Positions 1-64,000 of a stretch of 64,000 nucleotides of DNA are shown piece after piece. Source of the stretch: Polaribacter sejongensis (GTDB taxonomy: Bacteria; Bacteroidota; Bacteroidia; Flavobacteriales; Flavobacteriaceae); assembly GCF_038024065.1 (NCBI RefSeq), contig NZ_CP150667.1, positions 1,991,501-2,055,500 on the forward strand. The letters are read 5' to 3'. The first letter of the stretch is position 1. Every line of letters begins with the position of its first letter. Made by a program: the position numbers and the translations under genes. Below the pieces are notes generated by a model. It saw only the letters and a list, made by a program, of their open reading frames with translations, ran no database searches and was not told the origin of the DNA.

Positions 1-502
1 AATCTAAATGGTAAAGTCCATATTTTTTGAACAAATCTCTTTTAAAAAATATCGCTGGATGCGCAGGCATAAAACCTATTTTCAGCTTTTCTGGATTCCA
101 ATTTTTAGCGGAATATTTTCTTACCGTTTTCTCTTCTTCATTAAATTGTAAAATATTACCTACAGAAGCATCCATATTTTTATTTTTTAAATGAAAATTA
201 GCTACATTTTCTAGTACTTTTTCATCTGTAAAAATATCATCAGAATTTAAAATCCCTACAATATCTCCTGTAGCCATTTCAATCCCTTTGTTCATGGCAT
301 CATACAAACCTTTATCTGGTTCAGAAACCCATTGAGATATCATAGATTTATATTTCTTTACTAAATCTATAGTACTATCTTTAGACCCCCCATCTACTAC
401 AATGTATTCTATATTCTTGTATGTTTGTGCTTGTACAGATTTAAATGTTTTTTCAATAGTTTTTTCGCTATTGTAACAGACTGTTATTATGGAAATTTTC
501 AT
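1..502 (-). CDS. Glycosyltransferase family 2, C-terminus cut by window edge
   Basis: A GT-A fold glycosyltransferase that should add one sugar to the lipid-linked repeat unit on the cytoplasmic side. About 167 N-terminal residues are visible and the frame is open to base 1. The protein begins MKISIITVCYNSEKTI, has the nucleotide-binding VDGGSKDST stretch near residues 36-44 and an acidic NSDD metal-binding motif at 86-89, followed by a PAHPAIFF segment typical of WcaA-like GT2 enzymes. The start ATG lies 2 bp after the stop of the upstream GT4 gene, so the two are co-transcribed. Donor and acceptor cannot be told from sequence. Confidence 0.9.
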   Translation of the reverse strand, partial: MKISIITVCYNSEKTIEKTFKSVQAQTYKNIEYIVVDGGSKDSTIDLVKKYKSMISQWVSEPDKGLYDAMNKGIEMATGDIVGILNSDDIFTDEKVLENVANFHLKNKNMDASVGNILQFNEEEKTVRKYSAKNWNPEKLKIGFMPAHPAIFFKRDLFKKYGLYHLD

Positions 503-504
503 TT

Positions 505-1713
505 TTATTTTTCTAGATTTCTTAAATAAGATTCTGCAGCTTTAAAATTCGTTAATTTTGATGCAGTGAGTACAGCACTCTTTGATATTTCTTGTTTTTC
601 TTGTATGCTCATTTTATTAATATATTCAATCAAAATTGCTAATTCTTCAACATTACCTGCTTCGCATAAAAACCCATTTTCTCCATGCTTAATAACACCA
701 TCAAAACCTTCGTCTTTGGCTGCAATTGTTATACAACCTGCTGCCATAGCCTCTAAATAAACTAAGCCATAGGCTTCATTTTTACTAATCATTATAAAGC
801 AATCACTTTCTATCATTTTCTCCCACACTTTATCACGTGTTACTCTTCCATTTAAAGTAACATTTTCTGAAAGCAATTTTTCTTTTATTTTTGTTTCGAT
901 TTTATTACTTTCAAATCCACCTCCAATATAATCTAATTTATAATCATTATTTTTATATACTATTGTTAAAGCATCAATTATTTCACTTGGATATTTTCTT
1001 TTTATTAAAGTCCCTACAAAAAGAAAAGATGCTAATTTTGCATTAAACTTCTTTACATTTTTATTCTCTGTAAATCTTTCAGGTATACCAGAATAACACA
1101 TAAAACTATTTTTTTCATCAACTCCAAATTGTTTAAAACTAGCTTTTATAGGGGCACTTCTAAAGCCAAAAACATCAATACTACTTAATATTTCTTTTGT
1201 ATTATTTTTATATAAATTAATTAAAAAATCTGCTTTATGATGAAAAACTAAGGAAGTAACAGCACTCGAGAATCTTTTTTTTAAGAGCGTTATTAATTCT
1301 AACTGTGGATTCTCCCAATGCCCTACAATAATATCAGGTATAAAATTAGATTGGTCTAACTCTTTAAAAATTTTTTCTTCTTGCCTCTCTATTGTTTTTT
1401 TTGCAAACCTAAACCTTGGAAAGCTTTTATATATTGGCATTCTTATTACTATAACACCATCCAAATGATATTTATAAACTTGAGTTAATCTTTGGTTAGG
1501 AATATTAGTACCCGTAAATGCGGCTATTAATTTTGAGAAAATTGACGCCAAAAAATAAAAAAACTTATGATAAAATGCCAAATTATGTATTACTATAACT
1601 TCACAATCCATTTTAATCCATTCCTTTGTAAAATAATGGACTATAGGTGTAAAGGTTTCATTAATATCTTTCCCAGGGTATATAGAGGTTAATATTACAA
1701 TTTTTCTTGTCAT
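505..1713 (-). CDS. Glycosyltransferase family 4 (GT-B fold)
   Basis: A 402-residue GT-B glycosyltransferase of the polysaccharide locus. The C-terminal donor-binding domain carries the GT4 E-x7-E motif intact (E313 and E321 in EAYGLVYLE) followed by the usual MAAGC segment. The N-terminal half starts with a Rossmann strand (RKIVILTSIYPG) as expected for the acceptor domain. It ends 2 bp before the next GT2 gene. Upstream is a roughly 600-bp gap, so it may begin a new transcript or read through from the polymerase gene. Length is normal for the family; the sugar transferred is unknown. Confidence 0.88.
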   Translation of the reverse strand: MTRKIVILTSIYPGKDINETFTPIVHYFTKEWIKMDCEVIVIHNLAFYHKFFYFLASIFSKLIAAFTGTNIPNQRLTQVYKYHLDGVIVIRMPIYKSFPRFRFAKKTIERQEEKIFKELDQSNFIPDIIVGHWENPQLELITLLKKRFSSAVTSLVFHHKADFLINLYKNNTKEILSSIDVFGFRSAPIKASFKQFGVDEKNSFMCYSGIPERFTENKNVKKFNAKLASFLFVGTLIKRKYPSEIIDALTIVYKNNDYKLDYIGGGFESNKIETKIKEKLLSENVTLNGRVTRDKVWEKMIESDCFIMISKNEAYGLVYLEAMAAGCITIAAKDEGFDGVIKHGENGFLCEAGNVEELAILIEYINKMSIQEKQEISKSAVLTASKLTNFKAAESYLRNLEK

Positions 1714-1852
1714 TTTTAATACGTTTAATAATTAATATATTGAACTTTCTAAGTAAACTAAATAGTTTATTATTAATTTCAGTATTAATTAAATTTATAT
1801 ATTTTTTTAATTTGAAAATAATTTTCAAAAATAGTGAATTGATCTTCATCAT
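1714..1852 (-). pseudogene. Possible truncated acyltransferase-type ORF start
   Basis: On the minus strand an AGGAGG sequence, unusually strong for this genome, sits just before ATGATG (second ATG at 1847-1849). The frame starts MMKINSLFLKIIFKLKKY and is lysine/isoleucine rich. It runs into the start of the GT4 gene and stops at 1661, giving only 63 codons. The opening resembles the basic amphipathic lead of sugar O-acyltransferases such as the gene at 8332-9069, but no hexapeptide repeat follows. It may be a gene cut by a deletion, a tiny ORF coupled to the GT4 gene, or chance. Confidence 0.25.
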
Positions 1853-2315
1853 ACCTCCTAATATTTATATACTTTTTTCTTCATCAAATTTTATTTATTT
1901 CGAATAACTATTTTTAAATAGCACCTAAAAAATTATAGAGAATTTATTATTTATATGTAAAAAAACAGACCAACTTAAAAACTACTATTTCTTTGAATAT
2001 ATCCATTACCACAAACAAATCATGTGTATTCAATATTGCAGTGTTAAAATTCTATTTATTTTTTTTCATTATTCTAAAACCAGTATTGAACATCTAGAAG
2101 GTTTAGAGAATATGGATATATAAATAAAATCATATATTCTTTTTAATAGAAACTTTAAAACAATAGAGTTGTATATTAATTAGTTGTATGATACTTAAAG
2201 ATAAATATCTATTAAGTTAAGCCAATTCATCATACTCAATTAAATAATAATGAGCCCAAACCTAAAAAAATCTACACAATTTTGTATAGTTATAATTATA
2301 AATTTAATTAATCTC
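1853..2315. other. AT-rich gap without recognisable gene
   Basis: Part of the roughly 600-bp gap between the GT4 and polymerase genes. All six frames are broken by stops, and I could not relate any stretch to a known family. No clear terminator hairpin was seen. The base composition is even lower in G+C than the genes around it, consistent with remnants of an earlier gene in a fast-evolving locus, but this is not shown. Confidence 0.4.
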
Positions 2316-3482
2316 TTATTTTTTTTGGGAGTAAATAATACCCAAAGGCAAAAATAATAAAACCGAAAAATATAAAGCTCCTGTAAAAGAATGTTGAACG
2401 AAACCTTGTATAAAAATGATATAAACCCAAATATAATCTTTGTCTACTTTAATTAATCTATTCATACGTTTAAAACCTCCATAAAATACCGGTAAAATCA
2501 ATAACAAACCTAAAATACCGGTTGCCATTAATATTTCTAATATAAAATTGTGTGGATATATTCCGAACTCTATTCCTCCTCCAAAAATAGGATAGTTAAA
2601 AAATTCAGATAATGCTTGATTCCAAATAATACTTCTATTATTATCACCCGTTTCAGCTGTTTCAACAGTTCTTGCAAAAATAGAGCTACCTGTTTTTATA
2701 GCCCCCCAAATAAGTATTGGAATACTTAATATGAAGGCCGCTAAAAATTTAAATTTATTTTTTACTGAACCATATAAAACAAACAAGGGTAAAGAAAACA
2801 CAATAGCGATTAAAGACCCTCTAGAAGCACCAAGGAAAAACATCATTAATGACAAAGTTATCGTAAGATAAAGATATACTTTATAAATTCTTGTTTTATA
2901 TTTATTAAATACAATTTCAAATATACATAACATTAAAGAAAGAGCTCCCCCATAAGATAATGCTAATGGATTTAAAGTACTCTCATCAAAACCTTCATAT
3001 TTTGCCATCGATATTCTTCCTATTCCAGCAGCTAGCATATCTTTATACAAATAAAGAGATATTAAGCCCATTAAAAAACCTGAAAATATAAAAGATTTTA
3101 AAATATTTTTTTTAAAATCAGAAAAGTTTATTGAAGAAAACATTAAAAAAGGCAGAATACAAAAATTTATCGAATAAAAGATATACTCAAACCAATTTTT
3201 AGATAATAACAATGTTGAATTATGATGTAATAAAACTTTTATAAAATAAAAAAACCAAAAAACTATAAATAAAAAAATAATAGTTCTTTTTTGTTTATCC
3301 ATACTGTTTTTCTTGAGGAGACAAAAAATAACATAGCTCATTAATAAAGTGGTAATTAATCTAATTGGAACAGTAACTGCTCTTGAAGAATTACCAAACC
3401 CCAATGATATTACTATAGCCAAAACAGCATAAAATCCTGAATAAGAAAAAAAAGTTATAATAAAAACTAGCCTACGAATCAT
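2316..3482 (-). CDS. O-antigen polymerase / ligase family (Wzy/WaaL type) membrane protein
   Basis: An inner-membrane protein of 388 residues with about 11-12 hydrophobic segments and a short periplasmic stretch near residues 265-300, the layout of Wzy polymerases and WaaL ligases. FLGASRGSL in the second half fits the basic residues of this family. I chose the ATG at 3480-3482 (MIRRLVFIITFF); a TTG at 3486-3488 would add two residues. The upstream GT4 gene ends 7 bp earlier. Because Wzx and glycosyltransferases are in the same locus, polymerase (Wzy) is more likely than ligase, but sequence alone cannot separate them. Confidence 0.82.
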   Translation of the reverse strand: MIRRLVFIITFFSYSGFYAVLAIVISLGFGNSSRAVTVPIRLITTLLMSYVIFCLLKKNSMDKQKRTIIFLFIVFWFFYFIKVLLHHNSTLLLSKNWFEYIFYSINFCILPFLMFSSINFSDFKKNILKSFIFSGFLMGLISLYLYKDMLAAGIGRISMAKYEGFDESTLNPLALSYGGALSLMLCIFEIVFNKYKTRIYKVYLYLTITLSLMMFFLGASRGSLIAIVFSLPLFVLYGSVKNKFKFLAAFILSIPILIWGAIKTGSSIFARTVETAETGDNNRSIIWNQALSEFFNYPIFGGGIEFGIYPHNFILEILMATGILGLLLILPVFYGGFKRMNRLIKVDKDYIWVYIIFIQGFVQHSFTGALYFSVLLFLPLGIIYSQKK

Positions 3483-3489
3483 GAACAAC

Positions 3490-4506
3490 TTATTTATATT
3501 CTTTCAATATTTTAAAATAGCTTTTGATAATTTTTTTTGAAATTACATTTTCTTTAAAATTACATAAAATATGATTATGTAATTTTTTATCTTGATTTTT
3601 AATCAATAATTTATTGACAGCAACTCCTATATCTCTCACAGAATAAGGGTTTACCAATTCGGCAAAAGGGTGAAAGTATTCTTTTGGTCCCCCTACATTT
3701 GTTAATACAACTTCACATCCATAATAGGCCGCATTTAAAGCAACAATACCTACTCCTTCACTTATACTTGGTAAAGCAAATACTTTTGCTTTTTTATACA
3801 AATCAATCATTTCTTCTTCTGTTATAAAACCAAGAACTTTAATATTCTTACAATCACCAATCTCATTAAGCAATGGTCTAAATTGCTCTTCTGAACCTTT
3901 TGCTCCAGCCAATACCAATTTAAATTTGTACTTTTTTGCAGCTTTAATTAACCTAATAACATTTTTACGTTCTTGATAAATTGAACTTATATGTAAACAA
4001 AAGTTTTCTTTTTTTAAATTATGATTATATTCTTTACAAATTTCATCATCAAAACTTAATGGTACTTTAAAAATTTTTGAAGATTTTAAGTTCATGGACT
4101 TACTAAAAAAGAGAGATTCATAATCGGATCTTACAAAAACCCCTTTAATATATGGTAAGGACTTTTTTAATGCATACGTGGGAGAATATAACCGTAATTT
4201 TTCAAAACCAACAAAAGTAGATAGCTTATACATAAAAGGACTTTGTATAGAGTCAATTATCGGTGAAATAACTATGTTTTTATTTTTTTTAGACAATACT
4301 ATAATAAAAGCATGTAACCAAATACCTGTTCCAAAAATATGTAAAACATCATATGTTTTCCAATCATAATTACCCCACACATTAAGCTCATCTACAGTAT
4401 GTCCCTGAGAAACAAGCCCTTTACTCCATTCTCTCGCTTGATTTTTAACACCATTAGAATTACCTGATATTATAGCTGATTGACCTAAAAAAAAACCTAT
4501 TTTCAT
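3490..4506 (-). CDS. Glycosyltransferase family 4 with altered E-x7-E motif
   Basis: A GT-B glycosyltransferase of 338 residues. I take the ATG at 4504-4506 (MKIGFFLGQSAI) as start; a GTG two codons upstream is less likely. The C-terminal domain has the family layout with LPSISEGVGIVALNAAYYG and NVGGPKEYF, where the first Glu (E250) of E-x7-E is present but the second is Asn (N258). The rest is well preserved, so it is probably active with changed donor contacts. It lies in the assembly part of the locus, between the acyltransferase and the polymerase gene. Confidence 0.85.
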   Translation of the reverse strand: MKIGFFLGQSAIISGNSNGVKNQAREWSKGLVSQGHTVDELNVWGNYDWKTYDVLHIFGTGIWLHAFIIVLSKKNKNIVISPIIDSIQSPFMYKLSTFVGFEKLRLYSPTYALKKSLPYIKGVFVRSDYESLFFSKSMNLKSSKIFKVPLSFDDEICKEYNHNLKKENFCLHISSIYQERKNVIRLIKAAKKYKFKLVLAGAKGSEEQFRPLLNEIGDCKNIKVLGFITEEEMIDLYKKAKVFALPSISEGVGIVALNAAYYGCEVVLTNVGGPKEYFHPFAELVNPYSVRDIGVAVNKLLIKNQDKKLHNHILCNFKENVISKKIIKSYFKILKEYK

Positions 4507-4616
4507 AAACACACTTTTAATATTACAAATTTAGGCAAAATAATTCGCTCTACCTTCTGAGTACAATTTAAGCATACAAAATTAATATACTATGAATACG
4601 ATACTCAGATTCTGTT

Positions 4617-6473
4617 TTAAATTTTCTTTTCCTTTATTAGGAAATCGATTACTTGGTCAGCTCCGTATAAACTCAAATGATCATCATCAAACATATAAGG
4701 AGTTTTAGTTTTATTATCATAATGCTTAAATTCACTCCTTAAAAATAAGTCAATATAATTTTTTACTGGAACTAATTTTTTTAGATTATTATTTAATAAA
4801 AAAGAGTTTTCATCTATATAAGACTTTTCTTTTTTACCAATCATCTTAAAAGCTTCTACTCTAGAAAAATTAATATTATATTTTTCAGTTTGACCAAGAA
4901 TTATTAATTTTATTCCAAGTTTTTCTACAAAGAATATAGTTTCATTGATACCTTTTGCTAAATCTACATCATTTTCATAATCTTTAAAGGTGTGATAATT
5001 TACCCAATGGCCAGAAAGAATAATTACATCTATTTTATCCTTATTAGTAACAATAAAGTTTTCAAAGATATCTTGAAATTGCTTACTAGCCATTTTTTCG
5101 CCTTGAAAATTAATTAAAGGTAGAGTACCAACTACTGTATGTTCTATGAAATTATATTTACTACTATCTAATTTACTTCTCAAAGAAAGGGAGTATTGGG
5201 CTGCATGGCTATCACCTAATAACAAAACATTTTTTTTATCAAAATTGATACATAAGCAATCTTTATAGTTAATCTTTTTCATATGGTGACAAGTACCAGA
5301 ATGGAATTGCTTAGCTCTAGTAGCTTCATAATGTTGTCTATATTCAGAAAGAGCTACGACATCTTCACTAAATAAGTGATTATTTAAGGGAAAAAAATAT
5401 GCTAAACCCGAAATGAGAAGAGTAAAAAAAGTTGTAACAAGGATTGCATTTACAGATATAAATTTTGTTTTCTTTTCAATAAAAGTATAAGTTAAAACTG
5501 ATAATATAACTGATAATATTAATAAACTAATTATTACGTCCCACCCATTATAATCAAAATATTTCGAAATAACATAAATAGGCCAATGCCAAAGGTATAG
5601 ACTATAAGAAATACTTCCAACATACTGTATTCCTCTATTTTTGTAAAAAGAATACTCTTTATGGATTGCGATTAATAAAAATGAAGATATAGTTGGCAAC
5701 AATGTTAAAGCTGATGGCCAAACATCATTATCTGTAAAACAGAAAATACTTATAGCTAAACCCAAAAAGCATAAATAAGTAATTAGTTTCTTTAAAACAA
5801 TAGATATGTTTGTTTGAAAAAAATCACTATAAAGAAATGCAACACCACCTAGCATCATTTCCCATGCTCGGTGTGTAAATGAGAAAAAACTAATTTTAGT
5901 ATAATTAGTCGGTAAAAAATTATTAAAAATAATTATCAGAAAAAAAGATAAGATTGTTACTGTTAAAAAGATAACTTTAAATTTCTTGTATTTTTTTAAA
6001 TAAATTTTTCTAATTAATATTAAGAAAAGAGGGTAAATCATGTAAAACTGCCATTCTACAGAAAGAGACCAAGTATGCAGAAGTATATTAGACTGTGCTG
6101 ACGGATCAAAATACCCAGAATTAAATAAATAATAATAGTTCGATAAAAATAGACTAGAAAACAATGAATAAAGAGATAATTGCCTAAAATCTATCGGAAA
6201 ATACAAGAAATAAGTACTGATTAAAACACCTATTATCATAACAATTAATACTGGTAGAATCCTAGTTAATCGTCTTTTGTAAAATTCACTTAAAATAAAT
6301 GAGTTTGTTTGAAATTTTTTCAATATTATTCTTGTCATTAAATAACCACTTATAACAAAGAAAATATCAACTCCAACAAAGCCACCTTCAAAAAAAGGTA
6401 TTTGGTAGTGAAAAAAAACTACTACTACAACCGCTAACGCCCTTAAAAACCCAATATCATATCTAAAACTCAT
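4617..6473 (-). CDS. Acyltransferase 3 (OafA/YrhL type) with C-terminal SGNH domain
   Basis: An integral membrane acyltransferase of 618 residues, probably O-acetylating the surface polysaccharide. Residues 1 to about 350 form the Acyltransferase_3 domain with about ten membrane segments, starting with RYDIGFLRALAVVVVVFFHY and including VGVDIFFVISGYL. The C-terminal third is a periplasmic SGNH-hydrolase-like domain with the nucleophile block LLLGDSHAAQ (S422) and the acid/base block DDDHLS (D596-H599). This two-domain form is known from OafA-like enzymes that carry the acetyl group across the membrane to the sugar. It sits 17 bp downstream of the pyruvyl transferase gene, consistent with a decoration operon. 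Confidence 0.92.
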   Translation of the reverse strand: MSFRYDIGFLRALAVVVVVFFHYQIPFFEGGFVGVDIFFVISGYLMTRIILKKFQTNSFILSEFYKRRLTRILPVLIVMIIGVLISTYFLYFPIDFRQLSLYSLFSSLFLSNYYYLFNSGYFDPSAQSNILLHTWSLSVEWQFYMIYPLFLILIRKIYLKKYKKFKVIFLTVTILSFFLIIIFNNFLPTNYTKISFFSFTHRAWEMMLGGVAFLYSDFFQTNISIVLKKLITYLCFLGLAISIFCFTDNDVWPSALTLLPTISSFLLIAIHKEYSFYKNRGIQYVGSISYSLYLWHWPIYVISKYFDYNGWDVIISLLILSVILSVLTYTFIEKKTKFISVNAILVTTFFTLLISGLAYFFPLNNHLFSEDVVALSEYRQHYEATRAKQFHSGTCHHMKKINYKDCLCINFDKKNVLLLGDSHAAQYSLSLRSKLDSSKYNFIEHTVVGTLPLINFQGEKMASKQFQDIFENFIVTNKDKIDVIILSGHWVNYHTFKDYENDVDLAKGINETIFFVEKLGIKLIILGQTEKYNINFSRVEAFKMIGKKEKSYIDENSFLLNNNLKKLVPVKNYIDLFLRSEFKHYDNKTKTPYMFDDDHLSLYGADQVIDFLIKEKKI

Positions 6474-6490
6474 ACAATGTATAATAACTA

Positions 6491-7396
6491 TTATTTAGCA
6501 AATTCTTCCAAAACATTAAAAGGAGCTACTTCTAAAAGATTCTTTTGAATATTCTTTAAATTTAAATTAATATTTAAATATTCAGAGTATTCTTTAAATT
6601 TCTCAAATTCTTCCTCTATATTAAAATCGTCCATCTCTTTTAAAGGAATTGGGTTGTATTCCTTTATGCCTACTGATGAAAAATAATCTAAAAACTTAAT
6701 ATTTTCTCCATGCCATTGTATTTTAGAATACTCATACCAAAGAGCAGGTATAGAATAAGCTTGTGCTACAATTACACCATGCAATGATGATGAAATAATT
6801 TTTTCACAAGATAAAATTTCATTTAAAATATCCTCTATATCTCCAATTAAATTAATCACTTTTATTCCGTGTTTTTCTTCATAACCTGCAAAGTGTTCAT
6901 ATTGCGTGTGATGAGGTATCATACCTAATTTATAGGTTTTCTTAACCTTTGGATTATAAACCAAAGGTAAAAGCAATGCTGGATCTCCGAAAACAGACGG
7001 ACAAACATACCCCAACTCTAATAATCTTTTTTGAGTATATTTACCTCGAACCGCTAAAAACTTACCGTTATCTACCTTTTCATTATTAAATAAAATACCA
7101 CTACCCCATACAATTCTCTTACCACTACCCCAACCTATAATACTACCTATAGAAACAATATAATTACCATTTAATTTAAGTGTCTTTAAAACGTTTTTTA
7201 AAATATCTAAACCATAATAACCTAATACTAGACCTTTTAAATATGCTAGTATTAATTTAATAGAACTTCTATTAATAATAACTTGAGACACTTCATTTCC
7301 TGAAATCTTTTTTATTAAGTAAGGGCCTAATTCATCTCCGAAATTACCATATTTCCCTTTTTTATTAAACCAATATACATTTACTTTACTTTTCAT
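6491..7396 (-). CDS. Polysaccharide pyruvyl transferase family protein
   Basis: A 301-residue member of the polysaccharide pyruvyl transferase family (WcaK/ExoV/CsaB-like), which adds ketal-linked pyruvate from PEP to sugars and so adds negative charge. Visible features are NFGDELGPYLIKKI near residues 18-31, IGSIIGWGSG, the FGDPALLLPL block and SSLHGVIVAQAY, all typical of the family. It lies 3 bp after the GT2 gene and 17 bp before the OafA-type gene. Some family members pyruvylate lipid-linked intermediates, others the finished polymer; sequence does not tell. Confidence 0.88.
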   Translation of the reverse strand: MKSKVNVYWFNKKGKYGNFGDELGPYLIKKISGNEVSQVIINRSSIKLILAYLKGLVLGYYGLDILKNVLKTLKLNGNYIVSIGSIIGWGSGKRIVWGSGILFNNEKVDNGKFLAVRGKYTQKRLLELGYVCPSVFGDPALLLPLVYNPKVKKTYKLGMIPHHTQYEHFAGYEEKHGIKVINLIGDIEDILNEILSCEKIISSSLHGVIVAQAYSIPALWYEYSKIQWHGENIKFLDYFSSVGIKEYNPIPLKEMDDFNIEEEFEKFKEYSEYLNINLNLKNIQKNLLEVAPFNVLEEFAK

Positions 7397-7399
7397 TAT

Positions 7400-8308
7400 T
7401 TAATTTTTATTATTTGTAATTAATTTAAATTTAATTTTATATACTCTTTTTAATAAAGGTCGTGTTAAGTTTTGTAACTTATATTTTCTTTTACCAAAAC
7501 TTAAAAAACGTATTTTATATTCTAAATTTATTCTTTTTAATAATATACTTGCCGTTTCCTCATCAAGCATATTTGTCTCAAAAAGAAACAATACATCCTT
7601 TATATATTGAGCTATAATAGCCAAATTAGACAGTTTTGACAATCCTCCTTTGCTTGAAATATTATTCATGTGCTTTCTATAAGAAACCAAATCCTTATTA
7701 ACTCTAGTAAAGCCACCTAATAATAAACTTCTTAAGACTAAGACAGTATCCTCTGTAGGACATTTTTTTGTAAGAGGTTCAAAATGGTTTAGCATTTTTT
7801 TACTAACAATTCTACCTGGTGCAAATAACTCAATTTTTTTTAAATTTAAATAATCTTCTAGAGTATTAAATTTTTCTTGATAAGGCAATTCGATTTTCTT
7901 TACAAATACCCCATTCTCATCTATTATTTCACCACTAAAATCAACCATATTACCAATAGCATCATTTTCTATTACCTTTACCGCCTCTAATACATGATTT
8001 GGCTTAGAAATATCATCTCCCGCACAAGTTAGTAAATAATCTCCTTTAGCAGTATCATACAAAATTTTAGATACATGATCTCCTAACCCTAAATTTTTTG
8101 AATTTCTATTCAATACAATTGTGTGTGGTCCCTTATATCCTTGTACAGTTTCTTCAATTATTTTATAAGTTGAATCTTTAGAACAATCATCTGAAATAAT
8201 AATTTCTAAGGGAGTATAAGTTTGTGATAGTGCACCAGCAATTGCATGCTCTATATATTCTTCTTGATTATATGTAAAAAGACAATATGAAACTAATTTA
8301 TTTTTCAT
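7400..8308 (-). CDS. Glycosyltransferase family 2
   Basis: A 302-residue GT-A glycosyltransferase. It starts MKNKLVSYCLFTYNQEEYI and has a nucleotide-binding ISDDCSKDST at about residues 38-47 and CAGDDI as DxD-type motif at about 95-100. The C-terminal third is basic and poorly conserved, as in WcaA/WbbL-like enzymes. It lies 3 bp upstream of the pyruvyl transferase gene and about 23 bp after the acyltransferase gene, so it is part of the same transcript. Acceptor and linkage are unknown. Confidence 0.9.
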   Translation of the reverse strand: MKNKLVSYCLFTYNQEEYIEHAIAGALSQTYTPLEIIISDDCSKDSTYKIIEETVQGYKGPHTIVLNRNSKNLGLGDHVSKILYDTAKGDYLLTCAGDDISKPNHVLEAVKVIENDAIGNMVDFSGEIIDENGVFVKKIELPYQEKFNTLEDYLNLKKIELFAPGRIVSKKMLNHFEPLTKKCPTEDTVLVLRSLLLGGFTRVNKDLVSYRKHMNNISSKGGLSKLSNLAIIAQYIKDVLFLFETNMLDEETASILLKRINLEYKIRFLSFGKRKYKLQNLTRPLLKRVYKIKFKLITNNKN

Positions 8309-8331
8309 TCTAAAATTAAATATTTACGTAA

Positions 8332-9069
8332 TTAAATGATTAACAAGCCTTCTAAATCTTCTTCTTCCCATCCCCTTCTTACATCGTTTCTAATTAACTT
8401 TGCAGGAAACCCAGCGACTAAGACATTTTCGCCTAATTCACAATAATTTTTAGTTAACAAACTATTTGAGCTGACGGTAAAGTAATCTGGTGTATGTGTT
8501 GACTTCATAATTGACACTCTTCCACCTATGTAATTATATTTTCCAATTTTAATCGAACCAATCTTTTCATAAGTTACATTACTTTTCAAGTCTTTCATTG
8601 AATGAAATGATGTATCAATCAACTGAGATTCATATCCAATTCTAGCAAAATCATCAGTTGTAATTGAATTCATACAAATAATCTTACCATTTGCCCCTAT
8701 CGAAGAAAGGTGCCCCATTTCAAGAACTGCATCATTATTAATATATATTGAATAATCTAATCCTATCTGAACATGACCATTAAACACTATTAACCCTTTT
8801 AATGTTAATTGTGCATTCTTTTTGGATACTTTGAATAATTCATATTTCTGACCAAAACCAATCATTCCAAATTTAATTGGTGCATTTATTTTTACCTTAC
8901 CTTTCGAACATTGAAGTTTTACTTTTCCATAAAAAACAACAGGCATTTTTTTTGCAATTTTAAATGGAAACATTTTAAAATTAAAATAAATAGTTTTCAA
9001 CCAATTTATTGACAAATAAAAGTTGATTTTATTAAATAAATATTTCAATAGTTTAATAATGAAGTTCAT
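8332..9069 (-). CDS. Left-handed beta-helix (hexapeptide repeat) acyltransferase
   Basis: A 245-residue acyltransferase of the LbH superfamily (WcaF/maltose O-acetyltransferase group). The first 35 residues are a basic amphipathic lead. Hexapeptide repeats follow, with degenerate coils around residues 80-150 and a clear late coil YIGGRVSIMK. The C-terminal GENVLVAGFPAKLIRND is the usual CoA-binding end of these enzymes. Probable role is O- or N-acetylation of a sugar in the repeat unit. The ATG follows directly on a run of 7-bp repeats that also holds the stop codon of the flippase gene. Confidence 0.85.
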   Translation of the reverse strand: MNFIIKLLKYLFNKINFYLSINWLKTIYFNFKMFPFKIAKKMPVVFYGKVKLQCSKGKVKINAPIKFGMIGFGQKYELFKVSKKNAQLTLKGLIVFNGHVQIGLDYSIYINNDAVLEMGHLSSIGANGKIICMNSITTDDFARIGYESQLIDTSFHSMKDLKSNVTYEKIGSIKIGKYNYIGGRVSIMKSTHTPDYFTVSSNSLLTKNYCELGENVLVAGFPAKLIRNDVRRGWEEEDLEGLLII

Positions 9070-9098
9070 TGTTATTTGTTATTTGTTATTTGTTATTT
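9070..9098 (-). repeat. 7-bp tandem repeat at the wzx / acyltransferase junction
   Basis: On the plus strand the unit TTGTTAT recurs about four times without gaps. On the coding strand this reads as AACAAAT units. The wzx stop codon (9086-9088) lies inside the array and the acyltransferase ATG follows it at once, so the array is both the 3' end of wzx and the whole ribosome-binding region of the next gene. A change of one unit (7 bp) would alter the last residues of the flippase and the spacing between the genes. Confidence 0.8.
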
Positions 9099-10576
9099 TT
9101 TAAACGGAAATTTAAATAGATTTCTCTAAGATTTAACCTTTTATCCAGTTCTATAAAAGAATAATAAATAGTAGATATAATTAATACTATTCCTAAAGGA
9201 TATCTGAGTAAACTGTTAGACACAAATGTAATACCTAATCCAATAAAGCAAATTAATAAACTGACTAAAAAAACTTTATAGAAAGTAAGGCTAAAGAAAA
9301 AAGAATATTTATACTTCGTTATAAGCAACATACCTAATAGATGAATAATATAATTTACAATAAATGAGATCCCAATCCCAGTTAATCCCATAAGCATATA
9401 ACCACTTATATTACATAAAAAAAAAACAGTATTAAAACCTACCCCTGTTTTAATAAGTAATTTACTCTCTCCTTTTGCCAATAATATAAAACCCAATGAC
9501 CAAGAAACTGCTCTAAAAGCCATACCTATAATCGCAAAATTTACCATTTGTACAATAGGTATAAACTTATTACTGTAAAAAAATTGAATTAATAAAGGTG
9601 AGAAAATTAAAAAAACAACAATTATTGGGATCAAAATTAAAAGTACAATAAGAGCTTGTTGCTCTACAGTTTCTTGAACTAAATCATTATCTGTATTTAC
9701 AGCTGATAACCTCGGATAATAATCTGTAGCCATAGCCGAAAAAATCATTCCAACATATGTATTGACAATTGCAAAACCAGCTGTATACAAACCAACAATC
9801 TCAACCCCGCCTATATTACTTATGTAAATTTTCAAGAAATAGGCAGCAATCATAGTAAATATCCCATTCAAACTAATCATTACGCCCATTTCAACCATAG
9901 CTTTACTTTCCTCAATTGTTTTCTTCCCTGATACCTTAACTTTAGTTACGTCAACTTTAAGAGAAAAATATTTTGACACAATTAAACTTATTATAGATGT
10001 AATTATAATTGCAGGAACAATAGCATCAATCTGAAAAAAATAATACAAGGGAACAGTAACAATTAATCCAATTAAACTACCCACTAAATTTGCTTTAGCC
10101 AGATAATTAATTTTATGCAAACCCTGCAATATAACTAACTGACCAGTTGTTAATTGTTTAAACAGTAAAGTAATAGAAATCCACATAAAGGCAAAAGAAA
10201 ATTCAGAATTACCAAATGTAAATTCACTAAGCCATGAAGAAAAAATAAGAGTAATAATAGTTCCTAAAATTCCTGTAAACCAAATTAACTTCCTTAAAAC
10301 AGTTACAATTGTTCCTACCTTATTAACATCTCCACTAGCATTCGCAACAGAAACATTTTTAATAGCACTTGTATTTAGACCCAAATTTGTAAAAGCCCCT
10401 ATCAAATCTAATGTAGAATTTAATAAAGAAGCAATACCCATCCCTGTAGTACCAAGAAATATTGCTATAAATTTAGACCGAACTATCTGAATAATAATTT
10501 GAAAAAATTGAACACCTCCTAAAATTGAAGTAGCTTTAACCACACCACGATAAGACGATTTCTTTACGTCTTGCAT
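9086..10576 (-). CDS. wzx: Wzx-type O-antigen flippase (MOP superfamily)
   Basis: An inner-membrane protein of 496 residues with about 12-14 transmembrane segments, related to RfbX/WzxE. Family signs are the N-terminal VKATSILGGVQFFQIIIQIV, then FIAIFLGTTGMGIASLLNS, and the middle GVEIVGLYTAGFAI followed by DYYPRLSAV. It should move the undecaprenyl-linked repeat unit to the periplasm before polymerisation. Its start overlaps the stop of the aminotransferase gene by one base (TAATG), showing translational coupling. Its presence, with no ABC transporter seen, points to Wzx/Wzy-dependent assembly. Confidence 0.92.
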   Translation of the reverse strand: MQDVKKSSYRGVVKATSILGGVQFFQIIIQIVRSKFIAIFLGTTGMGIASLLNSTLDLIGAFTNLGLNTSAIKNVSVANASGDVNKVGTIVTVLRKLIWFTGILGTIITLIFSSWLSEFTFGNSEFSFAFMWISITLLFKQLTTGQLVILQGLHKINYLAKANLVGSLIGLIVTVPLYYFFQIDAIVPAIIITSIISLIVSKYFSLKVDVTKVKVSGKKTIEESKAMVEMGVMISLNGIFTMIAAYFLKIYISNIGGVEIVGLYTAGFAIVNTYVGMIFSAMATDYYPRLSAVNTDNDLVQETVEQQALIVLLILIPIIVVFLIFSPLLIQFFYSNKFIPIVQMVNFAIIGMAFRAVSWSLGFILLAKGESKLLIKTGVGFNTVFFLCNISGYMLMGLTGIGISFIVNYIIHLLGMLLITKYKYSFFFSLTFYKVFLVSLLICFIGLGITFVSNSLLRYPLGIVLIISTIYYSFIELDKRLNLREIYLNFRLKNNK

Positions 10577-11673
10577 TAATACTTATTTAAAATATCAACT
10601 ATTATTCTCATATCTTCTTCCAACATTACTGCACTCATCGGTAAACTAAGAACTACCTCATGTATCTTTTCTGTAATAGGAAAAGACAAATGGTTCATTT
10701 CTTTATATGCGGGTTGCTTATGCGGTGGTATTGGATAATGAATCAATGTTTGAATACCATTCTCTGCTAAATAAGATTGTAATTCATCTCTTTTTTCAGT
10801 TTTCACAACAAATAAGTGCCAAACATGCCCTTCTTGATTTAAAACCAAAGGCAACACAATTTTTGAATTCTTAATATTTTCTAAATAATAATTAGCTACT
10901 TTCCTCCTAGCAGCAATATCTTCTTGAATATATTTTAATTTAACATCTAAAAAAGCTGCTTGAATCTCATCTAGTCTTGAGTTTAATCCTTGAAATTTGT
11001 TCTCATACTTTTTGTGTGATCCATAATTGCGTAATGCACTAATAGTACTTGCTAATTTCGAATCGTTAGTAGTTACCGCACCACCATCTCCAAGAGCACC
11101 TAAATTTTTACCTGGATAAAAACTATGTCCTGCTGCATCTCCAATAGCTCCTGAAATTTTTCCTTGAAATTTTGCTCCATGAGATTGAGCTCCATCTTCA
11201 ATCAATTTTAATTTAAATTTAGAACATATATCTAACATTTTAACATCTATAGAGTTTTGTCCATATAAGTGTACTGTTAATATTGCTTTTGTTTTACTTG
11301 TAATAGCAGCTTCTATTAAATCTGAATCAAGATTAAATGTTTCTAAATTAGGTTCAACAAAAACAGGTACTAGATTATTATCTGTAATAGCCAAAATAGA
11401 AGCAATATATGTATTAGCAGGAACAATAACCTCATCCCCTTTTTCCATAACTCCCATTTCTAAATATGCCTTAAAAATTAAACGCAAAGCATCTAATCCA
11501 TTGGCAACACCTAAACAGTAATCTACATTACAGTAGGAAGCAAAATTTTTCTCAAAAGATTCTAACTCTTTCCCCATCAAGTACCACCCAGAATCTATTA
11601 CCCTAACTGCTGCTTCTTTTAGTTCTTGCTCGTATTGAGCATTTATTTTTTGTAAATCTAAAAACTTAATCAT
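10576..11673 (-). CDS. fdtB: DegT/DnrJ/EryC1 sugar aminotransferase, FdtB-like
   Basis: A PLP-dependent aminotransferase of 365 residues. The internal-aldimine Lys is K189 in [17 protein letters not shown], and EDGAQSHG at about residues 159-166 holds the cofactor-contacting Asp. Context decides the substrate: it lies next to FdtA-like ketoisomerases, an FdtC-like acetyltransferase and rmlAB. It should therefore aminate dTDP-3-keto-6-deoxyhexose at C3, giving dTDP-Fuc3N or dTDP-Qui3N. It overlaps the acetyltransferase gene by 8 bp and wzx by 1 bp. WbpE-type activity on a UDP-3-keto-uronic acid is an alternative, because a WlbA-like gene is also in the locus. Confidence 0.87.
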
Positions 11674-12226
11674 TCTGGATTATTTTTATTAGTTGTTCAT
11701 TTTTCCTGGTAAATTTATTACCTTTTTTATCTTTGAAATCGAGATCTAAAATATCTCCCATACAAGAAACATAGCCAATTTTTTTCGCAGGGTTTCCTAC
11801 CCAAAGCTCATTTTCCCCAACATCTTTTGTTACAACTGCACCTGCACCAATCATAGCTTTCTCCCCAATATTATTCCCTGCTATAATAGTTACATTTGCA
11901 CCTATAGATGCTCCTTTCCTAATTATTGTTTTAGAAAAAGATTTTGGATACTTTTTAGACCTTGGAAGTAAATCATTAGTAAATGTTACATTTGGCCCAA
12001 TAAAGACATCATCTTCTAAAGTAACACCGTCCCAAATTTGAACACCACTTTTAATAGTAACATTATTTCCTATAATAACATCATTTTCTATAAATACATG
12101 GGAATTGATATTACAGTTTTCACCAATTACAGCGTCTTTTAAAACAACAACAAATTGCCAAATAGTAGTTCCTTTACCAATTTTACTTGATTGTACTTCA
12201 GATAATTTATGATTAAAAAAAATCAT
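11666..12226 (-). CDS. fdtC: Hexapeptide N-acetyltransferase, FdtC/QdtC-like
   Basis: A 186-residue left-handed beta-helix acetyltransferase with almost continuous hexapeptide repeats from about residue 14 ([20 protein letters not shown]) to 150, ending with [15 protein letters not shown]. In this neighbourhood it should acetylate the 3-amino group of the dTDP-3-amino-3,6-dideoxyhexose made by the FdtB-like enzyme. It overlaps the upstream cupin gene by 4 bp (ATGA) and the downstream aminotransferase by 8 bp, so the three are translationally coupled. Related WbbJ/WlbB enzymes act on other amino sugars, hence some doubt on the exact substrate. Confidence 0.85.
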
Positions 12227-12639
12227 GATCTAAACTTTAAATAATCATTGTAATCTCTCAAATAGTCATTCTCATCATACTTATGAGAAGCTAACACTAA
12301 ACAAATTGACCCAGAAGAAAAATTAATTTCTGAAGCCCAAATACCAGGTGGAATATGTAAACCTCTAAATGGTTGATTTAACATAACTGTTTTTTTCACA
12401 TTACCATCATCTAATAAAACTTCAAAACTACCCGAAGCCGCTACTAAAAATTGATGGCAATCTATATGTGCATGTGCTCCTCTGTCTTCACCTCCAGGAA
12501 TATCATATAAATAAAAGATTCTATTTACGCTAAAAGGAATATGAATATCATTTTCAATTGCAGTAATATTTCCAGATCTGTTTTTAACTTTCGGTAACTC
12601 TATTAAAGAACAGTCAAAAACTGTATTATTTTTCAACAT
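12223..12639 (-). CDS. fdtA: FdtA/QdtA-like 3,4-ketoisomerase (cupin), HAH copy
   Basis: A cupin of the FdtA/WxcM-like family, which isomerises dTDP-4-keto-6-deoxyglucose to the 3-keto sugar. I start it at the ATG at 12637-12639 ([16 protein letters not shown], 138 residues), one base after the upstream stop; a longer frame starting at 12666 would overlap that gene by 26 bp. The family hallmark RGAHAH (H56 and H58) is intact, as are the YDIPGG lead and the conserved [10 protein letters not shown] strand. It is the better of the two cupins as an active isomerase. Fuc3N or Qui3N outcome cannot be told. Confidence 0.85.
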
Positions 12640-12640
12640 A

Positions 12641-13039
12641 TTATTTGTTTTTTTTAAATTCTTCAAAGTCTCTTATATAATCATTCTCATTAAAAGTTGT
12701 ACTAGAAACCACTACTGCTAAAGTATTTGTTGAAAAATTTTCCATATGACGCCAAAGTCCATTAGGAACATATAACCCATAATATGATCTATTTAAAGAA
12801 AATTTCTTTTCTTGGTTCCCGTCTTTAATAATCACATCTAAACTTCCTGAAAGTACAACAATTAACTCTTGTTGTTCTTTAAAAGCATGCCCTCCACGAA
12901 TTTCTCCACCTGGCACATCATAAATCCAATAAGTACGTTTAATTTGAAAAGGTACATGATTATTAGATTCTAAAAAACTTAAATTACCTCTAGGATCTAA
13001 TATTTTTGGTAAATTTATTATTTTTACTCTCTCTATCAT
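12641..13039 (-). CDS. FdtA/WxcM-like cupin, HAF copy
   Basis: A 132-residue cupin clearly related to the next gene, sharing the PGGE-x-RG lead, the L-SGS-D/E-V strand, the G-W segment and the NDYIRDFEEF end. The family HxH pair is changed: RGGHAF, with H51 kept but F53 in place of the second His. It is intact and in an operon, so it is likely expressed. It may act on a different step, such as the other epimer at C4, or form mixed dimers with its partner. It starts 4 bp after the longer rmlA frame and just after the rmlA stop. Confidence 0.78.
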   Translation of the reverse strand: MIERVKIINLPKILDPRGNLSFLESNNHVPFQIKRTYWIYDVPGGEIRGGHAFKEQQELIVVLSGSLDVIIKDGNQEKKFSLNRSYYGLYVPNGLWRHMENFSTNTLAVVVSSTTFNENDYIRDFEEFKKNK

Positions 13040-13043
13040 ATTT

Positions 13044-13898
13044 TTACAATTTTTTTAGATATTCGCCATAACCACTTTTACCATACTTTTTAGCAGTTTC
13101 TAATAATTGATTTTCATCAATAAAACCATGTAAATAAGCAATTTCTTCGATACAGGCTATCTTTTTATCAGTCCTTTTCTCTATAACCCGTACAAATTCT
13201 GTTGCCGCATCCATAGAATCGACTGTACCTGTATCTAACCATGCCATTCCTCTTGTCATTATACCTACTTCTAATTCTGATTTATCTAGATACATTTGGT
13301 TTAAAGTTGTAATCTCTTTTTCACCTCTACTTGATGGTTTTACTTTCTTAGCAAATTCAACGACACGGTTATCATAAAAATATAAACCAGGTACCGCATA
13401 ATTTGATTTTGCTAATTTGGGTTTTTCTTCCAGACTAATTACTTTATTTTCACTGTCAAATTCAACAACTCCATAACGCTCTGGGTCATGAACTGGATAT
13501 GCAAAAACTGCAGCTCCTGTAATATCTTTTTTACTACGGAGTAAAGCTCCAAAACCACTTCCATAGAAAATATTATCACCCAAAACTAGTGCTACTTTAT
13601 CATTACCTATAAACTCTTCACCAATAATAAATGCTTCTGCTAAACCATTTGGTTCTGCTTGAATGGCATATTCAAATTTACAACCGACCTGAGAACCGTC
13701 TCCTAATAATTTTTTAAATGACGCTTGATCGTGAGGTGTTGTTATAATTAATATTTCTTTAATACCTGCTAACATTAGTACCGATAGCGGATAATAAATC
13801 ATAGGTTTGTCGTAAACAGGTAATAACTGTTTACTTACAGCAATTGTTAATGGAAATAGTCTAGTTCCTGAACCTCCAGCTAATATAATTCCTTTCAT
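13044..13898 (-). CDS. rmlA: Glucose-1-phosphate thymidylyltransferase
   Basis: RmlA makes dTDP-glucose from dTTP and glucose-1-phosphate, the entry to all dTDP-deoxysugars. The nucleotidyltransferase signature [18 protein letters not shown] is the natural N-terminus, so I start at the ATG at 13896-13898 (284 residues), one base after the rmlB stop; an in-frame ATG at 13940 would add 14 residues inside rmlB. Other family blocks are [48 protein letters not shown] and WLDTGT. The length matches the short-form RmlA enzymes. Confidence 0.95.
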
Positions 13899-13899
13899 A

Positions 13900-14946
13900 T
13901 TATTTATATTGTTTGTTATAATATTTTTCGTATTCTCCACTTACAATACGATCCATCCATTCAGTATTATTTAAATACCAATCAATCGTCTTAGATAATC
14001 CTTGCTCAAAAGTAACTGAAGGCTCCCACCCCAATTCTTTATTGATTTTGGAAGCATCTATGGCATAACGTAAATCGTGACCTGGTCTATCTTTTACATA
14101 AGTAATTAACTGCTCACTTTCCCCTTCTATTCTATTCAACTTTTGATCCATTTGCTTACACAACAATTTAATCAAATCAATATTCTGCCATTCATTAAAC
14201 CCACCAATATTATAGGTTTCTTCATTCTTTCCATTGCGAAAAATCAATTCAATTGCAATAGCATGATCTACAACATACAACCAATCACGAGTATATTTTC
14301 CATCTCCATAAACCGGTAATGCTTTTTTATTGATGATATTATTAATAAATAATGGAATTAATTTCTCAGGAAACTGATTCGCACCATAATTATTAGAACA
14401 ATTAGAAATTACATAAGGTAATCCGTAAGTTTCTCCATAAGCTCTAACAAAGTGATCTGAACTTGCCTTAGATGCAGAATATGGTGAATTAGGATCATAA
14501 GAAGTAGTTTCTGTAAACAAACCTTCACTTCCCAAAGTTCCATAAACCTCATCTGTACTTACATGATAGAAAAGTTTATTCTTCCAATCTTTATTCCATA
14601 AATTTTTAAATGAATTTAAAAGATTCATTGTTCCTAAAATATTGGTCTTTGCAAAAGCTAAAGGGTCTGTTATAGATCTATCTACATGAGACTCCGCTGC
14701 CAAGTGAATAACTGAATCAAATTTATATTTTTGAAAAATACTTTCAATAAATGATTCATTGGTTATATCACCCTTTAAAAAAGTATAATTCTCCTTATTT
14801 TCTATGTCATTTAAATTTTCTAAATTACCTGCATAAGTTAAAGCATCTAGATTATAAATATGATACTCAGGATACTTGTTTACAAAAAGACGCACAACAT
14901 GCGATCCTATGAAACCAGCTCCACCAGTTATTAATACCTTTTTCAT
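13900..14946 (-). CDS. rmlB: dTDP-glucose 4,6-dehydratase
   Basis: An extended short-chain dehydrogenase of 348 residues converting dTDP-glucose to dTDP-4-keto-6-deoxyglucose. It has the NAD-binding [10 protein letters not shown] at the N-terminus, the dehydratase block STDEVYG near residue 131, and the catalytic [10 protein letters not shown] (YxxxK) near 157. It precedes rmlA by one base. rmlC and rmlD are absent here, so the product is probably used for the 3-amino sugar branch (FdtA-B-C) and not for rhamnose, unless rmlCD lie elsewhere. Confidence 0.95.
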
Positions 14947-15035
14947 ACTTTTTTAATTTTTATTTTATTTTATTTAATAAAAAACCATTCTAAAAAGAAA
15001 TAATTTATTTCTACAAAAATGATATAATATATAAC

Positions 15036-16163
15036 CTACTCAGCTTGTTTTAAAATTTCATGTCCTGCTTTTAGTAGAACAACATCTTTTTTCATAATTG
15101 CAACATCCCCTTGCATCATATCTTTTACCAAAGAAGCTAAGTCATGCTCTGGTACCCATCCTAATTTATTTTTTGCTTTAGAAGGGTCTCCAATTAATAA
15201 ATCCACTTCTGTTGGACGGAAATAAGAAGGATCTACAGATAAGACTTCTTTTCCAATTTCTATTTGAAAATCTTTATGATTACATGCTGTAACATATGCT
15301 TTTTCTTCAACTCCTTCTCCTTTAAATTCTACCTCGATACCAACTTCCTTAAAAGCTAAACGTACAAAATCTCTTACTGTTGTAGTTACTCCTGTAGCAA
15401 TTACCCAATCTTCTGGTGTATCAGCTTGTAAGATCATCCACATCATACGAACATAATCTTTTGCATGTCCCCAATCTCTTTTTGCTTCTAAGTTTCCTAA
15501 AAACACTTTTTCTTGTAAGCCTAATGCAATTTTTGCCACAGCACGTGTAATTTTTCTTGTTACAAAAGTTTCCCCTCTTCTTGGAGATTCATGGTTGAAT
15601 AAAATACCATTACAAGCAAACATGTCATACGCTTCACGATAGTTTTTAGTGATCCAAAAACCGTATATTTTTGCTACTCCATAAGGAGAACGAGGGTAAA
15701 AAGGAGACAGTTCATCATAAAAACCTCTTTCATTTTTATTCTCTGGCATACCTCCATATAGTTCTGAAGTAGACGCTTGATAAATTCTTGTTTTCTTTTC
15801 TAAACCTAAAATTCTTACTGCTTCTAAAATACGTAAAGTACCTAATCCATCAACATTACCAACATACTCTGGAGTATCAAAAGAAACGGCAACATGAGAC
15901 ATTGCTCCTAAATTATAAATTTCATCTGGTTGACATTCTTGAATGATACGCGTTAAATTCATCGCATCGGTTAAATCACCATAGTGTAATTTTAATCTTT
16001 GATCAGGATCGTGTGGATCTTGGTACAAGTGATCTATTCTGTTTGTATTAAACAAAGATGATCTTCTCTTGATACCATGTACGATATATCCTTTTTCTAA
16101 TAATAATTCTGCTAAATATGAGCCATCTTGCCCTGTAATCCCTGTAATTAATGCTACTTTCAT
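15036..16163 (-). CDS. gmd: GDP-mannose 4,6-dehydratase
   Basis: A 375-residue extended SDR making GDP-4-keto-6-deoxymannose, first step to GDP-L-fucose. Signs are [15 protein letters not shown] at the N-terminus, [12 protein letters not shown], the active-site [18 protein letters not shown] (YxxxK), and the Gmd-specific [17 protein letters not shown]. Family length is normal. It is separated from fcl by a repeat-rich spacer, a four-helix-bundle gene and a second repeat spacer, an odd arrangement because gmd and fcl usually touch. Confidence 0.96.
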
Positions 16164-16278
16164 GTTCGTTTTTCTTTATTCGTGGTTCGTTGGTCGTTGG
16201 TCGTTTTTCGTTGGTCGTTTTTCGATACTCGGTGGACGATAAATGATAAACGGTGGACGAAAATCGAAGAACGATTTT
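16164..16278. repeat. TCGTT/GGACGA-rich repeat spacer, copy 1
   Basis: About 115 bp of short degenerate units between gmd and the four-helix-bundle gene. The left half is made of TCGTT, GGTCG and TTTTTCG units, the right half of ACGATAAA and GGTGGACGA units, and the two halves are roughly complementary (TCGTTTTTCG against CGAAGAACGA), so the spacer can fold on itself. A 34-bp core at 16227-16260 matches 16679-16712 in copy 2 at 29 of 34 positions. The CG-rich units stand out against the AT-rich genome. Confidence 0.85.
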
Positions 16279-16623
16279 TCACTTTAGTGATTTTATTAAT
16301 TTATACAGCATCATCTTAATTCTCGTGCAAAGATCAAATAATTTCACATATTCTTCATTAGAAATGTATCCTAAATCTTTTGCCAAAAATAATTGATAAT
16401 TAGCTTCTTCCAAAGAGCCTTTCGCAATATATAAAAATTGAATAAACTCCTTTTTATACTGCCTCCCTTGCCCTTCTATTATATTTGTTGGAACACTACT
16501 AGAACTTCTTCTTACTTGATTGGTTAACCCAAATTTTTCTGATGAAGGAAAGTTATTTGAAACTTGGTATACATCAAGGGTTAATTGATGTGCTAGTTTC
16601 CAAACTTCTAGTTTACATTCCAT
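16279..16623 (-). CDS. Four-helix-bundle protein (23S rRNA intervening-sequence protein / Avd-like family)
   Basis: A 114-residue all-alpha protein. It matches the family first described in 23S rRNA intervening sequences by the layout: WKLAHQLTLDVYQVSNNFP, then QVRRSSSSVPTNIIEG with the near-invariant NIxEG, then YIAKGSLEEANYQL. Relatives include Avd, the accessory protein of diversity-generating retroelements. Members are often seen singly among nucleotide-sugar genes of Bacteroidota, with no settled function. Here it sits between gmd and fcl on the same strand and is flanked on both sides by similar, self-complementary repeat spacers. RNA binding is a possible role by family analogy only. 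Confidence 0.88.
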   Translation of the reverse strand: MECKLEVWKLAHQLTLDVYQVSNNFPSSEKFGLTNQVRRSSSSVPTNIIEGQGRQYKKEFIQFLYIAKGSLEEANYQLFLAKDLGYISNEEYVKLFDLCTRIKMMLYKLIKSLK

Positions 16624-16736
16624 ATTTTTTTTCGTTATTCGTGTTTCGTTGGACGTTGTTCGTGTTTCGTTGTTCGTTACTCGATGGACGGTAAACGGTA
16701 AACGATGGACGATTTTCGTTGGACGATAAACGATTT
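16624..16736. repeat. TCGTT/GGACGA-rich repeat spacer, copy 2
   Basis: About 113 bp between the four-helix-bundle gene and fcl, in the same orientation as copy 1, so the gene is flanked by imperfect direct repeats. It starts with TCGTTATTCG-like units and ends with GGACGATAAACGATTTTT. The 34-bp core at 16679-16712 differs from copy 1 at only five positions, four of them purine transitions. It can also fold back on itself. Confidence 0.85.
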
Positions 16737-17687
16737 TTAAAGCTTGACTTCTTTAAAATTTTCTATATTTTCTAAAAACCAAGTATACGTTTTTTCAATT
16801 CCTTGTTTCAAATCAACTTTATGCTTCCATCCTAAGTTGTGCATTTTAGAAATGTCCATCAGTTTTCTTGGCGTTCCGTCTGGTTTATCAGCATCCCAAA
16901 CAATCGTTCCTTGATGCCCTGTTACTTCTTGAATCGTTTCTGCTAATTCTTTTATCGTCAAATCTTCACCTGTACCTATATTGTATAGGTATTCTGGTAA
17001 TTCGTTTTCTAAAGCATATACCACAGCTTCTGCCATGTCATCTACAAACAAAAATTCACGCATTGGCGTTCCGCTTCCCCATAAGGTAACATCTGAATTG
17101 TTATTCATTTTTGCCTCATGAAATTTACGAATCATGGCAGGTAACACATGTGATGACTTTAAATCAAAATTATCATGTGTACCATATAAATTTGTAGGCA
17201 TTAAGCTTACATAATCTTTCTGAAATTGCTTTCTAATTGCCTCACATGCTTTTACACCTGTTATTTTCGCAATCGCATACCATTCATTGGTCGGTTCTAA
17301 AGAATCAGTCAACAAGTATTCTTCTTTTAAAGGCTGTGGAGCAAACTTAGGATAGATACAAGAACTCCCTAAAAATATAAACTTCTCAATTCCAGATTTT
17401 AAAGCACTATCAATTAAATTGTTTTGAATTTGCATATTTTCCATCAAAAATTGATACGGAAAATTATTATTGGCCAAAATACCACCAACCTTTGCAGCTG
17501 CATCAATCACAACTTCAGGTTTTTCTGTTTGATAAAAATCAAGTACAGCTTCCTGATTTTTTAAATCTAAGTCTTTGCTAGATCTGCCTATTAAATTTGT
17601 ATATCCCTTTTTTTCTAAAGTTCTCCACACAGCAGAACCCACCATACCTCTATGACCAGCAATATATATTTTAGTATCTTTTTTCAT
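16737..17687 (-). CDS. fcl: GDP-L-fucose synthase
   Basis: A 316-residue SDR (WcaG family) that epimerises and reduces the Gmd product to GDP-L-fucose. N-terminal YIAGHRGMVGSAVWR binds NADP; GSSCIYP carries the catalytic Ser; WYAIAKITG is the YxxxK block; TNLYGTHDNFD and GSGTPMREFLFVDDMA are family-specific. With gmd it gives the full GDP-mannose to GDP-fucose path. Both flanks are repeat spacers of the TCGTT/GGACGA type. Confidence 0.96.
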   Translation of the reverse strand: MKKDTKIYIAGHRGMVGSAVWRTLEKKGYTNLIGRSSKDLDLKNQEAVLDFYQTEKPEVVIDAAAKVGGILANNNFPYQFLMENMQIQNNLIDSALKSGIEKFIFLGSSCIYPKFAPQPLKEEYLLTDSLEPTNEWYAIAKITGVKACEAIRKQFQKDYVSLMPTNLYGTHDNFDLKSSHVLPAMIRKFHEAKMNNNSDVTLWGSGTPMREFLFVDDMAEAVVYALENELPEYLYNIGTGEDLTIKELAETIQEVTGHQGTIVWDADKPDGTPRKLMDISKMHNLGWKHKVDLKQGIEKTYTWFLENIENFKEVKL

Positions 17688-17689
17688 CT

Positions 17690-17773
17690 TTTTTTTCTTA
17701 TCTGATGTCTCCTTTTTCGACGATCGTTTTTCGTTCGAGCTGTAAACGGATATCGAACATCGGAAATCGGTTT
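17690..17773. repeat. TCGTT/GGACGA-type repeat spacer, degenerate copy 3
   Basis: An 84-bp spacer between fcl and ugd containing TTTTTCGACGATCG, TTTTTCGTTCG, TGTAAACGGATATCG and CGGAAATCGG units. It is clearly of the same kind as the two spacers around the four-helix-bundle gene but has drifted further. No gene lies next to it except fcl and ugd. Confidence 0.65.
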
Positions 17774-19096
17774 TTATTTCCCTATTTGAAAATACTCAAA
17801 TCCTTTTTCTTCTAAATTGAAAGCATTGTACTGATTTCTTCCATCAAAAATAATAGGATTCTTTAATTGTTGCTTTATTTCTACAAAATCTGGAGAACGG
17901 AATTCTTTCCATTCTGTTAATAAAATTAATGCATCCGAACCTTGTAAAACTTCGTACTTAGAACTACAATACGTAATGTTTTTAGCGTCTTTTAAATAAA
18001 ATTCTTTCGCTTCTTCTATCGCTTTAGGATCATAAGCCTTCACTTTTGCACCTCTTTTCTCTAATTCTTTTACAATATAAATAGCTGGAGCCTCTCTCAT
18101 ATCATCGGTACCCGGTTTAAAGGCCAATCCCCATAAACCAAAAGTCATACCTGATAAGTCTTCTCCAAATCGTTTTACAATTTTATGTGCAATCACTAAT
18201 TTCTGAGCATCATTAACATTCTCTACAGACTCGATTAAGTTTGCTTTATAACCGTTTTCTTCTGCAATTTTCTTTAAAGCTTTTACATCTTTAGGAAAAC
18301 AAGAACCTCCATAACCTGCACCTGGATAAATAAAACTATACCCAATACGTTTGTCTGAACCAATACCGATACGCACCATATTTGCATCTGCGCCTACTCT
18401 TTCACAAATATTTGCAATCTCATTCATAAATGAAATTTTTGTCGCTAACATTGTATTTGCAGCATATTTTGTCATTTCTGCAGAACGAATATCCATCGTT
18501 ATAAAACGATCATGGGTTCTAAAGAAAGGAGAATATAATTGCTTCATTAAATCAAAAGCATAGTCAGAATCTGCACCGATAACTACTCTATCAGGCTTCA
18601 TAAAATCATCTATAGCTGCTCCTTCTTTTAAAAACTCTGGATTAGAGACAACGCTAAACTCTAAATCTGATTCTCTTTTATCTAATTCTGCCTGAATAGT
18701 TGCTTTTACTTTGTCTGCTGTTCCAATTGGCACTGTAGATTTATCTACTACGATCAATCTTTTCTGCATAGTTTCTCCAATAGACTTTGCGACTGCTAAA
18801 ACATATTGTAAATCTGCAGAGCCATCATCGCCCATTGGGGTACCAACAGCAATAAAAACAATTTCTGCATCACTAATAGCTTCTCCTAGTTTTGTTGTAA
18901 AAAACAAGTTTTTATTCTTTACATTTTTTAAAACCATTTGTTCTAAACCTGGTTCAAAAATAGGAATAATTCCTTCCTCTAATTTTTGAATTTTCTTCTG
19001 ATCTATATCTACACAAGTAACTTTGTTTCCCATTTCTGCGAAACAAGTACCAGATACTAAACCAACATAACCAGAACCAACTATAGCAATATTCAT
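17774..19096 (-). CDS. ugd: UDP-glucose 6-dehydrogenase
   Basis: A 440-residue NAD-dependent dehydrogenase oxidising UDP-glucose twice to UDP-glucuronate. It has NIAIVGSGYVGLVSGTCFA at the N-terminus, VGTPMGDDGSADL, STVPIGTADKV and the catalytic-Cys block GAGYGGSCFPKDV. The central helix TKYAANTMLATKISFMNE and C-terminal domain are complete. UDP-GlcA may be a direct precursor or feed further uronic sugars. The gene is separated from the upstream nucleotidyltransferase by a terminator, so it probably has its own promoter. Confidence 0.96.
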   Translation of the reverse strand: MNIAIVGSGYVGLVSGTCFAEMGNKVTCVDIDQKKIQKLEEGIIPIFEPGLEQMVLKNVKNKNLFFTTKLGEAISDAEIVFIAVGTPMGDDGSADLQYVLAVAKSIGETMQKRLIVVDKSTVPIGTADKVKATIQAELDKRESDLEFSVVSNPEFLKEGAAIDDFMKPDRVVIGADSDYAFDLMKQLYSPFFRTHDRFITMDIRSAEMTKYAANTMLATKISFMNEIANICERVGADANMVRIGIGSDKRIGYSFIYPGAGYGGSCFPKDVKALKKIAEENGYKANLIESVENVNDAQKLVIAHKIVKRFGEDLSGMTFGLWGLAFKPGTDDMREAPAIYIVKELEKRGAKVKAYDPKAIEEAKEFYLKDAKNITYCSSKYEVLQGSDALILLTEWKEFRSPDFVEIKQQLKNPIIFDGRNQYNAFNLEEKGFEYFQIGK

Positions 19097-19144
19097 AATT
19101 CTTTTTATTTTTTAATATTCAATTTATTTAAGATATCATCATAA

Positions 19145-19170
19145 AAAAACACTTAAAAATAAGTGTTTTT
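19145..19170 (-). terminator. Intrinsic terminator after the small nucleotidyltransferase gene
   Basis: A perfect stem AAAAACACTT / AAGTGTTTTT with a 6-nt loop, followed on the minus strand by a T-rich tract. It begins 5 bp after the stop of the gene at 19175. Confidence 0.8.
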
Positions 19171-19174
19171 CTTT

Positions 19175-19597
19175 CTAATTATTTTTTAACAACCACGAAG
19201 ATGATTGTATTTTATCTCCCAAACCATCAATCAAGTCAATATGTAATTCTTTACAAACAGGTACTTCAGGAATAGAGTTATTGTCTTGGTCTCCTCCATT
19301 GGCAAAACCTATTTGATACTCTTTTCCATACTTTTCATGAATAGCACGTATAGACGCACAAACAGTTCTATCCTTGTCAACAGAAACCATTGCTTTATCT
19401 ACAGATTTAATATTCTCTACAATAAATAAGCGCTCTTCTTCTTTCTGAAATTCTTTAGAGCCTTTTAACCCTCTTTGAAGATCACTATTAACAATTACAA
19501 ACAATTCATCTGCCAACGCTTTTGCATTGTTAAAATACTCTAGATGTCCTTTGTGAATTGGATTAAAATATCCTGATACTATAATAAGTTTTTTCAT
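19175..19597 (-). CDS. Cytidylyltransferase-fold nucleotidyltransferase (HxGH type)
   Basis: A 140-residue enzyme of the HIGH nucleotidyltransferase superfamily. It has SGYFNPIHKGHLEYF with the HxGH motif at about residues 15-18, the second basic block GLKGSKEF, and a degenerate ISSTxxR-like end (IQSSSWLL) near 130-136. Family members activate alcohol phosphates or sugar phosphates with CTP or ATP. It has its own -7 promoter motif and terminator, so it seems to be a single-gene unit inside the polysaccharide locus. The substrate is unknown; it differs clearly from the TagD-like neighbour. Confidence 0.75.
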   Translation of the reverse strand: MKKLIIVSGYFNPIHKGHLEYFNNAKALADELFVIVNSDLQRGLKGSKEFQKEEERLFIVENIKSVDKAMVSVDKDRTVCASIRAIHEKYGKEYQIGFANGGDQDNNSIPEVPVCKELHIDLIDGLGDKIQSSSWLLKNN

Positions 19598-19604
19598 TTA
19601 TTTG

Positions 19605-19612
19605 CAAATATA
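19605..19612 (-). promoter_or_regulatory. -7 box TATATTTG of the 19175-19597 gene
   Basis: TATATTTG on the minus strand, matching the Bacteroidota consensus TAnnTTTG, 7 bp before the ATG. No -33 TTG at the usual spacing was seen, so the transcript would be nearly leaderless. Confidence 0.5.
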
Positions 19613-19713
19613 AATTAAATTATTCCACGGTAAATACGTGTTTTCACGCTATTATTGGCGAAATATTAAATCATTCTAAAAATGAAATCTTTTCACCAGA
19701 ATATGTAAAACAC

Positions 19714-20145
19714 TTATTTCTCTTTCTTTTTTAAATTCTCTTTTTCTTGAACTTCTTTACGTAGTCCACTACTAGAAAAACGGTGCTCTCTTTTATTAAA
19801 GTACAAGTCGATTCCTTTTTCTTCGCAATACTTTCTACCTGTAAATTGTTTGCTAGCATACTCATCACCAATAATACGAACATCAAGTTTAAAAGACCTT
19901 AAAATATCCTCTAAATCTTGTTCTGTTGCATAAGGAACAATTTCATCTACAAAGCGACAACCTTTTAATTGAATGTATCTTTCAACAACAGATTGTACTG
20001 GCATATTCTTTTCTGGACGATCTAAAGTAGGATCTGTCTGTATACCACAAATTAAATAATCACATTGTTCTTTTGCGTCTTCTAACATTTTCACATGTCC
20101 TGCATGGAATAAATCAAAAGCACTAAAGGTAATTCCTACTTTCAT
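19714..20145 (-). CDS. Glycerol-3-phosphate cytidylyltransferase-like (TagD family)
   Basis: A small cytidylyltransferase of 143 residues from the ATG at 20143-20145; a TTG seven codons upstream is less likely. MKVGITFSAFDLFHAGHVKM carries the HxGH motif and FSSSGLRKEV the RxSSxxLR-type second motif; FVDEIVPY and IIGDEYAS are typical of the TagD/RfaE-C group. It should form a CDP- or ADP-activated alcohol such as CDP-glycerol, hinting at glycerol-phosphate or a similar substituent on the polymer. No CDP-glycerol glycerophosphotransferase is in the window, so the acceptor enzyme is missing or elsewhere. Confidence 0.8.
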   Translation of the reverse strand: MKVGITFSAFDLFHAGHVKMLEDAKEQCDYLICGIQTDPTLDRPEKNMPVQSVVERYIQLKGCRFVDEIVPYATEQDLEDILRSFKLDVRIIGDEYASKQFTGRKYCEEKGIDLYFNKREHRFSSSGLRKEVQEKENLKKKEK

Positions 20146-20163
20146 AAGTTTCTTTTTTTTTGG

Positions 20164-20171
20164 CAAATATA
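20164..20171 (-). promoter_or_regulatory. -7 box TATATTTG of the TagD-like gene
   Basis: TATATTTG on the minus strand about 18 bp before the chosen ATG. The upstream region is pure AT without a clear -33 TTG. It supports the shorter start at 20145, because the TTG start would lie inside this box. Confidence 0.5.
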
Positions 20172-20451
20172 TGTTAATTTTTTAATTATTTAATACACAG
20201 TAGTTTTTTCTTTAGTCCCTTTAGTTTCATTGAAAAAAAAAACACCTACACACCTAATTAACAACAACATAAATGTATTCTTATTAGTAGCAAAAAAGAG
20301 ATTTACCTTTTCTAAACACAGCAAATAATACTACTTAAAATCAATAAAAATCATAAATCTCTTTAGACTTAAAAAACAATGAAATTCTGTAAAATTGAAT
20401 ATAACTCCTTCAGAATAATTATTCAATAATTAGCATACTTTAATCAGCTTA
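20172..20451. other. Gap without recognisable gene, downstream of wecB remnant
   Basis: AT-rich, all frames short. It lies where the rest of wecB would be, but I could not match any stretch to the WecB C-terminal domain. The remainder was probably deleted or is beyond recognition. Confidence 0.4.
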
Positions 20452-20712
20452 CTATTTAATAATGCCACAAAAATCTAAAACAACTTTATCTGTTTTTAAA
20501 TTTATTTTGCACAACAAACTTGGTTTCATTAAACACAAATCGAAATATGGAGCAGTATCAAAAAAACTTAAAACCTGATCTAACATTTCTATACGCTGCC
20601 CATTACACAAATTTTAGTTTCAAACCTTTTATCCGCTAAAAACTGATTTACTAAAGGTGCCATTTTGACTGCTTCTGCCTTGTTCCGAAAATTAAAAGGT
20701 TCTTTTTTTCAT
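20452..20712 (-). pseudogene. wecB: Decayed UDP-GlcNAc 2-epimerase (wecB/mnaA) fragment
   Basis: Read on the minus strand from the ATG at 20710-20712, this is the N-terminal quarter of a WecB epimerase broken by at least three one-base deletions. After a shortened poly-A run comes NLLIFGTR; after another lost base EAVKMAPLVNQFLADKRF and ETKICV; after a third QRIEMLDQVLSFFDTAPYF, then DLCLMKPS. This matches the WecB layout (FGTRPEAxKMAPL, TGQHxEML, DYDLxxMKP). The frame ends at a TAG near 20452 and nothing of the catalytic C-terminal domain remains. It lies downstream of WlbA- and WbpO-like genes, as expected for a lost ManNAc(A) branch. Confidence 0.85.
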
Positions 20713-20821
20713 TATTCTTATTCAAAATAATTTGATATTATGATGCTTCCTTCTAAAAAGACAGCATAATCATTAATAACAACAAATTATATATACGTTA
20801 ATTTTGTTTAGAAAACCCCTA

Positions 20822-23036
<2,215 letters not shown>

Positions 23037-23040
<4 letters not shown>

Positions 23041-24023
23041 TTATTTAAGTTTTCCCAATACCAATCTATTGATTCTTTTAATCCTTCTTTTAAAGAAAAT
23101 TTTGGATTATAATTTAATAATTTCTTAGCTTTTGATATATCTGCGTGAGAATGCGGAATGTCTCCAATTCTATTAGGACCAAAAACCACTTCTACGTCCT
23201 TAATTTTCGGATTGTAATTCGATAAAAACCCCTTTAAAGAATCACATAAATCTATTAAAGTATTCCGATCTCCAAATGCTACGTTATATATTTCGTTTGC
23301 AGCTTCTTTATCCGCCACTAAACTGAGTAAGTTTGCCTGAATAACGTTATCTATATAGGTGAAATCTCTAGAAAAAGTTCCATCTCCATTTACAATCGGA
23401 GATTCTAAATTCATAAACTGATTTACAAACTTAGGTATTACAGCTGCATACGCCCCGTTCGCATCTTGCTTTCTACCAAAAACATTAAAATATCTTAATC
23501 CAATTGTTTCCAAACCATACGTTTTACCAAAAACATCGGCATACAATTCATTAACATATTTGGTAACTGCATAAGGAGACAACGGCTTCCCAATTACATC
23601 TTCTACTTTTGGTAACGATTCAGAATCTCCATACGTAGATGAACTTGCTGCAAAAACAAATCTTTTTACATTATTGTCTCTTGCCGCTACTAACATATTT
23701 AGAAAACCGGTAACATTAACATCATTTGTGGTAATAGGATCTTTAATTGATCTTGGCACAGAACCTAATGCGGCTTGGTGCAAAATATAATCGACACCAG
23801 AAGCTGCCAACATACAATCTTCTAAACACCTAATATCTCCATTAATCAACGTAAAGTTTGGGTTTTCTTTTAGAGGCTCTATATTTTCTCTTTTTCCTGT
23901 AGAAAAGTTATCTAAACAAACCACTGTATTCTTTTTCTCAAGTAAAACCTCGCAAAGGTTAGAACCTATAAAACCAGCTCCACCTGTAACAAGTATTTTT
24001 TTTCCTGATAACTTTATATCCAT
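23037..24023 (-). CDS. wbpP: UDP-N-acetylglucosamine 4-epimerase, WbpP/TviC-like
   Basis: A 328-residue extended SDR. It has [45 protein letters not shown] and SPYAVTKYVNELYA (YxxxK), and ends with the usual GLKESIDWYW. SVPRSI and the NFSTG segment place it with WbpP/TviC, which interconvert UDP-GlcNAc and UDP-GalNAc. With the overlapping WbpO-like gene it would give UDP-GalNAcA. It is the first gene of the minus-strand polysaccharide locus and has a -7 motif about 30 bp upstream. Confidence 0.9.
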
Positions 24024-24055
24024 TAAAACTCTTTTAGCTATTTTTTATAAAGAAA

Positions 24056-24063
24056 CAAATATA
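24056..24063 (-). promoter_or_regulatory. -7 box TATATTTG at the head of the polysaccharide locus
   Basis: TATATTTG on the minus strand, 33 bp before the WbpP-like ATG. A TTG is found 25 bp further upstream, slightly more than the usual spacing. It is the likely start of the large operon. Confidence 0.55.
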
Positions 24064-24107
24064 ACAAAAGAATCATTGGCTACTTTACCAAAACCTATTA
24101 AAAACAA

Positions 24108-24137
24108 AAAATCCTTCACATAAATGTGAAGGATTTT
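24108..24137 (-). terminator. Intrinsic terminator of tRNA-Val copy 1
   Basis: A perfect 12-bp stem AAAATCCTTCAC / GTGAAGGATTTT with a 6-nt loop and a T-tract on the minus strand, 4 bp after the tRNA 3' end. The same hairpin follows copy 2. Confidence 0.85.
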
Positions 24138-24141
24138 GCTT

Positions 24142-24219
24142 TGGTGGGCAATGAGGGATTCGAACCCCCGACCCTCTCGGTGTAAACGAGATGCTCTGAA
24201 CCAACTGAGCTAATTGCCC
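24142..24219 (-). tRNA. tRNA-Val (anticodon TAC), CCA encoded, copy 1
   Basis: A full cloverleaf on the minus strand: acceptor GGGCAAT/ATTGCCC, D-arm GCTC...GAGC, anticodon stem TCTCG/CGAGA with loop TTTACAC (anticodon TAC), T-arm with GGTTCGAAT, discriminator A and an encoded CCA. 78 nt with CCA. It is identical to the copy 202 bp away. Confidence 0.97.
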
Positions 24220-24229
24220 TAAGCGGCTG

Positions 24230-24259
24230 CAAATATAATACTTTATTTAGTTTTACCAA
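24230..24259 (-). promoter_or_regulatory. Promoter of tRNA-Val copy 1
   Basis: On the minus strand TTG (24257-24259), 19 bp, then TATATTTG (24230-24237), about 10 bp before the tRNA 5' end. This is the Bacteroidota housekeeping promoter pattern. Confidence 0.75.
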
Positions 24260-24309
24260 ACAAAATGAAAAACAATTTCATTTTTATTTAAAAAACTATC
24301 TAAAAACAA

Positions 24310-24339
24310 AAAATCCTTCACATAAATGTGAAGGATTTT
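24310..24339 (-). terminator. Intrinsic terminator of tRNA-Val copy 2
   Basis: Same 12-bp hairpin as after copy 1, with T-tract on the minus strand, 4 bp after the tRNA end. Confidence 0.85.
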
Positions 24340-24343
24340 GCTT

Positions 24344-24421
24344 TGGTGGGCAATGAGGGATTCGAACCCCCGACCCTCTCGGTGTAAACGAGATGCTCTG
24401 AACCAACTGAGCTAATTGCCC
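24344..24421 (-). tRNA. tRNA-Val (anticodon TAC), CCA encoded, copy 2
   Basis: Identical in sequence to copy 1: anticodon loop TTTACAC, acceptor GGGCAAT/ATTGCCC, encoded CCA, 78 nt. It has its own promoter and terminator. Confidence 0.97.
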
Positions 24422-24431
24422 TAAGCGGTTG

Positions 24432-24461
24432 CAAATATAGAACTTATTTTAGTTCTACCAA
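24432..24461 (-). promoter_or_regulatory. Promoter of tRNA-Val copy 2
   Basis: TTG (24459-24461), 19 bp, TATATTTG (24432-24439) on the minus strand, the same spacing as copy 1. Confidence 0.75.
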
Positions 24462-24480
24462 GTAAAAAATGATATTTTAT

Positions 24481-25689
24481 TTAAATAATTTCAGCCACCA
24501 CAAAAGTACTTCCTCCTACATAAATGATATCTCCCTGATTTGCATTTAGTAACGCATCTTCAAACGCTTCTTTTACCGAAGGATATTTTTTTCCAATTAA
24601 ATGAAATTCTTTTGCTTGTTCTTGCAAAACAGCTTCACACATACCTCTTGGAATATCTGGTTTACAAAAATAATAATGTGCGTCTTTAGGAAAAAGTGGT
24701 AAAACCTCTTCTAATTTCTTATCAGAAACAACTCCTAAAACAAAATGTATCTTTTTAAATGATTCTTTTTCTAATTGTTTTAAAACAATACTTAAACCAT
24801 CTTTATTATGCGCAGTATCGCAAATTACTTTTGGTTGCTCTTGTAAAATCTGCCACCTACCTTTTAAATTGGTGTTCTCAACAACCTTCAACAATCCTTG
24901 TTCGATGTTTTCTGAAGATATCGTGAATCCTTTTAATTTTTGAATGGCCGCAACAGCTGTTTTTGTATTTTTCTTTTGATAATCGCCCAACAAATCTGTT
25001 CTGTAACTTTTACCATCATCCGAAGCAAAATAAATAGGCGCTTTGCATTCTTCCGCTTTCGCAATAAAAACCTTTTTAACCGTTTCTTGCTCCTCCCCAA
25101 TTACAACCGGAATATTATCTTTTATAATACCTGCTTTCTCAAAAGCGATTTCAGGTAATGTTTCTCCCAAAAACTGCGTATGATCTAAACCTATGTTCGT
25201 AATTACAGAAACCTCTGGAGTAATAATGTTCGTAGAATCTAATCTTCCTCCCAAACCGACTTCAATAATGGCAATGTCTACTTTTTCTTCTGCGAAATAA
25301 TCAAAAGCCAAACCTACCGTCATTTCAAAAAACGACAACCTTTGTATTTCTAAAAATGCTTTGTGTTTTTTTACAAACGATAAAACTTTTGTTTCAGGAA
25401 TTTCAAGGCCATTAATTCTAATTCTTTCTGTAAAGTTTTTTAAGTGAGGAGACGTATATAAACCTACTTTATAACCTGCTTCTTGTAAAATAGAAGCCAA
25501 CATATGGCTTGTAGAGCCTTTTCCGTTGGTACCTCCAACATGAATAGATTTGAACTTCTTTTCTAGAAAATCCAATTCTTTTGAAAGCGCTAAAGTGTTG
25601 GTTAAATCTTTTTTGAATGCCGTTTTACCTTCTTTTTGATACATAGGTAATTGCGCAAACATCCAATCTAATGTTTGTTGATAATTCAT
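24481..25689 (-). CDS. folC: Folylpolyglutamate synthase / dihydrofolate synthase
   Basis: A Mur-ligase-family enzyme of 402 residues that adds glutamate to dihydropteroate and folates in the cytoplasm. It has the ATP-binding P-loop HVGGTNGKGSTSHML near residues 50-64, YTSPHLKNFTERI, the EVGLGGRLDSTNII block and the C-terminal DTAHNKDG. It follows tonB by 17 bp on the same strand and may be co-transcribed with exbB-exbD-tonB, a frequent Flavobacteria arrangement. Confidence 0.95.
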   Translation of the reverse strand: MNYQQTLDWMFAQLPMYQKEGKTAFKKDLTNTLALSKELDFLEKKFKSIHVGGTNGKGSTSHMLASILQEAGYKVGLYTSPHLKNFTERIRINGLEIPETKVLSFVKKHKAFLEIQRLSFFEMTVGLAFDYFAEEKVDIAIIEVGLGGRLDSTNIITPEVSVITNIGLDHTQFLGETLPEIAFEKAGIIKDNIPVVIGEEQETVKKVFIAKAEECKAPIYFASDDGKSYRTDLLGDYQKKNTKTAVAAIQKLKGFTISSENIEQGLLKVVENTNLKGRWQILQEQPKVICDTAHNKDGLSIVLKQLEKESFKKIHFVLGVVSDKKLEEVLPLFPKDAHYYFCKPDIPRGMCEAVLQEQAKEFHLIGKKYPSVKEAFEDALLNANQGDIIYVGGSTFVVAEII

Positions 25690-25706
25690 TTTGTAAAAAT
25701 ACGTGA

Positions 25707-26585
25707 TTATTTAGACAAGGTAAACTTATAAATAATTGTCCCAACTTGGTTTGCAGGTGCTTTTTCATCAGGGTTCCAGGTAGTTCTTAGAGCTGCCTCT
25801 TTTGCCGCTTTAAGTAAACAAGGAGCCGTATTCGTGCTTCCTTTATATCCTGGTTTTGTGAAAATTACTTTTCCATTTTTATTAACTTGAATTTGCACCA
25901 CCACAGTACCTTCTTCCTGACAATCGGGTTGCACTTTTGGCTTAGAAAGTGCTCTTCTACCCGCTAAATTATAATCACCTCCATCACCACTTCCTGTATT
26001 TCCATAGTACTTAGAAGAAGCCGGATCTCCAGTTTCTTTTCCTTTTACACCTGGCTTAGCATCATCTCCTTCTCCTTGTGGTTTTCCATCGGAAGAATTA
26101 CCGTTTAATAAATTATTCAACGCATCTTGAGTTGCTTTAGATGGTTTTGGCTTTTCTTTCGGAATTTCTTTCACGACTTCCTTTTCAACAGGTTTTACAA
26201 CTTCCACCTTTTTTTCTACAACCTTTTTTACAGGCTCTTTTACTACTTCTTTTATCTTTTCTAGAACCGGAACGTCTTTAGAAGTCTCTTCTGTAATAAT
26301 ATCTTCTTTAACTACTTCTTGCGGAGCTTCTTTAACTACTTCTTCAACCACCTCTTTTTCTACAACTTCTTCTTCAACAACTTCTGGAGCAGAAATTTTC
26401 TTTGTATCTTCTACAGGTTCACCACTTCCAACTTCTGAAGTTCCAAAATTAATAGCCAAACCGTATTCTTCTGGAGGATCTAAATAACTCATTCCGTAAT
26501 TTAGAATCCCGAAGATGATAAGCACCAGAATAACCGTTGTAATTACAGCAGATTTACGTTTATGTGTTGTATTTAGTATTTGCAT
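25707..26585 (-). CDS. tonB: TonB-family energy transducer
   Basis: A 292-residue periplasm-spanning protein. One transmembrane anchor at about residues 13-31 (AVITTVILVLIIFGILNYG) is followed by a long Glu/Val/Lys/Pro linker (residues 60-155) and a Gly/Asp stretch. The C-terminal part from about 215 has EGTVVVQIQVNKNGKVIF and a Cys pair, and is TonB-like. It couples proton-motive force from ExbBD to outer-membrane SusC-type receptors. It starts 1 bp after exbD. Confidence 0.88.
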   Translation of the reverse strand: MQILNTTHKRKSAVITTVILVLIIFGILNYGMSYLDPPEEYGLAINFGTSEVGSGEPVEDTKKISAPEVVEEEVVEKEVVEEVVKEAPQEVVKEDIITEETSKDVPVLEKIKEVVKEPVKKVVEKKVEVVKPVEKEVVKEIPKEKPKPSKATQDALNNLLNGNSSDGKPQGEGDDAKPGVKGKETGDPASSKYYGNTGSGDGGDYNLAGRRALSKPKVQPDCQEEGTVVVQIQVNKNGKVIFTKPGYKGSTNTAPCLLKAAKEAALRTTWNPDEKAPANQVGTIIYKFTLSK

Positions 26586-26586
26586 T

Positions 26587-26979
26587 TTATTTGCCTTTTA
26601 CAGCTAAAATCATTTTTAACTTGTTCTTATTTGCAATATCAATAACTTGCATTACATTTTTATAAGGCACATCTTTATCTCCTCTTATAATAATAGTCTT
26701 CTTTTTATCTGCACCAACACTTTTTAGAATTTCACTTTCTAAACTTGCTGAACTCACTTTTGTTTTATCAATATAAAACAACGATTCATTTGTGATAGAT
26801 ACCGCAACAGATTTATTATTCTCTGTTTTCCCTCCTGCCTTTGGCAACAAAACATCAATAGCACTTACAGTAACCAATGTAGAGGTAAGCATAAAAAATA
26901 TCAACAATAGAAAAACAATATCTGTCATTGATGACATATTGAATGTAGGATCTACTTTATTTCTTCCGCGTAAATTCAT
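26587..26979 (-). CDS. exbD: Biopolymer transporter ExbD/TolR family
   Basis: A 130-residue inner-membrane protein with one N-terminal membrane segment (SMTDIVFLLLIFFMLTSTLV). It holds the conserved Asp (DIVFLLLIFF) that forms the proton path with ExbB. The rest is the periplasmic ExbD domain with IIRGDKDVPYKNVMQVID. It lies between exbB and tonB, forming the usual energising complex. Confidence 0.93.
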   Translation of the reverse strand: MNLRGRNKVDPTFNMSSMTDIVFLLLIFFMLTSTLVTVSAIDVLLPKAGGKTENNKSVAVSITNESLFYIDKTKVSSASLESEILKSVGADKKKTIIIRGDKDVPYKNVMQVIDIANKNKLKMILAVKGK

Positions 26980-27015
26980 AAAATATTATTTTTCAAACTT
27001 TGAATTTAAAACTAC

Positions 27016-27705
27016 TTATACTGGCTCGTTTAATAAATCTAAGAACTCAACAGATTTTGCTTCCATTTGATAGATTACCTTATCTGTTCTTACCACCAAA
27101 TGATTATAAGTTATGTACGCAATAATACCTACAATTAATCCTCCAACCGTAGTTGTCATTGCCGTATATAAACCATCCGAAAGTAATTTAATATCTATTT
27201 GACCACCTGCATTTGCAATTTCATGAATTGCAACAATCATACCGATAACAGTTCCTAAAAAACCAATCATAGGTGCCGCACCAGCAATCGTTGCCAAAAC
27301 ACTAACGTTTTTCTCTAATTGATACACCTCTAACTTTCCTGCAGTTTCAATTGCCGTATTAATATCATCTAAAGGCTTCCCTATTCTAGAAATTCCTTTT
27401 CCAATCAATCTTGCTGTTGGTGTATTTTTACTTTTACAAAGCGCATCTGCAGACTCTAGTTTCCCGTTAGAAACAAAATCCTTAATTTGATTCATAAAAT
27501 TTTCATCCATTTTTGATGCTGCTTTTATAGCAAAGAACCTTTCAAAATAAATGTACATCGCAATAGCCAACAACACAAAAAGTAGTGCTAATATTATTTG
27601 TCCTCCTAAACCACCATCCATAATTAATTTATAGATAGAAAGTGTTTTTTCTTCTGAAACAACCTCTTCTAAAACCTCTTTATTCTCTTGAAAAAATAAC
27701 AACAT
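27016..27705 (-). CDS. exbB: MotA/TolQ/ExbB proton channel family
   Basis: A 229-residue membrane protein with three hydrophobic segments: near 35-55, and the paired segments around 130-150 and 175-195. It carries the channel signature SVLATIAGAAPMIGFLGTVI and GLYTAMTTTVGGLIVGI. First gene of exbB-exbD-tonB. The N-terminal acidic stretch (KEVLEEVVSEEKT) is longer than in E. coli ExbB but common in Bacteroidota. Confidence 0.94.
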   Translation of the reverse strand: MLLFFQENKEVLEEVVSEEKTLSIYKLIMDGGLGGQIILALLFVLLAIAMYIYFERFFAIKAASKMDENFMNQIKDFVSNGKLESADALCKSKNTPTARLIGKGISRIGKPLDDINTAIETAGKLEVYQLEKNVSVLATIAGAAPMIGFLGTVIGMIVAIHEIANAGGQIDIKLLSDGLYTAMTTTVGGLIVGIIAYITYNHLVVRTDKVIYQMEAKSVEFLDLLNEPV

Positions 27706-27792
27706 TTAATTCTATTTTTAAGTTCTACTTAAGTAACGACCTTTCTATTTTTAAATTGTTTCAACTTAAAATAATCGTCTTTATTTTACATC

Positions 27793-27822
27793 AAAAAAAA
27801 TGCCATATTACAAAATGACATT
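27793..27822 (-). terminator. Probable terminator downstream of the amino acid dehydrogenase gene
   Basis: On the minus strand AATGTCAT / ATGGCATT (one G-T pair) with an 8-nt loop and then eight Ts. It lies about 150 bp after the dehydrogenase stop. Confidence 0.55.
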
Positions 27823-27969
27823 CTTTTAATTATTTTATTTACTAACCCGCTATATATTCTAAATAACATCTACAATATTCGCTTTAATACCTTTTGATAT
27901 AAACATTGAATTAACAGATTTTCACAGAAACAAACAACGAGTTTTAGAATACAAATCTAACTATTAACT

Positions 27970-29202
27970 TTATATTAATTGCTTTAAAGCGATCTCAAAT
28001 GCTGTTGAACAAATTTTTGTTTTAGAAGCACTCCTTTTAAAAGTTCGCTGCAACGCTTTCTTTATAATATTAGAGGTATCATTAAAAATTGCTTTATCCT
28101 GCATTGGCAAAGCTACTTTCGCCTCCATTAAATACGCAAAAACTCTTGCGATACCACAATTTGAAATAAAATCTGGTAATAAACTTAAATGATTATCCGT
28201 ATATTCCATAATTGGACCAAAGAAAATTTCTTTGTCTGCAAACGGAACATTTGCTCCCGGAGAAATCACTTCTAACCCAGTATCTATCATACGTTGAACC
28301 TGATCTTGAGAAACCAATCTAGAAGCTGCAGCTGGTACAAATATTTCAGCAGGCAAACTCCATATTTTTTCATTAATCTCTTCAAAAGGAATCATATTAT
28401 TAGAAACTAACTGATTTCCGTTTTTCATCAAAAACAAAGCAGTCATTTCTTGCATCGTAAACCCTTCTTCACTTATAACACCACCATCTCTATCAATAAT
28501 CCCTACAACCTTAGCACCCAACTGCGTTAAATAATAAGCAGCAGCAGCACCTACATTTCCAAACCCTTGTATAATTGCTCTTTTTCCTTTTATTTCTCCT
28601 CCGTAAATAGCATAATAATGCTTCACAGCTTCTGCTACTCCATAACCAGTTAACATATCTGCCACTGTATATTTCCTAGATAAATCTGGCGAAAAAACCT
28701 TATCTTCAATCACCTTAATTACACCCATTCGCAATTGGCCAATTCTATTTATTTTATCTGCTTCTGTCGGTTTAAAATGTCCGTTAAAAATCCCTTCTTG
28801 CGGATGCCAAACTCCACAATTTTCCGTAATAGGAATGACATCTTTATCTGCATCTACATTTAAATCTCCACCTGTTCCGTAATAATGTTTCAACAATGGA
28901 GTAACTGCTTTATACCAACGCTCTAAAACACCTCTTTTTCTAGGGTCGCTCGGATCAAAATTAATACCCGATTTAGCGCCTCCAATTGCGGGACCAGAAA
29001 CAGTAAACTTCACCTCCATTGTTTTGGCTAGAGACAAAACCTCATTCATATTTAACCCTTTACGCATTCTTGTACCACCGCCGGCAGCACCACCTCTTAA
29101 AGAGTTAATTACAACCCAACCTTCTGCTTCCGTTTCTGGATCTTTCCAATTAAAAACAATTTCCGGCTGCTTATTCTCGTATATTTTTAATAATTCTTTC
29201 AT
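27970..29202 (-). CDS. Glu/Leu/Phe/Val dehydrogenase family protein
   Basis: A 410-residue NAD(P)-dependent amino acid dehydrogenase, converting an amino acid and a 2-oxo acid with release or uptake of ammonia. The N-terminal domain has LRGGAAGGGTRMRKGLN and the catalytic-Lys region GPAIGGAKSGINFDP; the NAD domain has IIQGFGNVGAAAAYYL. The C-terminal SNCGIARVFAYLME is usual for the group. Substrate (Glu or a branched/aromatic amino acid) is not fixed by motif alone. It is a single gene with a terminator-like hairpin downstream. Confidence 0.9.
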   Translation of the reverse strand: MKELLKIYENKQPEIVFNWKDPETEAEGWVVINSLRGGAAGGGTRMRKGLNMNEVLSLAKTMEVKFTVSGPAIGGAKSGINFDPSDPRKRGVLERWYKAVTPLLKHYYGTGGDLNVDADKDVIPITENCGVWHPQEGIFNGHFKPTEADKINRIGQLRMGVIKVIEDKVFSPDLSRKYTVADMLTGYGVAEAVKHYYAIYGGEIKGKRAIIQGFGNVGAAAAYYLTQLGAKVVGIIDRDGGVISEEGFTMQEMTALFLMKNGNQLVSNNMIPFEEINEKIWSLPAEIFVPAAASRLVSQDQVQRMIDTGLEVISPGANVPFADKEIFFGPIMEYTDNHLSLLPDFISNCGIARVFAYLMEAKVALPMQDKAIFNDTSNIIKKALQRTFKRSASKTKICSTAFEIALKQLI

Positions 29203-29439
29203 TATAAAATTTTAAATAGATGAACTTTTCTTTTTGCTTTTTCAAACAATTTTATTTTTGCTATAAAATCCCCTTCAGGGGAAAAGTTAAAGTTGATTCA
29301 TTTTTAAAATTTTATTAATTTCTTATTATGCTGATACTATACAAACTTACAGTAAAAAAACGATTGTTCAAATTTTTTATTTTAATAAGAATTGACTCCT
29401 AAAACACCTTGAAACAACCGCTTTTATAAATACATCTTT

Positions 29440-30504
29440 TTATAACTTCGGATAAAAAACTTCTCCAGAAGAATGATCTTTGCTTGCTCCCGTTACAGAA
29501 CTCAAACAATTTACTTTATCCTCACTTTTTAATAAACCTAAAAAAGCAAAAATAAGCGCTTCTTTAAAATTTATAAGTTGCTGACCAGGAACAATAAGAT
29601 CTACTTCTTTTTCTTCTTTTACCTTATTTATTAAATACTCATTAAAAGCACCACCACCAGTAACCAAAACCCTCGCGTTTTTAGGCAACACTTCTGCCAG
29701 CGCCCAAGCAACATGATCTGTAAATGTTCTTAATAAATCTTCTGGTTTTCGCTTCTCTGATTCTAATCTTGGAAAAATTTCTTTTTGCACCCACTCTAAT
29801 CCTAAAGATTTTGGTGGTTTTTGCTGATAATAATCCAACAATCTTAAATCTGACTCTAACTGCATTAAATAAGTTCCGTTTGCTGCAATTTGTCCTTTAT
29901 CATCATACTCAAAACCTAATTCCTTTGCATATTTATTCAGCACAATATTTACCGGACAAACATCATACGCAATTCTTTTACCATCCTCATGAAATGAGAT
30001 ATTAGAAAAACCACCAAGATTTAAGCAATAATCGTAATCAGAAAAAAGCAATTCATCTCCAATTGGGACCAAAGGCGCTCCTTGCCCACCTAAATCGACA
30101 TCTTGTGTTCTAAAATCACAAATAACTTTTTGACCCGTTGCATCAGCAATTGTTTGCCCATCTCCCACCTGAAGTGTAATTCCATTTTCTGGTTGATGCA
30201 AAACTGTATGCCCATGAGACGCAATAAAATCGATTTTTTCAATCTGAAATTCATCAACAAAAGCAGTAATCTCCTTACCAAGGAGCTTTCCATAATCGAC
30301 ATCTAAAATACTTAAACCATCCGAAGAAAAATGAATCGCATCCTGTAAAATAGCTTTCCATTTCTCTGAATAGGAAACAGTTTTTGAGTGTATAATATCA
30401 AAATTTTGATAGTTTTCTTTATCAAACTTCACATACACCAAATCGATACCATCTAGAGACGTTCCAGACATTAATCCTATTATAAAAACTTCACTTATAT
30501 TCAT
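29440..30504 (-). CDS. anmK: Anhydro-N-acetylmuramic acid kinase
   Basis: A 354-residue sugar kinase that opens and phosphorylates 1,6-anhydroMurNAc during peptidoglycan recycling. N-terminal GLMSGTSLDGIDLVYVKFD is the family signature; IASHGHTVLHQPENG, CDFRTQDVDLGGQGAPLVP and the ATP-binding VTGGGAFNEYL follow. Divergent from the acyl-CoA dehydrogenase gene. It links to the cell-wall fragment genes near the end of the window in function but not in position. Confidence 0.95.
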   Translation of the reverse strand: MNISEVFIIGLMSGTSLDGIDLVYVKFDKENYQNFDIIHSKTVSYSEKWKAILQDAIHFSSDGLSILDVDYGKLLGKEITAFVDEFQIEKIDFIASHGHTVLHQPENGITLQVGDGQTIADATGQKVICDFRTQDVDLGGQGAPLVPIGDELLFSDYDYCLNLGGFSNISFHEDGKRIAYDVCPVNIVLNKYAKELGFEYDDKGQIAANGTYLMQLESDLRLLDYYQQKPPKSLGLEWVQKEIFPRLESEKRKPEDLLRTFTDHVAWALAEVLPKNARVLVTGGGAFNEYLINKVKEEKEVDLIVPGQQLINFKEALIFAFLGLLKSEDKVNCLSSVTGASKDHSSGEVFYPKL

Positions 30505-30528
30505 ATCTGTAAAAATAATAAATCCTTA

Positions 30529-30559
30529 TTGATAATATGTTACGAAATCGATATCTTTG
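30529..30559 (+). promoter_or_regulatory. Promoter of the acyl-CoA dehydrogenase gene
   Basis: TTG (30529-30531), 20 bp, TATCTTTG (30552-30559): both boxes of the Bacteroidota promoter at the expected spacing, 37 bp before the ATG. Confidence 0.7.
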
Positions 30560-30596
30560 GAATCAAATATTAAGAATATAACAAATATACATACAG

Positions 30597-31739
30597 ATGG
30601 ATTTTAGTTTAACAGAAGAACACATCATGATTCGAGATGCCGCAAGAGACTTTGCGCAAACAGAATTATTACCAGGCGTTATAGAAAGAGACAACAAACA
30701 AGAATTCCCAAATGAGTTGGTAAAAAAAATGGGAGATCTTGGTTTTCTAGGAATTATGGTAGATCCAAAATATGGAGGAAGCGGTATGGACGCCATTTCT
30801 TACGTATTAATAATGGAAGAACTTTCTAAAATTGACGCTTCTGCTTCTGTAATTGTATCAGTAAACAACTCTTTAGTATGTTACGGATTAGAAGCATATG
30901 CCAGCGAAGAACAAAAACAAAAATATTTAACAAAATTAGCCACAGGAGAATTTGTTGGCGCCTTTTGCCTAAGCGAACCAGAAGCAGGCTCTGACGCAAC
31001 ATCTCAAGCAACAACTGCAATAGACAAAGGAGACCACTATATAATTAACGGAACCAAAAATTGGATTACAAGTGGTGGACGTGCAGATGTTTATTTAGTA
31101 ATTGCACAAACCGATAGAGAAAAAGGACACCGAGGCATCAATGCTTTTATTGTAGAAAAAGGAACAGAAGGTTTTCATGTAGGCCCAAAAGAAGACAAAT
31201 TAGGAATTCGTGGTTCAGACACACACACGTTACAATTTAACGATGTAAAAGTACCAAAAGAAAATAGAATTGGTGAAGATGGATTTGGTTTTAAGTTTGC
31301 CATGAAAACACTTTCTGGCGGAAGAATCGGTATTGCAGCACAAGCTTTAGGTATTGCAGCTGGCGCGTACGAATTAGCTTTAAAATACTCTAAACAACGA
31401 AAAGCATTCGGAACCGAAATCTGCAACCACCAAGCTATTGCTTTTAAATTAGCCGATATGCACACAGAAATAGAAGCAGCAAGAATGTTGGTTATGAAAG
31501 CAGCTTGGGATAAAGACCAAGGCAACAACTACGACATGTCTAGCGCAATGGCAAAACTCTACGCTAGTAAAGTCGCTATGGAACACACCGTAGAAGCTGT
31601 TCAAATTCACGGAGGAAACGGATTTGTAAAAGACTACCACGTAGAACGCTTAATGCGAGATGCAAAAATTACACAGATTTATGAAGGTACTTCCGAGATT
31701 CAGAAAATTGTAATTTCTCGTGGAATTATCAAAGGTTAA
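30597..31739 (+). CDS. Acyl-CoA dehydrogenase (short/medium-chain type)
   Basis: An FAD-dependent acyl-CoA dehydrogenase of 380 residues. It has AFCLSEPEAGSDATS (signature 1, about residues 121-135), NWITSGGRADVYLV (FAD/substrate contact) and the C-terminal signature QIHGGNGFVKDYHVERLMRD. The catalytic Glu is E363 in QIYEGTSEIQK. It is most like butyryl-CoA/short-chain enzymes in length and motif. It feeds electrons from fatty or branched-chain acid breakdown to ETF. No ETF genes are adjacent. Confidence 0.93.
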   Translation: MDFSLTEEHIMIRDAARDFAQTELLPGVIERDNKQEFPNELVKKMGDLGFLGIMVDPKYGGSGMDAISYVLIMEELSKIDASASVIVSVNNSLVCYGLEAYASEEQKQKYLTKLATGEFVGAFCLSEPEAGSDATSQATTAIDKGDHYIINGTKNWITSGGRADVYLVIAQTDREKGHRGINAFIVEKGTEGFHVGPKEDKLGIRGSDTHTLQFNDVKVPKENRIGEDGFGFKFAMKTLSGGRIGIAAQALGIAAGAYELALKYSKQRKAFGTEICNHQAIAFKLADMHTEIEAARMLVMKAAWDKDQGNNYDMSSAMAKLYASKVAMEHTVEAVQIHGGNGFVKDYHVERLMRDAKITQIYEGTSEIQKIVISRGIIKG

Positions 31740-31762
31740 ATCACTCCTTATATATAAGATAC

Positions 31763-31795
31763 AAAAAATCCATCTTTTTAAAAGGTGGATTTTTC
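31763..31795. terminator. Bidirectional terminator between acyl-CoA dehydrogenase and truA
   Basis: A stem of AAAAATCCATCTTTT against AAAAGGTGGATTTTT with A- and T-tracts on the two sides, between convergent genes. Confidence 0.8.
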
Positions 31796-31946
31796 TTTTG
31801 GACACAACCTTTCAAATTAGACTCGTTTATCTAAAACTATTTTATATTAATCCCAGACCTCATAATTCTTTTTTAGTTAACCAATCTTGTCATTCTGAAT
31901 TTACCATTAACAACTTACGCTAATTACAAAACAAAAAATATCACTT

Positions 31947-32729
31947 TTACAACTCCAACTCAATATCATACAATTGCAAACCAGAGGAGGGCGCATTATT
32001 TCTCATATATTTTCTATCATTATCTTCTTTTAAAGAAGCTTCAATAAACTGCAAATCTAAATTCCCTTTTCCAACTTCAAATAACGTCGCCATCATTAAT
32101 CGAATCTGGTAACGCAAAAACCCCTTCCCTCTCACCTTAAATATATAAGACTTTTCTGGAAAAAAATTAGCCGTTAAAACATCGTTCTCTATAATTTCAC
32201 AAGAGTCAATTATTCTTTTAAATATCGTTTTTTCTGAAGGCCTTGTGCAGTACTTATGAAAATAATGCTCACCAGCAAACAACCTCGCCGCTTCTTCCAT
32301 CGTTTCTAAATCTAGATTTCCATCAACATTTACAATAAAAGGCGCAGAAAAAGGATGGTTTTTCTCACCAAAAGAGAAGTAATAATGGTACTCTTTAATC
32401 TTCGGAGCGTTAATCACATTAAAACCTCTATCTACCTTTTGTATAGAAATAGCCCTAAAGTCTGGTGAAAAATTAGCATTTAGAGACGCTATAAAAGTAT
32501 CTTCCTTCACTATTTTATCTGTAAACATTTGAATATAGTATGTATTTGCAGAAACTTTAGCATCTGTCCTCCCTACTCCAATAGTCTTATAATGAGTCTC
32601 TTCAAAAACAAAAGACAAGGTTTTATCTACCATATCGTGTAAAGTTTTAGCATTTGTTTGTTTTTGCCACCCAGAAAATCGGAAACCAAGAAATTGTAAC
32701 CTAACTATATAAGAAAATGAATATTTCAT
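31947..32729 (-). CDS. truA: tRNA pseudouridine synthase TruA family
   Basis: A 260-residue pseudouridine synthase acting on the anticodon stem-loop of tRNAs (positions 38-40 in TruA). YIVRLQFLGFRFSGWQKQ is the N-terminal strand. The catalytic Asp lies in VGRTDAKVSANTYY near residue 55, where the family's GVHA is changed to KVSA. GEHYFHKYCTRPS and GKGFLRYQIRLMMATL are recognisable. The changed motif suggests a divergent Bacteroidota branch, possibly with another target site. Confidence 0.85.
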   Translation of the reverse strand: MKYSFSYIVRLQFLGFRFSGWQKQTNAKTLHDMVDKTLSFVFEETHYKTIGVGRTDAKVSANTYYIQMFTDKIVKEDTFIASLNANFSPDFRAISIQKVDRGFNVINAPKIKEYHYYFSFGEKNHPFSAPFIVNVDGNLDLETMEEAARLFAGEHYFHKYCTRPSEKTIFKRIIDSCEIIENDVLTANFFPEKSYIFKVRGKGFLRYQIRLMMATLFEVGKGNLDLQFIEASLKEDNDRKYMRNNAPSSGLQLYDIELEL

Positions 32730-32863
32730 AGGTGCGAATATACAATAATTGCATTTTTTTTCACAAAAGGCACATTTTTATGGATATCCTAAAATTATGA
32801 TACACATTTTTACATACCCGATATTTCAAACCCTTCAAAAACCTTAAAATGAAGTTATCTCAG

Positions 32864-32959
32864 TTTGACCCCTATTTTTTTGAGGGTATAACATCTAAAA
32901 TACACTATTTTGAAAAACCACCCCCTTGTCAGTTTAAATTTAATATTTACTTTTGACCC
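32864..32959. promoter_or_regulatory. Paired TTTGACCC sites upstream of the porin gene
   Basis: TTTGACCC occurs at 32864-32871 and 32952-32959, 88 bp apart, in the gap between truA and the nitrogen cluster. They may be regulator sites for the porin-amt operon; the only support is the repeated octamer and its location. Confidence 0.25.
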
Positions 32960-33005
32960 AGTTCAATTAATATAAAAATCACTTAACACTAAAAGAAGAA
33001 ACATT

Positions 33006-34001
33006 ATGAAAAAAGTAATTTTCACATTATTATTAGCTACTAGCCTAATAACTACAGCTCAAGAAAACGAAGACAAAGGAACTTTTACATTAAGCGGTAC
33101 AGTAGATGTATACGGCACAACTAACTTTACAAGAGACCCTGGAACACCAGGAATATTAATTGCAGCTCCAGAAAATGCAAATGCATTTGGCTTAGGATTT
33201 GCTAACACCGTATTTGCTTACGAAAAAGGTAAAGCTGGTGTTGTTGCAGATATCGCTTTTGGACCAAGAGCAGATGACGCAAACATGGCAGGAGCAATTA
33301 ATCAATTATATGCTTACTACAACGTATCTGATAAATTAACAATTACCGCAGGTCAGTTCAACACATTTTTAGGATATGAAGTTATCAATCCTTCAGCAAA
33401 CTTTAACTACACTGTATCTTACTTATTTAATGCAGGTCCTTTTTCTCACACAGGAATAAAAGCAGACTACGCAGTTTCTGAAGACTTATCTTTCATGTTA
33501 GCTGTAACAAACGCACACGGTATTTCCAGTGCAGACGGAAACCTTACTGACGACACCCAATTAGGAGCTCAAGTAGGATACAAAGGTCAATACTTAAACT
33601 TTATTACTGGAGCAGTAAGTGCTGGAGGAGCAACAGACTGGATGTTTTTAGACTACACAGGTGGTTTCGATTTAACAGACACTTTTTACGTAGGTATAAA
33701 TGCAGCTTACGCAAACTCTAGTGACGCCGACGAAGGATACCAAGGTGTAGCACTATACTTACAAAATGCTTTTTCTGACAAATTCTCTTTAGGATTAAGA
33801 CCAGAACTTTTTACAACTAGCGCAGGAAGTGTAGATAGCAATGTAACAGCTTTCACTTTAACCTCTAACATTAACTTAACAAGCAACTTAAAGTTTATAA
33901 CTGATTTAAGATTTGATAATTCTGACGATTATATTATCGAAGCTTTTCCAACAGAGAAAAACACTTCTACCTTAACAATGGCAGCGGTATATTCTTTCTA
34001 A
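33006..34001 (+). CDS. Outer-membrane beta-barrel porin
   Basis: A 331-residue outer-membrane protein with a Sec signal peptide (MKKVIFTLLLATSLITTAQ, cut after about residue 19). The mature part is made of alternating strands: GTFTLSGTVDVYG at the start, LTITAGQFNTFLGYE and DLRFDNSDDYI, ending in an aromatic residue (AAVYSF) as barrel proteins do. It resembles OmpL-like/porin-2 proteins of Bacteroidota. Its place 51 bp before amtB suggests a pore serving nitrogen-compound entry, an inference from context only. Confidence 0.85.
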   Translation: MKKVIFTLLLATSLITTAQENEDKGTFTLSGTVDVYGTTNFTRDPGTPGILIAAPENANAFGLGFANTVFAYEKGKAGVVADIAFGPRADDANMAGAINQLYAYYNVSDKLTITAGQFNTFLGYEVINPSANFNYTVSYLFNAGPFSHTGIKADYAVSEDLSFMLAVTNAHGISSADGNLTDDTQLGAQVGYKGQYLNFITGAVSAGGATDWMFLDYTGGFDLTDTFYVGINAAYANSSDADEGYQGVALYLQNAFSDKFSLGLRPELFTTSAGSVDSNVTAFTLTSNINLTSNLKFITDLRFDNSDDYIIEAFPTEKNTSTLTMAAVYSF

Positions 34002-34052
34002 GAAAAAACAAAGATCAACACATCACCTTACTAACTAAAACTTTAAATTTAT

Positions 34053-35342
34053 ATGAGCTTATTTTTAACACTATTTCAAGACACACCAGTTACAGAAGTT
34101 TCAAAAGCTGTTGAACAAATAAATGGAGACATGGGAATGCTCTGGATGCTTATTGCAGGTATCTTAGTTTTCTTAATGCAAGCAGGATTTACATTAGTAG
34201 AATCTGGAATGACAAGATCTAAGAATGCAGTTAACATTGCAATGAAAAACTTATTAGATATTTGTGTAGGCTCATTAACGTTTTGGTTAGTTGGATACTC
34301 TTTAATGTACGGAGACACTTCTAACGGATGGTTCTTCTGGAGCGGTTTATTTCAAGGTGAAGGAGCAGATTTATTTTTCCAAACTATGTTTGCTGCAACA
34401 ACTGCAACTATAGTTTCTGGTGCAATTGCAGGTAGAACAAAATACTCTACATATATTATTTTCTCTATTGTAATGACCGCTGTTATTTATCCAATTTCTG
34501 GAGGATGGCAATGGCAAGGTAGTGGATGGTTAACAGAAATGGGATTCATCGATTTTGCAGGTTCTTCAATTGTACACTCTGTAGGTGGATGGGCTGCTTT
34601 AGTTGCCGCTTTTATGGTAGGTCCAAGAATTGGAAAATATGTAGATGGAAAAGTATTACCTATTCCTGGTCATAATCAAATATTAGCAACTTTAGGCGTA
34701 TTCATCCTTTGGTTTGGATGGTTTGGTTTTAATGGTGGATCTCAACTAGCTTGGGGTGGCGCTGACTCTATTGCTGCATCAAACGTAGTATTAATCACAA
34801 ACTTATCAGCTGCTGCTGGTGGATTAGGAGCATTAATCACTACTTGGATCTGGTACGGTAAACCTAACTTAGCACAAACTCTTAACGGTGTATTAGCTGG
34901 TTTGGTAAGTATTACTGCTGGTTGTGGAAACATGACCGCTGGAGGCGCTGTACTTGCTGGTTTAATTGGAGGTATCATTGTAGTTTTTGCAATTGAAATT
35001 ATAGAAAAGAAATTAAAAATTGACGATGCTATTGGAGCTGCTTCTGTACACGGTGTTGCCGGTGCATGGGGAACTTTAGTTATAGGTCTTTGGGGAGTTG
35101 ACGGAGATACAGCTATTGGATTATTCAATGGTGGTGGCGCTGCTCAATTAGGAGTTCAAGCAACTGGAGTATTAGCATATGCTGCTTGGGCAATTGGCTT
35201 ATCATTTATTGTTCTTGGAATTTTAAAAGCAACAATGGGATTACGTGTAAGTAAAGAAGTAGAAATCGAAGGATTAGATGTTCACGAACATGGATCTATC
35301 GCATACCCAGGAGTTAGACAAAGAGAGTTTGACGATAAATAA
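34053..35342 (+). CDS. amtB: Ammonium transporter, copy 1
   Basis: A 429-residue Amt/MEP/Rh channel with about 11 membrane segments. Signature parts are MQAGFTLVESGMTRSKN, the Asp-containing DFAGSSIVHSVGGWAALVA (first pore His), the LGVFILWFGWFGFNGGS stretch and AASVHGVAGAWGTL (second pore His). The C-terminal tail EIEGLDVHEHGSIAYP is the regulatory end that answers PII binding. It belongs to the porin-amt-PII-amt-GOGAT cluster and should import ammonium at low supply. Confidence 0.95.
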   Translation: MSLFLTLFQDTPVTEVSKAVEQINGDMGMLWMLIAGILVFLMQAGFTLVESGMTRSKNAVNIAMKNLLDICVGSLTFWLVGYSLMYGDTSNGWFFWSGLFQGEGADLFFQTMFAATTATIVSGAIAGRTKYSTYIIFSIVMTAVIYPISGGWQWQGSGWLTEMGFIDFAGSSIVHSVGGWAALVAAFMVGPRIGKYVDGKVLPIPGHNQILATLGVFILWFGWFGFNGGSQLAWGGADSIAASNVVLITNLSAAAGGLGALITTWIWYGKPNLAQTLNGVLAGLVSITAGCGNMTAGGAVLAGLIGGIIVVFAIEIIEKKLKIDDAIGAASVHGVAGAWGTLVIGLWGVDGDTAIGLFNGGGAAQLGVQATGVLAYAAWAIGLSFIVLGILKATMGLRVSKEVEIEGLDVHEHGSIAYPGVRQREFDDK

Positions 35343-35379
35343 AATATCAAAATAAAAGTTTAGTTATTATTATTTTTAA

Positions 35380-35417
35380 AAAATCACATAACTTACCAAA
35401 GTAAGTTGTGTGATTTT
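35380..35417 (+). terminator. Strong stem-loop between amtB copy 1 and PII gene
   Basis: A 17-bp nearly perfect stem (35380-35396 with 35401-35417) and a 4-nt loop, followed by only four Ts. It may be a weak terminator or a processing/attenuation point that lowers transcription of the PII gene compared with amtB. Confidence 0.65.
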
Positions 35418-35465
35418 AACACGAAAGCTAATAAACTAAATAAATAATTAACAATTAACTATATC

Positions 35466-35816
35466 ATGAAAAAAATAGAAGCGATTATAAGAAAATCCAA
35501 ATTCAGCGCTGTAAAAGAAGCATTACACGCAGTAGATGTAAATTTCTTTTCTTATTGGGACGTTACTGGTTTAGGGAACGAAAAAGAAGGACACGTATAC
35601 AGAGGTGTAAGCTACAGCACTAGCGACATACAACGTAGACACGTATCTATAGTAGTAAATGATGATTTCGAACAAATAACCATAGACGCTTTACTTAAAT
35701 CAGCAGCAACAGGAGAAGTTGGTGATGGTAAAATATTCGTATCAGACGTAACAGAAGTATACAGAATAAGAACCGGAGAAAAAGGTGGTGAAACTTTAAA
35801 GAAAAAATCAAAATAA
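35466..35816 (+). CDS. glnK: PII nitrogen regulatory protein (GlnB/GlnK family)
   Basis: A 116-residue PII protein, a trimeric sensor of ATP/ADP and 2-oxoglutarate that plugs Amt channels. MKKIEAIIRKSKFSAVKEAL and GEVGDGKIFVSDVTEVYRIRTGE (B- and C-loops) are typical. The T-loop is unusual: after GLG comes NEKEGHVYRGVSY, with Tyr50 at the place of the uridylylated Tyr51 of E. coli. The 2-oxoglutarate-contacting Gln39 is replaced by Glu, and Lys58 by Arg. The gene lies between two amtB genes, 6 bp before the second, so it is a GlnK by context. Confidence 0.92.
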   Translation: MKKIEAIIRKSKFSAVKEALHAVDVNFFSYWDVTGLGNEKEGHVYRGVSYSTSDIQRRHVSIVVNDDFEQITIDALLKSAATGEVGDGKIFVSDVTEVYRIRTGEKGGETLKKKSK

Positions 35817-35822
35817 AAAAAC

Positions 35823-37064
35823 ATGGAATTATTAACAATTAACAATGTATGGATGATGATCTGTACAGCACTAGTTTTCTTTATGCACTTAGGTTTTGCA
35901 TTCTTAGAAATTGGTTTAACGAGACAGAAAAACACACTTAACATACTTTTTAAAAATATATTCATCATAACAACCGGACTTTTACTATATGCATTGGTAG
36001 GTTTTAATTTAATGTACCCTGGTTTCGCAGAAGGCTCTTCTGGAATTTTTGGTTTTGCAGGATTTGGATTATCATCTCCATTAACAGCAGAAGGCGCTTT
36101 AGACCTTACTTACAATGAAGGTTACACATATTGGACTGATTTCTTATTTCAAGGAATGTTTGCTGCAACTGCCGCAACCATAGTTTCTGGTGCTGTTGCC
36201 GAAAGAATGAAAATTCTTCCATTTATGATATTCGCCGTAATATACGTAGGTATCGTTTACCCAATTGCAGGTTCTTGGAAATGGGGTGGTGGATTTTTAG
36301 ACCAATTAGCAACACCTTTTTATGATTTTGCAGGTTCTACATTAGTACACTCCGTTGGTGGATGGGCAGCCGTAGTAGCTGTTTGCTTATTAGGAGCTAG
36401 AATAGGAAAATTTAAAAAAGGAGAAATACAAGCAATCCCAGGTCACAACATACCTTTAGCAACTGCTGGTGTTTTAATACTTTGGTTAGGATGGTTTGGT
36501 TTTAACGGTGGTTCTGTTTTATCTGCAGATCCAGGATTAACATCTTTAACTTTAGTAACTACTTGTTTATCTGCTGCTGCCGGTGGAGTTGTAGCTGCTA
36601 TTGTTTCTACTATAATGTATAAAAATCTAGATTTAACAATGTTCTTAAATGGTATTTTAGGAGGATTAGTGGGTATTACTGCAGGAGCAGATCAAATGTC
36701 TCCTACAGATGCTATTTTAATTGGTGCTATCGCTGGTGCAATTATTGTTTTTGCAGTTAGTTTAATAGATAAATTAAAATTAGATGACCCGGTTGGTGCT
36801 ATTGCAGTTCACTTAATATGTGGTATTTGGGGAACTTTAGCAGTAGGTATATTTGGTAACCTTGCAGGTGTAGATCAATTTATTAGTCAACTAATTGGAG
36901 TAGCTTCTTATGCAGTATTTTGCTTAGCAACTTCGTTTATCATTATATACACTCTAAAGAAAACAATGGGAATTAGAGTTAGTGAAAAAGAAGAATTAGA
37001 AGGATTAGATGTTCATGAACATGGTATGGATGCATACCCTGATTTTCGTCTAAACGAGCACTAG
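35823..37064 (+). CDS. amtB: Ammonium transporter, copy 2
   Basis: A second 413-residue Amt protein. It keeps both pore His residues (DFAGSTLVHSVGGWAAV and GAIAVHLICGIWGTL), the LGWFGFNGGSVL stretch and the regulatory tail EELEGLDVHEHGMDAYP. It differs from copy 1 in the N-terminus and in the second His region (LICGIWG against GVAGAWG). It follows the PII gene by 6 bp and ends at a terminator. Two Amt proteins around one PII suggest different affinity or a sensing role for one. Confidence 0.95.
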   Translation: MELLTINNVWMMICTALVFFMHLGFAFLEIGLTRQKNTLNILFKNIFIITTGLLLYALVGFNLMYPGFAEGSSGIFGFAGFGLSSPLTAEGALDLTYNEGYTYWTDFLFQGMFAATAATIVSGAVAERMKILPFMIFAVIYVGIVYPIAGSWKWGGGFLDQLATPFYDFAGSTLVHSVGGWAAVVAVCLLGARIGKFKKGEIQAIPGHNIPLATAGVLILWLGWFGFNGGSVLSADPGLTSLTLVTTCLSAAAGGVVAAIVSTIMYKNLDLTMFLNGILGGLVGITAGADQMSPTDAILIGAIAGAIIVFAVSLIDKLKLDDPVGAIAVHLICGIWGTLAVGIFGNLAGVDQFISQLIGVASYAVFCLATSFIIIYTLKKTMGIRVSEKEELEGLDVHEHGMDAYPDFRLNEH

Positions 37065-37085
37065 TCACTTAATTAAAATGATGTT

Positions 37086-37122
37086 AAAAGTCTGCAAATT
37101 TAAAAATTTGTGGACTTTTTTT
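37086..37122 (+). terminator. Intrinsic terminator after amtB copy 2
   Basis: AAAAGTCTGCAAATTT / AAATTTGTGGACTTTT hairpin (one mismatch-type G-T) and a T-tract, 22 bp after the stop. Confidence 0.8.
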
Positions 37123-37253
37123 CTTATTTTATGAATATGCTAATAAAATTCCCTTAGATTGTCATAAGTAATCTTTTTACACGGTTTTATTGTTTTCATC
37201 ATAAAAATCACATTAAAACAGCAAGAATACTGAATCCTTTTCAATAAAATACA

Positions 37254-37261
37254 TAGATTTG
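37254..37261 (+). promoter_or_regulatory. -7 box TAGATTTG of gltBD
   Basis: TAGATTTG, matching TAnnTTTG, 20 bp before the gltB ATG. No convincing -33 TTG at 17-23 bp. Confidence 0.4.
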
Positions 37262-37281
37262 TATATATAATTGAACACAAT

Positions 37282-40200
37282 ATGGAGAAACAAGGATTAT
37301 ACTTACCAGAGTTTGAACACGAAAATTGCGGTGCTGGTTTTATCTGTAATTTGAATGGAGATAAAACAAATCAAATCATACATGATGCCCTAGAAATTCT
37401 AGTAAAACTAGAACATAGAGGAGGTGTTAGTGCAGATGGAAAAACAGGAGATGGAGCCGGAATTTTAATAGACATACCTCACGACTACTTTAAACGAGTC
37501 TGTAATTTTCCTATACCCGAACAACGCGAATATGCAGTTGGAATGGTGTTTCTTCCAAAGGTTAGTAACCAATATGATTTCTGTAAAACCACATTTGAAG
37601 AAGAAATAAAACAACAAGGACTTGCCATTTTAGGTTGGAGAGAAGTTCCTGTAGACCCTTCTCAATTAGGAGAAATTGCCCTGACCTCTGAACCTAATAT
37701 TGAGCAATTATTTGTAGGTAAAACAGATGAAATTGACGAAGCTACCTTTAAAGCGAAATTATATGCTGCTAGAAAAATAGCAGAACATACTATCAGAAAA
37801 TCTAAAATTTCTGAAAGCAAATATTTTTACATTCCTAGTTTATCTATCACCACAATTATCTACAAAGGTATTATTATGCCAGAAGATATTGGACCTTATT
37901 ATTTAGATTTACAAGAAATAGATTTAGTAACACGTTTAGCATTAGTACACCAACGTTTTTCTACTAATACAATGCCAACTTGGGAGTTAGCCCAACCATT
38001 TAGACACATGTGTCAGAATGGAGAAATTAATACTTTACGTGGTAATGTTAGTAGAATGAGAGTTCGAGAAGAAATCATGAAAAGTGATGTTTTTGGACCA
38101 CAAATAGATAAATTATTCCCAATTATATTACCAGGAAAATCAGATTCTGCTTCTATGGATATGGTGGTTGAGTTATTAACCCACACCGGTCGTTCATTAC
38201 CAGAAATTATGATGATGATGATTCCTGAAGCTTGGGAAAAACATAAAACCATGTCTAAGGAGCGTAAAGCTTTTTATGAATATAATGGTTGTATTATGGA
38301 ACCTTGGGATGGACCTGCATCTGTACCTTTTACAGATGGAGATTATATTGGAGCTTTATTAGATAGAAATGGTTTAAGACCATCTAGATATACGGTTACA
38401 AAAAGTGGTAGCTTAATTATGTCATCAGAAATTGGTGTTGTAGATGTTGCCCCTGAAGACGTAAAAGAACACGGAAGATTAGAGCCAGGAAAAATGTTCT
38501 TGGTAGACATGAATGAAGGTAGAATTATTCAGGATGAAGAAATAAAAAGTAAAATTGTTTCTGAAAGACCGTATCAAGAATGGTTAGACAAATCTCGTTT
38601 ACACTTAAAAGATGTTCCTTATAATGGTGAAACTTGTCCAATTGAAACCATTGACGTAAAAACGCGTCAACGTTTATTTAATTATACTTTTGAAGATATT
38701 CAAGAAGTAATTACACCAATGGCAATTGTTGGAAAAGAAGCCTTAGGATCAATGGGAATTGATACTCCTCTAGCTGTTTTATCAGACAGACCTCAATTAA
38801 TATCAAACTACTTTAAACAATTATTCGCACAAGTTACAAACCCACCTTTAGATGGAATTCGTGAAGAAATTGTAACTGACATTAGTTTAAATTTAGGAAA
38901 AGACAGAAATATTTTCAGCATTACAAACAGACAGTGTAGAAAACTAAGAATTCAGAACCCTGTTATTTCTAATGCCGATTTAGAAAAAATAAGAAATATA
39001 GATATTGAAAGCTTCAAAGCGAAGACTATTGAAATTTTATATCCAAAAGCACAAGGATTAAACGGACTTGAAGATGCTTTAGACGCAATTGTTATTCAGG
39101 TAGAAAAAGCAATTGAAGAAAAAAACAACATCATTATATTATCAGACCGTGGCGTAAACCAAGAGTTTGCTCCTATCCCTGCTTTATTAGCATGTTCTTT
39201 TGTAAATCATCAATTAAACCGTTTACGTAAGCGTTCTTATTTCGATATTATTATTGAATCTGCAGAACCACGTGAACCGCATCATTTTGCAACTTTATTT
39301 GGTTATGGCGCTAGTGCTGTAAACCCATATATGGTTAATGAAATTATCAGAATGCAAGTTAAAGAAGGCTTCATAACTGGTATAGACGAGCAAAAAGCTG
39401 TTGATAATTTCAACCAAGCAATTGGTAAAGGAATTTTAAAAGTAATGAACAAAATAGGGATCTCTACTTTACACTCTTATAGAGGTTCTCAGATTTTCGA
39501 AATTGTAGGTTTTAACTCTCAATTTGTTGAAAAATATTTCCCATACACCGCTTCAAGAATCGAAGGTATTGGTTTATATGAAGTTGAAAAAGAAATTGAC
39601 CAACGCTATAAACAAGCATATCCAGATAATCAAATTGACAAAAACTTAGGTTTAAATGTTGGTGGAGATTATAGATGGAGAAGAAATGGTGAGCGCCACT
39701 TATTTAACCCAACGACAGTTGCAAAACTACAGCAAGCAGTTCGTTTAAGTGATCAGGCGAGTTATGATGTATACGCTAAAACAATTAACGAACAATCAGA
39801 AAGTTTAATGACAATTCGTGGTTTGTTTCAGTTTGACAACTTAGATCCAATTCCATTAGAAGAAGTAGAACCTTGGACAGATATTGTAAAACGTTTTAAA
39901 ACGGGTGCCATGTCTTACGGATCTATCTCTAGAGAAGCACACGAAAACTTAGCAATTGCTATGAATAGAATTGGAGGAAAATCTAATTCTGGTGAAGGTG
40001 GAGAAGACAGAAAACGTTTTCAAAAAGACATCAATGGAGACAGCAGAAACTCTGCAATTAAACAAGTAGCATCTGGTAGATTTGGAGTAACTTCTCACTA
40101 TCTATCTAGTGCAAAAGAAATACAAATAAAAATGGCTCAAGGAGCCAAACCTGGTGAAGGTGGTCAATTACCTGGATCAAAGGTTTTACCTTGGATTGCA

Positions 40201-41793
40201 GCAGCAAGAAACTCAACTCCTTTTGTTGGATTGATTTCTCCTCCTCCTCATCACGATATTTATTCAATTGAAGATTTAGCACAATTAATCTACGATTTAA
40301 AGAACGCAAACAGAGACGCTAGAATTAACGTAAAGTTAGTTTCTGAAGTTGGTGTTGGTACTATTGCTGCTGGTGTTGCCAAAGCAAAAGCAGATGTTGT
40401 ACTAATTGCTGGTTACGACGGTGGTACTGGAGCCTCTCCTCTTACCTCATTAAAACACGCTGGTTTACCTTGGGAACTTGGTTTAGCTGAAGCACAACAA
40501 ACTTTAGTTCTTAATGATTTAAGAAGTAGAATTGTTGTAGAATGTGATGGACAATTAAAAACAGGTCGTGATGTTGCCATTGCAGCTTTATTAGGTGCTG
40601 AGGAATTTGGTTTTGCAACCGCTCCTTTAGTTGCTTCAGGTTGTATTATGATGCGTAAATGTCACTTAAATACCTGTCCGGTTGGTATTGCAACTCAAGA
40701 TAAAGAGCTACGTAAAAACTTTAAAGGAACACCAGAACACGTAATTAACTTCTTCTTCTATATTGCAGAAGAATTAAGAGCAATTATGGCACAACTAGGT
40801 TTTAGAACACTAGACGAAATGGTGGGTCAGACTCATAAAATTAACGCAAACAAAGCGATAAACCACTATAAAGCAAAAGGTTTAGATTTATCTAGTATTT
40901 TACACAGACCAACTGCTTATAGAAGCATGATTGTTAAGAATACTGAAAAACAAGACCACAACTTAGAAGGAGTTTTAGACTTTACTATATTAAAAGATTC
41001 TCACAGAGCTTTATATAGAAAAGAGAAAATGAATTTAGCATATCCAATTAAAAATACAAACCGTACTGTTGGAGCAATTGTAAGTCATGAAATTTCTAAA
41101 ATATATGGTCATTTAGGTTTACCTGAAGACACACTAAACATAAACTTCACAGGTTCTGCAGGTCAAAGTTTTGGAGCATTTGGAGCTCATGGATTAACAT
41201 TTACTTTAGACGGTAATACAAATGATTATTTAGGTAAAGGTTTATCTGGAGCCAAATTAATCGTTAAGAAACCTGCAAAAGCAGACTTTTTAGCAGAGAA
41301 CAACATTATTGTTGGTAACGTTTGTATGTTTGGAGCCGTAGCCGGTGAAGCATATATAAACGGAATTGCAGGAGAACGTTTTGCAGTTCGTAACTCTGGT
41401 GCAACAGCAGTTGTAGAAGGAGTTGGAGATCACTGTTGTGAATACATGACCGGTGGTAAAGTAGTTGTTTTAGGTAAAACAGGTAGAAATTTTGCTGCAG
41501 GTATGAGTGGTGGTATCGCTTATGTATATGACCCTAACAATACATTTATAAACGGACTTTGTAATACAGAAACTATTGAGTTCGAAGAAATCTCTGAAGA
41601 AGTTGCTGCTGAATTAAAAGCAACAATAGAAAAACATGTTTTATATACAGACAGTAAAAAAGGTGCAGAATTGTTAGCCGATTGGGATACAAGCTTAAAA
41701 AACTTTGTAAAAGTAATGCCAATTGAATACAAGAAAGCCTTAAAACGTATAGAAACAGAAGAACCAATGTTCGAAGAACTAACAATAGCATAA
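37282..41793 (+). CDS. gltB: Glutamate synthase large subunit
   Basis: The 1503-residue GOGAT alpha subunit, which transfers the amide N of glutamine to 2-oxoglutarate. A short propeptide precedes the catalytic Cys16 ([10 protein letters not shown]), exposed after cleavage. The amidotransferase domain spans about residues 16-430, with [16 protein letters not shown]. The central domain runs to about 780; the FMN domain (800-1190) includes [17 protein letters not shown] and the 3Fe-4S Cys cluster [12 protein letters not shown]. The GXGXG domain follows to the end. It is followed by gltD after 4 bp. Confidence 0.97.
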
Positions 41794-41797
41794 TGTC

Positions 41798-43261
41798 ATG
41801 GGAAAAATAACAGGATTTAAAGAATTTGAAAGACAGGATGAAACATACACTTCTGTAAAAGATCGTGTAAAAAATTATAAAGAATTTACAGTTCCTCTTT
41901 CTGAAGAAGAAATAACAAAACAAGGATCACGTTGTATGGATTGTGGTATTCCTTTTTGCCATAGTGGTTGTCCATTAGGAAACCTAATTCCAGATTTCAA
42001 TCATATGGTACACCAAGGCGAATGGAAAAAAGCATCATGGATACTACATTCTACAAACAATTTTCCAGAATTTACAGGTCGCTTATGCCCTGCTCCATGT
42101 GAACAATCATGTGTATTAGGTATTATTGAAGACCCAGTTTCTATTGAAAATATTGAAAAAAACATTGTAGAACGTGCTTTTAAAGAAGGCTGGATAAAAC
42201 CTCAACCTCCTAAAAACAGAACAGGAAAAACAATTGCAATTGTTGGTTCTGGTCCTGCAGGATTAGCAGCAGCACAACAATTAAACAGAGCAGGTCATAC
42301 AGTAACTGTGTTTGAAAGAGATGATGAAGTTGGTGGCTTACTACGTTACGGAATTCCTAATTTTAAATTAGAAAAAGGAATTATAGATAGAAGAGTTGCT
42401 ATTTTAGAAGCAGAAGGAATTATATTTAAAACAAACGTAAACGTTGGTGTTAACTATAGTGTAAAAGAATTAAAAGCTTTTGACAGTATTGTATTATGTG
42501 GTGGTGCAACAGAAAGACGTAGCTTACCAACCCCTGGTATTGATGCCGATGGTGTAGTACAAGCAATGGATTTCTTAACACAACAAACAAAAGTTGTGTT
42601 TGGTAAAGAAGTAAAAGACCAAATATTAGCTACAGATAAAGATGTAATTGTAATTGGTGGTGGAGATACAGGATCTGATTGTATTGGAACTTCAAACAGA
42701 CACGGAGCAAAATCTGTGGTAAACTTTGAAATTATGCCAAAACCTCCAGGACACCGTTCACCAACAACTCCTTGGCCTTTTTGGCCTTTACAATTAAAGA
42801 CCTCATCTTCTCACAAAGAAGGTGCAGATCGTAACTGGTTAATTAACACCAAAGAGTTTGTTAAAGATGCAAACGGAAAATTAACTGCTTTAAAAACAGT
42901 TAATGTAGAATGGAAAATGGTTCCAGGTCAAAGACCTCAGTTAATAGAAATTGCAGGTACAGAAAAAACATGGCCTTGTGATTTAGCTTTATTAGCATTA
43001 GGTTTTACAGGTCCAGAAAGTACTTTAGCAGATAAATTAGGTCTTAAAACAGATGCTCGTTCTAACTACAAAGCAGAATACGGAAAATATCAAACCAATG
43101 TTAAAAACATCTTTACAGCGGGAGATATGCGTCGTGGACAGTCTTTAATTGTTTGGGCGATTTCTGAAGGAAGAGAAGCAGCAAGACAAGTGGATTTATT
43201 TTTAATGGGTAAAACAGAATTACCTTCTAAAGATGTTACAGGCGATTTAGTTGCTATGTAA
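41798..43261 (+). CDS. gltD: Glutamate synthase small subunit
   Basis: The 487-residue GOGAT beta subunit, passing electrons from NAD(P)H through FAD and two low-potential Fe-S clusters to GltB. N-terminal Cys motifs are CMDCGIPFCHSGCPLGN and CPAPCEQSCVLG. The FAD site is IVGSGPAGLAAAQQLNRAG and the NAD(P) site VIVIGGGDTGSDC. The C-terminal FTAGDMRRGQSLIVWAI is typical. It ends the nitrogen cluster; a terminator follows. Confidence 0.97.
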   Translation: MGKITGFKEFERQDETYTSVKDRVKNYKEFTVPLSEEEITKQGSRCMDCGIPFCHSGCPLGNLIPDFNHMVHQGEWKKASWILHSTNNFPEFTGRLCPAPCEQSCVLGIIEDPVSIENIEKNIVERAFKEGWIKPQPPKNRTGKTIAIVGSGPAGLAAAQQLNRAGHTVTVFERDDEVGGLLRYGIPNFKLEKGIIDRRVAILEAEGIIFKTNVNVGVNYSVKELKAFDSIVLCGGATERRSLPTPGIDADGVVQAMDFLTQQTKVVFGKEVKDQILATDKDVIVIGGGDTGSDCIGTSNRHGAKSVVNFEIMPKPPGHRSPTTPWPFWPLQLKTSSSHKEGADRNWLINTKEFVKDANGKLTALKTVNVEWKMVPGQRPQLIEIAGTEKTWPCDLALLALGFTGPESTLADKLGLKTDARSNYKAEYGKYQTNVKNIFTAGDMRRGQSLIVWAISEGREAARQVDLFLMGKTELPSKDVTGDLVAM

Positions 43262-43321
43262 TTTATCCAAACTATCAACTCTAATGATTCCGTATTTTCG
43301 GAATTGTATCGAGAATATATC

Positions 43322-43358
43322 AAAACTCATCAATTTAATTATTGATGAGTTTTTTTAT
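43322..43358 (+). terminator. Intrinsic terminator after gltD
   Basis: AACTCATCAAT / ATTGATGAGTT stem with a short loop and a T7 tract, 61 bp after the stop. Confidence 0.85.
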
Positions 43359-43380
43359 TTTAAAATAGCTCTAATATTTT

Positions 43381-43508
43381 GGGCGTGCCCATTTTTAAAA
43401 GAACATAATTTATAACAACAGACATTTAGCTTAAAAATGGTCAGGCTATCCATTACAAGTCCTCGATCGTGCCTCACTGCGGGCTTTTTATTACTATCCT
43501 TCACGCGG
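43381..43508. repeat. Dispersed intergenic element, 'GGGCGTGCCC' type
   Basis: A GC-rich island in AT-rich surroundings. It starts GGGCGTGCCC, has GGTCAGGCTATCC in the middle and ends ATCCTTCACGCGG. From memory, blocks of this kind (a GGGCGT start, a GGCTATCC centre and a CTCACGCG end) recur between genes in many Flavobacteria. There is one copy in this window. No ORF of note. Confidence 0.6.
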
Positions 43509-43577
43509 TATTCAATATAAAAAACAGAAGTAAGCAAAAGCAATTATCAGCATAAACTATACTAATCAAGTGTTCAC

Positions 43578-43886
43578 TTAATCTCTCTCAACTCCTTTTT
43601 CAAATTTCCCAAAATTATCTGTCGGATTCAACCATTTGTTTTTAGTTGACGTATAAATTTTTAACGGTATATTTTCTACTTCTTTTATAGACTCATCTAC
43701 TAATAGTAAATTATTATTCACCACTACCACTTCATCAGCCTCAGTTAATAGATCACTTATTCCACCATCATCAATATCATCTTCTTTTGAATTCATAAGA
43801 AACTCTACAAAGAACACAAGGCCTAAAAGAAAAAAACTAAAAAAAATAAAAACATTTACCACTTCGCATAAAATCAAATAACGCAA
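43578..43886 (-). CDS. Small hypothetical protein with one membrane segment
   Basis: A 102-codon frame on the minus strand between gltD and tRNA-Asn. It would start at a TTG (43884-43886) and has one hydrophobic segment at about residues 9-30, then an acidic stretch (SKEDDIDDGGISDLL) and a soluble tail. The only internal ATG (43794-43796) leaves 72 residues without the membrane part. No known family is recognised and no clear promoter is seen. It may be a real membrane-anchored small protein or a chance frame. Confidence 0.35.
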   Translation of the reverse strand: MRYLILCEVVNVFIFFSFFLLGLVFFVEFLMNSKEDDIDDGGISDLLTEADEVVVVNNNLLLVDESIKEVENIPLKIYTSTKNKWLNPTDNFGKFEKGVERD

Positions 43887-43929
43887 TCAACCACTCCACA
43901 ATGGTCTAAATTTAAAAAATATAGACACA

Positions 43930-43965
43930 AAAAAAAAGCCTTATCAATAAAGATAAGACTTTTTT
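43930..43965 (-). terminator. Intrinsic terminator of tRNA-Asn copy 1
   Basis: Minus-strand stem AAGTCTTATC / GATAAGGCTT with a 6-nt loop and a long T-tract, directly after the tRNA. Confidence 0.85.
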
Positions 43966-43967
43966 AG

Positions 43968-44041
43968 CTCCCTCTCAAGGACTCGAACCTTGGACCCTCT
44001 GATTAACAGTCAGATGCTCTAACCAACTGAGCTAAGAAGGA
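43968..44041 (-). tRNA. tRNA-Asn (anticodon GTT), copy 1
   Basis: Cloverleaf on the minus strand: acceptor TCCTTCT/AGAGGGA (with G-T pairs), D-arm GCTC...GAGC, anticodon stem TCTGA/TCAGA, loop CTGTTAA (anticodon GTT), T-loop GGTTCGAGT, discriminator G. 74 nt; CCA not encoded, unlike the tRNA-Val genes. Confidence 0.96.
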
Positions 44042-44073
44042 GTTTGCTTCACATATAATATGATTAGCGACTG

Positions 44074-44103
44074 CAAATATAAATCTTTTTATTACTTGCA
44101 CAA
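44074..44103 (-). promoter_or_regulatory. Promoter of tRNA-Asn copy 1
   Basis: TTG (44101-44103), 19 bp, TATATTTG (44074-44081) on the minus strand. Confidence 0.72.
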
Positions 44104-44471
44104 GTGTTTATTAATTTTTTTTTGCACTAAAAAGAAAGTATTTTATGTCTAGTAAAAAATCTACAATCTCTCGACTTTAACTTTCTAATATTTATGCATA
44201 ATTCCTAGATCCTACACCACTATTTATTCAGCTGACTAAAGTAAACGCAAAGTGACAATAAATTTTTGCACCTTAATATTTATACAAAATTATCAAGTCA
44301 TACAATGTTTGGACTTGATTCGTTCAATTGAAGTATCCAAAATAGAAATAATTTAAAAGTCAAAGTTCTTCTTTTTTAGTTTACTCCACAACTTTTTGTG
44401 TTGATCCATTTTTTGCACTAAACATCTATGATCTTTAGTCAACACAAACTGAATCTAAAAAAGTTTAGAAC
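44104..44471. other. Gap between the two tRNA-Asn genes
   Basis: No gene is seen. The only structure I noticed is an inverted pair TTGTGTTGA (about 44394-44402) and TCAACACAA (about 44439-44447) with a 36-nt loop, of unknown meaning. It separates two near-identical tRNA units offset by 543 bp. Confidence 0.4.
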
Positions 44472-44509
44472 AAAAAAAAAAGTCTTATCAATAAAGATAA
44501 GACTTTTTT
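44472..44509 (-). terminator. Intrinsic terminator of tRNA-Asn copy 2
   Basis: Perfect minus-strand stem AAAAGTCTTATC / GATAAGACTTTT and a T-tract, as after copy 1. Confidence 0.85.
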
Positions 44510-44510
44510 G

Positions 44511-44584
44511 CTCCCTCTCAAGGACTCGAACCTTGGACCCTCTGATTAACAGTCAGATGCTCTAACCAACTGAGCTAAGAAGGA
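44511..44584 (-). tRNA. tRNA-Asn (anticodon GTT), copy 2
   Basis: Identical in sequence to copy 1: loop CTGTTAA, anticodon GTT, 74 nt, CCA not encoded. Own promoter and terminator. Confidence 0.96.
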
Positions 44585-44615
44585 GTTTGCGACACATAAT
44601 TGTGTTTTGCGAGTG

Positions 44616-44645
44616 CAAATATACATCCTTTTTTAACTTCACCAA
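44616..44645 (-). promoter_or_regulatory. Promoter of tRNA-Asn copy 2
   Basis: TTG (44643-44645), 19 bp, TATATTTG (44616-44623) on the minus strand, the same architecture as the other three tRNA genes. Confidence 0.72.
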
Positions 44646-44732
44646 ACAATTTTTAAAAAAAGATTAAAAAAAAACAAAAAAAAGTATTTTGTATTATTAT
44701 CAATAAATAATACGGGTTTACTACAAAATTTG

Positions 44733-44740
44733 TATTTTTG
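44733..44740 (+). promoter_or_regulatory. -7 box TATTTTTG of sucA
   Basis: TATTTTTG matches TAnnTTTG, 39 bp before the sucA ATG. A -33 TTG at normal spacing is not obvious. Confidence 0.4.
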
Positions 44741-44779
44741 ATTCTGCATTACATACTTTAAAAAAGTAGAAACTATAAT

Positions 44780-47515
44780 ATGGATAAATTTTCGTTTTTA
44801 AACGCAGCACACACAGGCTTTATAGCTGATTTATATGATAAGTATTTGATAAACCCAGATGCCGTAGAACCAAGCTGGAGAAGCTTCTTTCAGGGATATG
44901 ATTTAGCAAATGAGAATTATTCTTTAAAAGATGAAGAAGAAGTTTCATCAGAAATACCTCAAGAAGTTCGTAAAGAATTTTTTGTTGTCGATTTAATTAA
45001 TGGGTACAGAACACGTGGTCATTTATTTACAAAAACAAACCCGGTTAGAGATAGAAGACAGTATTACCCTACTTTAGATCTTGAAAACTTTGGACTTTCC
45101 GAAATCGATTTAGATAAAGAATTTTCTGCAGGTGAAGTTTTAGGCTTAGGAAAAGCAAAACTTTCTGAAATTATAAAAAACTTACAACGTATTTACTGTG
45201 ATTCTATTGGTGTAGAATACATGTATATGCGTAACCCAGAAAAATTAAAATGGTGGCATGAACGTTTTAATAAAAACGACAACCATCCAAACTACTCTAT
45301 AGAGGCTAAAAAATATATTTTAGGAAAACTAAACCAAGCAGTAACTTTTGAGAGTTTCTTACAAACTAAATATGTAGGTCAGAAACGTTTTTCTTTAGAA
45401 GGTGGAGAAACCTTAATTCCTGGTATGAGTGTTATCTTAAGAGATGCCGCAGAAAAATACGGAGTTAAAGAATGTGTTTTAGGAATGGCGCATAGAGGCC
45501 GTTTAAATACCTTGGTTAACATCTTTAAAAAACCTGTTAGAGATTTATTTAGTGAATTTGAAGGGAAAGATTTCGAAGATGAAGACATCGATGGAGATGT
45601 AAAGTACCATTTAGGTTTAACGTTAAGTAAAACTTTTAGAGATGGTAACGAAATAAAAATGAATTTAGTTCCAAATCCTTCGCACTTAGAAACTGTAGCT
45701 GCAGTAACAGAAGGAATTACAAGAGCTAAAATAGATAGAAAATATAATGGTGATGCTAGCAAAATATTACCAATTATAATTCACGGAGATGCTGCAATTG
45801 CAGGTCAAGGTATTGCATATGAGGTAACTCAAATGGCAAAATTAAATGGTTATAAAACAGGTGGTACAATTCACATTGTTGTAAATAATCAAATTGGTTT
45901 TACAACTAATTATTTAGATGCACGTTCTAGTACGTACTGTACAGATGTAGCAAAAGTAACTTTATCGCCAGTATTACACGTAAATGCTGACGATACAGAA
46001 GCTGTTTGTCACGCTATGGAAATGGCGTTAGAATTTAGAATGAAGTTTAAACAAGATATTTTTATCGATTTATTAGGCTATAGAAAATATGGACATAATG
46101 AAGGAGATGAACCTCGTTTTACACAACCTACATTATACAAAGCAATCTCTAAACATAAAAATCCAAAAGATATTTATGCAGAACAATTGCTTTCAGAAGG
46201 TTCTATAGACGGCTCTTACTTAAAGGAAATTACTACCGAATTTAAACAAATGCTTGAAAGAGAATTTGAGGAGGCTAAGAAAGTAGAAAAATCAATCGTA
46301 AGGGAATTTATGCAATCTACCTGGGAAGGATATGAGCGTGAAGACCTGGACACAATGTTACTTACGGATAATACAACGTACGAAGAAGATAAGTTAAAAA
46401 ATATAGCAAAGATTGTTTCTACAGTTCCTGAAGGAGCTAACTTTGTTAGAAAAGCAGAACGTATTTTAGCTGGTAGAGCTAAAATGACTTTTGAAACGAA
46501 TAACTTAGACTGGGGAATGGCAGAAACACTTGCCTACGGAAGTTTAATGGAAGAAGGATATAACATTCGTATTTCTGGACAAGATGTAGAAAGAGGAACA
46601 TTTTCTCACAGACACGCTATCTTACGTGATGAGGTTACAGAAGAGCGTATCAACTTATTAAATACAAACCCTAATAATAAAGGACAAATGACGATTTACA
46701 ACTCGTTATTGTCTGAATACGGTGTACTTGGTTTTGATTATGGTTACGCCATGGCAAACCCTAATACATTAACAATTTGGGAAGCACAGTTTGGAGATTT
46801 CTCTAACGGTGCACAAATTATGTTTGACCAATATATTTCTGCAGCAGAAGATAAATGGAAATTACAAAACGGAATTGTAGTCTTATTACCTCACGGTTAT
46901 GAAGGACAAGGTTCTGAGCATTCATCTGCTAGGATAGAACGTTACTTACAATTATGTGCTATAGATAATATGACGGTTGCAAATTGTACAACACCTTCTA
47001 ACTTTTATCATTTGTTACGTAGACAAATGAAACGTACGTATAGAAAACCTTTAATTGTATTTACACCTAAAAGTTTATTACGTCATCCAAAAGCAGTTAA
47101 TACGATTCAAGATTTAGCTACTAGTGAATTTCAAGAAGTTATAGATGACACACTAGCACCTAAAAAAGTAAAGAAAATAGTTTTCTGTATGGGTAAATTC
47201 TATTATGATTTACTTGAAGAAAGAGAAAATTTAAAAAGAGATGATATTGCTTTGGTAAGAATAGAGCAATTATTCCCTTTACACTTAGAGAAAATACAGA
47301 AAGTAATAGATAGATATCCTAATGTAGAAGAATACATTTGGGCACAAGAAGAACCAAGAAACATGGGAGCTTGGAGTTATATGTTAGAACGTTTTGAGTT
47401 GGTAAAATTAACAGTTCGTTCTCGTAAATACTATGCAGTACCTGCAGCTGGTTCTAGTACAAGATTTAAAAAACGTCATAAAGCTGTTATAGACAGTGTT
47501 TTTGATACTGAGTAA
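44780..47515 (+). CDS. sucA: 2-oxoglutarate dehydrogenase E1 component
   Basis: The 911-residue thiamine-diphosphate E1 of the 2-oxoglutarate dehydrogenase complex (TCA cycle). The N-terminus MDKFSFLNAAHTGFIADLYD carries the E2-binding segment; VEPSWRSFFQGYD is a family marker. The TPP domain has GMAHRGRLNTLVNI, HGDAAIAGQGIAYE and VVNNQIGFTTN; the transketolase-like part has FSHRHAILRDE and LLPHGYEGQGSEHSSAR. Full length. sucB follows after a 191-bp gap holding a palindromic element. Confidence 0.97.
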   Translation: MDKFSFLNAAHTGFIADLYDKYLINPDAVEPSWRSFFQGYDLANENYSLKDEEEVSSEIPQEVRKEFFVVDLINGYRTRGHLFTKTNPVRDRRQYYPTLDLENFGLSEIDLDKEFSAGEVLGLGKAKLSEIIKNLQRIYCDSIGVEYMYMRNPEKLKWWHERFNKNDNHPNYSIEAKKYILGKLNQAVTFESFLQTKYVGQKRFSLEGGETLIPGMSVILRDAAEKYGVKECVLGMAHRGRLNTLVNIFKKPVRDLFSEFEGKDFEDEDIDGDVKYHLGLTLSKTFRDGNEIKMNLVPNPSHLETVAAVTEGITRAKIDRKYNGDASKILPIIIHGDAAIAGQGIAYEVTQMAKLNGYKTGGTIHIVVNNQIGFTTNYLDARSSTYCTDVAKVTLSPVLHVNADDTEAVCHAMEMALEFRMKFKQDIFIDLLGYRKYGHNEGDEPRFTQPTLYKAISKHKNPKDIYAEQLLSEGSIDGSYLKEITTEFKQMLEREFEEAKKVEKSIVREFMQSTWEGYEREDLDTMLLTDNTTYEEDKLKNIAKIVSTVPEGANFVRKAERILAGRAKMTFETNNLDWGMAETLAYGSLMEEGYNIRISGQDVERGTFSHRHAILRDEVTEERINLLNTNPNNKGQMTIYNSLLSEYGVLGFDYGYAMANPNTLTIWEAQFGDFSNGAQIMFDQYISAAEDKWKLQNGIVVLLPHGYEGQGSEHSSARIERYLQLCAIDNMTVANCTTPSNFYHLLRRQMKRTYRKPLIVFTPKSLLRHPKAVNTIQDLATSEFQEVIDDTLAPKKVKKIVFCMGKFYYDLLEERENLKRDDIALVRIEQLFPLHLEKIQKVIDRYPNVEEYIWAQEEPRNMGAWSYMLERFELVKLTVRSRKYYAVPAAGSSTRFKKRHKAVIDSVFDTE

Positions 47516-47549
47516 AAGCGTTAAGGATTGAAATGACATCCTTTTTTAC

Positions 47550-47596
47550 TGTCAGTTCGAGTGAATTTGCTCTTTTGCAAATTTGTATCGAGAACA
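47550..47596. repeat. Palindromic element 'GTTCGAG...TCGAGAAC' between sucA and sucB
   Basis: A nested imperfect hairpin: outer GTTC-GA / TC-GAGAAC and inner AATTTGC (47564-47570) / GCAAATT (47577-47583). A partial relative with TTGTATCGAGAA is seen after gltD near 43305-43317. Similar GTTCGAGTG...TGTATCGAGAAC blocks are, from memory, common between genes of marine Flavobacteria. Confidence 0.6.
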
Positions 47597-47706
47597 GAAG
47601 TAAAAAAGATATAATGGAAAGCCTGTTAAAACGCCCAAATAAATAAAATAAAAAAATAATTAAATAGCGTACCGTATTAAGTTTGGTATTAATAAATTAA
47701 GAAAGC

Positions 47707-48918
47707 ATGAGTGTTTTAGAAATGAAAGTTCCTTCTCCGGGGGAATCAATTACAGAAGTAGAAATTGCAACTTGGTTAGTAGAAGATGGTGATTATGTAG
47801 AAAAAGATCAACCTATTGCAGAAGTAGATTCTGACAAAGCAACCTTAGAATTGCCTGCTGAAGAAAGTGGAATTATCACTTTAAAAGCAGAAGAAGGTGA
47901 CGCTGTTGCCGTTGGTGCAGTTGTTTGTTTAATTGACACAAGTGCTGCAAAACCAGAAGGTGATGCACCTGCAAAAACAGAAGCGCCAAAAGAAGAAAAG
48001 AAAGTTGAAGTAAAAGAAGCGCCAAAAGCTGCTACATACGCAACTGGAACAGCTTCTCCTGCTGCTAAAAAAGTTTTAGCTGAAAAAGGAATTGCTCCTT
48101 CTGCTGTAAAAGGTAGTGGAAAAGATGGTAGAATTACCAAAGATGATGCTGTAAAAGCAGTACCTTCTATGGGAACGCAACCTGCTAGTGGTTCTAGAGG
48201 AACAGAGCGTAAGAAAATGTCTATGTTACGTAGAAAAGTTGCAGAACGTTTGGTAGCTGTAAAAAGCGAAACGGCTATGTTAACTACTTTTAACGAAGTA
48301 AACATGCAACCTATTTTTGATTTACGTACAGAATATAAAGAAGCTTTTAAAGCAAGACACGGTGTTGGATTAGGCTTTATGTCTTTCTTTACTTTAGCCG
48401 TGGTTAGAGCTTTAAAATTATTTCCAGATGTAAACTCTATGATTGATGGAGATTATCAAATTAAAAATGATTTTCAAGATATTTCTATTGCAGTTTCTGG
48501 ACCAAAAGGTTTAATGGTTCCTGTTATTAGAAATGCAGAAAACTTATCTTTTAGAGGTGTAGAATCTGAAGTAAAACGTTTAGCAATTAGAGCAAGAGAC
48601 GGTCAAATTACTATTGATGAAATGACTGGTGGAACTTTTACAATTACCAACGGTGGTGTATTTGGTTCTATGTTATCTACTCCTATTTTAAATCCTCCAC
48701 AAAGTGGAATTTTAGGAATGCACAACATTGTAAACAGACCAATGGCTGTAAATGGCGGAATTGTAATTCAGCCAATTATGTACGTTGCTTTATCTTACGA
48801 TCATAGAATTGTAGATGGTAGAGAATCTGTAGGTTTCTTAGTAGCTGTTAAAGAAGCTTTAGAAAACCCAGTTGAGTTATTGATGGACAACAATCCAGCA
48901 AAAGCATTAGAAATGTAA
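47707..48918 (+). CDS. sucB: Dihydrolipoyllysine-residue succinyltransferase (E2)
   Basis: The 403-residue E2 core of the 2-oxoglutarate dehydrogenase complex. The lipoyl domain (1-75) has the lipoylated Lys44 in [11 protein letters not shown]. An Ala/Pro/Lys/Glu linker runs to about 115, then the E1/E3-binding domain ([14 protein letters not shown]) to about 155. The catalytic domain ends with [16 protein letters not shown] holding the catalytic His and Asp. E3 (lipoamide dehydrogenase) is not in the window. Confidence 0.96.
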
Positions 48919-48968
48919 GTTCGATTTCTAGATAATTAGAAATTTAGACTTTTAGACTTTTAGATATT

Positions 48969-49003
48969 AAAAACCTTTTTGAGAAATCAGAAAGGTTTTT
49001 TTT
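48969..49003 (+). terminator. Intrinsic terminator after sucB
   Basis: AAAAACCTTTTTGA / TCAGAAAGGTTTTT stem (one mismatch) with a short loop and T8, 50 bp after the stop. Confidence 0.8.
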
Positions 49004-49120
49004 ATTTGAAGCTATTTCCTGCTTTCACTACTCGCTTTTTTGTCATTTTTCAAAAAAGAGCTCAAACAGATAGCCTGTCTTGAGCCTGACGAAAGGTTCA
49101 ATCAGGGCTAGACTTGTTTG
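49003..49120. repeat. 118-bp dispersed element, copy 1
   Basis: Runs from TATTTGAAGCTATTTCC to GGGCTAGACTTGTTTG. It has an internal inverted repeat CTTTTTTG / CAAAAAAG and a GAGCCTGACGAAAGGTTC block. It matches 51706-51823 over its full length with about twelve substitutions and no gaps. It follows the sucB terminator. Confidence 0.85.
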
Positions 49121-49141
49121 AATATTCTTTTATAATGATAA

Positions 49142-49190
49142 TGTCATTCTCAAAGAAAGACGTAAGAACAACGAGTAATCTAGAGTTTTT
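49142..49190. repeat. Partial 'TGTCATTC' element, inverted half copy
   Basis: TGTCATTCTCAAAGAAAGACG followed by AACAACGAGTAATCTAGAG is the reverse complement of the right half of the element at 54703-54804, with several substitutions. Confidence 0.65.
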
Positions 49191-49369
49191 CCTTTTATAA
49201 AGTTTAAATAGCATAACTCAATTTTGGCTGTAATAAATAAAATTAAATCACGACAAAAATAATAGTAGCATTTAAAAGTCATAATCCACTAATTTCTATT
49301 TAATTTAGTGATAAAGAATGCTTTTACAATTCTTAAATATTTCAACAATCAGTAATTAGATATATTACC
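49191..49369. other. Remainder of the sucB to aldehyde dehydrogenase gap
   Basis: AT-rich upstream region of the aldehyde dehydrogenase gene. No clear TAnnTTTG box with a -33 TTG was found; nothing else recognisable. Confidence 0.4.
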
Positions 49370-50746
49370 ATGAAAGAAACATCAAAAGAAATAATTCTAA
49401 AAAACATAGCAGCACATAAGTCATTTTTTGCAACACATAAAACAAAAGATATTAGCTTTCGATTAACGCAATTAAAAACGTTAAAAAAAGCCATTCTTCA
49501 ATATCAACAAAAAATTGAAACTGCTTTATGGAAAGATTTACATAAATCACCAGAAGAAGCTTATTTAACAGAAATAAGTATTGTTATTGGTGAAATTGAC
49601 AACCATATTAAACATTTAAAAAAATGGGCAGCACCTAAAAAGGTTACCTCTTCGCTACATTTAATTCCTGCTTCTAGCAAAATTATTTACGAACCTTTAG
49701 GTACAGCATTAATAGTTGCGCCTTGGAATTATCCTTTTCAATTACTAATTAACACTTTAGTTGGTGCAATTTCTTCAGGTTGTTGTAGCGTACTTAAGCC
49801 ATCTCCAGATACACCAACCGTTGCAAAGGTTATGGAAGAGATGATTTTAGAAAACTTTGACTCTAGTTACATTAGTGTTGTCCATGGAGGAAAAGAAACC
49901 AACACCATATTATTTGCACAACGTTTCGATATCATTTTCTTTACCGGAAGTCCAAGAGTAGGAAAAGTAGTAATGAAAGCTGCTGCAGAAAATCTAACAC
50001 CAGTCGTTTTAGAGTTGGGTGGAAAAAGTCCGTGTATTGTAGATGCAGATGCAAATATAGATATTGCCGCAAAACGAATTATTTGGGGAAAATTAATCAA
50101 TGCAGGACAAACATGTATTGCGCCAGATTACCTTTTTGCACACGAATCTATTAAAGACGAATTACTAAATAAAATTGCCAAAAACATCAAAGACATGTAT
50201 GGTGATGATATTAAACAAAGTCGTTTTTATCCACGTATTGTAAACCAAAGTGCTGTAGAACGATTAAGTGGTTTATTAGATCAAGGAACCATACATACAG
50301 GTGGAGAAATCGATATGAAAGAGAAGTTTATTGCTCCTACTATTATTGATAACGTTCAGCCTGATTTTAAAATCATGCAAGCAGAAATATTCGGACCAAT
50401 ATTACCTGTAATGAGTTTTAGTCATATTAATGAAACTATAGATTACATCAATAAAAATGAAAAACCTTTGGCTTTCTATTATTTTGGAAAAAACAAAAAT
50501 GCGAAAGATATTTTAGCAAAAACCTCATCTGGTGGCGCTTGTATAAATGATACATTAATGCATGTAAGCAACCATCATTTACCTTTTGGAGGTGTTGGAA
50601 ATAGCGGATTAGGAAACTACCACGGACAATACAGTTTTTTTGCTTTTAGCCATAAAAGAGCGGTTGTAACCAACCCAACTTGGATAGATTTACCTTTAAA
50701 ATACATCCCTTTTAAATACTTTAATATTATTAAAAAACTTCTTTAA
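49370..50746 (+). CDS. Aldehyde dehydrogenase (class 3 type)
   Basis: A 458-residue NAD(P)-dependent aldehyde dehydrogenase. It has the cofactor site FTGSPRVGKVVMKAAA, the general-base Glu in LELGGKSPCIVDADA, and the catalytic Cys in NAGQTCIAPDY near residue 246. The C-terminal HLPFGGVGNSGLGNYHG and the length around 450-460 place it with class 3 (ALDH3/YwdH-like) enzymes, which oxidise medium- and long-chain aliphatic aldehydes. The last 20 residues are hydrophobic and basic, possibly for membrane contact as in ALDH3A2-like enzymes. Confidence 0.92.
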   Translation: MKETSKEIILKNIAAHKSFFATHKTKDISFRLTQLKTLKKAILQYQQKIETALWKDLHKSPEEAYLTEISIVIGEIDNHIKHLKKWAAPKKVTSSLHLIPASSKIIYEPLGTALIVAPWNYPFQLLINTLVGAISSGCCSVLKPSPDTPTVAKVMEEMILENFDSSYISVVHGGKETNTILFAQRFDIIFFTGSPRVGKVVMKAAAENLTPVVLELGGKSPCIVDADANIDIAAKRIIWGKLINAGQTCIAPDYLFAHESIKDELLNKIAKNIKDMYGDDIKQSRFYPRIVNQSAVERLSGLLDQGTIHTGGEIDMKEKFIAPTIIDNVQPDFKIMQAEIFGPILPVMSFSHINETIDYINKNEKPLAFYYFGKNKNAKDILAKTSSGGACINDTLMHVSNHHLPFGGVGNSGLGNYHGQYSFFAFSHKRAVVTNPTWIDLPLKYIPFKYFNIIKKLL

Positions 50747-50786
50747 TAGTTTTAAAAGAATAATGTACACACTATCAAAATAAAAA

Positions 50787-51650
50787 ATGATGAACAAATT
50801 AACGACATCAATACATATACAGTTTTTTTTTAAAGTGTTAACAGTTGTTTTCTATATCCTTTTCTTATCTAGTTGTGCGTCTAAGAAAACAAGTGATGTT
50901 TCTTATATAAAAGATTCAAAAGCTTTAGTAACATCTTTTCCAGAATTAGATGTATACAAGACTCGAAAGTCTAAAGACAACCCCGTTGTAATTTTCATAC
51001 ATGGTGGCTACTGGAATGAAGGTAAAAAAGAAATCTACGGATTTTTAGGTAGAAATTTTGCAAAGAAAGACGTGGTAACCGTTATTCCTAACTATACGTT
51101 AAGTCCTAATGGTAGTTACGATACGATGGCAGAAGAAGTTACTGCAGCCATAAAATGGACTTATGAAAACATCGAAAAGTACAACGGGAATCCTGATCAA
51201 ATATTTTTAATGGGGCATTCTGCAGGCGGACATTTAATTGCATTGGTAGGAACGAATCCTAAATATTTAAACAATAAAGAGATGGTTAAAGGAATCATTT
51301 TAAATGATGCTGCAGGATTAGATATGTATTCTTATTTAAAGAAATATCCACCAACTAAAGAACATAATTATGATGTAACTTGGACAAGCAAAGAAGAAAA
51401 TTGGAAAGATGCTTCACCCATTTATTTTGTATCAGAAAAAACACCACCAATTTTTATGATGACTGGGACAAAAACATTCCCGTCTATTATTTCTCAAAAT
51501 AAAGAATTTCTAGAAAAGTTACATAAATTTCAACCAAGTGTTAACATCAACTTTCAGTCAAAAAAACACATACCAATGATGAGCCAATTCTTTTGGCCAT
51601 GGAATAAGAATTACAAAGAGATACTTAAATTTATAGATGTTAATAAATAG
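50787..51650 (+). CDS. Alpha/beta hydrolase lipoprotein
   Basis: A 287-residue lipoprotein of the alpha/beta hydrolase fold. A hydrophobic signal (FKVLTVVFYILFLSSC) ends in a lipobox with the lipidated Cys near residue 31. The oxyanion HGGYW and nucleophile GHSAGGHLIAL (Ser near 145) mark the esterase/lipase group, like BD-FAE/arylformamidase-type enzymes. An Asp and a late His (KKHIP) complete the triad. It is probably anchored to the outer membrane or periplasmic face. It lies 40 bp after the aldehyde dehydrogenase gene, so they may share a transcript. Confidence 0.87.
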   Translation: MMNKLTTSIHIQFFFKVLTVVFYILFLSSCASKKTSDVSYIKDSKALVTSFPELDVYKTRKSKDNPVVIFIHGGYWNEGKKEIYGFLGRNFAKKDVVTVIPNYTLSPNGSYDTMAEEVTAAIKWTYENIEKYNGNPDQIFLMGHSAGGHLIALVGTNPKYLNNKEMVKGIILNDAAGLDMYSYLKKYPPTKEHNYDVTWTSKEENWKDASPIYFVSEKTPPIFMMTGTKTFPSIISQNKEFLEKLHKFQPSVNINFQSKKHIPMMSQFFWPWNKNYKEILKFIDVNK

Positions 51651-51679
51651 CGTTTCTCCTTCAACTTATTTATAACAAG

Positions 51680-51708
51680 ACCCTGAGCTTTTGCTTGGGA
51701 TTTTTTAT
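51680..51708 (+). terminator. Weak terminator after the alpha/beta hydrolase gene
   Basis: ACCCTGAGC / GCTTGGGA imperfect stem followed by T6, 30 bp after the stop. Confidence 0.5.
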
Positions 51709-51823
51709 TTGAAGCCATTTCCTGCTTTCTCTACTCACTTTTTTTTCATTCCTCAAAAAAGAGCTCAAACAAATAGCTTGTCTTAAGCTTGACGAAAGGC
51801 TCAATCAGGGCTAAACTTGTTTG
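51706..51823. repeat. 118-bp dispersed element, copy 2
   Basis: Same length and orientation as 49003-49120, about nine of ten bases identical by eye, again directly after a gene-end hairpin. CTTTTTTTTC / CTCAAAAAAGAG keeps part of the inner dyad. Confidence 0.85.
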
Positions 51824-52006
51824 TTAGCTATTCTCACAACGATATCATAACAACCTAAAATAAACAGCATTAAAGTGTATCACTATAATATTAAAAAAAG
51901 TAAACAATAGTATTCTTTTATAATTGATTAAATTACATGTTAAATCAAGAATAATTATTTTATTATTTATAATAATGTTTATTTACCTTGCACCAAAAAG
52001 TAAAAA
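51824..52006. other. Upstream region of the helicase gene
   Basis: AT-rich, no gene or clear promoter box recognised; TTTACCTTGC near 51981 is the only non-AT motif close to the start. Confidence 0.35.
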
Positions 52007-54409
52007 ATGTCTAAAAATCCTGAACTAGAACTTGCATTACAATTTATTGATAAAACAGATAGAAATATCTTTGTTACAGGAAAAGCAGGTACAGGAAAAA
52101 CTACTTTTTTACATCAAATTAAAAAGGAATCTTTAAAAAGAATGGTTATTGTAGCACCAACTGGTGTTGCAGCAATTAACGCAAAAGGAGTTACCATTCA
52201 TTCTTTTTTTCAAATGCCTTTTGGTCCTATTTTACCAGATCAAATTGCAAATACAAACCAGCAACGTAAGTTTTCTAAAACGAAGATTGATATTATAAAA
52301 TCGTTAGATTTAATAATTATTGATGAAATTTCTATGGTTCGTGCCGATTTGTTAGACGGAATAGACCAAGTGATGCGTCGTTATAAAAACAGAAATAAAG
52401 TTTTTGGTGGTGCACAGGTTTTAATGATTGGAGATTTACAACAATTAGCGCCAGTAGTTAGGCCAAATGAATGGAGTTTGTTGCAACAACATTATAATAC
52501 TGTATACTTTTTTAGTTCTAAAGCGTATCAAGAAGCAGATGTTGTTTCCATAGAATTGAAACATATTTATCGTCAGAAAAATGAAGATTTCATTACCATC
52601 TTAAATGAAATTAGAACAGATACCTTATCAGAAAAATCTGCTGAAATTTTAAATAGAAATTACGATCCTACCTTCTCTCCTACTAAAGATGATGGTTATA
52701 TTACCTTAACAACACATAACAATAGAGCCAATTTAATTAACAGTTCAGAATTAAATAAACTGAACACCAAAAGCTACTTTTTTAAAGCGGATGTTTCTGG
52801 TAAATTCAATGATAACGCTTTCCCTAATGATGAAAAATTAGAGTTAAAAATGGGAGCACAAGTAATGTTTATCAAAAATGATTCATCACCCGATAAAAGA
52901 TATTACAACGGAAAAATAGGAATTATAACAGATATTTCGCTACAAAATGTAACGGTACAATGTCCTAATGAAATTGATGAGATTGTTACAGAAAAAGAAA
53001 CCTGGGAAAACATCAATTATTCTATTGATGAAGAAACAAAAGAAATAAAAGAAGATATCTCTGGTTCTTTCTCCCAAATCCCATTGCGATTGGCTTGGGC
53101 AATTACCATTCATAAAAGTCAGGGTTTAACCTTTGAAAAAGCCATTATAGATGCAGAAGCTTCTTTTGCACACGGACAAACGTATGTTGCCTTAAGTAGA
53201 TGTACTTCTTTAGAAGGTTTGGTTTTAAAAACACCAATTACAAGCAGTGCAATTATTAATGACAGAACGGTTAGTGTTTTTAATGAAAGTGTAGAAGAAA
53301 ATCATCCAGATGAACATGTTTTAAACGAATCTGAAAAACACTTTCAGCTGAATTTAATTTCTGAGTTATTCGATTACCAGCCATTTTTATATCCCGTTTC
53401 TAGATTGATAGATATTTTCTACAAGAATCATACAAGTATAAAAGGAGATGTTATAGATCATTTACAAACCATAAAAGATGATGGTGTTGTGGCTTTAATG
53501 AAAGTCTCTAACGGGTTTAAAAATCAATTAGCACAAATTTGTGAAGACAATGTCTTGCCAGAAAATAGTTCTCAAATTCAAGAACGTTTTACAAAAGCAG
53601 TAGATTATTTTGTAACACAAACAAAAGGAAATATCCTAAAACCTTTAAATGCAATTCAGTTTTCTACAGATAATAAAACAGTAAAAAGTGATTTTACCAA
53701 ACAGTTTGACAGCTTACAAGAAAAGCTATTAGAAAAACTGTTTGCCCTTCAAAAAATAAACAATGGTTTTAAAGTGCGAGACTATTTAAAAGTAAGAGCA
53801 AATGCTGTTTTACAAAAATCGGCTCCAACTAAAAAGAAAACAGTAGCCTCTAAACGCGACCCAATTTTAGCGTTAAAACTACGTCAACTAAGAGATGATA
53901 TTTCTAAAGATTTAGGAATTCCGCATTTTCAAATATTTACACAAGAAGCTTTATACGCCATGTGCGATGACTTACCTAGAACAGAAAAAGCATTGTTAAG
54001 CACTGTTGGAATGGGAAAAACTCGTGTAACAAAATATGGTGAGCAGATTTTAGAAGTCATTGAAGATTATTGTAAAAAAAACGGAATCAATAAATTAAAC
54101 GAGCAAAAGAAAGAAGATAAAAAACCTACCAAACAAATTACTTTTGAGCTGTTTAAATCTGGGCTTTCAATTAAAGAAATCGTTAAAGAAAGAAGCTTAA
54201 CTACCGGAACTATAGAAAGTCACCTGGCTAGTTACATTCCTTCTGGAGATGTTGACATTTTAGAGTTAATTGACACTAAAAAGTATAAGAAGATTGTAAA
54301 TGCGATAGAAGATACAGAGTTTAAAAGCTTAACAGACCTAAAAGAGAAAGTAGATAAATCTTTTACTTTCATGGAGTTAAGAATGGTTTTAATGTCAATG
54401 GAAAATTAA
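52007..54409 (+). CDS. PIF1/RecD2-like ATP-dependent DNA helicase with HRDC and HTH domains
   Basis: An 800-residue SF1B helicase. The motor (about 1-430) has Walker A FVTGKAGTGKTTFLHQ, motif II IIDEISMVRADLLDG, GDLQQLAPV, and the late ITIHKSQGLTFEKAIIDAE and VALSRCTSLEGLVL. A linker follows, then an HRDC domain (about 620-690: LALKLRQLRDDISKDLG and LLSTVGMGKTRVTKYG) as in RecQ. A C-terminal helix-turn-helix (about 705-760: LFKSGLSIKEIVKERSL) resembles the HTH of RecQ/YpbB-type proteins. Likely role is in DNA repair or replication; single gene. Confidence 0.9.
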   Translation: MSKNPELELALQFIDKTDRNIFVTGKAGTGKTTFLHQIKKESLKRMVIVAPTGVAAINAKGVTIHSFFQMPFGPILPDQIANTNQQRKFSKTKIDIIKSLDLIIIDEISMVRADLLDGIDQVMRRYKNRNKVFGGAQVLMIGDLQQLAPVVRPNEWSLLQQHYNTVYFFSSKAYQEADVVSIELKHIYRQKNEDFITILNEIRTDTLSEKSAEILNRNYDPTFSPTKDDGYITLTTHNNRANLINSSELNKLNTKSYFFKADVSGKFNDNAFPNDEKLELKMGAQVMFIKNDSSPDKRYYNGKIGIITDISLQNVTVQCPNEIDEIVTEKETWENINYSIDEETKEIKEDISGSFSQIPLRLAWAITIHKSQGLTFEKAIIDAEASFAHGQTYVALSRCTSLEGLVLKTPITSSAIINDRTVSVFNESVEENHPDEHVLNESEKHFQLNLISELFDYQPFLYPVSRLIDIFYKNHTSIKGDVIDHLQTIKDDGVVALMKVSNGFKNQLAQICEDNVLPENSSQIQERFTKAVDYFVTQTKGNILKPLNAIQFSTDNKTVKSDFTKQFDSLQEKLLEKLFALQKINNGFKVRDYLKVRANAVLQKSAPTKKKTVASKRDPILALKLRQLRDDISKDLGIPHFQIFTQEALYAMCDDLPRTEKALLSTVGMGKTRVTKYGEQILEVIEDYCKKNGINKLNEQKKEDKKPTKQITFELFKSGLSIKEIVKERSLTTGTIESHLASYIPSGDVDILELIDTKKYKKIVNAIEDTEFKSLTDLKEKVDKSFTFMELRMVLMSMEN

Positions 54410-54512
54410 TTTAAATTATTTTAAAATAAAGTGTAAGTTTTAATAAAAAGGGTCGTCTTATTGATTATGGTAAGATACTTTCTTATCATTTTCTTTTTCA
54501 TAGCAATTTTCC

Positions 54513-54542
54513 CACTTCTAATTTAGGAGTGGGTTTTTTATT
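54513..54542 (+). terminator. Intrinsic terminator after the helicase gene
   Basis: CCCACTTCTAA / TTTAGGAGTGGG stem and T7, about 100 bp after the stop. Confidence 0.82.
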
Positions 54543-54567
54543 GAAATGAATATTTAAAAAGTTAGAA

Positions 54568-54670
54568 TGTAAGTCCTAAATAAGGCTTTTTGCCGATTTA
54601 GGAATCTAAATTACAATTACGAAAATTCTAGATCCCTCGTCGTTCCTACGTCTCTCTTTCGGAATGACAT
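54568..54670. repeat. 'TGTCATTCCGA...TCGGAATGACA' element, copy 1
   Basis: About 103 bp. The right end CGTCGTTCCTACG...TTTCGGAATGACAT is well kept; the left arm is degraded. It repeats the neighbouring copy at 54703-54804 in direct orientation. Confidence 0.8.
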
Positions 54671-54702
54671 TGGAACGATAAATTAAACTTAAAAACTCAA
54701 CA

Positions 54703-54804
54703 TGTCATTCCGAAATGAGGCCTTTTGCCGATTGAGGAATCTAAAACTATAATTAAAAAACTCTAGATTCCTCGTCGTTCCTGCGTCTCTCTGTCGGAAT
54801 GACA
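54703..54804. repeat. 'TGTCATTCCGA...TCGGAATGACA' element, copy 2
   Basis: 102 bp with two nested perfect dyads: TGTCATTCCGA (54703-54713) with TCGGAATGACA (54794-54804), and GAGGAATCTA (54734-54743) with TAGATTCCTC (54764-54773). The RNA would form a long two-storey hairpin. It lies between convergent genes, just 8 bp from the recJ stop. A half copy is at 49142-49190. Confidence 0.88.
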
Positions 54805-54812
54805 ATTGCTAT

Positions 54813-56498
54813 CTATCTTAAATCTTTCAATAATAATTGTATCGATTTATTCCCATTCCAATCATTTTCATCTAAGCCATATACGATATCAAAATCGTTT
54901 TGCACAAACTCCATTTTATCACCTAAACCAAAACCAATAGAATTAAAAGTTCTTTTATTATCACCCTGAAAAACATTTAGTTTTAAATGTGTTTTATCCG
55001 CTCCAACTTGTTTTCCGTAACCATTATCTCTTACACAACTTGTTTTAAAAGTCGGTCGCATATTCATAGGACCAAAAGGTGCCATTTGCTGAATAATTCT
55101 AAAGAACTTCGGTGTAATTTCTAACAAATCTATTTCTGCATCTATAGAAATCTCCGGAGTTAACAACTCTTTATCAATTGTAGCTTTTACAACTTCTTCA
55201 AATTTATTTTTGAAGTTCTCATAGTTTTCCGGTGCTAAAGTTAAACCTGCGGCATATTTATGTCCGCCAAATTGCTCTATAAACTCTTCGCAAGCATGCA
55301 ATGCATTATAAACATCAAAACCTTTTACAGAACGAGCGGAAGCTGCTAGTTTATCGCCACTTTTGGTAAAAACTAAAGTGGGTCTGTAATATTTTTCAAT
55401 TAAACGAGAAGCAACAATACCTATTACTCCTTTATGCCAATCTTCTTGAAAAACAACCGAAGTAAAACGGTCTTCTTCTTCATTATCAATAATCTGAATT
55501 AAAGCTTGGTCTGTAATTTTCTTATCTAAATCTTTTCTATCCGCATTAAAAATTTCTATGGCAGCAGCAAACTCCACGGCAGAATCAAAATCCATTTCTG
55601 TTAATAATTCTACAGCATAATTACCATGCTTCATTCTACCAGCCGCATTAATTCTTGGCGCAATGGTAAAAACAACATCGGTAATTGTTAATTCAGACTT
55701 TTTAGTTTGATGAATAATTGCCTTTATTCCGTTTCTCGGACTTCTATTAATAACCTGTAATCCATGATACGCTAAAACTCTATTTTCACCATTCATAGGT
55801 ACAATATCTGCAGCAATTGCCGTAGCAACCAAATCTAAATACGGAACAAAATCTTCTATGGTTTGACCTCTAGAACTTCCCAAAGCCTGAATCAATTTAA
55901 ACCCAACTCCACATCCACAAAGCTCATCGAAAGGATAATTACAATCTTCTCTTTTTGCATTTAAAACGGCTACTGCTTTCGGAATCTCATCACCAGGTTT
56001 ATGGTGATCGCAAATAATAAAATCGACATTTTTTTCGGTTGCATACGCAACTTTATCGATGGCTTTTATTCCGCAATCTAAGGCAATAATTAAAGAAAAA
56101 TCATTGTCATGAGCAAAATCAATTCCCATATAGGAAACGCCGTAACCTTCGGCATATCTATCGGGAATATAAGTAGCAATGTTTGGATGAATCGTTTTTA
56201 AATAAGACGCAACCAAAGAAACTGCTGTAGTTCCGTCTACATCATAATCACCAAAAACTAAGATATTTTCGTTGTTAGCAATTGCTGTTTCAATTCTTGC
56301 AACTGCAAGATCCATGTCTTTCATTAAAAAAGGATCATGAATTTCATCTAAACTTGGACGAAAATAATTTTTAGCATCTTCAAAAGTTTCAATATTTCTT
56401 TGACATAGAATTGCGGCTATGGTTTTATCAACCTGCAATTCTTTTGCTAATTTTTCTACCTTTTCTTTATCTGCTTTTGGTTTTAACGTCCATCTCAT
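54813..56498 (-). CDS. recJ: Single-stranded-DNA-specific exonuclease RecJ
   Basis: A 561-residue DHH-family 5'-3' ssDNA exonuclease of recombination and mismatch repair. Motifs: VFGDYDVDGTTAVSL (motif I), ALDCGIKAIDK, IICDHHKPGDEIP (DHH), CGCGVGFKLIQAL, and in the DHHA1 domain FGGHKYAAGLTL. The C-terminal OB-like part has PFGPMNMRPTF. Full length. It lies 13 bp after an OsmC-like gene on the same strand. Confidence 0.95.
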   Translation of the reverse strand: MRWTLKPKADKEKVEKLAKELQVDKTIAAILCQRNIETFEDAKNYFRPSLDEIHDPFLMKDMDLAVARIETAIANNENILVFGDYDVDGTTAVSLVASYLKTIHPNIATYIPDRYAEGYGVSYMGIDFAHDNDFSLIIALDCGIKAIDKVAYATEKNVDFIICDHHKPGDEIPKAVAVLNAKREDCNYPFDELCGCGVGFKLIQALGSSRGQTIEDFVPYLDLVATAIAADIVPMNGENRVLAYHGLQVINRSPRNGIKAIIHQTKKSELTITDVVFTIAPRINAAGRMKHGNYAVELLTEMDFDSAVEFAAAIEIFNADRKDLDKKITDQALIQIIDNEEEDRFTSVVFQEDWHKGVIGIVASRLIEKYYRPTLVFTKSGDKLAASARSVKGFDVYNALHACEEFIEQFGGHKYAAGLTLAPENYENFKNKFEEVVKATIDKELLTPEISIDAEIDLLEITPKFFRIIQQMAPFGPMNMRPTFKTSCVRDNGYGKQVGADKTHLKLNVFQGDNKRTFNSIGFGLGDKMEFVQNDFDIVYGLDENDWNGNKSIQLLLKDLR

Positions 56499-56511
56499 TG
56501 CTATTTATCTC

Positions 56512-56943
56512 TTAATTTTCAATTTTATGTAAATGAATTTCAATTTCTACCTCAGCAAATTGACGAAACATCTCCATAACACCACAGTATTTTGTTACCG
56601 ATAAATTTACAGCTTTCTGAATTTTTTCTGGTTTTAAATCTGTATCAGTAAAATGATAATCTACTTTTACTTTATTATAAAACTTTGGATGCTCATCTGT
56701 TAACTCTGCAGTTATATCAATTTTAAAATCGGCAACTTCTGCACGCATTTTTGTTAATAATGACACTACATCTAAACCAGAACACCCCGCCAATGAAGCT
56801 AACATTAAAGCTTTTGGCCTGTACCCTTTTCCTTCTCCCCCACTTTCTTCGCCAGCATCCATTGTTAAATTTAACCCACTCGGATTATCAGATTCAAATT
56901 GCATGTTTTCTTTCCAGGTAGTTCTTACAATATTTGTAGTCAT
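56512..56943 (-). CDS. OsmC/Ohr family protein
   Basis: A 143-residue OsmC-like protein. It has MLASLAGCSGLDVVSLLTK with one conserved Cys near residue 54 and SVTKYCGVMEMF with the second near 120, the two redox Cys residues of thiol peroxidases that reduce organic hydroperoxides. The length and HYHFTD-type core (VDYHFTDTD) fit the OsmC/YhfA group. It is the first gene of an apparent osmC-recJ pair. YhfA-like members have no proven peroxidase activity, so the exact role is uncertain. Confidence 0.87.
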   Translation of the reverse strand: MTTNIVRTTWKENMQFESDNPSGLNLTMDAGEESGGEGKGYRPKALMLASLAGCSGLDVVSLLTKMRAEVADFKIDITAELTDEHPKFYNKVKVDYHFTDTDLKPEKIQKAVNLSVTKYCGVMEMFRQFAEVEIEIHLHKIEN

Positions 56944-57252
56944 ATTAAATGATTTTAGTATAGATTTTTAAAAGTTGAAATAGTAATCTGTGCTTATTCT
57001 TACAAAAATAAGAAAACACACAGTAGTTAATGGTTAAAATAATTAGAATGTTTCTTTTAAAAAGTACAGTCTTTATGCTATTTTTAATAACTCTTAATTT
57101 TAAGTCTATTTTTAGAAGATTCTCATTTTTTCATGACCTTTTGCACACTTAATGCTGTTTTTTGTTTTTTTCTGCTGTTTTATTAATTTATTTAAGAGAA
57201 TTATCTTTTTTTTAGCTAATTTTATCAAAATATTAACCAACAAAACATTTTT
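56944..57252. other. Gap between OsmC-like and SusC genes
   Basis: A 309-bp divergent intergenic region, T-rich on the plus strand near the susC start. No firm promoter box, regulator site or gene was recognised. Confidence 0.4.
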
Positions 57253-60200
57253 ATGATAAAAAAACTTTTTTTTACAGTTTCACTTATCTTTATGGTTACA
57301 TTAAATATTCAATCTCAAGAAATTAATGTCAAAGGAAAAGTAACAGATAACACAGGAGAATTACCAGGGGTAAGTGTGTTAATTAAAGGCACTAAAATAG
57401 GTACAAGTACCGATTTTAATGGAATGTATTCTATTACAGCAAAAAAAGGAGAAACAATTGTCTTTACTTCTTTAGGTTTTAAAAGAAAAGAAGTTCAAGT
57501 AAATTCCGCTACATTAAATGTTGTATTAGAAGAAGATACTAATGTATTAAATGAGGTAGTAGTAACTTCTTTCGGTGTTAAAAGACAAAAAAAATCTTTA
57601 GGTTTCGCTGCACAAGCATTAAAATCTGAAGAACTTTTAGAAGGAAACCAAAGTAATATGGTAAACTCTTTACAAGGAAAAGTTTCTGGTGTTACAGTTA
57701 CTAGTTCTGGTGGTGCACCTGGGTCTTCTGCTGTAATTATGATTCGTGGAGGTACTTCTATAACAGGAAATAACCAACCACTTATGATTGTTGATGGATT
57801 ACCTATAGACAATTCTACAGATTCTAGTTCTGAAGTTGCAAGTACAAATAGAGCGTCTGATTTAAACCCAGAAGATATTGAAAGCATTACGGTTCTTAAA
57901 GGGCCTGCCGCTGCTGCTTTATACGGTATACAAGCCGCAGAAGGAGCTGTTATTATTACAACCAAAAGAGGAAAAGAAGGTATGAGTAAAGTTTTTCTGT
58001 CTTCATCTCTTTCTGTAGACAATGTTATGGGAACTCCAGACATTCAACAAATGTATGGTCAAGGTGAACAAATTGTTCAGACCGATGGTAGTGTTAATTA
58101 TAATTTAGAAAGTCCACTTTCTTGGGGAGAAGCAATATCTCCTGGTACAAAAACATATAACCATATAAAAGACTTTTATAAAACAGGAATTTCGCAAAAT
58201 TACTTTGCAAGTTATACAGGAGGTAATGCTAAAGGAAATACGTATTTTTCTATAGGTAATTTAGATAATCAAGGAATTATACCATCTACTTCTTACAATA
58301 AAACTACTTTTAGAATTAATCAAAATTCGAAAATTTCAGAGAAACTTACTTTATCTGTTTTAGGTAACTATGTTAGAACAAATATTAAAAGTACCCTACA
58401 AGGAAATGCAACTGGTGGTAGTATTACTAGTTTATTAAATTATCCTTCTAATGTAGATATTAATGATTACACAAATGCAAACGGTACTCAAAAAGGTTTT
58501 TATACAGGTCAACAATCTGACAATGTTTATTGGAGTTTAGATAACAGCCCAAATACAAATGAGTTAAACAGATTTATTGGTTCTATAGGACTAGATTATG
58601 CTATTAACGAAAATTTAAATCTATCTTATAAGTTTGGAGCAGATATTTACGATCAACACAGTAGAAGAATAACCGCAAATGGTTCTTTAAACGAATCTAG
58701 AGATGAAGGTTATATTTCTCAATACGAAAGATTGTATAAAAAATATACTTCAAATTTTATAGCAACGTATACTAAAAAGTTATCAGAGAAATTTGAATTG
58801 AACTTATTAGCGGGTAATACTATAGAAGATAGTAATGTAAAAACAGACTACTTAACTGGTAATGGTTTTTTAGCTCCAGGTATTTATAATATCAGTAATG
58901 TTTCAACAGAAAATCAAACCATATTAGAGCGTATTGCTAGAAAAAGAAATGTGGGAGTTTTCGGAGAAATAAAATTAGGTTATAAAGATGCATTATTTTT
59001 AAATGTTACTGGTAGAAATGACTGGTCTTCTACACTACCTTCAAAGAGTAGATCTTTCTTTTACCCTTCCGTAGGAGCATCTGCTGTTCTTACAGATTTA
59101 TTTGATATTAAATCTGAAGGTAATGGATTAAATTATTTAAAATTAAGAAGTACTTGGGCTCAAGTAGGTAAAGATGCACCAATTGGTCAATTAGAAAGTT
59201 ACTTGGTAACTCAGATTAATGGACTTGGTAGTACAGGTTACGCATACAACGGAGTAGATGTTGGTAATGCTGCTTTAGAACCAGAGTTTACCAATAGTTG
59301 GGAATTTGGTTTCGATTCTAGTTTCTTAAATAATAGATTAAGTTTTAATGCAACGTATTATAAGAGTATTTCAGATAATCAAATATTGTCAGATATACGT
59401 GTTCCTCCAACAGCAGGTACTTTTTACGCAACCTTAAACGGTGGAGAAATAGAAAATAAGGGTATAGAAGCGTTATTATCTGTAAAATTAATGCCATCTA
59501 CATCTGAATTTCAATGGGACATGAATTTTAATTTTGGTAGTAACGTAACAACAGTTATTGATTTACCAGGAGAACTAAACGAGGTTTATTTATCTGATTC
59601 TTGGACATTTTTAAACTCTGCTGCAGGTGCAGGTGTTTTAGATGCGTCTTTATTCTCGCTTAGAGGAAAGAGAGCTATCAAAAACGAAAATGGTGAAGTT
59701 TTAATAGGAACTGACGGTTACCCAACTTTAACAGACGAAACCTATGCGGATGTTGATAGACAACCAGATTTTACATTAGGTATTTCAAGTACTTTAAGAT
59801 ATAAAAACTTTGGGTTATCATTTTTATTAGACATTGTAGAAGGCAATACTGTTTATAATGCTACTGCATCTGCATTGGCTTATTATGGTGTAGGTACAAG
59901 TACTTTAGATAGAGGGCAAACAACAATTATTTCTGGAGTAAAAGCAGATGGAACAGCAAATGATATTTCGGTAACAAAAAACCAAGAGTATTATCAAAAT
60001 TATTATGCTTTAAACTCAGAGAACTTTGTTGAAGACGGTTCTTATACACGTTTAAGATATGTAAGTTTAAATTATAAGTTAAGCAAAAAATTGTTAGAGC
60101 GTTTACCTGTTTCTAACTTAGAATTTTCTTTAACAGGTAGAAACTTATTAACCTTTACTAATTATAGTGGTGTAGATCCTGAAATAAATGCATTTGGAGG

Positions 60201-60291
60201 AGGAGTTCCTGGAGCTGGTTCTGTTGGTGTAGATAATCTTGGTACCCCAAATACTAAAGGTTTTGATCTTGGTCTTAAATTAACTTTTTAA
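57253..60291 (+). CDS. SusC/RagA-type TonB-linked outer-membrane receptor
   Basis: A 1012-residue TonB-dependent transporter. After the signal peptide (to about residue 22) comes a carboxypeptidase-regulatory-like domain (INVKGKVTDNTGELPGVSV, about 24-98), then the plug with VVVTSFGVKRQKK, GGAPGSSAVIMIRGG and QPLMIVDGLPIDNS, and a barrel ending in GFDLGLKLTF. It forms an uptake pair with the SusD-like gene 10 bp downstream and would be driven by TonB/ExbBD. No sensor or glycosidase gene is adjacent; the facing operon suggests cell-wall fragments or peptides as cargo. Confidence 0.95.
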   Translation: MIKKLFFTVSLIFMVTLNIQSQEINVKGKVTDNTGELPGVSVLIKGTKIGTSTDFNGMYSITAKKGETIVFTSLGFKRKEVQVNSATLNVVLEEDTNVLNEVVVTSFGVKRQKKSLGFAAQALKSEELLEGNQSNMVNSLQGKVSGVTVTSSGGAPGSSAVIMIRGGTSITGNNQPLMIVDGLPIDNSTDSSSEVASTNRASDLNPEDIESITVLKGPAAAALYGIQAAEGAVIITTKRGKEGMSKVFLSSSLSVDNVMGTPDIQQMYGQGEQIVQTDGSVNYNLESPLSWGEAISPGTKTYNHIKDFYKTGISQNYFASYTGGNAKGNTYFSIGNLDNQGIIPSTSYNKTTFRINQNSKISEKLTLSVLGNYVRTNIKSTLQGNATGGSITSLLNYPSNVDINDYTNANGTQKGFYTGQQSDNVYWSLDNSPNTNELNRFIGSIGLDYAINENLNLSYKFGADIYDQHSRRITANGSLNESRDEGYISQYERLYKKYTSNFIATYTKKLSEKFELNLLAGNTIEDSNVKTDYLTGNGFLAPGIYNISNVSTENQTILERIARKRNVGVFGEIKLGYKDALFLNVTGRNDWSSTLPSKSRSFFYPSVGASAVLTDLFDIKSEGNGLNYLKLRSTWAQVGKDAPIGQLESYLVTQINGLGSTGYAYNGVDVGNAALEPEFTNSWEFGFDSSFLNNRLSFNATYYKSISDNQILSDIRVPPTAGTFYATLNGGEIENKGIEALLSVKLMPSTSEFQWDMNFNFGSNVTTVIDLPGELNEVYLSDSWTFLNSAAGAGVLDASLFSLRGKRAIKNENGEVLIGTDGYPTLTDETYADVDRQPDFTLGISSTLRYKNFGLSFLLDIVEGNTVYNATASALAYYGVGTSTLDRGQTTIISGVKADGTANDISVTKNQEYYQNYYALNSENFVEDGSYTRLRYVSLNYKLSKKLLERLPVSNLEFSLTGRNLLTFTNYSGVDPEINAFGGGVPGAGSVGVDNLGTPNTKGFDLGLKLTF

Positions 60292-60301
60292 AATATAAAA
60301 A

Positions 60302-61813
60302 ATGAAACATTTAAAATATACAATTTTTATACTATTAGTTAGTGTGGTATTTTTATCGTGTTCAGAAGATTATTTCGATGTAAATAGTTCTGTAACAGCA
60401 CCAACAACAGAGTCATTAGAACCTCAATACCGTATAAAAGGTGCTATAGAAAACATGTTTACTGGTGTTATCTATAGAGGTAGTAGAGAAGTTTTAGGCA
60501 TCACTCAACACGGTGCACAAAACGTTCCCAACTATTATTCAGAGACTTGGAGTAGTTTTATGACTACAGGAAGTTACTTTTTATGGCAAAATGCATACGT
60601 GTATTCTTTACCAAATACTGCAGATTTAATAGCTTTAGGTGAAAAGCATAATTCTCCAAACTTTATCGCTGTTGGTAAAATTTTACGAGCGTATGGTTTT
60701 GGTACAACAACAGACCAATATGGAGATATTGTTTTTACAGAAACGTATGACGGAAAATCTTCATTAAACTTAACTCCTAAATTTGAAACTCAAAAAGCGG
60801 TGTATCAAGGAATCATCACAATGTTAGATGAAGCAATTGTACAAATTAATCAACCAAGTGACATTGAATTAAATTCCAATGGTGGTGATGTTTTTTATAA
60901 TGGAAATAAAGAACAATGGATTAGATTAGCCTACGCTTTAAAAGCTCGTTATTTAAACCATTTATCTAAGAAAAATTCTGGAGACATGGCGTATGACGCA
61001 GATGCAATTATAGAAGCGTGTTCTAAAGCTTTACAATCTAATGCAGATAATGCTATGAGAAGTTATGGTGGTGGAGAAGCAGAAAACGACCGTCAACCAT
61101 ACGCTACAGGAGGTTACGGAAGCTCTAGAGTAGATTATTTTTCTCACTTTTTTGTAGAATTATTAAAAAACTCATTAGATTTAGACACTCCTTATGAAGA
61201 TCCTCGTCTTAAAATTATTGTACCAGAAGCTGTAAATGGTGGATACCAAGGTGTTAGAACTGGAGAAGGTCCTTTACCTAATAATGAAGATGGTGGTGAT
61301 GATTATTCTGTTGGAAATGGTGGTTTTTACACCAGTCCTACTGCGCCAACTTACATGATGACTTATAGTGAAGTAAAATACATAGAAGCGGAAGCTAGAT
61401 TAAGAAAAGGAGATAATTCTGGTGCTTATACAGCTCTGAAAGCTGGAATTCAGGCAGATTTTGAAAAAGCAGAAGCAACTGCTACTGAGACAACTGATTA
61501 TTTAGCTAAGATGGATGCTGAAGTAGGAGAATCTGGTGTTACATTATCACATATTATGATTCAGAAATACATTACATTGTTGTTTGATCCAGAAACTTGG
61601 GTTGATTTAAGAAGAATGGATTATAGTAACACAATTTATCCTGGTTTAGAAAGACCAATAAATGTAAATTTAGCTATTTTCCCTGGTGAAAATGATTGGA
61701 TTCAAGCAATGGTATATGAATATAATGAAGAGGATAGAAATTACGAAAACATGCCAGACAACACAGCTAGTGTTCGATTAACAACACCTGTATGGTGGAA
61801 TGTAGCTGAGTAA
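60302..61813 (+). CDS. SusD/RagB-like outer-membrane lipoprotein
   Basis: A 503-residue surface lipoprotein that caps the SusC channel and binds the nutrient. The signal MKHLKYTIFILLVSVVFLSC ends in a lipobox Cys at 20 followed by SEDYFDVN, typical of the SusD-like_2 subgroup, as is LEPQYRIKGAIENMF. TPR-type helical repeats include AYALKARYLNHLSKK and VKYIEAEARLRKGD. The SusD-like_2 subgroup is often linked with peptide or mixed cargo, not classical starch-type glycans (inference). Confidence 0.93.
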   Translation: MKHLKYTIFILLVSVVFLSCSEDYFDVNSSVTAPTTESLEPQYRIKGAIENMFTGVIYRGSREVLGITQHGAQNVPNYYSETWSSFMTTGSYFLWQNAYVYSLPNTADLIALGEKHNSPNFIAVGKILRAYGFGTTTDQYGDIVFTETYDGKSSLNLTPKFETQKAVYQGIITMLDEAIVQINQPSDIELNSNGGDVFYNGNKEQWIRLAYALKARYLNHLSKKNSGDMAYDADAIIEACSKALQSNADNAMRSYGGGEAENDRQPYATGGYGSSRVDYFSHFFVELLKNSLDLDTPYEDPRLKIIVPEAVNGGYQGVRTGEGPLPNNEDGGDDYSVGNGGFYTSPTAPTYMMTYSEVKYIEAEARLRKGDNSGAYTALKAGIQADFEKAEATATETTDYLAKMDAEVGESGVTLSHIMIQKYITLLFDPETWVDLRRMDYSNTIYPGLERPINVNLAIFPGENDWIQAMVYEYNEEDRNYENMPDNTASVRLTTPVWWNVAE

Positions 61814-61840
61814 TCGACTATAATTTATTAAGTAAAATAG

Positions 61841-61877
61841 AAAAAGCATCAGAAATAATTTCTGATGCTTTTTTTTC
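61841..61877. terminator. Bidirectional terminator between susD-like and amidase genes
   Basis: A perfect stem AAAAAGCATCAGAAA / TTTCTGATGCTTTTT with a minimal loop between convergent genes. Confidence 0.88.
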
Positions 61878-61898
61878 TTCTATTTGTTTTGCTAAATA

Positions 61899-62555
61899 TT
61901 ATTTAACAGGAACTTCTTTAAACTCTAAGCTCTTTGTAGCATTTTTAACTTTCATTAAAAAATCTTTTCCTGGATCTGTTTTTACTGTTCTATAACCATT
62001 ATCTTTTTCCAACCATAACTCATGGTTTTCAAAATTAGTATATTCATAATGACCAATAACGTAATCAATTTCGTATTTATTTTTTAAATAAGTAACAAGC
62101 TTAATATTCGCTTCTAATTGTTTTTCGGTTAAAGGTTTTGATGCCGTGCCTCCAACATTTTCTATACCAATAGCACAATGATTTAAACCAATTACATGCC
62201 TTGCCATAACGTTTTCTGGCATTAGCCTATAAATAGTTCCATCTAAATCAACTAAAAACTGAGAAGAAACATTTAATTGGCTAGCTGTATTAATTTTTGT
62301 TCTGTGGTCCCCTATTTTGGTATTTACAAATGCACCAAAAGATTTTTCTAATGTTGGTATTGCTGTCCAATGGATCACAACCATTTTAGGTTCAATTGTT
62401 GGGGAATCTTGAACAATCCCATAATGAGATTCCATGTACTCTAAAGTTAACTGCTCTCTTAACTCTCCAAACTCAATTGGCTTGTCTATAATTTTAAGAT
62501 CATCTTTACAAGAAACAACACTAATAAACAGTAATAAAAGGTATATTTTTTTCAT
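61899..62555 (-). CDS. N-acetylmuramoyl-L-alanine amidase lipoprotein (Amidase_2 type)
   Basis: A 218-residue lipoprotein with signal MKKIYLLLLFISVVSC (Cys16). The zinc-amidase domain has the first ligand in MVVIHWTAIPTLEKS, NHCAIGIENVGG, the VIGHYEY strand and KTDPGKDF with the last ligand region. These are features of AmpD/AmiD-like enzymes that cut between MurNAc and L-Ala. An AmiD-like surface or periplasmic role is likely from the lipobox. It is the last gene of the epimerase-PLP enzyme-amidase operon, 6 bp after its neighbour. Confidence 0.9.
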   Translation of the reverse strand: MKKIYLLLLFISVVSCKDDLKIIDKPIEFGELREQLTLEYMESHYGIVQDSPTIEPKMVVIHWTAIPTLEKSFGAFVNTKIGDHRTKINTASQLNVSSQFLVDLDGTIYRLMPENVMARHVIGLNHCAIGIENVGGTASKPLTEKQLEANIKLVTYLKNKYEIDYVIGHYEYTNFENHELWLEKDNGYRTVKTDPGKDFLMKVKNATKSLEFKEVPVK

Positions 62556-62561
62556 TGCTAA

Positions 62562-63593
62562 TTATTTTACTTTAATATTAATTGAGTTAATTAAAAAATC
62601 TAATTGCGCTTTCGTATGATTTGCATTGATAACAATTCTATTAAACTTTTTTGTGCTTGTAGCATAATAAAAAGAGGTTATTAAAATATTTTTATCCAAT
62701 AGAATTTGTTCTATTTTTTCATCAGAATGAAAGAAAACAGGATAAGAGTTATCAATAGTAACGGCAGTATTATCTTTTAATTGATGATACACATACTCCA
62801 TGTTACTTTTCAGTTTTACCAATTGCTTTTTATAAATTTCTTGTGCATTTATAAAAACCTCCAAAAAAGCAGGACTCATACCTGCGCAACCAATAAAAAG
62901 ATTGTCTTTTTTGATAAGATTGATAAAACTTAAATCTCCTGCAATTATACCTCCATTAACTCCAAAAGATTTTCCTAAAGAAGAACTAATAATCACTTTT
63001 ATATTTTTTCTTTTTGGTACAAGTTCTGAAATTCCGTTTCCATTCTTGCCTAAAACCCCTAAACTATGAGATTCATCAATCACCAAATAAATAGTATTAG
63101 AAATATCAATTTCATCTAAAAAACCGAAAGAAAACGGTGTTGTTTCAAATGCTGCAATTCCGTCTAAAACAATGCTTATTTTTTTATTTTTTATTGATTT
63201 TAAAGATGAGTGTAATTCTGAATCACTAAAAACAGACAACGCATTTTCTGGCAAAATTGCCGGATGCGTTTTTGGCATAAAATAAAAAGCATCTACAAAC
63301 GTCCCTAATGTTTTTATAGCAAATTGACCTGCTAAAGTACCTGATGAAACTGTTACAGCAGCTTCTGTTTGTAAAAAATTAGCCAAGTAAGTTTCACCTC
63401 TTTCATAAACAGCTAATTTTATATTTGCACTTCTAGAGCTTCCGTAAGAAACTCCCCACTTCTGAATAGCTTTAAAAAGTAATTCTTGAAACTCAGGTAA
63501 AGCAGCAGCTCCTAAATAAGAAGTGCCACTAAAATACAAGTATTCTTTTCCGTTTAAAAAAGCTGTTGTAGTTGGTACTTTTTCTAATTGCAT
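62562..63593 (-). CDS. PLP-dependent aminotransferase, alpha-oxoamine synthase (BioF/KBL-like) family
   Basis: A 343-residue fold-type I PLP enzyme. The cofactor Lys lies in ISSSLGKSFGVNGG near residue 205, the Asp in VIDESHSLGVLG near 172, and GSSRSANIKLAVYE is the usual substrate-side loop. It is shorter than KBL or BioF (about 390-400). BioF, 2-amino-3-ketobutyrate ligase or a pure aminotransferase are all possible. Its place between a dipeptide epimerase and an amidase suggests work on amino acids freed from murein peptides. Confidence 0.82.
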   Translation of the reverse strand: MQLEKVPTTTAFLNGKEYLYFSGTSYLGAAALPEFQELLFKAIQKWGVSYGSSRSANIKLAVYERGETYLANFLQTEAAVTVSSGTLAGQFAIKTLGTFVDAFYFMPKTHPAILPENALSVFSDSELHSSLKSIKNKKISIVLDGIAAFETTPFSFGFLDEIDISNTIYLVIDESHSLGVLGKNGNGISELVPKRKNIKVIISSSLGKSFGVNGGIIAGDLSFINLIKKDNLFIGCAGMSPAFLEVFINAQEIYKKQLVKLKSNMEYVYHQLKDNTAVTIDNSYPVFFHSDEKIEQILLDKNILITSFYYATSTKKFNRIVINANHTKAQLDFLINSINIKVK

Positions 63594-63595
63594 AT

Positions 63596-64000
63596 TTATA
63601 ACAATGAAGCTCCAGTTCCATTTTCATCAGCATAAGAAATTACACCATTATCTATGGTAACTCCATTAGCAATGTCTTTTTTCAATAGCAAACCACCATC
63701 CATATCTACATAATCTAAAAGCGGTAATAAATGTGCTATTGCAGAAATACCTACGGTAGACTCTGTCATACAACCAACCATTGTTTTTAAGCCTAATTCT
63801 TTGGCTTTTTCTAACATTCTTTTACCAGGCGTTACCCCACCACATTTTGTCAACTTTACGTTTACACCATGAAACAAACCAAAACATTTTTCTACATCAC
63901 TTTCTACAATACAGCTTTCATCTGCAATAATTGGTAAAGCAGAATTTTCGAATAATTTTTTAGCACCTTCAATATCATCCGCTTTTAAAGGTTGCTCTAA
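63596..64000 (-). CDS. Dipeptide epimerase (L-Ala-D/L-Glu type), N-terminus cut by window edge
   Basis: The C-terminal 134 residues of an enolase-superfamily epimerase; the frame is open to base 64000. Visible family parts are [26 protein letters not shown] (metal-binding Glu and Asp), [17 protein letters not shown] with the catalytic Lys, [18 protein letters not shown] and [13 protein letters not shown]. These place it with L-Ala-D/L-Glu (YcjG/YkfB-like) and related dipeptide epimerases, which recycle murein dipeptides. It precedes the PLP enzyme by 2 bp and so heads or belongs to that operon. Confidence 0.92.

Follow-up and report, generated by a model that had tools for sequence, protein, structure and literature searches.

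The closest described systems are the intervening sequences (IVSs) of 23S rRNA that carry an S23p/IVP ORF, and the locus analysed here shares with them the protein family and a transcribed host; complementary ends around the ORF, as in the IVSs, are a trend of the family and less distinct in the window's class. It differs from them in having a protein-coding operon as host and, as ends, arrays of 7- or 8-nt units whose letters depend on the class. REP/RAYT and MITE elements likewise have short palindromic or inverted ends and solo copies; the present element differs in having no transposase, ends given by period rather than by conserved sequence, and no established target duplication. The Avd proteins of diversity-generating retroelements (DGRs) are distant profile relatives, but the IVP protein scores below the curated Avd cut-offs and has no reverse-transcriptase tie in the genomes searched.

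In excerpts of two papers (PMC4990558, PMC11270868), IVP genes are treated as the ORFs of rRNA IVSs and the function of the IVP/S23 protein is still called unknown; the first of these excerpts describes three GACAGAT heptamers before the ORF of the Coxiella IVS and RNase III cleavage in its stem. Excerpts of PMC3936711 report 18 IVP genes in cas loci as being of interesting function, and a search for DGR-linked immunity, in an excerpt of PMC10053308, counts IVP among the genes it scored. TAACTGA and other heptamers near start codons have been described in Beggiatoaceae, Cyanobacteria and some Bacteroidetes (PMC4679880, in part); like the units reported here they are 7-nt intergenic units close to start codons, but that part of the paper names no protein partner, and an exact TAACTGA doublet was found in none of our 201 loci. 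In open-licence PMC we found no literature joining PF05635 proteins to tandem or heptamer arrays, and a search there on Avd and RNA turned up nothing of use.

Results

The IVP gene and its spacers

The window is a 64,000-nt stretch of Polaribacter sejongensis at 1.99-2.06 Mb of a 4.50-Mb, one-contig source genome that holds nine PF05635 loci, one split into two matches and one with an in-frame stop. The features of the host locus are as follows.

17688..17773, minus strand: decayed lone array of the TCGTT type in the ugd-fcl gap (sequence reading and pattern match)
16737..17687, minus strand: fcl-like upstream host gene, GDP-fucose synthase (ORF; name from reading the sequence)
16624..16736, minus strand: 5' spacer, an imperfect 7-nt array with a single CG in each unit, spanning from the fcl stop almost to the IVP start
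16279..16623, minus strand: PF05635 (23S_rRNA_IVP) four-helix-bundle gene, 114 aa (ORF call and profile match)
16164..16278, minus strand: 3' spacer, an array of the 5' spacer's class, from the IVP stop to the gmd start
15036..16163, minus strand: gmd-like downstream host gene, GDP-mannose dehydratase (ORF; name from reading the sequence)

Thus fcl, the IVP ORF and gmd are all on the minus strand. A sequence-only reading of the window had placed a 114-residue gene between gmd and fcl and assigned it to an IVS/Avd-like family; both points hold, as ORF 16279-16623 (-) is located there and its product scores above the cut-offs of PF05635 (E 8.5e-41, 138.9 bits; curated cut-off 33.8) and TIGR02436 (E 8.1e-40, 135.4 bits; cut-off 24). 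The nearest named relatives of the protein are from Polaribacter. Its residues Q36, R39, S43, N47, E50, R54, S70 and E73 are conserved at 93-100% across 113 sequences, in agreement with GxxRxxxSxxxNxxE, the family motif given in an excerpt of PMC3936711.

The spacer on either side of the IVP gene is 113-115 nt long, and the second half of each is roughly complementary to the first. The units run CGTTATT CGTGTTT CGTTGGA ... CGATGGA CGGTAAA CGGTAAA CGATGGA, with CG in nearly all, and a repeat search joins both spacers in a single direct-repeat family whose shifts, 14 and 21 nt, are multiples of 7. The two 34-bp cores that the earlier reading had picked out (16227-16260 and 16679-16712) do agree at 29 of 34 positions in the same orientation, with five differences counted by eye. 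Its TCGTT/GGTCG and GGACGA/GTAAACG units are present too, as parts of what is in fact one continuous 7-nt array; the strict 7-nt period and the third, decayed array (17688-17773) had been overlooked. With up to two mismatches TCGTTNNTCGTTNNTCGTT has 17 matches in the 64-kb window, against 0.14 expected: 16 in the two spacers and one in the ugd-fcl gap at 17717.

Each spacer can fold back on itself, as had been claimed, to a modest degree (z -1.69 and -1.72, weakly better than shuffles), and the third array gives z -0.78. Folding of the minus-strand transcript 16740-16160, which the same reading had proposed as a check, gives z -2.99, with none of 100 shuffles equally stable. An Rfam search of 14900-18200 at E up to 1 returned no match. 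In a CRISPR array, repeats are separated by unique spacers; here the 7-nt units stand head-to-tail with no spacers in between. Nor is the location that of a 23S rRNA IVS, the element lying between fcl and gmd.

Array matches across the source genome

Over the 4.50 Mb, TCGTTNNTCGTTNNTCGTT with up to two mismatches has 23 matches, namely 16 in the spacers, one in the ugd-fcl gap and six isolated ones with two mismatches each. The total is uninformative because a backwards control of the same sequence gives 34 matches; all eight matches with zero or one mismatch fall in the two spacers. Judged by pattern search, the TCGTT array is tied to the window's IVP gene in this genome. Its clusters are confined to the IVP gene and, weakly, the adjoining ugd-fcl gap, and so are not spread over the genome without a link to the gene, which supports the proposal that gene and arrays form one module in an operon and not in rRNA.

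A single dispersed repeat family was considered and rejected. BLAST with one spacer (E up to 1) recovered itself and the other spacer only, a search that is not sensitive because it missed the decayed third array too, and the other IVP loci of the source genome have different units. By eye, repeats are seen in the flanks of most of those loci, with units that include CAGTATT, AATTACG, TTATCGG and GTGTAATT. The idea that one and the same spacer accompanies every such gene does not survive: each PF05635 class has its own letters, and a 7- or 8-nt period is what they have in common. A periodic score of at least 22 (period 6-9) is reached in 10 of 16 flanks of eight own-genome loci, as compared with 6.8% of 162 intergenic gaps; one of the eight, L006, lacks a clear array. 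Within the 464 kb scanned, the source genome has 15 lag-7 arrays with a score of at least 23, two of them the spacers, and the comparison lags give 15 (lag 9) and 11 (lag 6); since lag 9 equals lag 7, heptads are not in excess genome-wide.

A shared period across relatives

The spacer observation is real and belongs to a wide pattern. Of 468 confirmed relatives of the window protein we examined the 80 best (L046-L125), which are not a random draw; they come from species genomes that include Bacteroidota, Cyanobacteria, CPR bacteria, an ANME-1 archaeon, Acidobacteriota, Calditrichota and Dehalococcoidia. A 113-locus set joins to these 80 the eight own-genome loci and 25 of 27 loci from related genomes; it leaves out the split gene L009/L010 and the fragments L037 and L045, and keeps duplicates between the two collections such as L021/L063, perhaps the same place. 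Loci short of flank were dropped, leaving 79 of 80 in the flank pairing and 112 of 113 in the word, period and duplex tests. Shuffles for period significance and flank composition kept base composition only.

The array-gene-array anatomy is found across phyla. For these 80 (the best of 468), lag-7 identity is 0.450 over the 120 nt upstream (80 loci) and 0.452 downstream (79 loci), with 0.276 at 1.0-1.6 kb away, and the near-gene peaks recur at 14, 21 and 28. When periods of 4-12 were tested and a score attained in none of 50 shuffles was required, the best period was 7 in 100 of 159 flanks, 8 in 17 and 9 in three, and 39 flanks had no significant array. At a second cut-off, 71 of the best 80 carry one or more significant arrays, 52 of them two; the corresponding counts are 24 and 14 among 25 non-Bacteroidota loci, assigned by organism name with two given just as "bacterium", and 27 and 16 among 33 loci of the source genome and relatives. 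A periodic score of at least 24 is reached by 60% of the 159 flanks vs 1.2% of 162 intergenic gaps, the control gaps being those of the source genome alone. Where a locus has two arrays, the period is the same on both sides in 61 of 64 cases (50 with 7/7, 11 with 8/8).

The letters are class-specific, with some regularities. With upstream arrays as read and downstream arrays reverse-complemented, 48 of 91 non-TCGTT arrays have a GT in fixed phase, vs 25.2 +/- 3.5 for permuted columns, none of 100 permutations reaching 48; the AC excess in the same arrays is 12 vs 5.6. In the non-TCGTT classes G exceeds C in 48 of 53 upstream arrays and C exceeds G in 46 of 59 downstream. IVP pairs with at least 60% protein identity have a mean flank-word cosine of 0.45-0.66 vs 0.26-0.38 for pairs below 60%, and words taken 0.5-0.9 kb from the IVP gene hardly differ between the identity classes. 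The protein-repeat Mantel r is 0.24, with none of 999 permutations as high, and is driven by pairs of at least 60% identity; a general protein-repeat correlation was rejected, r being -0.22 below 60% identity. No rRNA was found near the IVP gene in the 16 of the 80 loci that were checked.

Operon position and orientation

At 94 of the 104 loci (113 examined) for which both neighbours were called, the IVP gene runs in the same direction as the two of them; in a 400-kb sample of the source genome the same holds for 152 of 286 genes and 41 of 69 small genes, all gene calls in this test being longest-ORF calls. Among the matches listed, the window's class lies in the fcl-gmd and ugd-fcl gaps of nucleotide-sugar operons and beside nucleotidyltransferase-like and mannose-1-phosphate-guanylyltransferase-like genes, these names coming from reading the sequences. 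Other IVP elements lie in unrelated operons of one genome, for example at ffh-folD and among trp genes.

Pairing of flanks

The upstream flank scores a mean of 22.3 against the reverse complement of its downstream partner vs 12.9 for swapped partners, with 21 of 79 loci above the 99th percentile; compared directly, the two flanks are also more alike than swapped ones (29.4 vs 14.6; 10 of 79 above the 99th percentile). In 82 of 112 cases the true partner beats those of the five loci closest to it in upstream array (Wilcoxon p 7e-9). Family-wide, the RNA duplex energy is -39.5 vs -24.4 kcal/mol for swaps, and 41 of 112 loci fall below the 5th percentile of swaps. For the window's class the duplex energy is -35.8 vs -34.7 for within-class swaps, no locus-specific excess, and the flanks are self-complementary with weak self-folding (mean z about -1.1 to -1.2; 28 loci). 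RNA structure is thus a trend of the family and is modest at the window's locus, where the RNA-processing role that the earlier reading offered as an alternative is hypothetical.

States of the fcl-gmd and ffh-folD gaps

The same gap can be bare, hold a lone array or hold elements of several classes. We sought fcl in 78 genomes of the genus and found 30 loci, of which 28 were compared (L199, partial, and L200, 59% identical, were left out) and 26 have gmd next to it. Twelve of these 26 junctions are bare (0-16 bp) and one more is 43 bp without an array. A lone TCGTT-type array stands at three: L172 (74 bp), where fcl is 98% identical, L175 (100 bp) and L181 (80 bp, weaker). The window's element class is present at five (the window's own locus, L173, L174, L183 and L197), other PF05635 copies with other repeats at four (L177, broken, and the Pfam-confirmed L178, L186 and L188), and an 87-bp palindromic insert of a different type at one. 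The ugd-fcl gap is short in L172 and L173, which lack the lone array seen there in the window, and contains a full element in L188. The gaps are too short for a target duplication to be defined, and the array ends have no fixed terminal sequence. The comparison of gmd-fcl junctions proposed in the earlier reading therefore yields all of the bare, lone-array and full states which, together with the operon location, support its suggestion of a mobile module inserted in mRNA.

At ffh-folD, 40 genomes were covered and ffh was found upstream in 26 of 30 loci. An L004-class gene with CAGT-type flanks is present in the source genome's own locus, L212, L224 and L230, and is broken in L212 and L224; L227 has CAGT-type ends around an unrecognisable gene. 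Lone CAGT-type repeats occur at L218, L219 and L222, and other lone arrays at L220 and L228. The remaining 16 loci have no such array, including the closest, L203 and L204 (folD 99% and 98%), and about ten of these 16 gaps show a terminator-like hairpin by eye. A hairpin of this kind is kept before the element in L224, L227 and L230 and is missing in the own locus and L212, so that in these two the insertion was not clean.

Age and selection

Nine pairs of fcl-gmd loci were compared by the Nei-Gojobori method, in which the high dS values are saturated. In six of the nine, the dS of the IVP gene is below that of every measured neighbour: 0.16 vs 0.56-0.94 in L173-L174, 0.37 vs 0.67-1.19 in own-L174, 0.77 vs 1.70-1.88 in own-L197, 0.71 vs 1.65-1.93 in L173-L197, 0.85 vs 1.29-1.52 in own-L188 (the L188 copy sits in the ugd-fcl gap) and, mildly, 0.51 vs 0.64-0.79 in own-L173. 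It is not lower in the other three, being about equal in L174-L183, between the neighbours in L183-L197 and higher in own-L183 (1.75 vs 1.03-1.18). At ffh-folD the IVP gene is not younger than its neighbours: its dS matches theirs in own-L212 (62 codons) and exceeds theirs in own-L230. The IVP dN/dS is 0.06-0.07 (own-L173, own-L174), and in the pairs tested the protein is under purifying selection.

Discussion

Our best reading is that the element is an mRNA-borne relative of the rRNA intervening sequences, lying outside rRNA and with ends set by period. That gene and spacers together form one mobile, sense-oriented element, which settles in gaps between co-transcribed genes and is bounded by arrays of period 7 nt (8 nt in some classes), their letters particular to the class, we hold with a probability of about 0.6. 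Counting against mobility, no transposition was observed, a target duplication is not defined and the element encodes no mobility enzyme; the existence of lone arrays without an IVP gene counts against the element reading itself. Also on the negative side are the 39 of 159 flanks with no significant array, the equal numbers of lag-7 and lag-9 arrays in the 464 kb scanned, the lack of locus-specific pairing and the weak self-folding in the window's class, the three of nine fcl-gmd pairs in which the dS of the IVP gene is not lower, and, at ffh-folD, a gene no younger than its neighbours and an insertion that in two genomes was not clean.

The arrays would pair in RNA, across the ORF in many classes and each with itself in the window's class, and where they pair across it the ORF would be carried in the loop that closes a long stem, like the ORF of a 23S rRNA IVS. 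That the period is constant and the letters vary, on either side of a gene in sense orientation, suggests that spacing is what is recognised. Two solved IVP relatives have five chains per entry, one of them named in a reference title in PMC3936711, as excerpted, as an assembly of five four-helix bundles. An IVP ring of five-fold symmetry could bind evenly spaced units of its own transcript, one unit per subunit, which would explain why the period is constrained and the letters are free. Rings of the TRAP type read evenly spaced short RNA units; the IVP ring might do likewise, though it belongs to an unrelated family and would read another period and another motif. Lone arrays may be left by recombination between the two similar arrays, and homologous recombination via conserved host genes may spread the element between related genomes.

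The strongest alternative, which we nevertheless consider unlikely, is a host regulatory module in which the protein binds heptad arrays before start codons and tunes translation or stability, the arrays being operators and not element ends. Arrays that extend to the next gene's start codon and the low dN/dS of 0.06-0.07 would suit it, as would the proposal, in an excerpt of PMC4679880, that TAACTGA heptamers before start codons are sites of a post-transcriptional regulator. What speaks for a mobile element instead is that it occupies a given gap in some related genomes and not in others, recurs in unrelated operons of one genome (ffh-folD, trp genes) and shares its gap with different classes that have other repeats.

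Less probable still, and already disfavoured, is slippage, by which the arrays would be simple repeats tolerated in gaps and the IVP genes ordinary small genes alongside. The strong preference for periods of 7 or 8, equal on both sides, the inverted pairing of the flanks and the rarity of arrays in other gaps of the source genome speak against it; the imperfection and variable length of the arrays and the lone arrays without a gene (e.g. window 9051-9117 and L145 16859-16999) speak for it. We give very little weight to a retroelement-like origin, with the IVP as an Avd-like cofactor of a reverse transcriptase that acts in trans and writes the short units: PF05635 is said to resemble Avd (PMC10053308, in part) and there is distant similarity (bAvd E 4.8e-6, NF033474 E 3.6e-7), but these scores are under the curated cut-offs (27.5 vs 40 and 30.4 vs 80), the one RVT_1 match of the source genome lies at 759 kb, not near the window, and an RVT_1-family enzyme is not required because the single-contig genomes G002 and G009 each have six PF05635 matches and no RVT_1 match.

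A broader form of the element reading is a tentative proposal that we think more doubtful than the element itself. PF05635 proteins would mark a widespread class of RNA-borne elements read by period and not by letters, in which each subunit of a five-fold ring binds a single unit of 7 or 8 nt, often one with a fixed GT, in the arrays on either side of the protein's own ORF in an operon mRNA. Of this class the 23S rRNA IVSs would be the best-known habitat rather than the source, and its remains would include some of the lone heptad arrays found before bacterial genes. A partner sequence of fixed period beside most IVP genes makes a direct binding experiment possible. The IVP genes noted in cas loci and in the search for DGR-linked immunity may be gap passengers rather than parts of those systems, and some of the heptamer repeats in bacterial genomes that still lack an explanation may be due to elements of this kind.

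Additional observations

In the window, a lone heptad array of the AACAAAT type (coding strand) at 9051-9117 occupies a tight gap with no IVP gene and extends to the start codon of ORF 8332-9069. Elsewhere in the source genome, L145 16548-16999 holds a pair of perfect heptad arrays that stand alone, one of AGAGACA and a long one of GAATACT; the latter ends at an ATG and resembles the CAGTATT units of the genome's own ffh-folD element. A decayed IVP gene between the two was looked for and gave no convincing match. A palindromic AATTACG-type array without a gene, at L132 3285-3349, resembles those that flank the split IVP gene L009/L010, and at about 2080-2400 of L018 a split IVP copy lies between trp genes (names by reading) with AATTACG-type flanks.

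In the fcl-gmd gap, the flanks of L177, L186 and L188 look by eye like 6-nt units, GACTTT/AAAGAC, so the period may span 6 to 8 between classes. At L103 2424-2501, in Pleurocapsa, an Rfam match to a group II intron stands directly before the IVP match.
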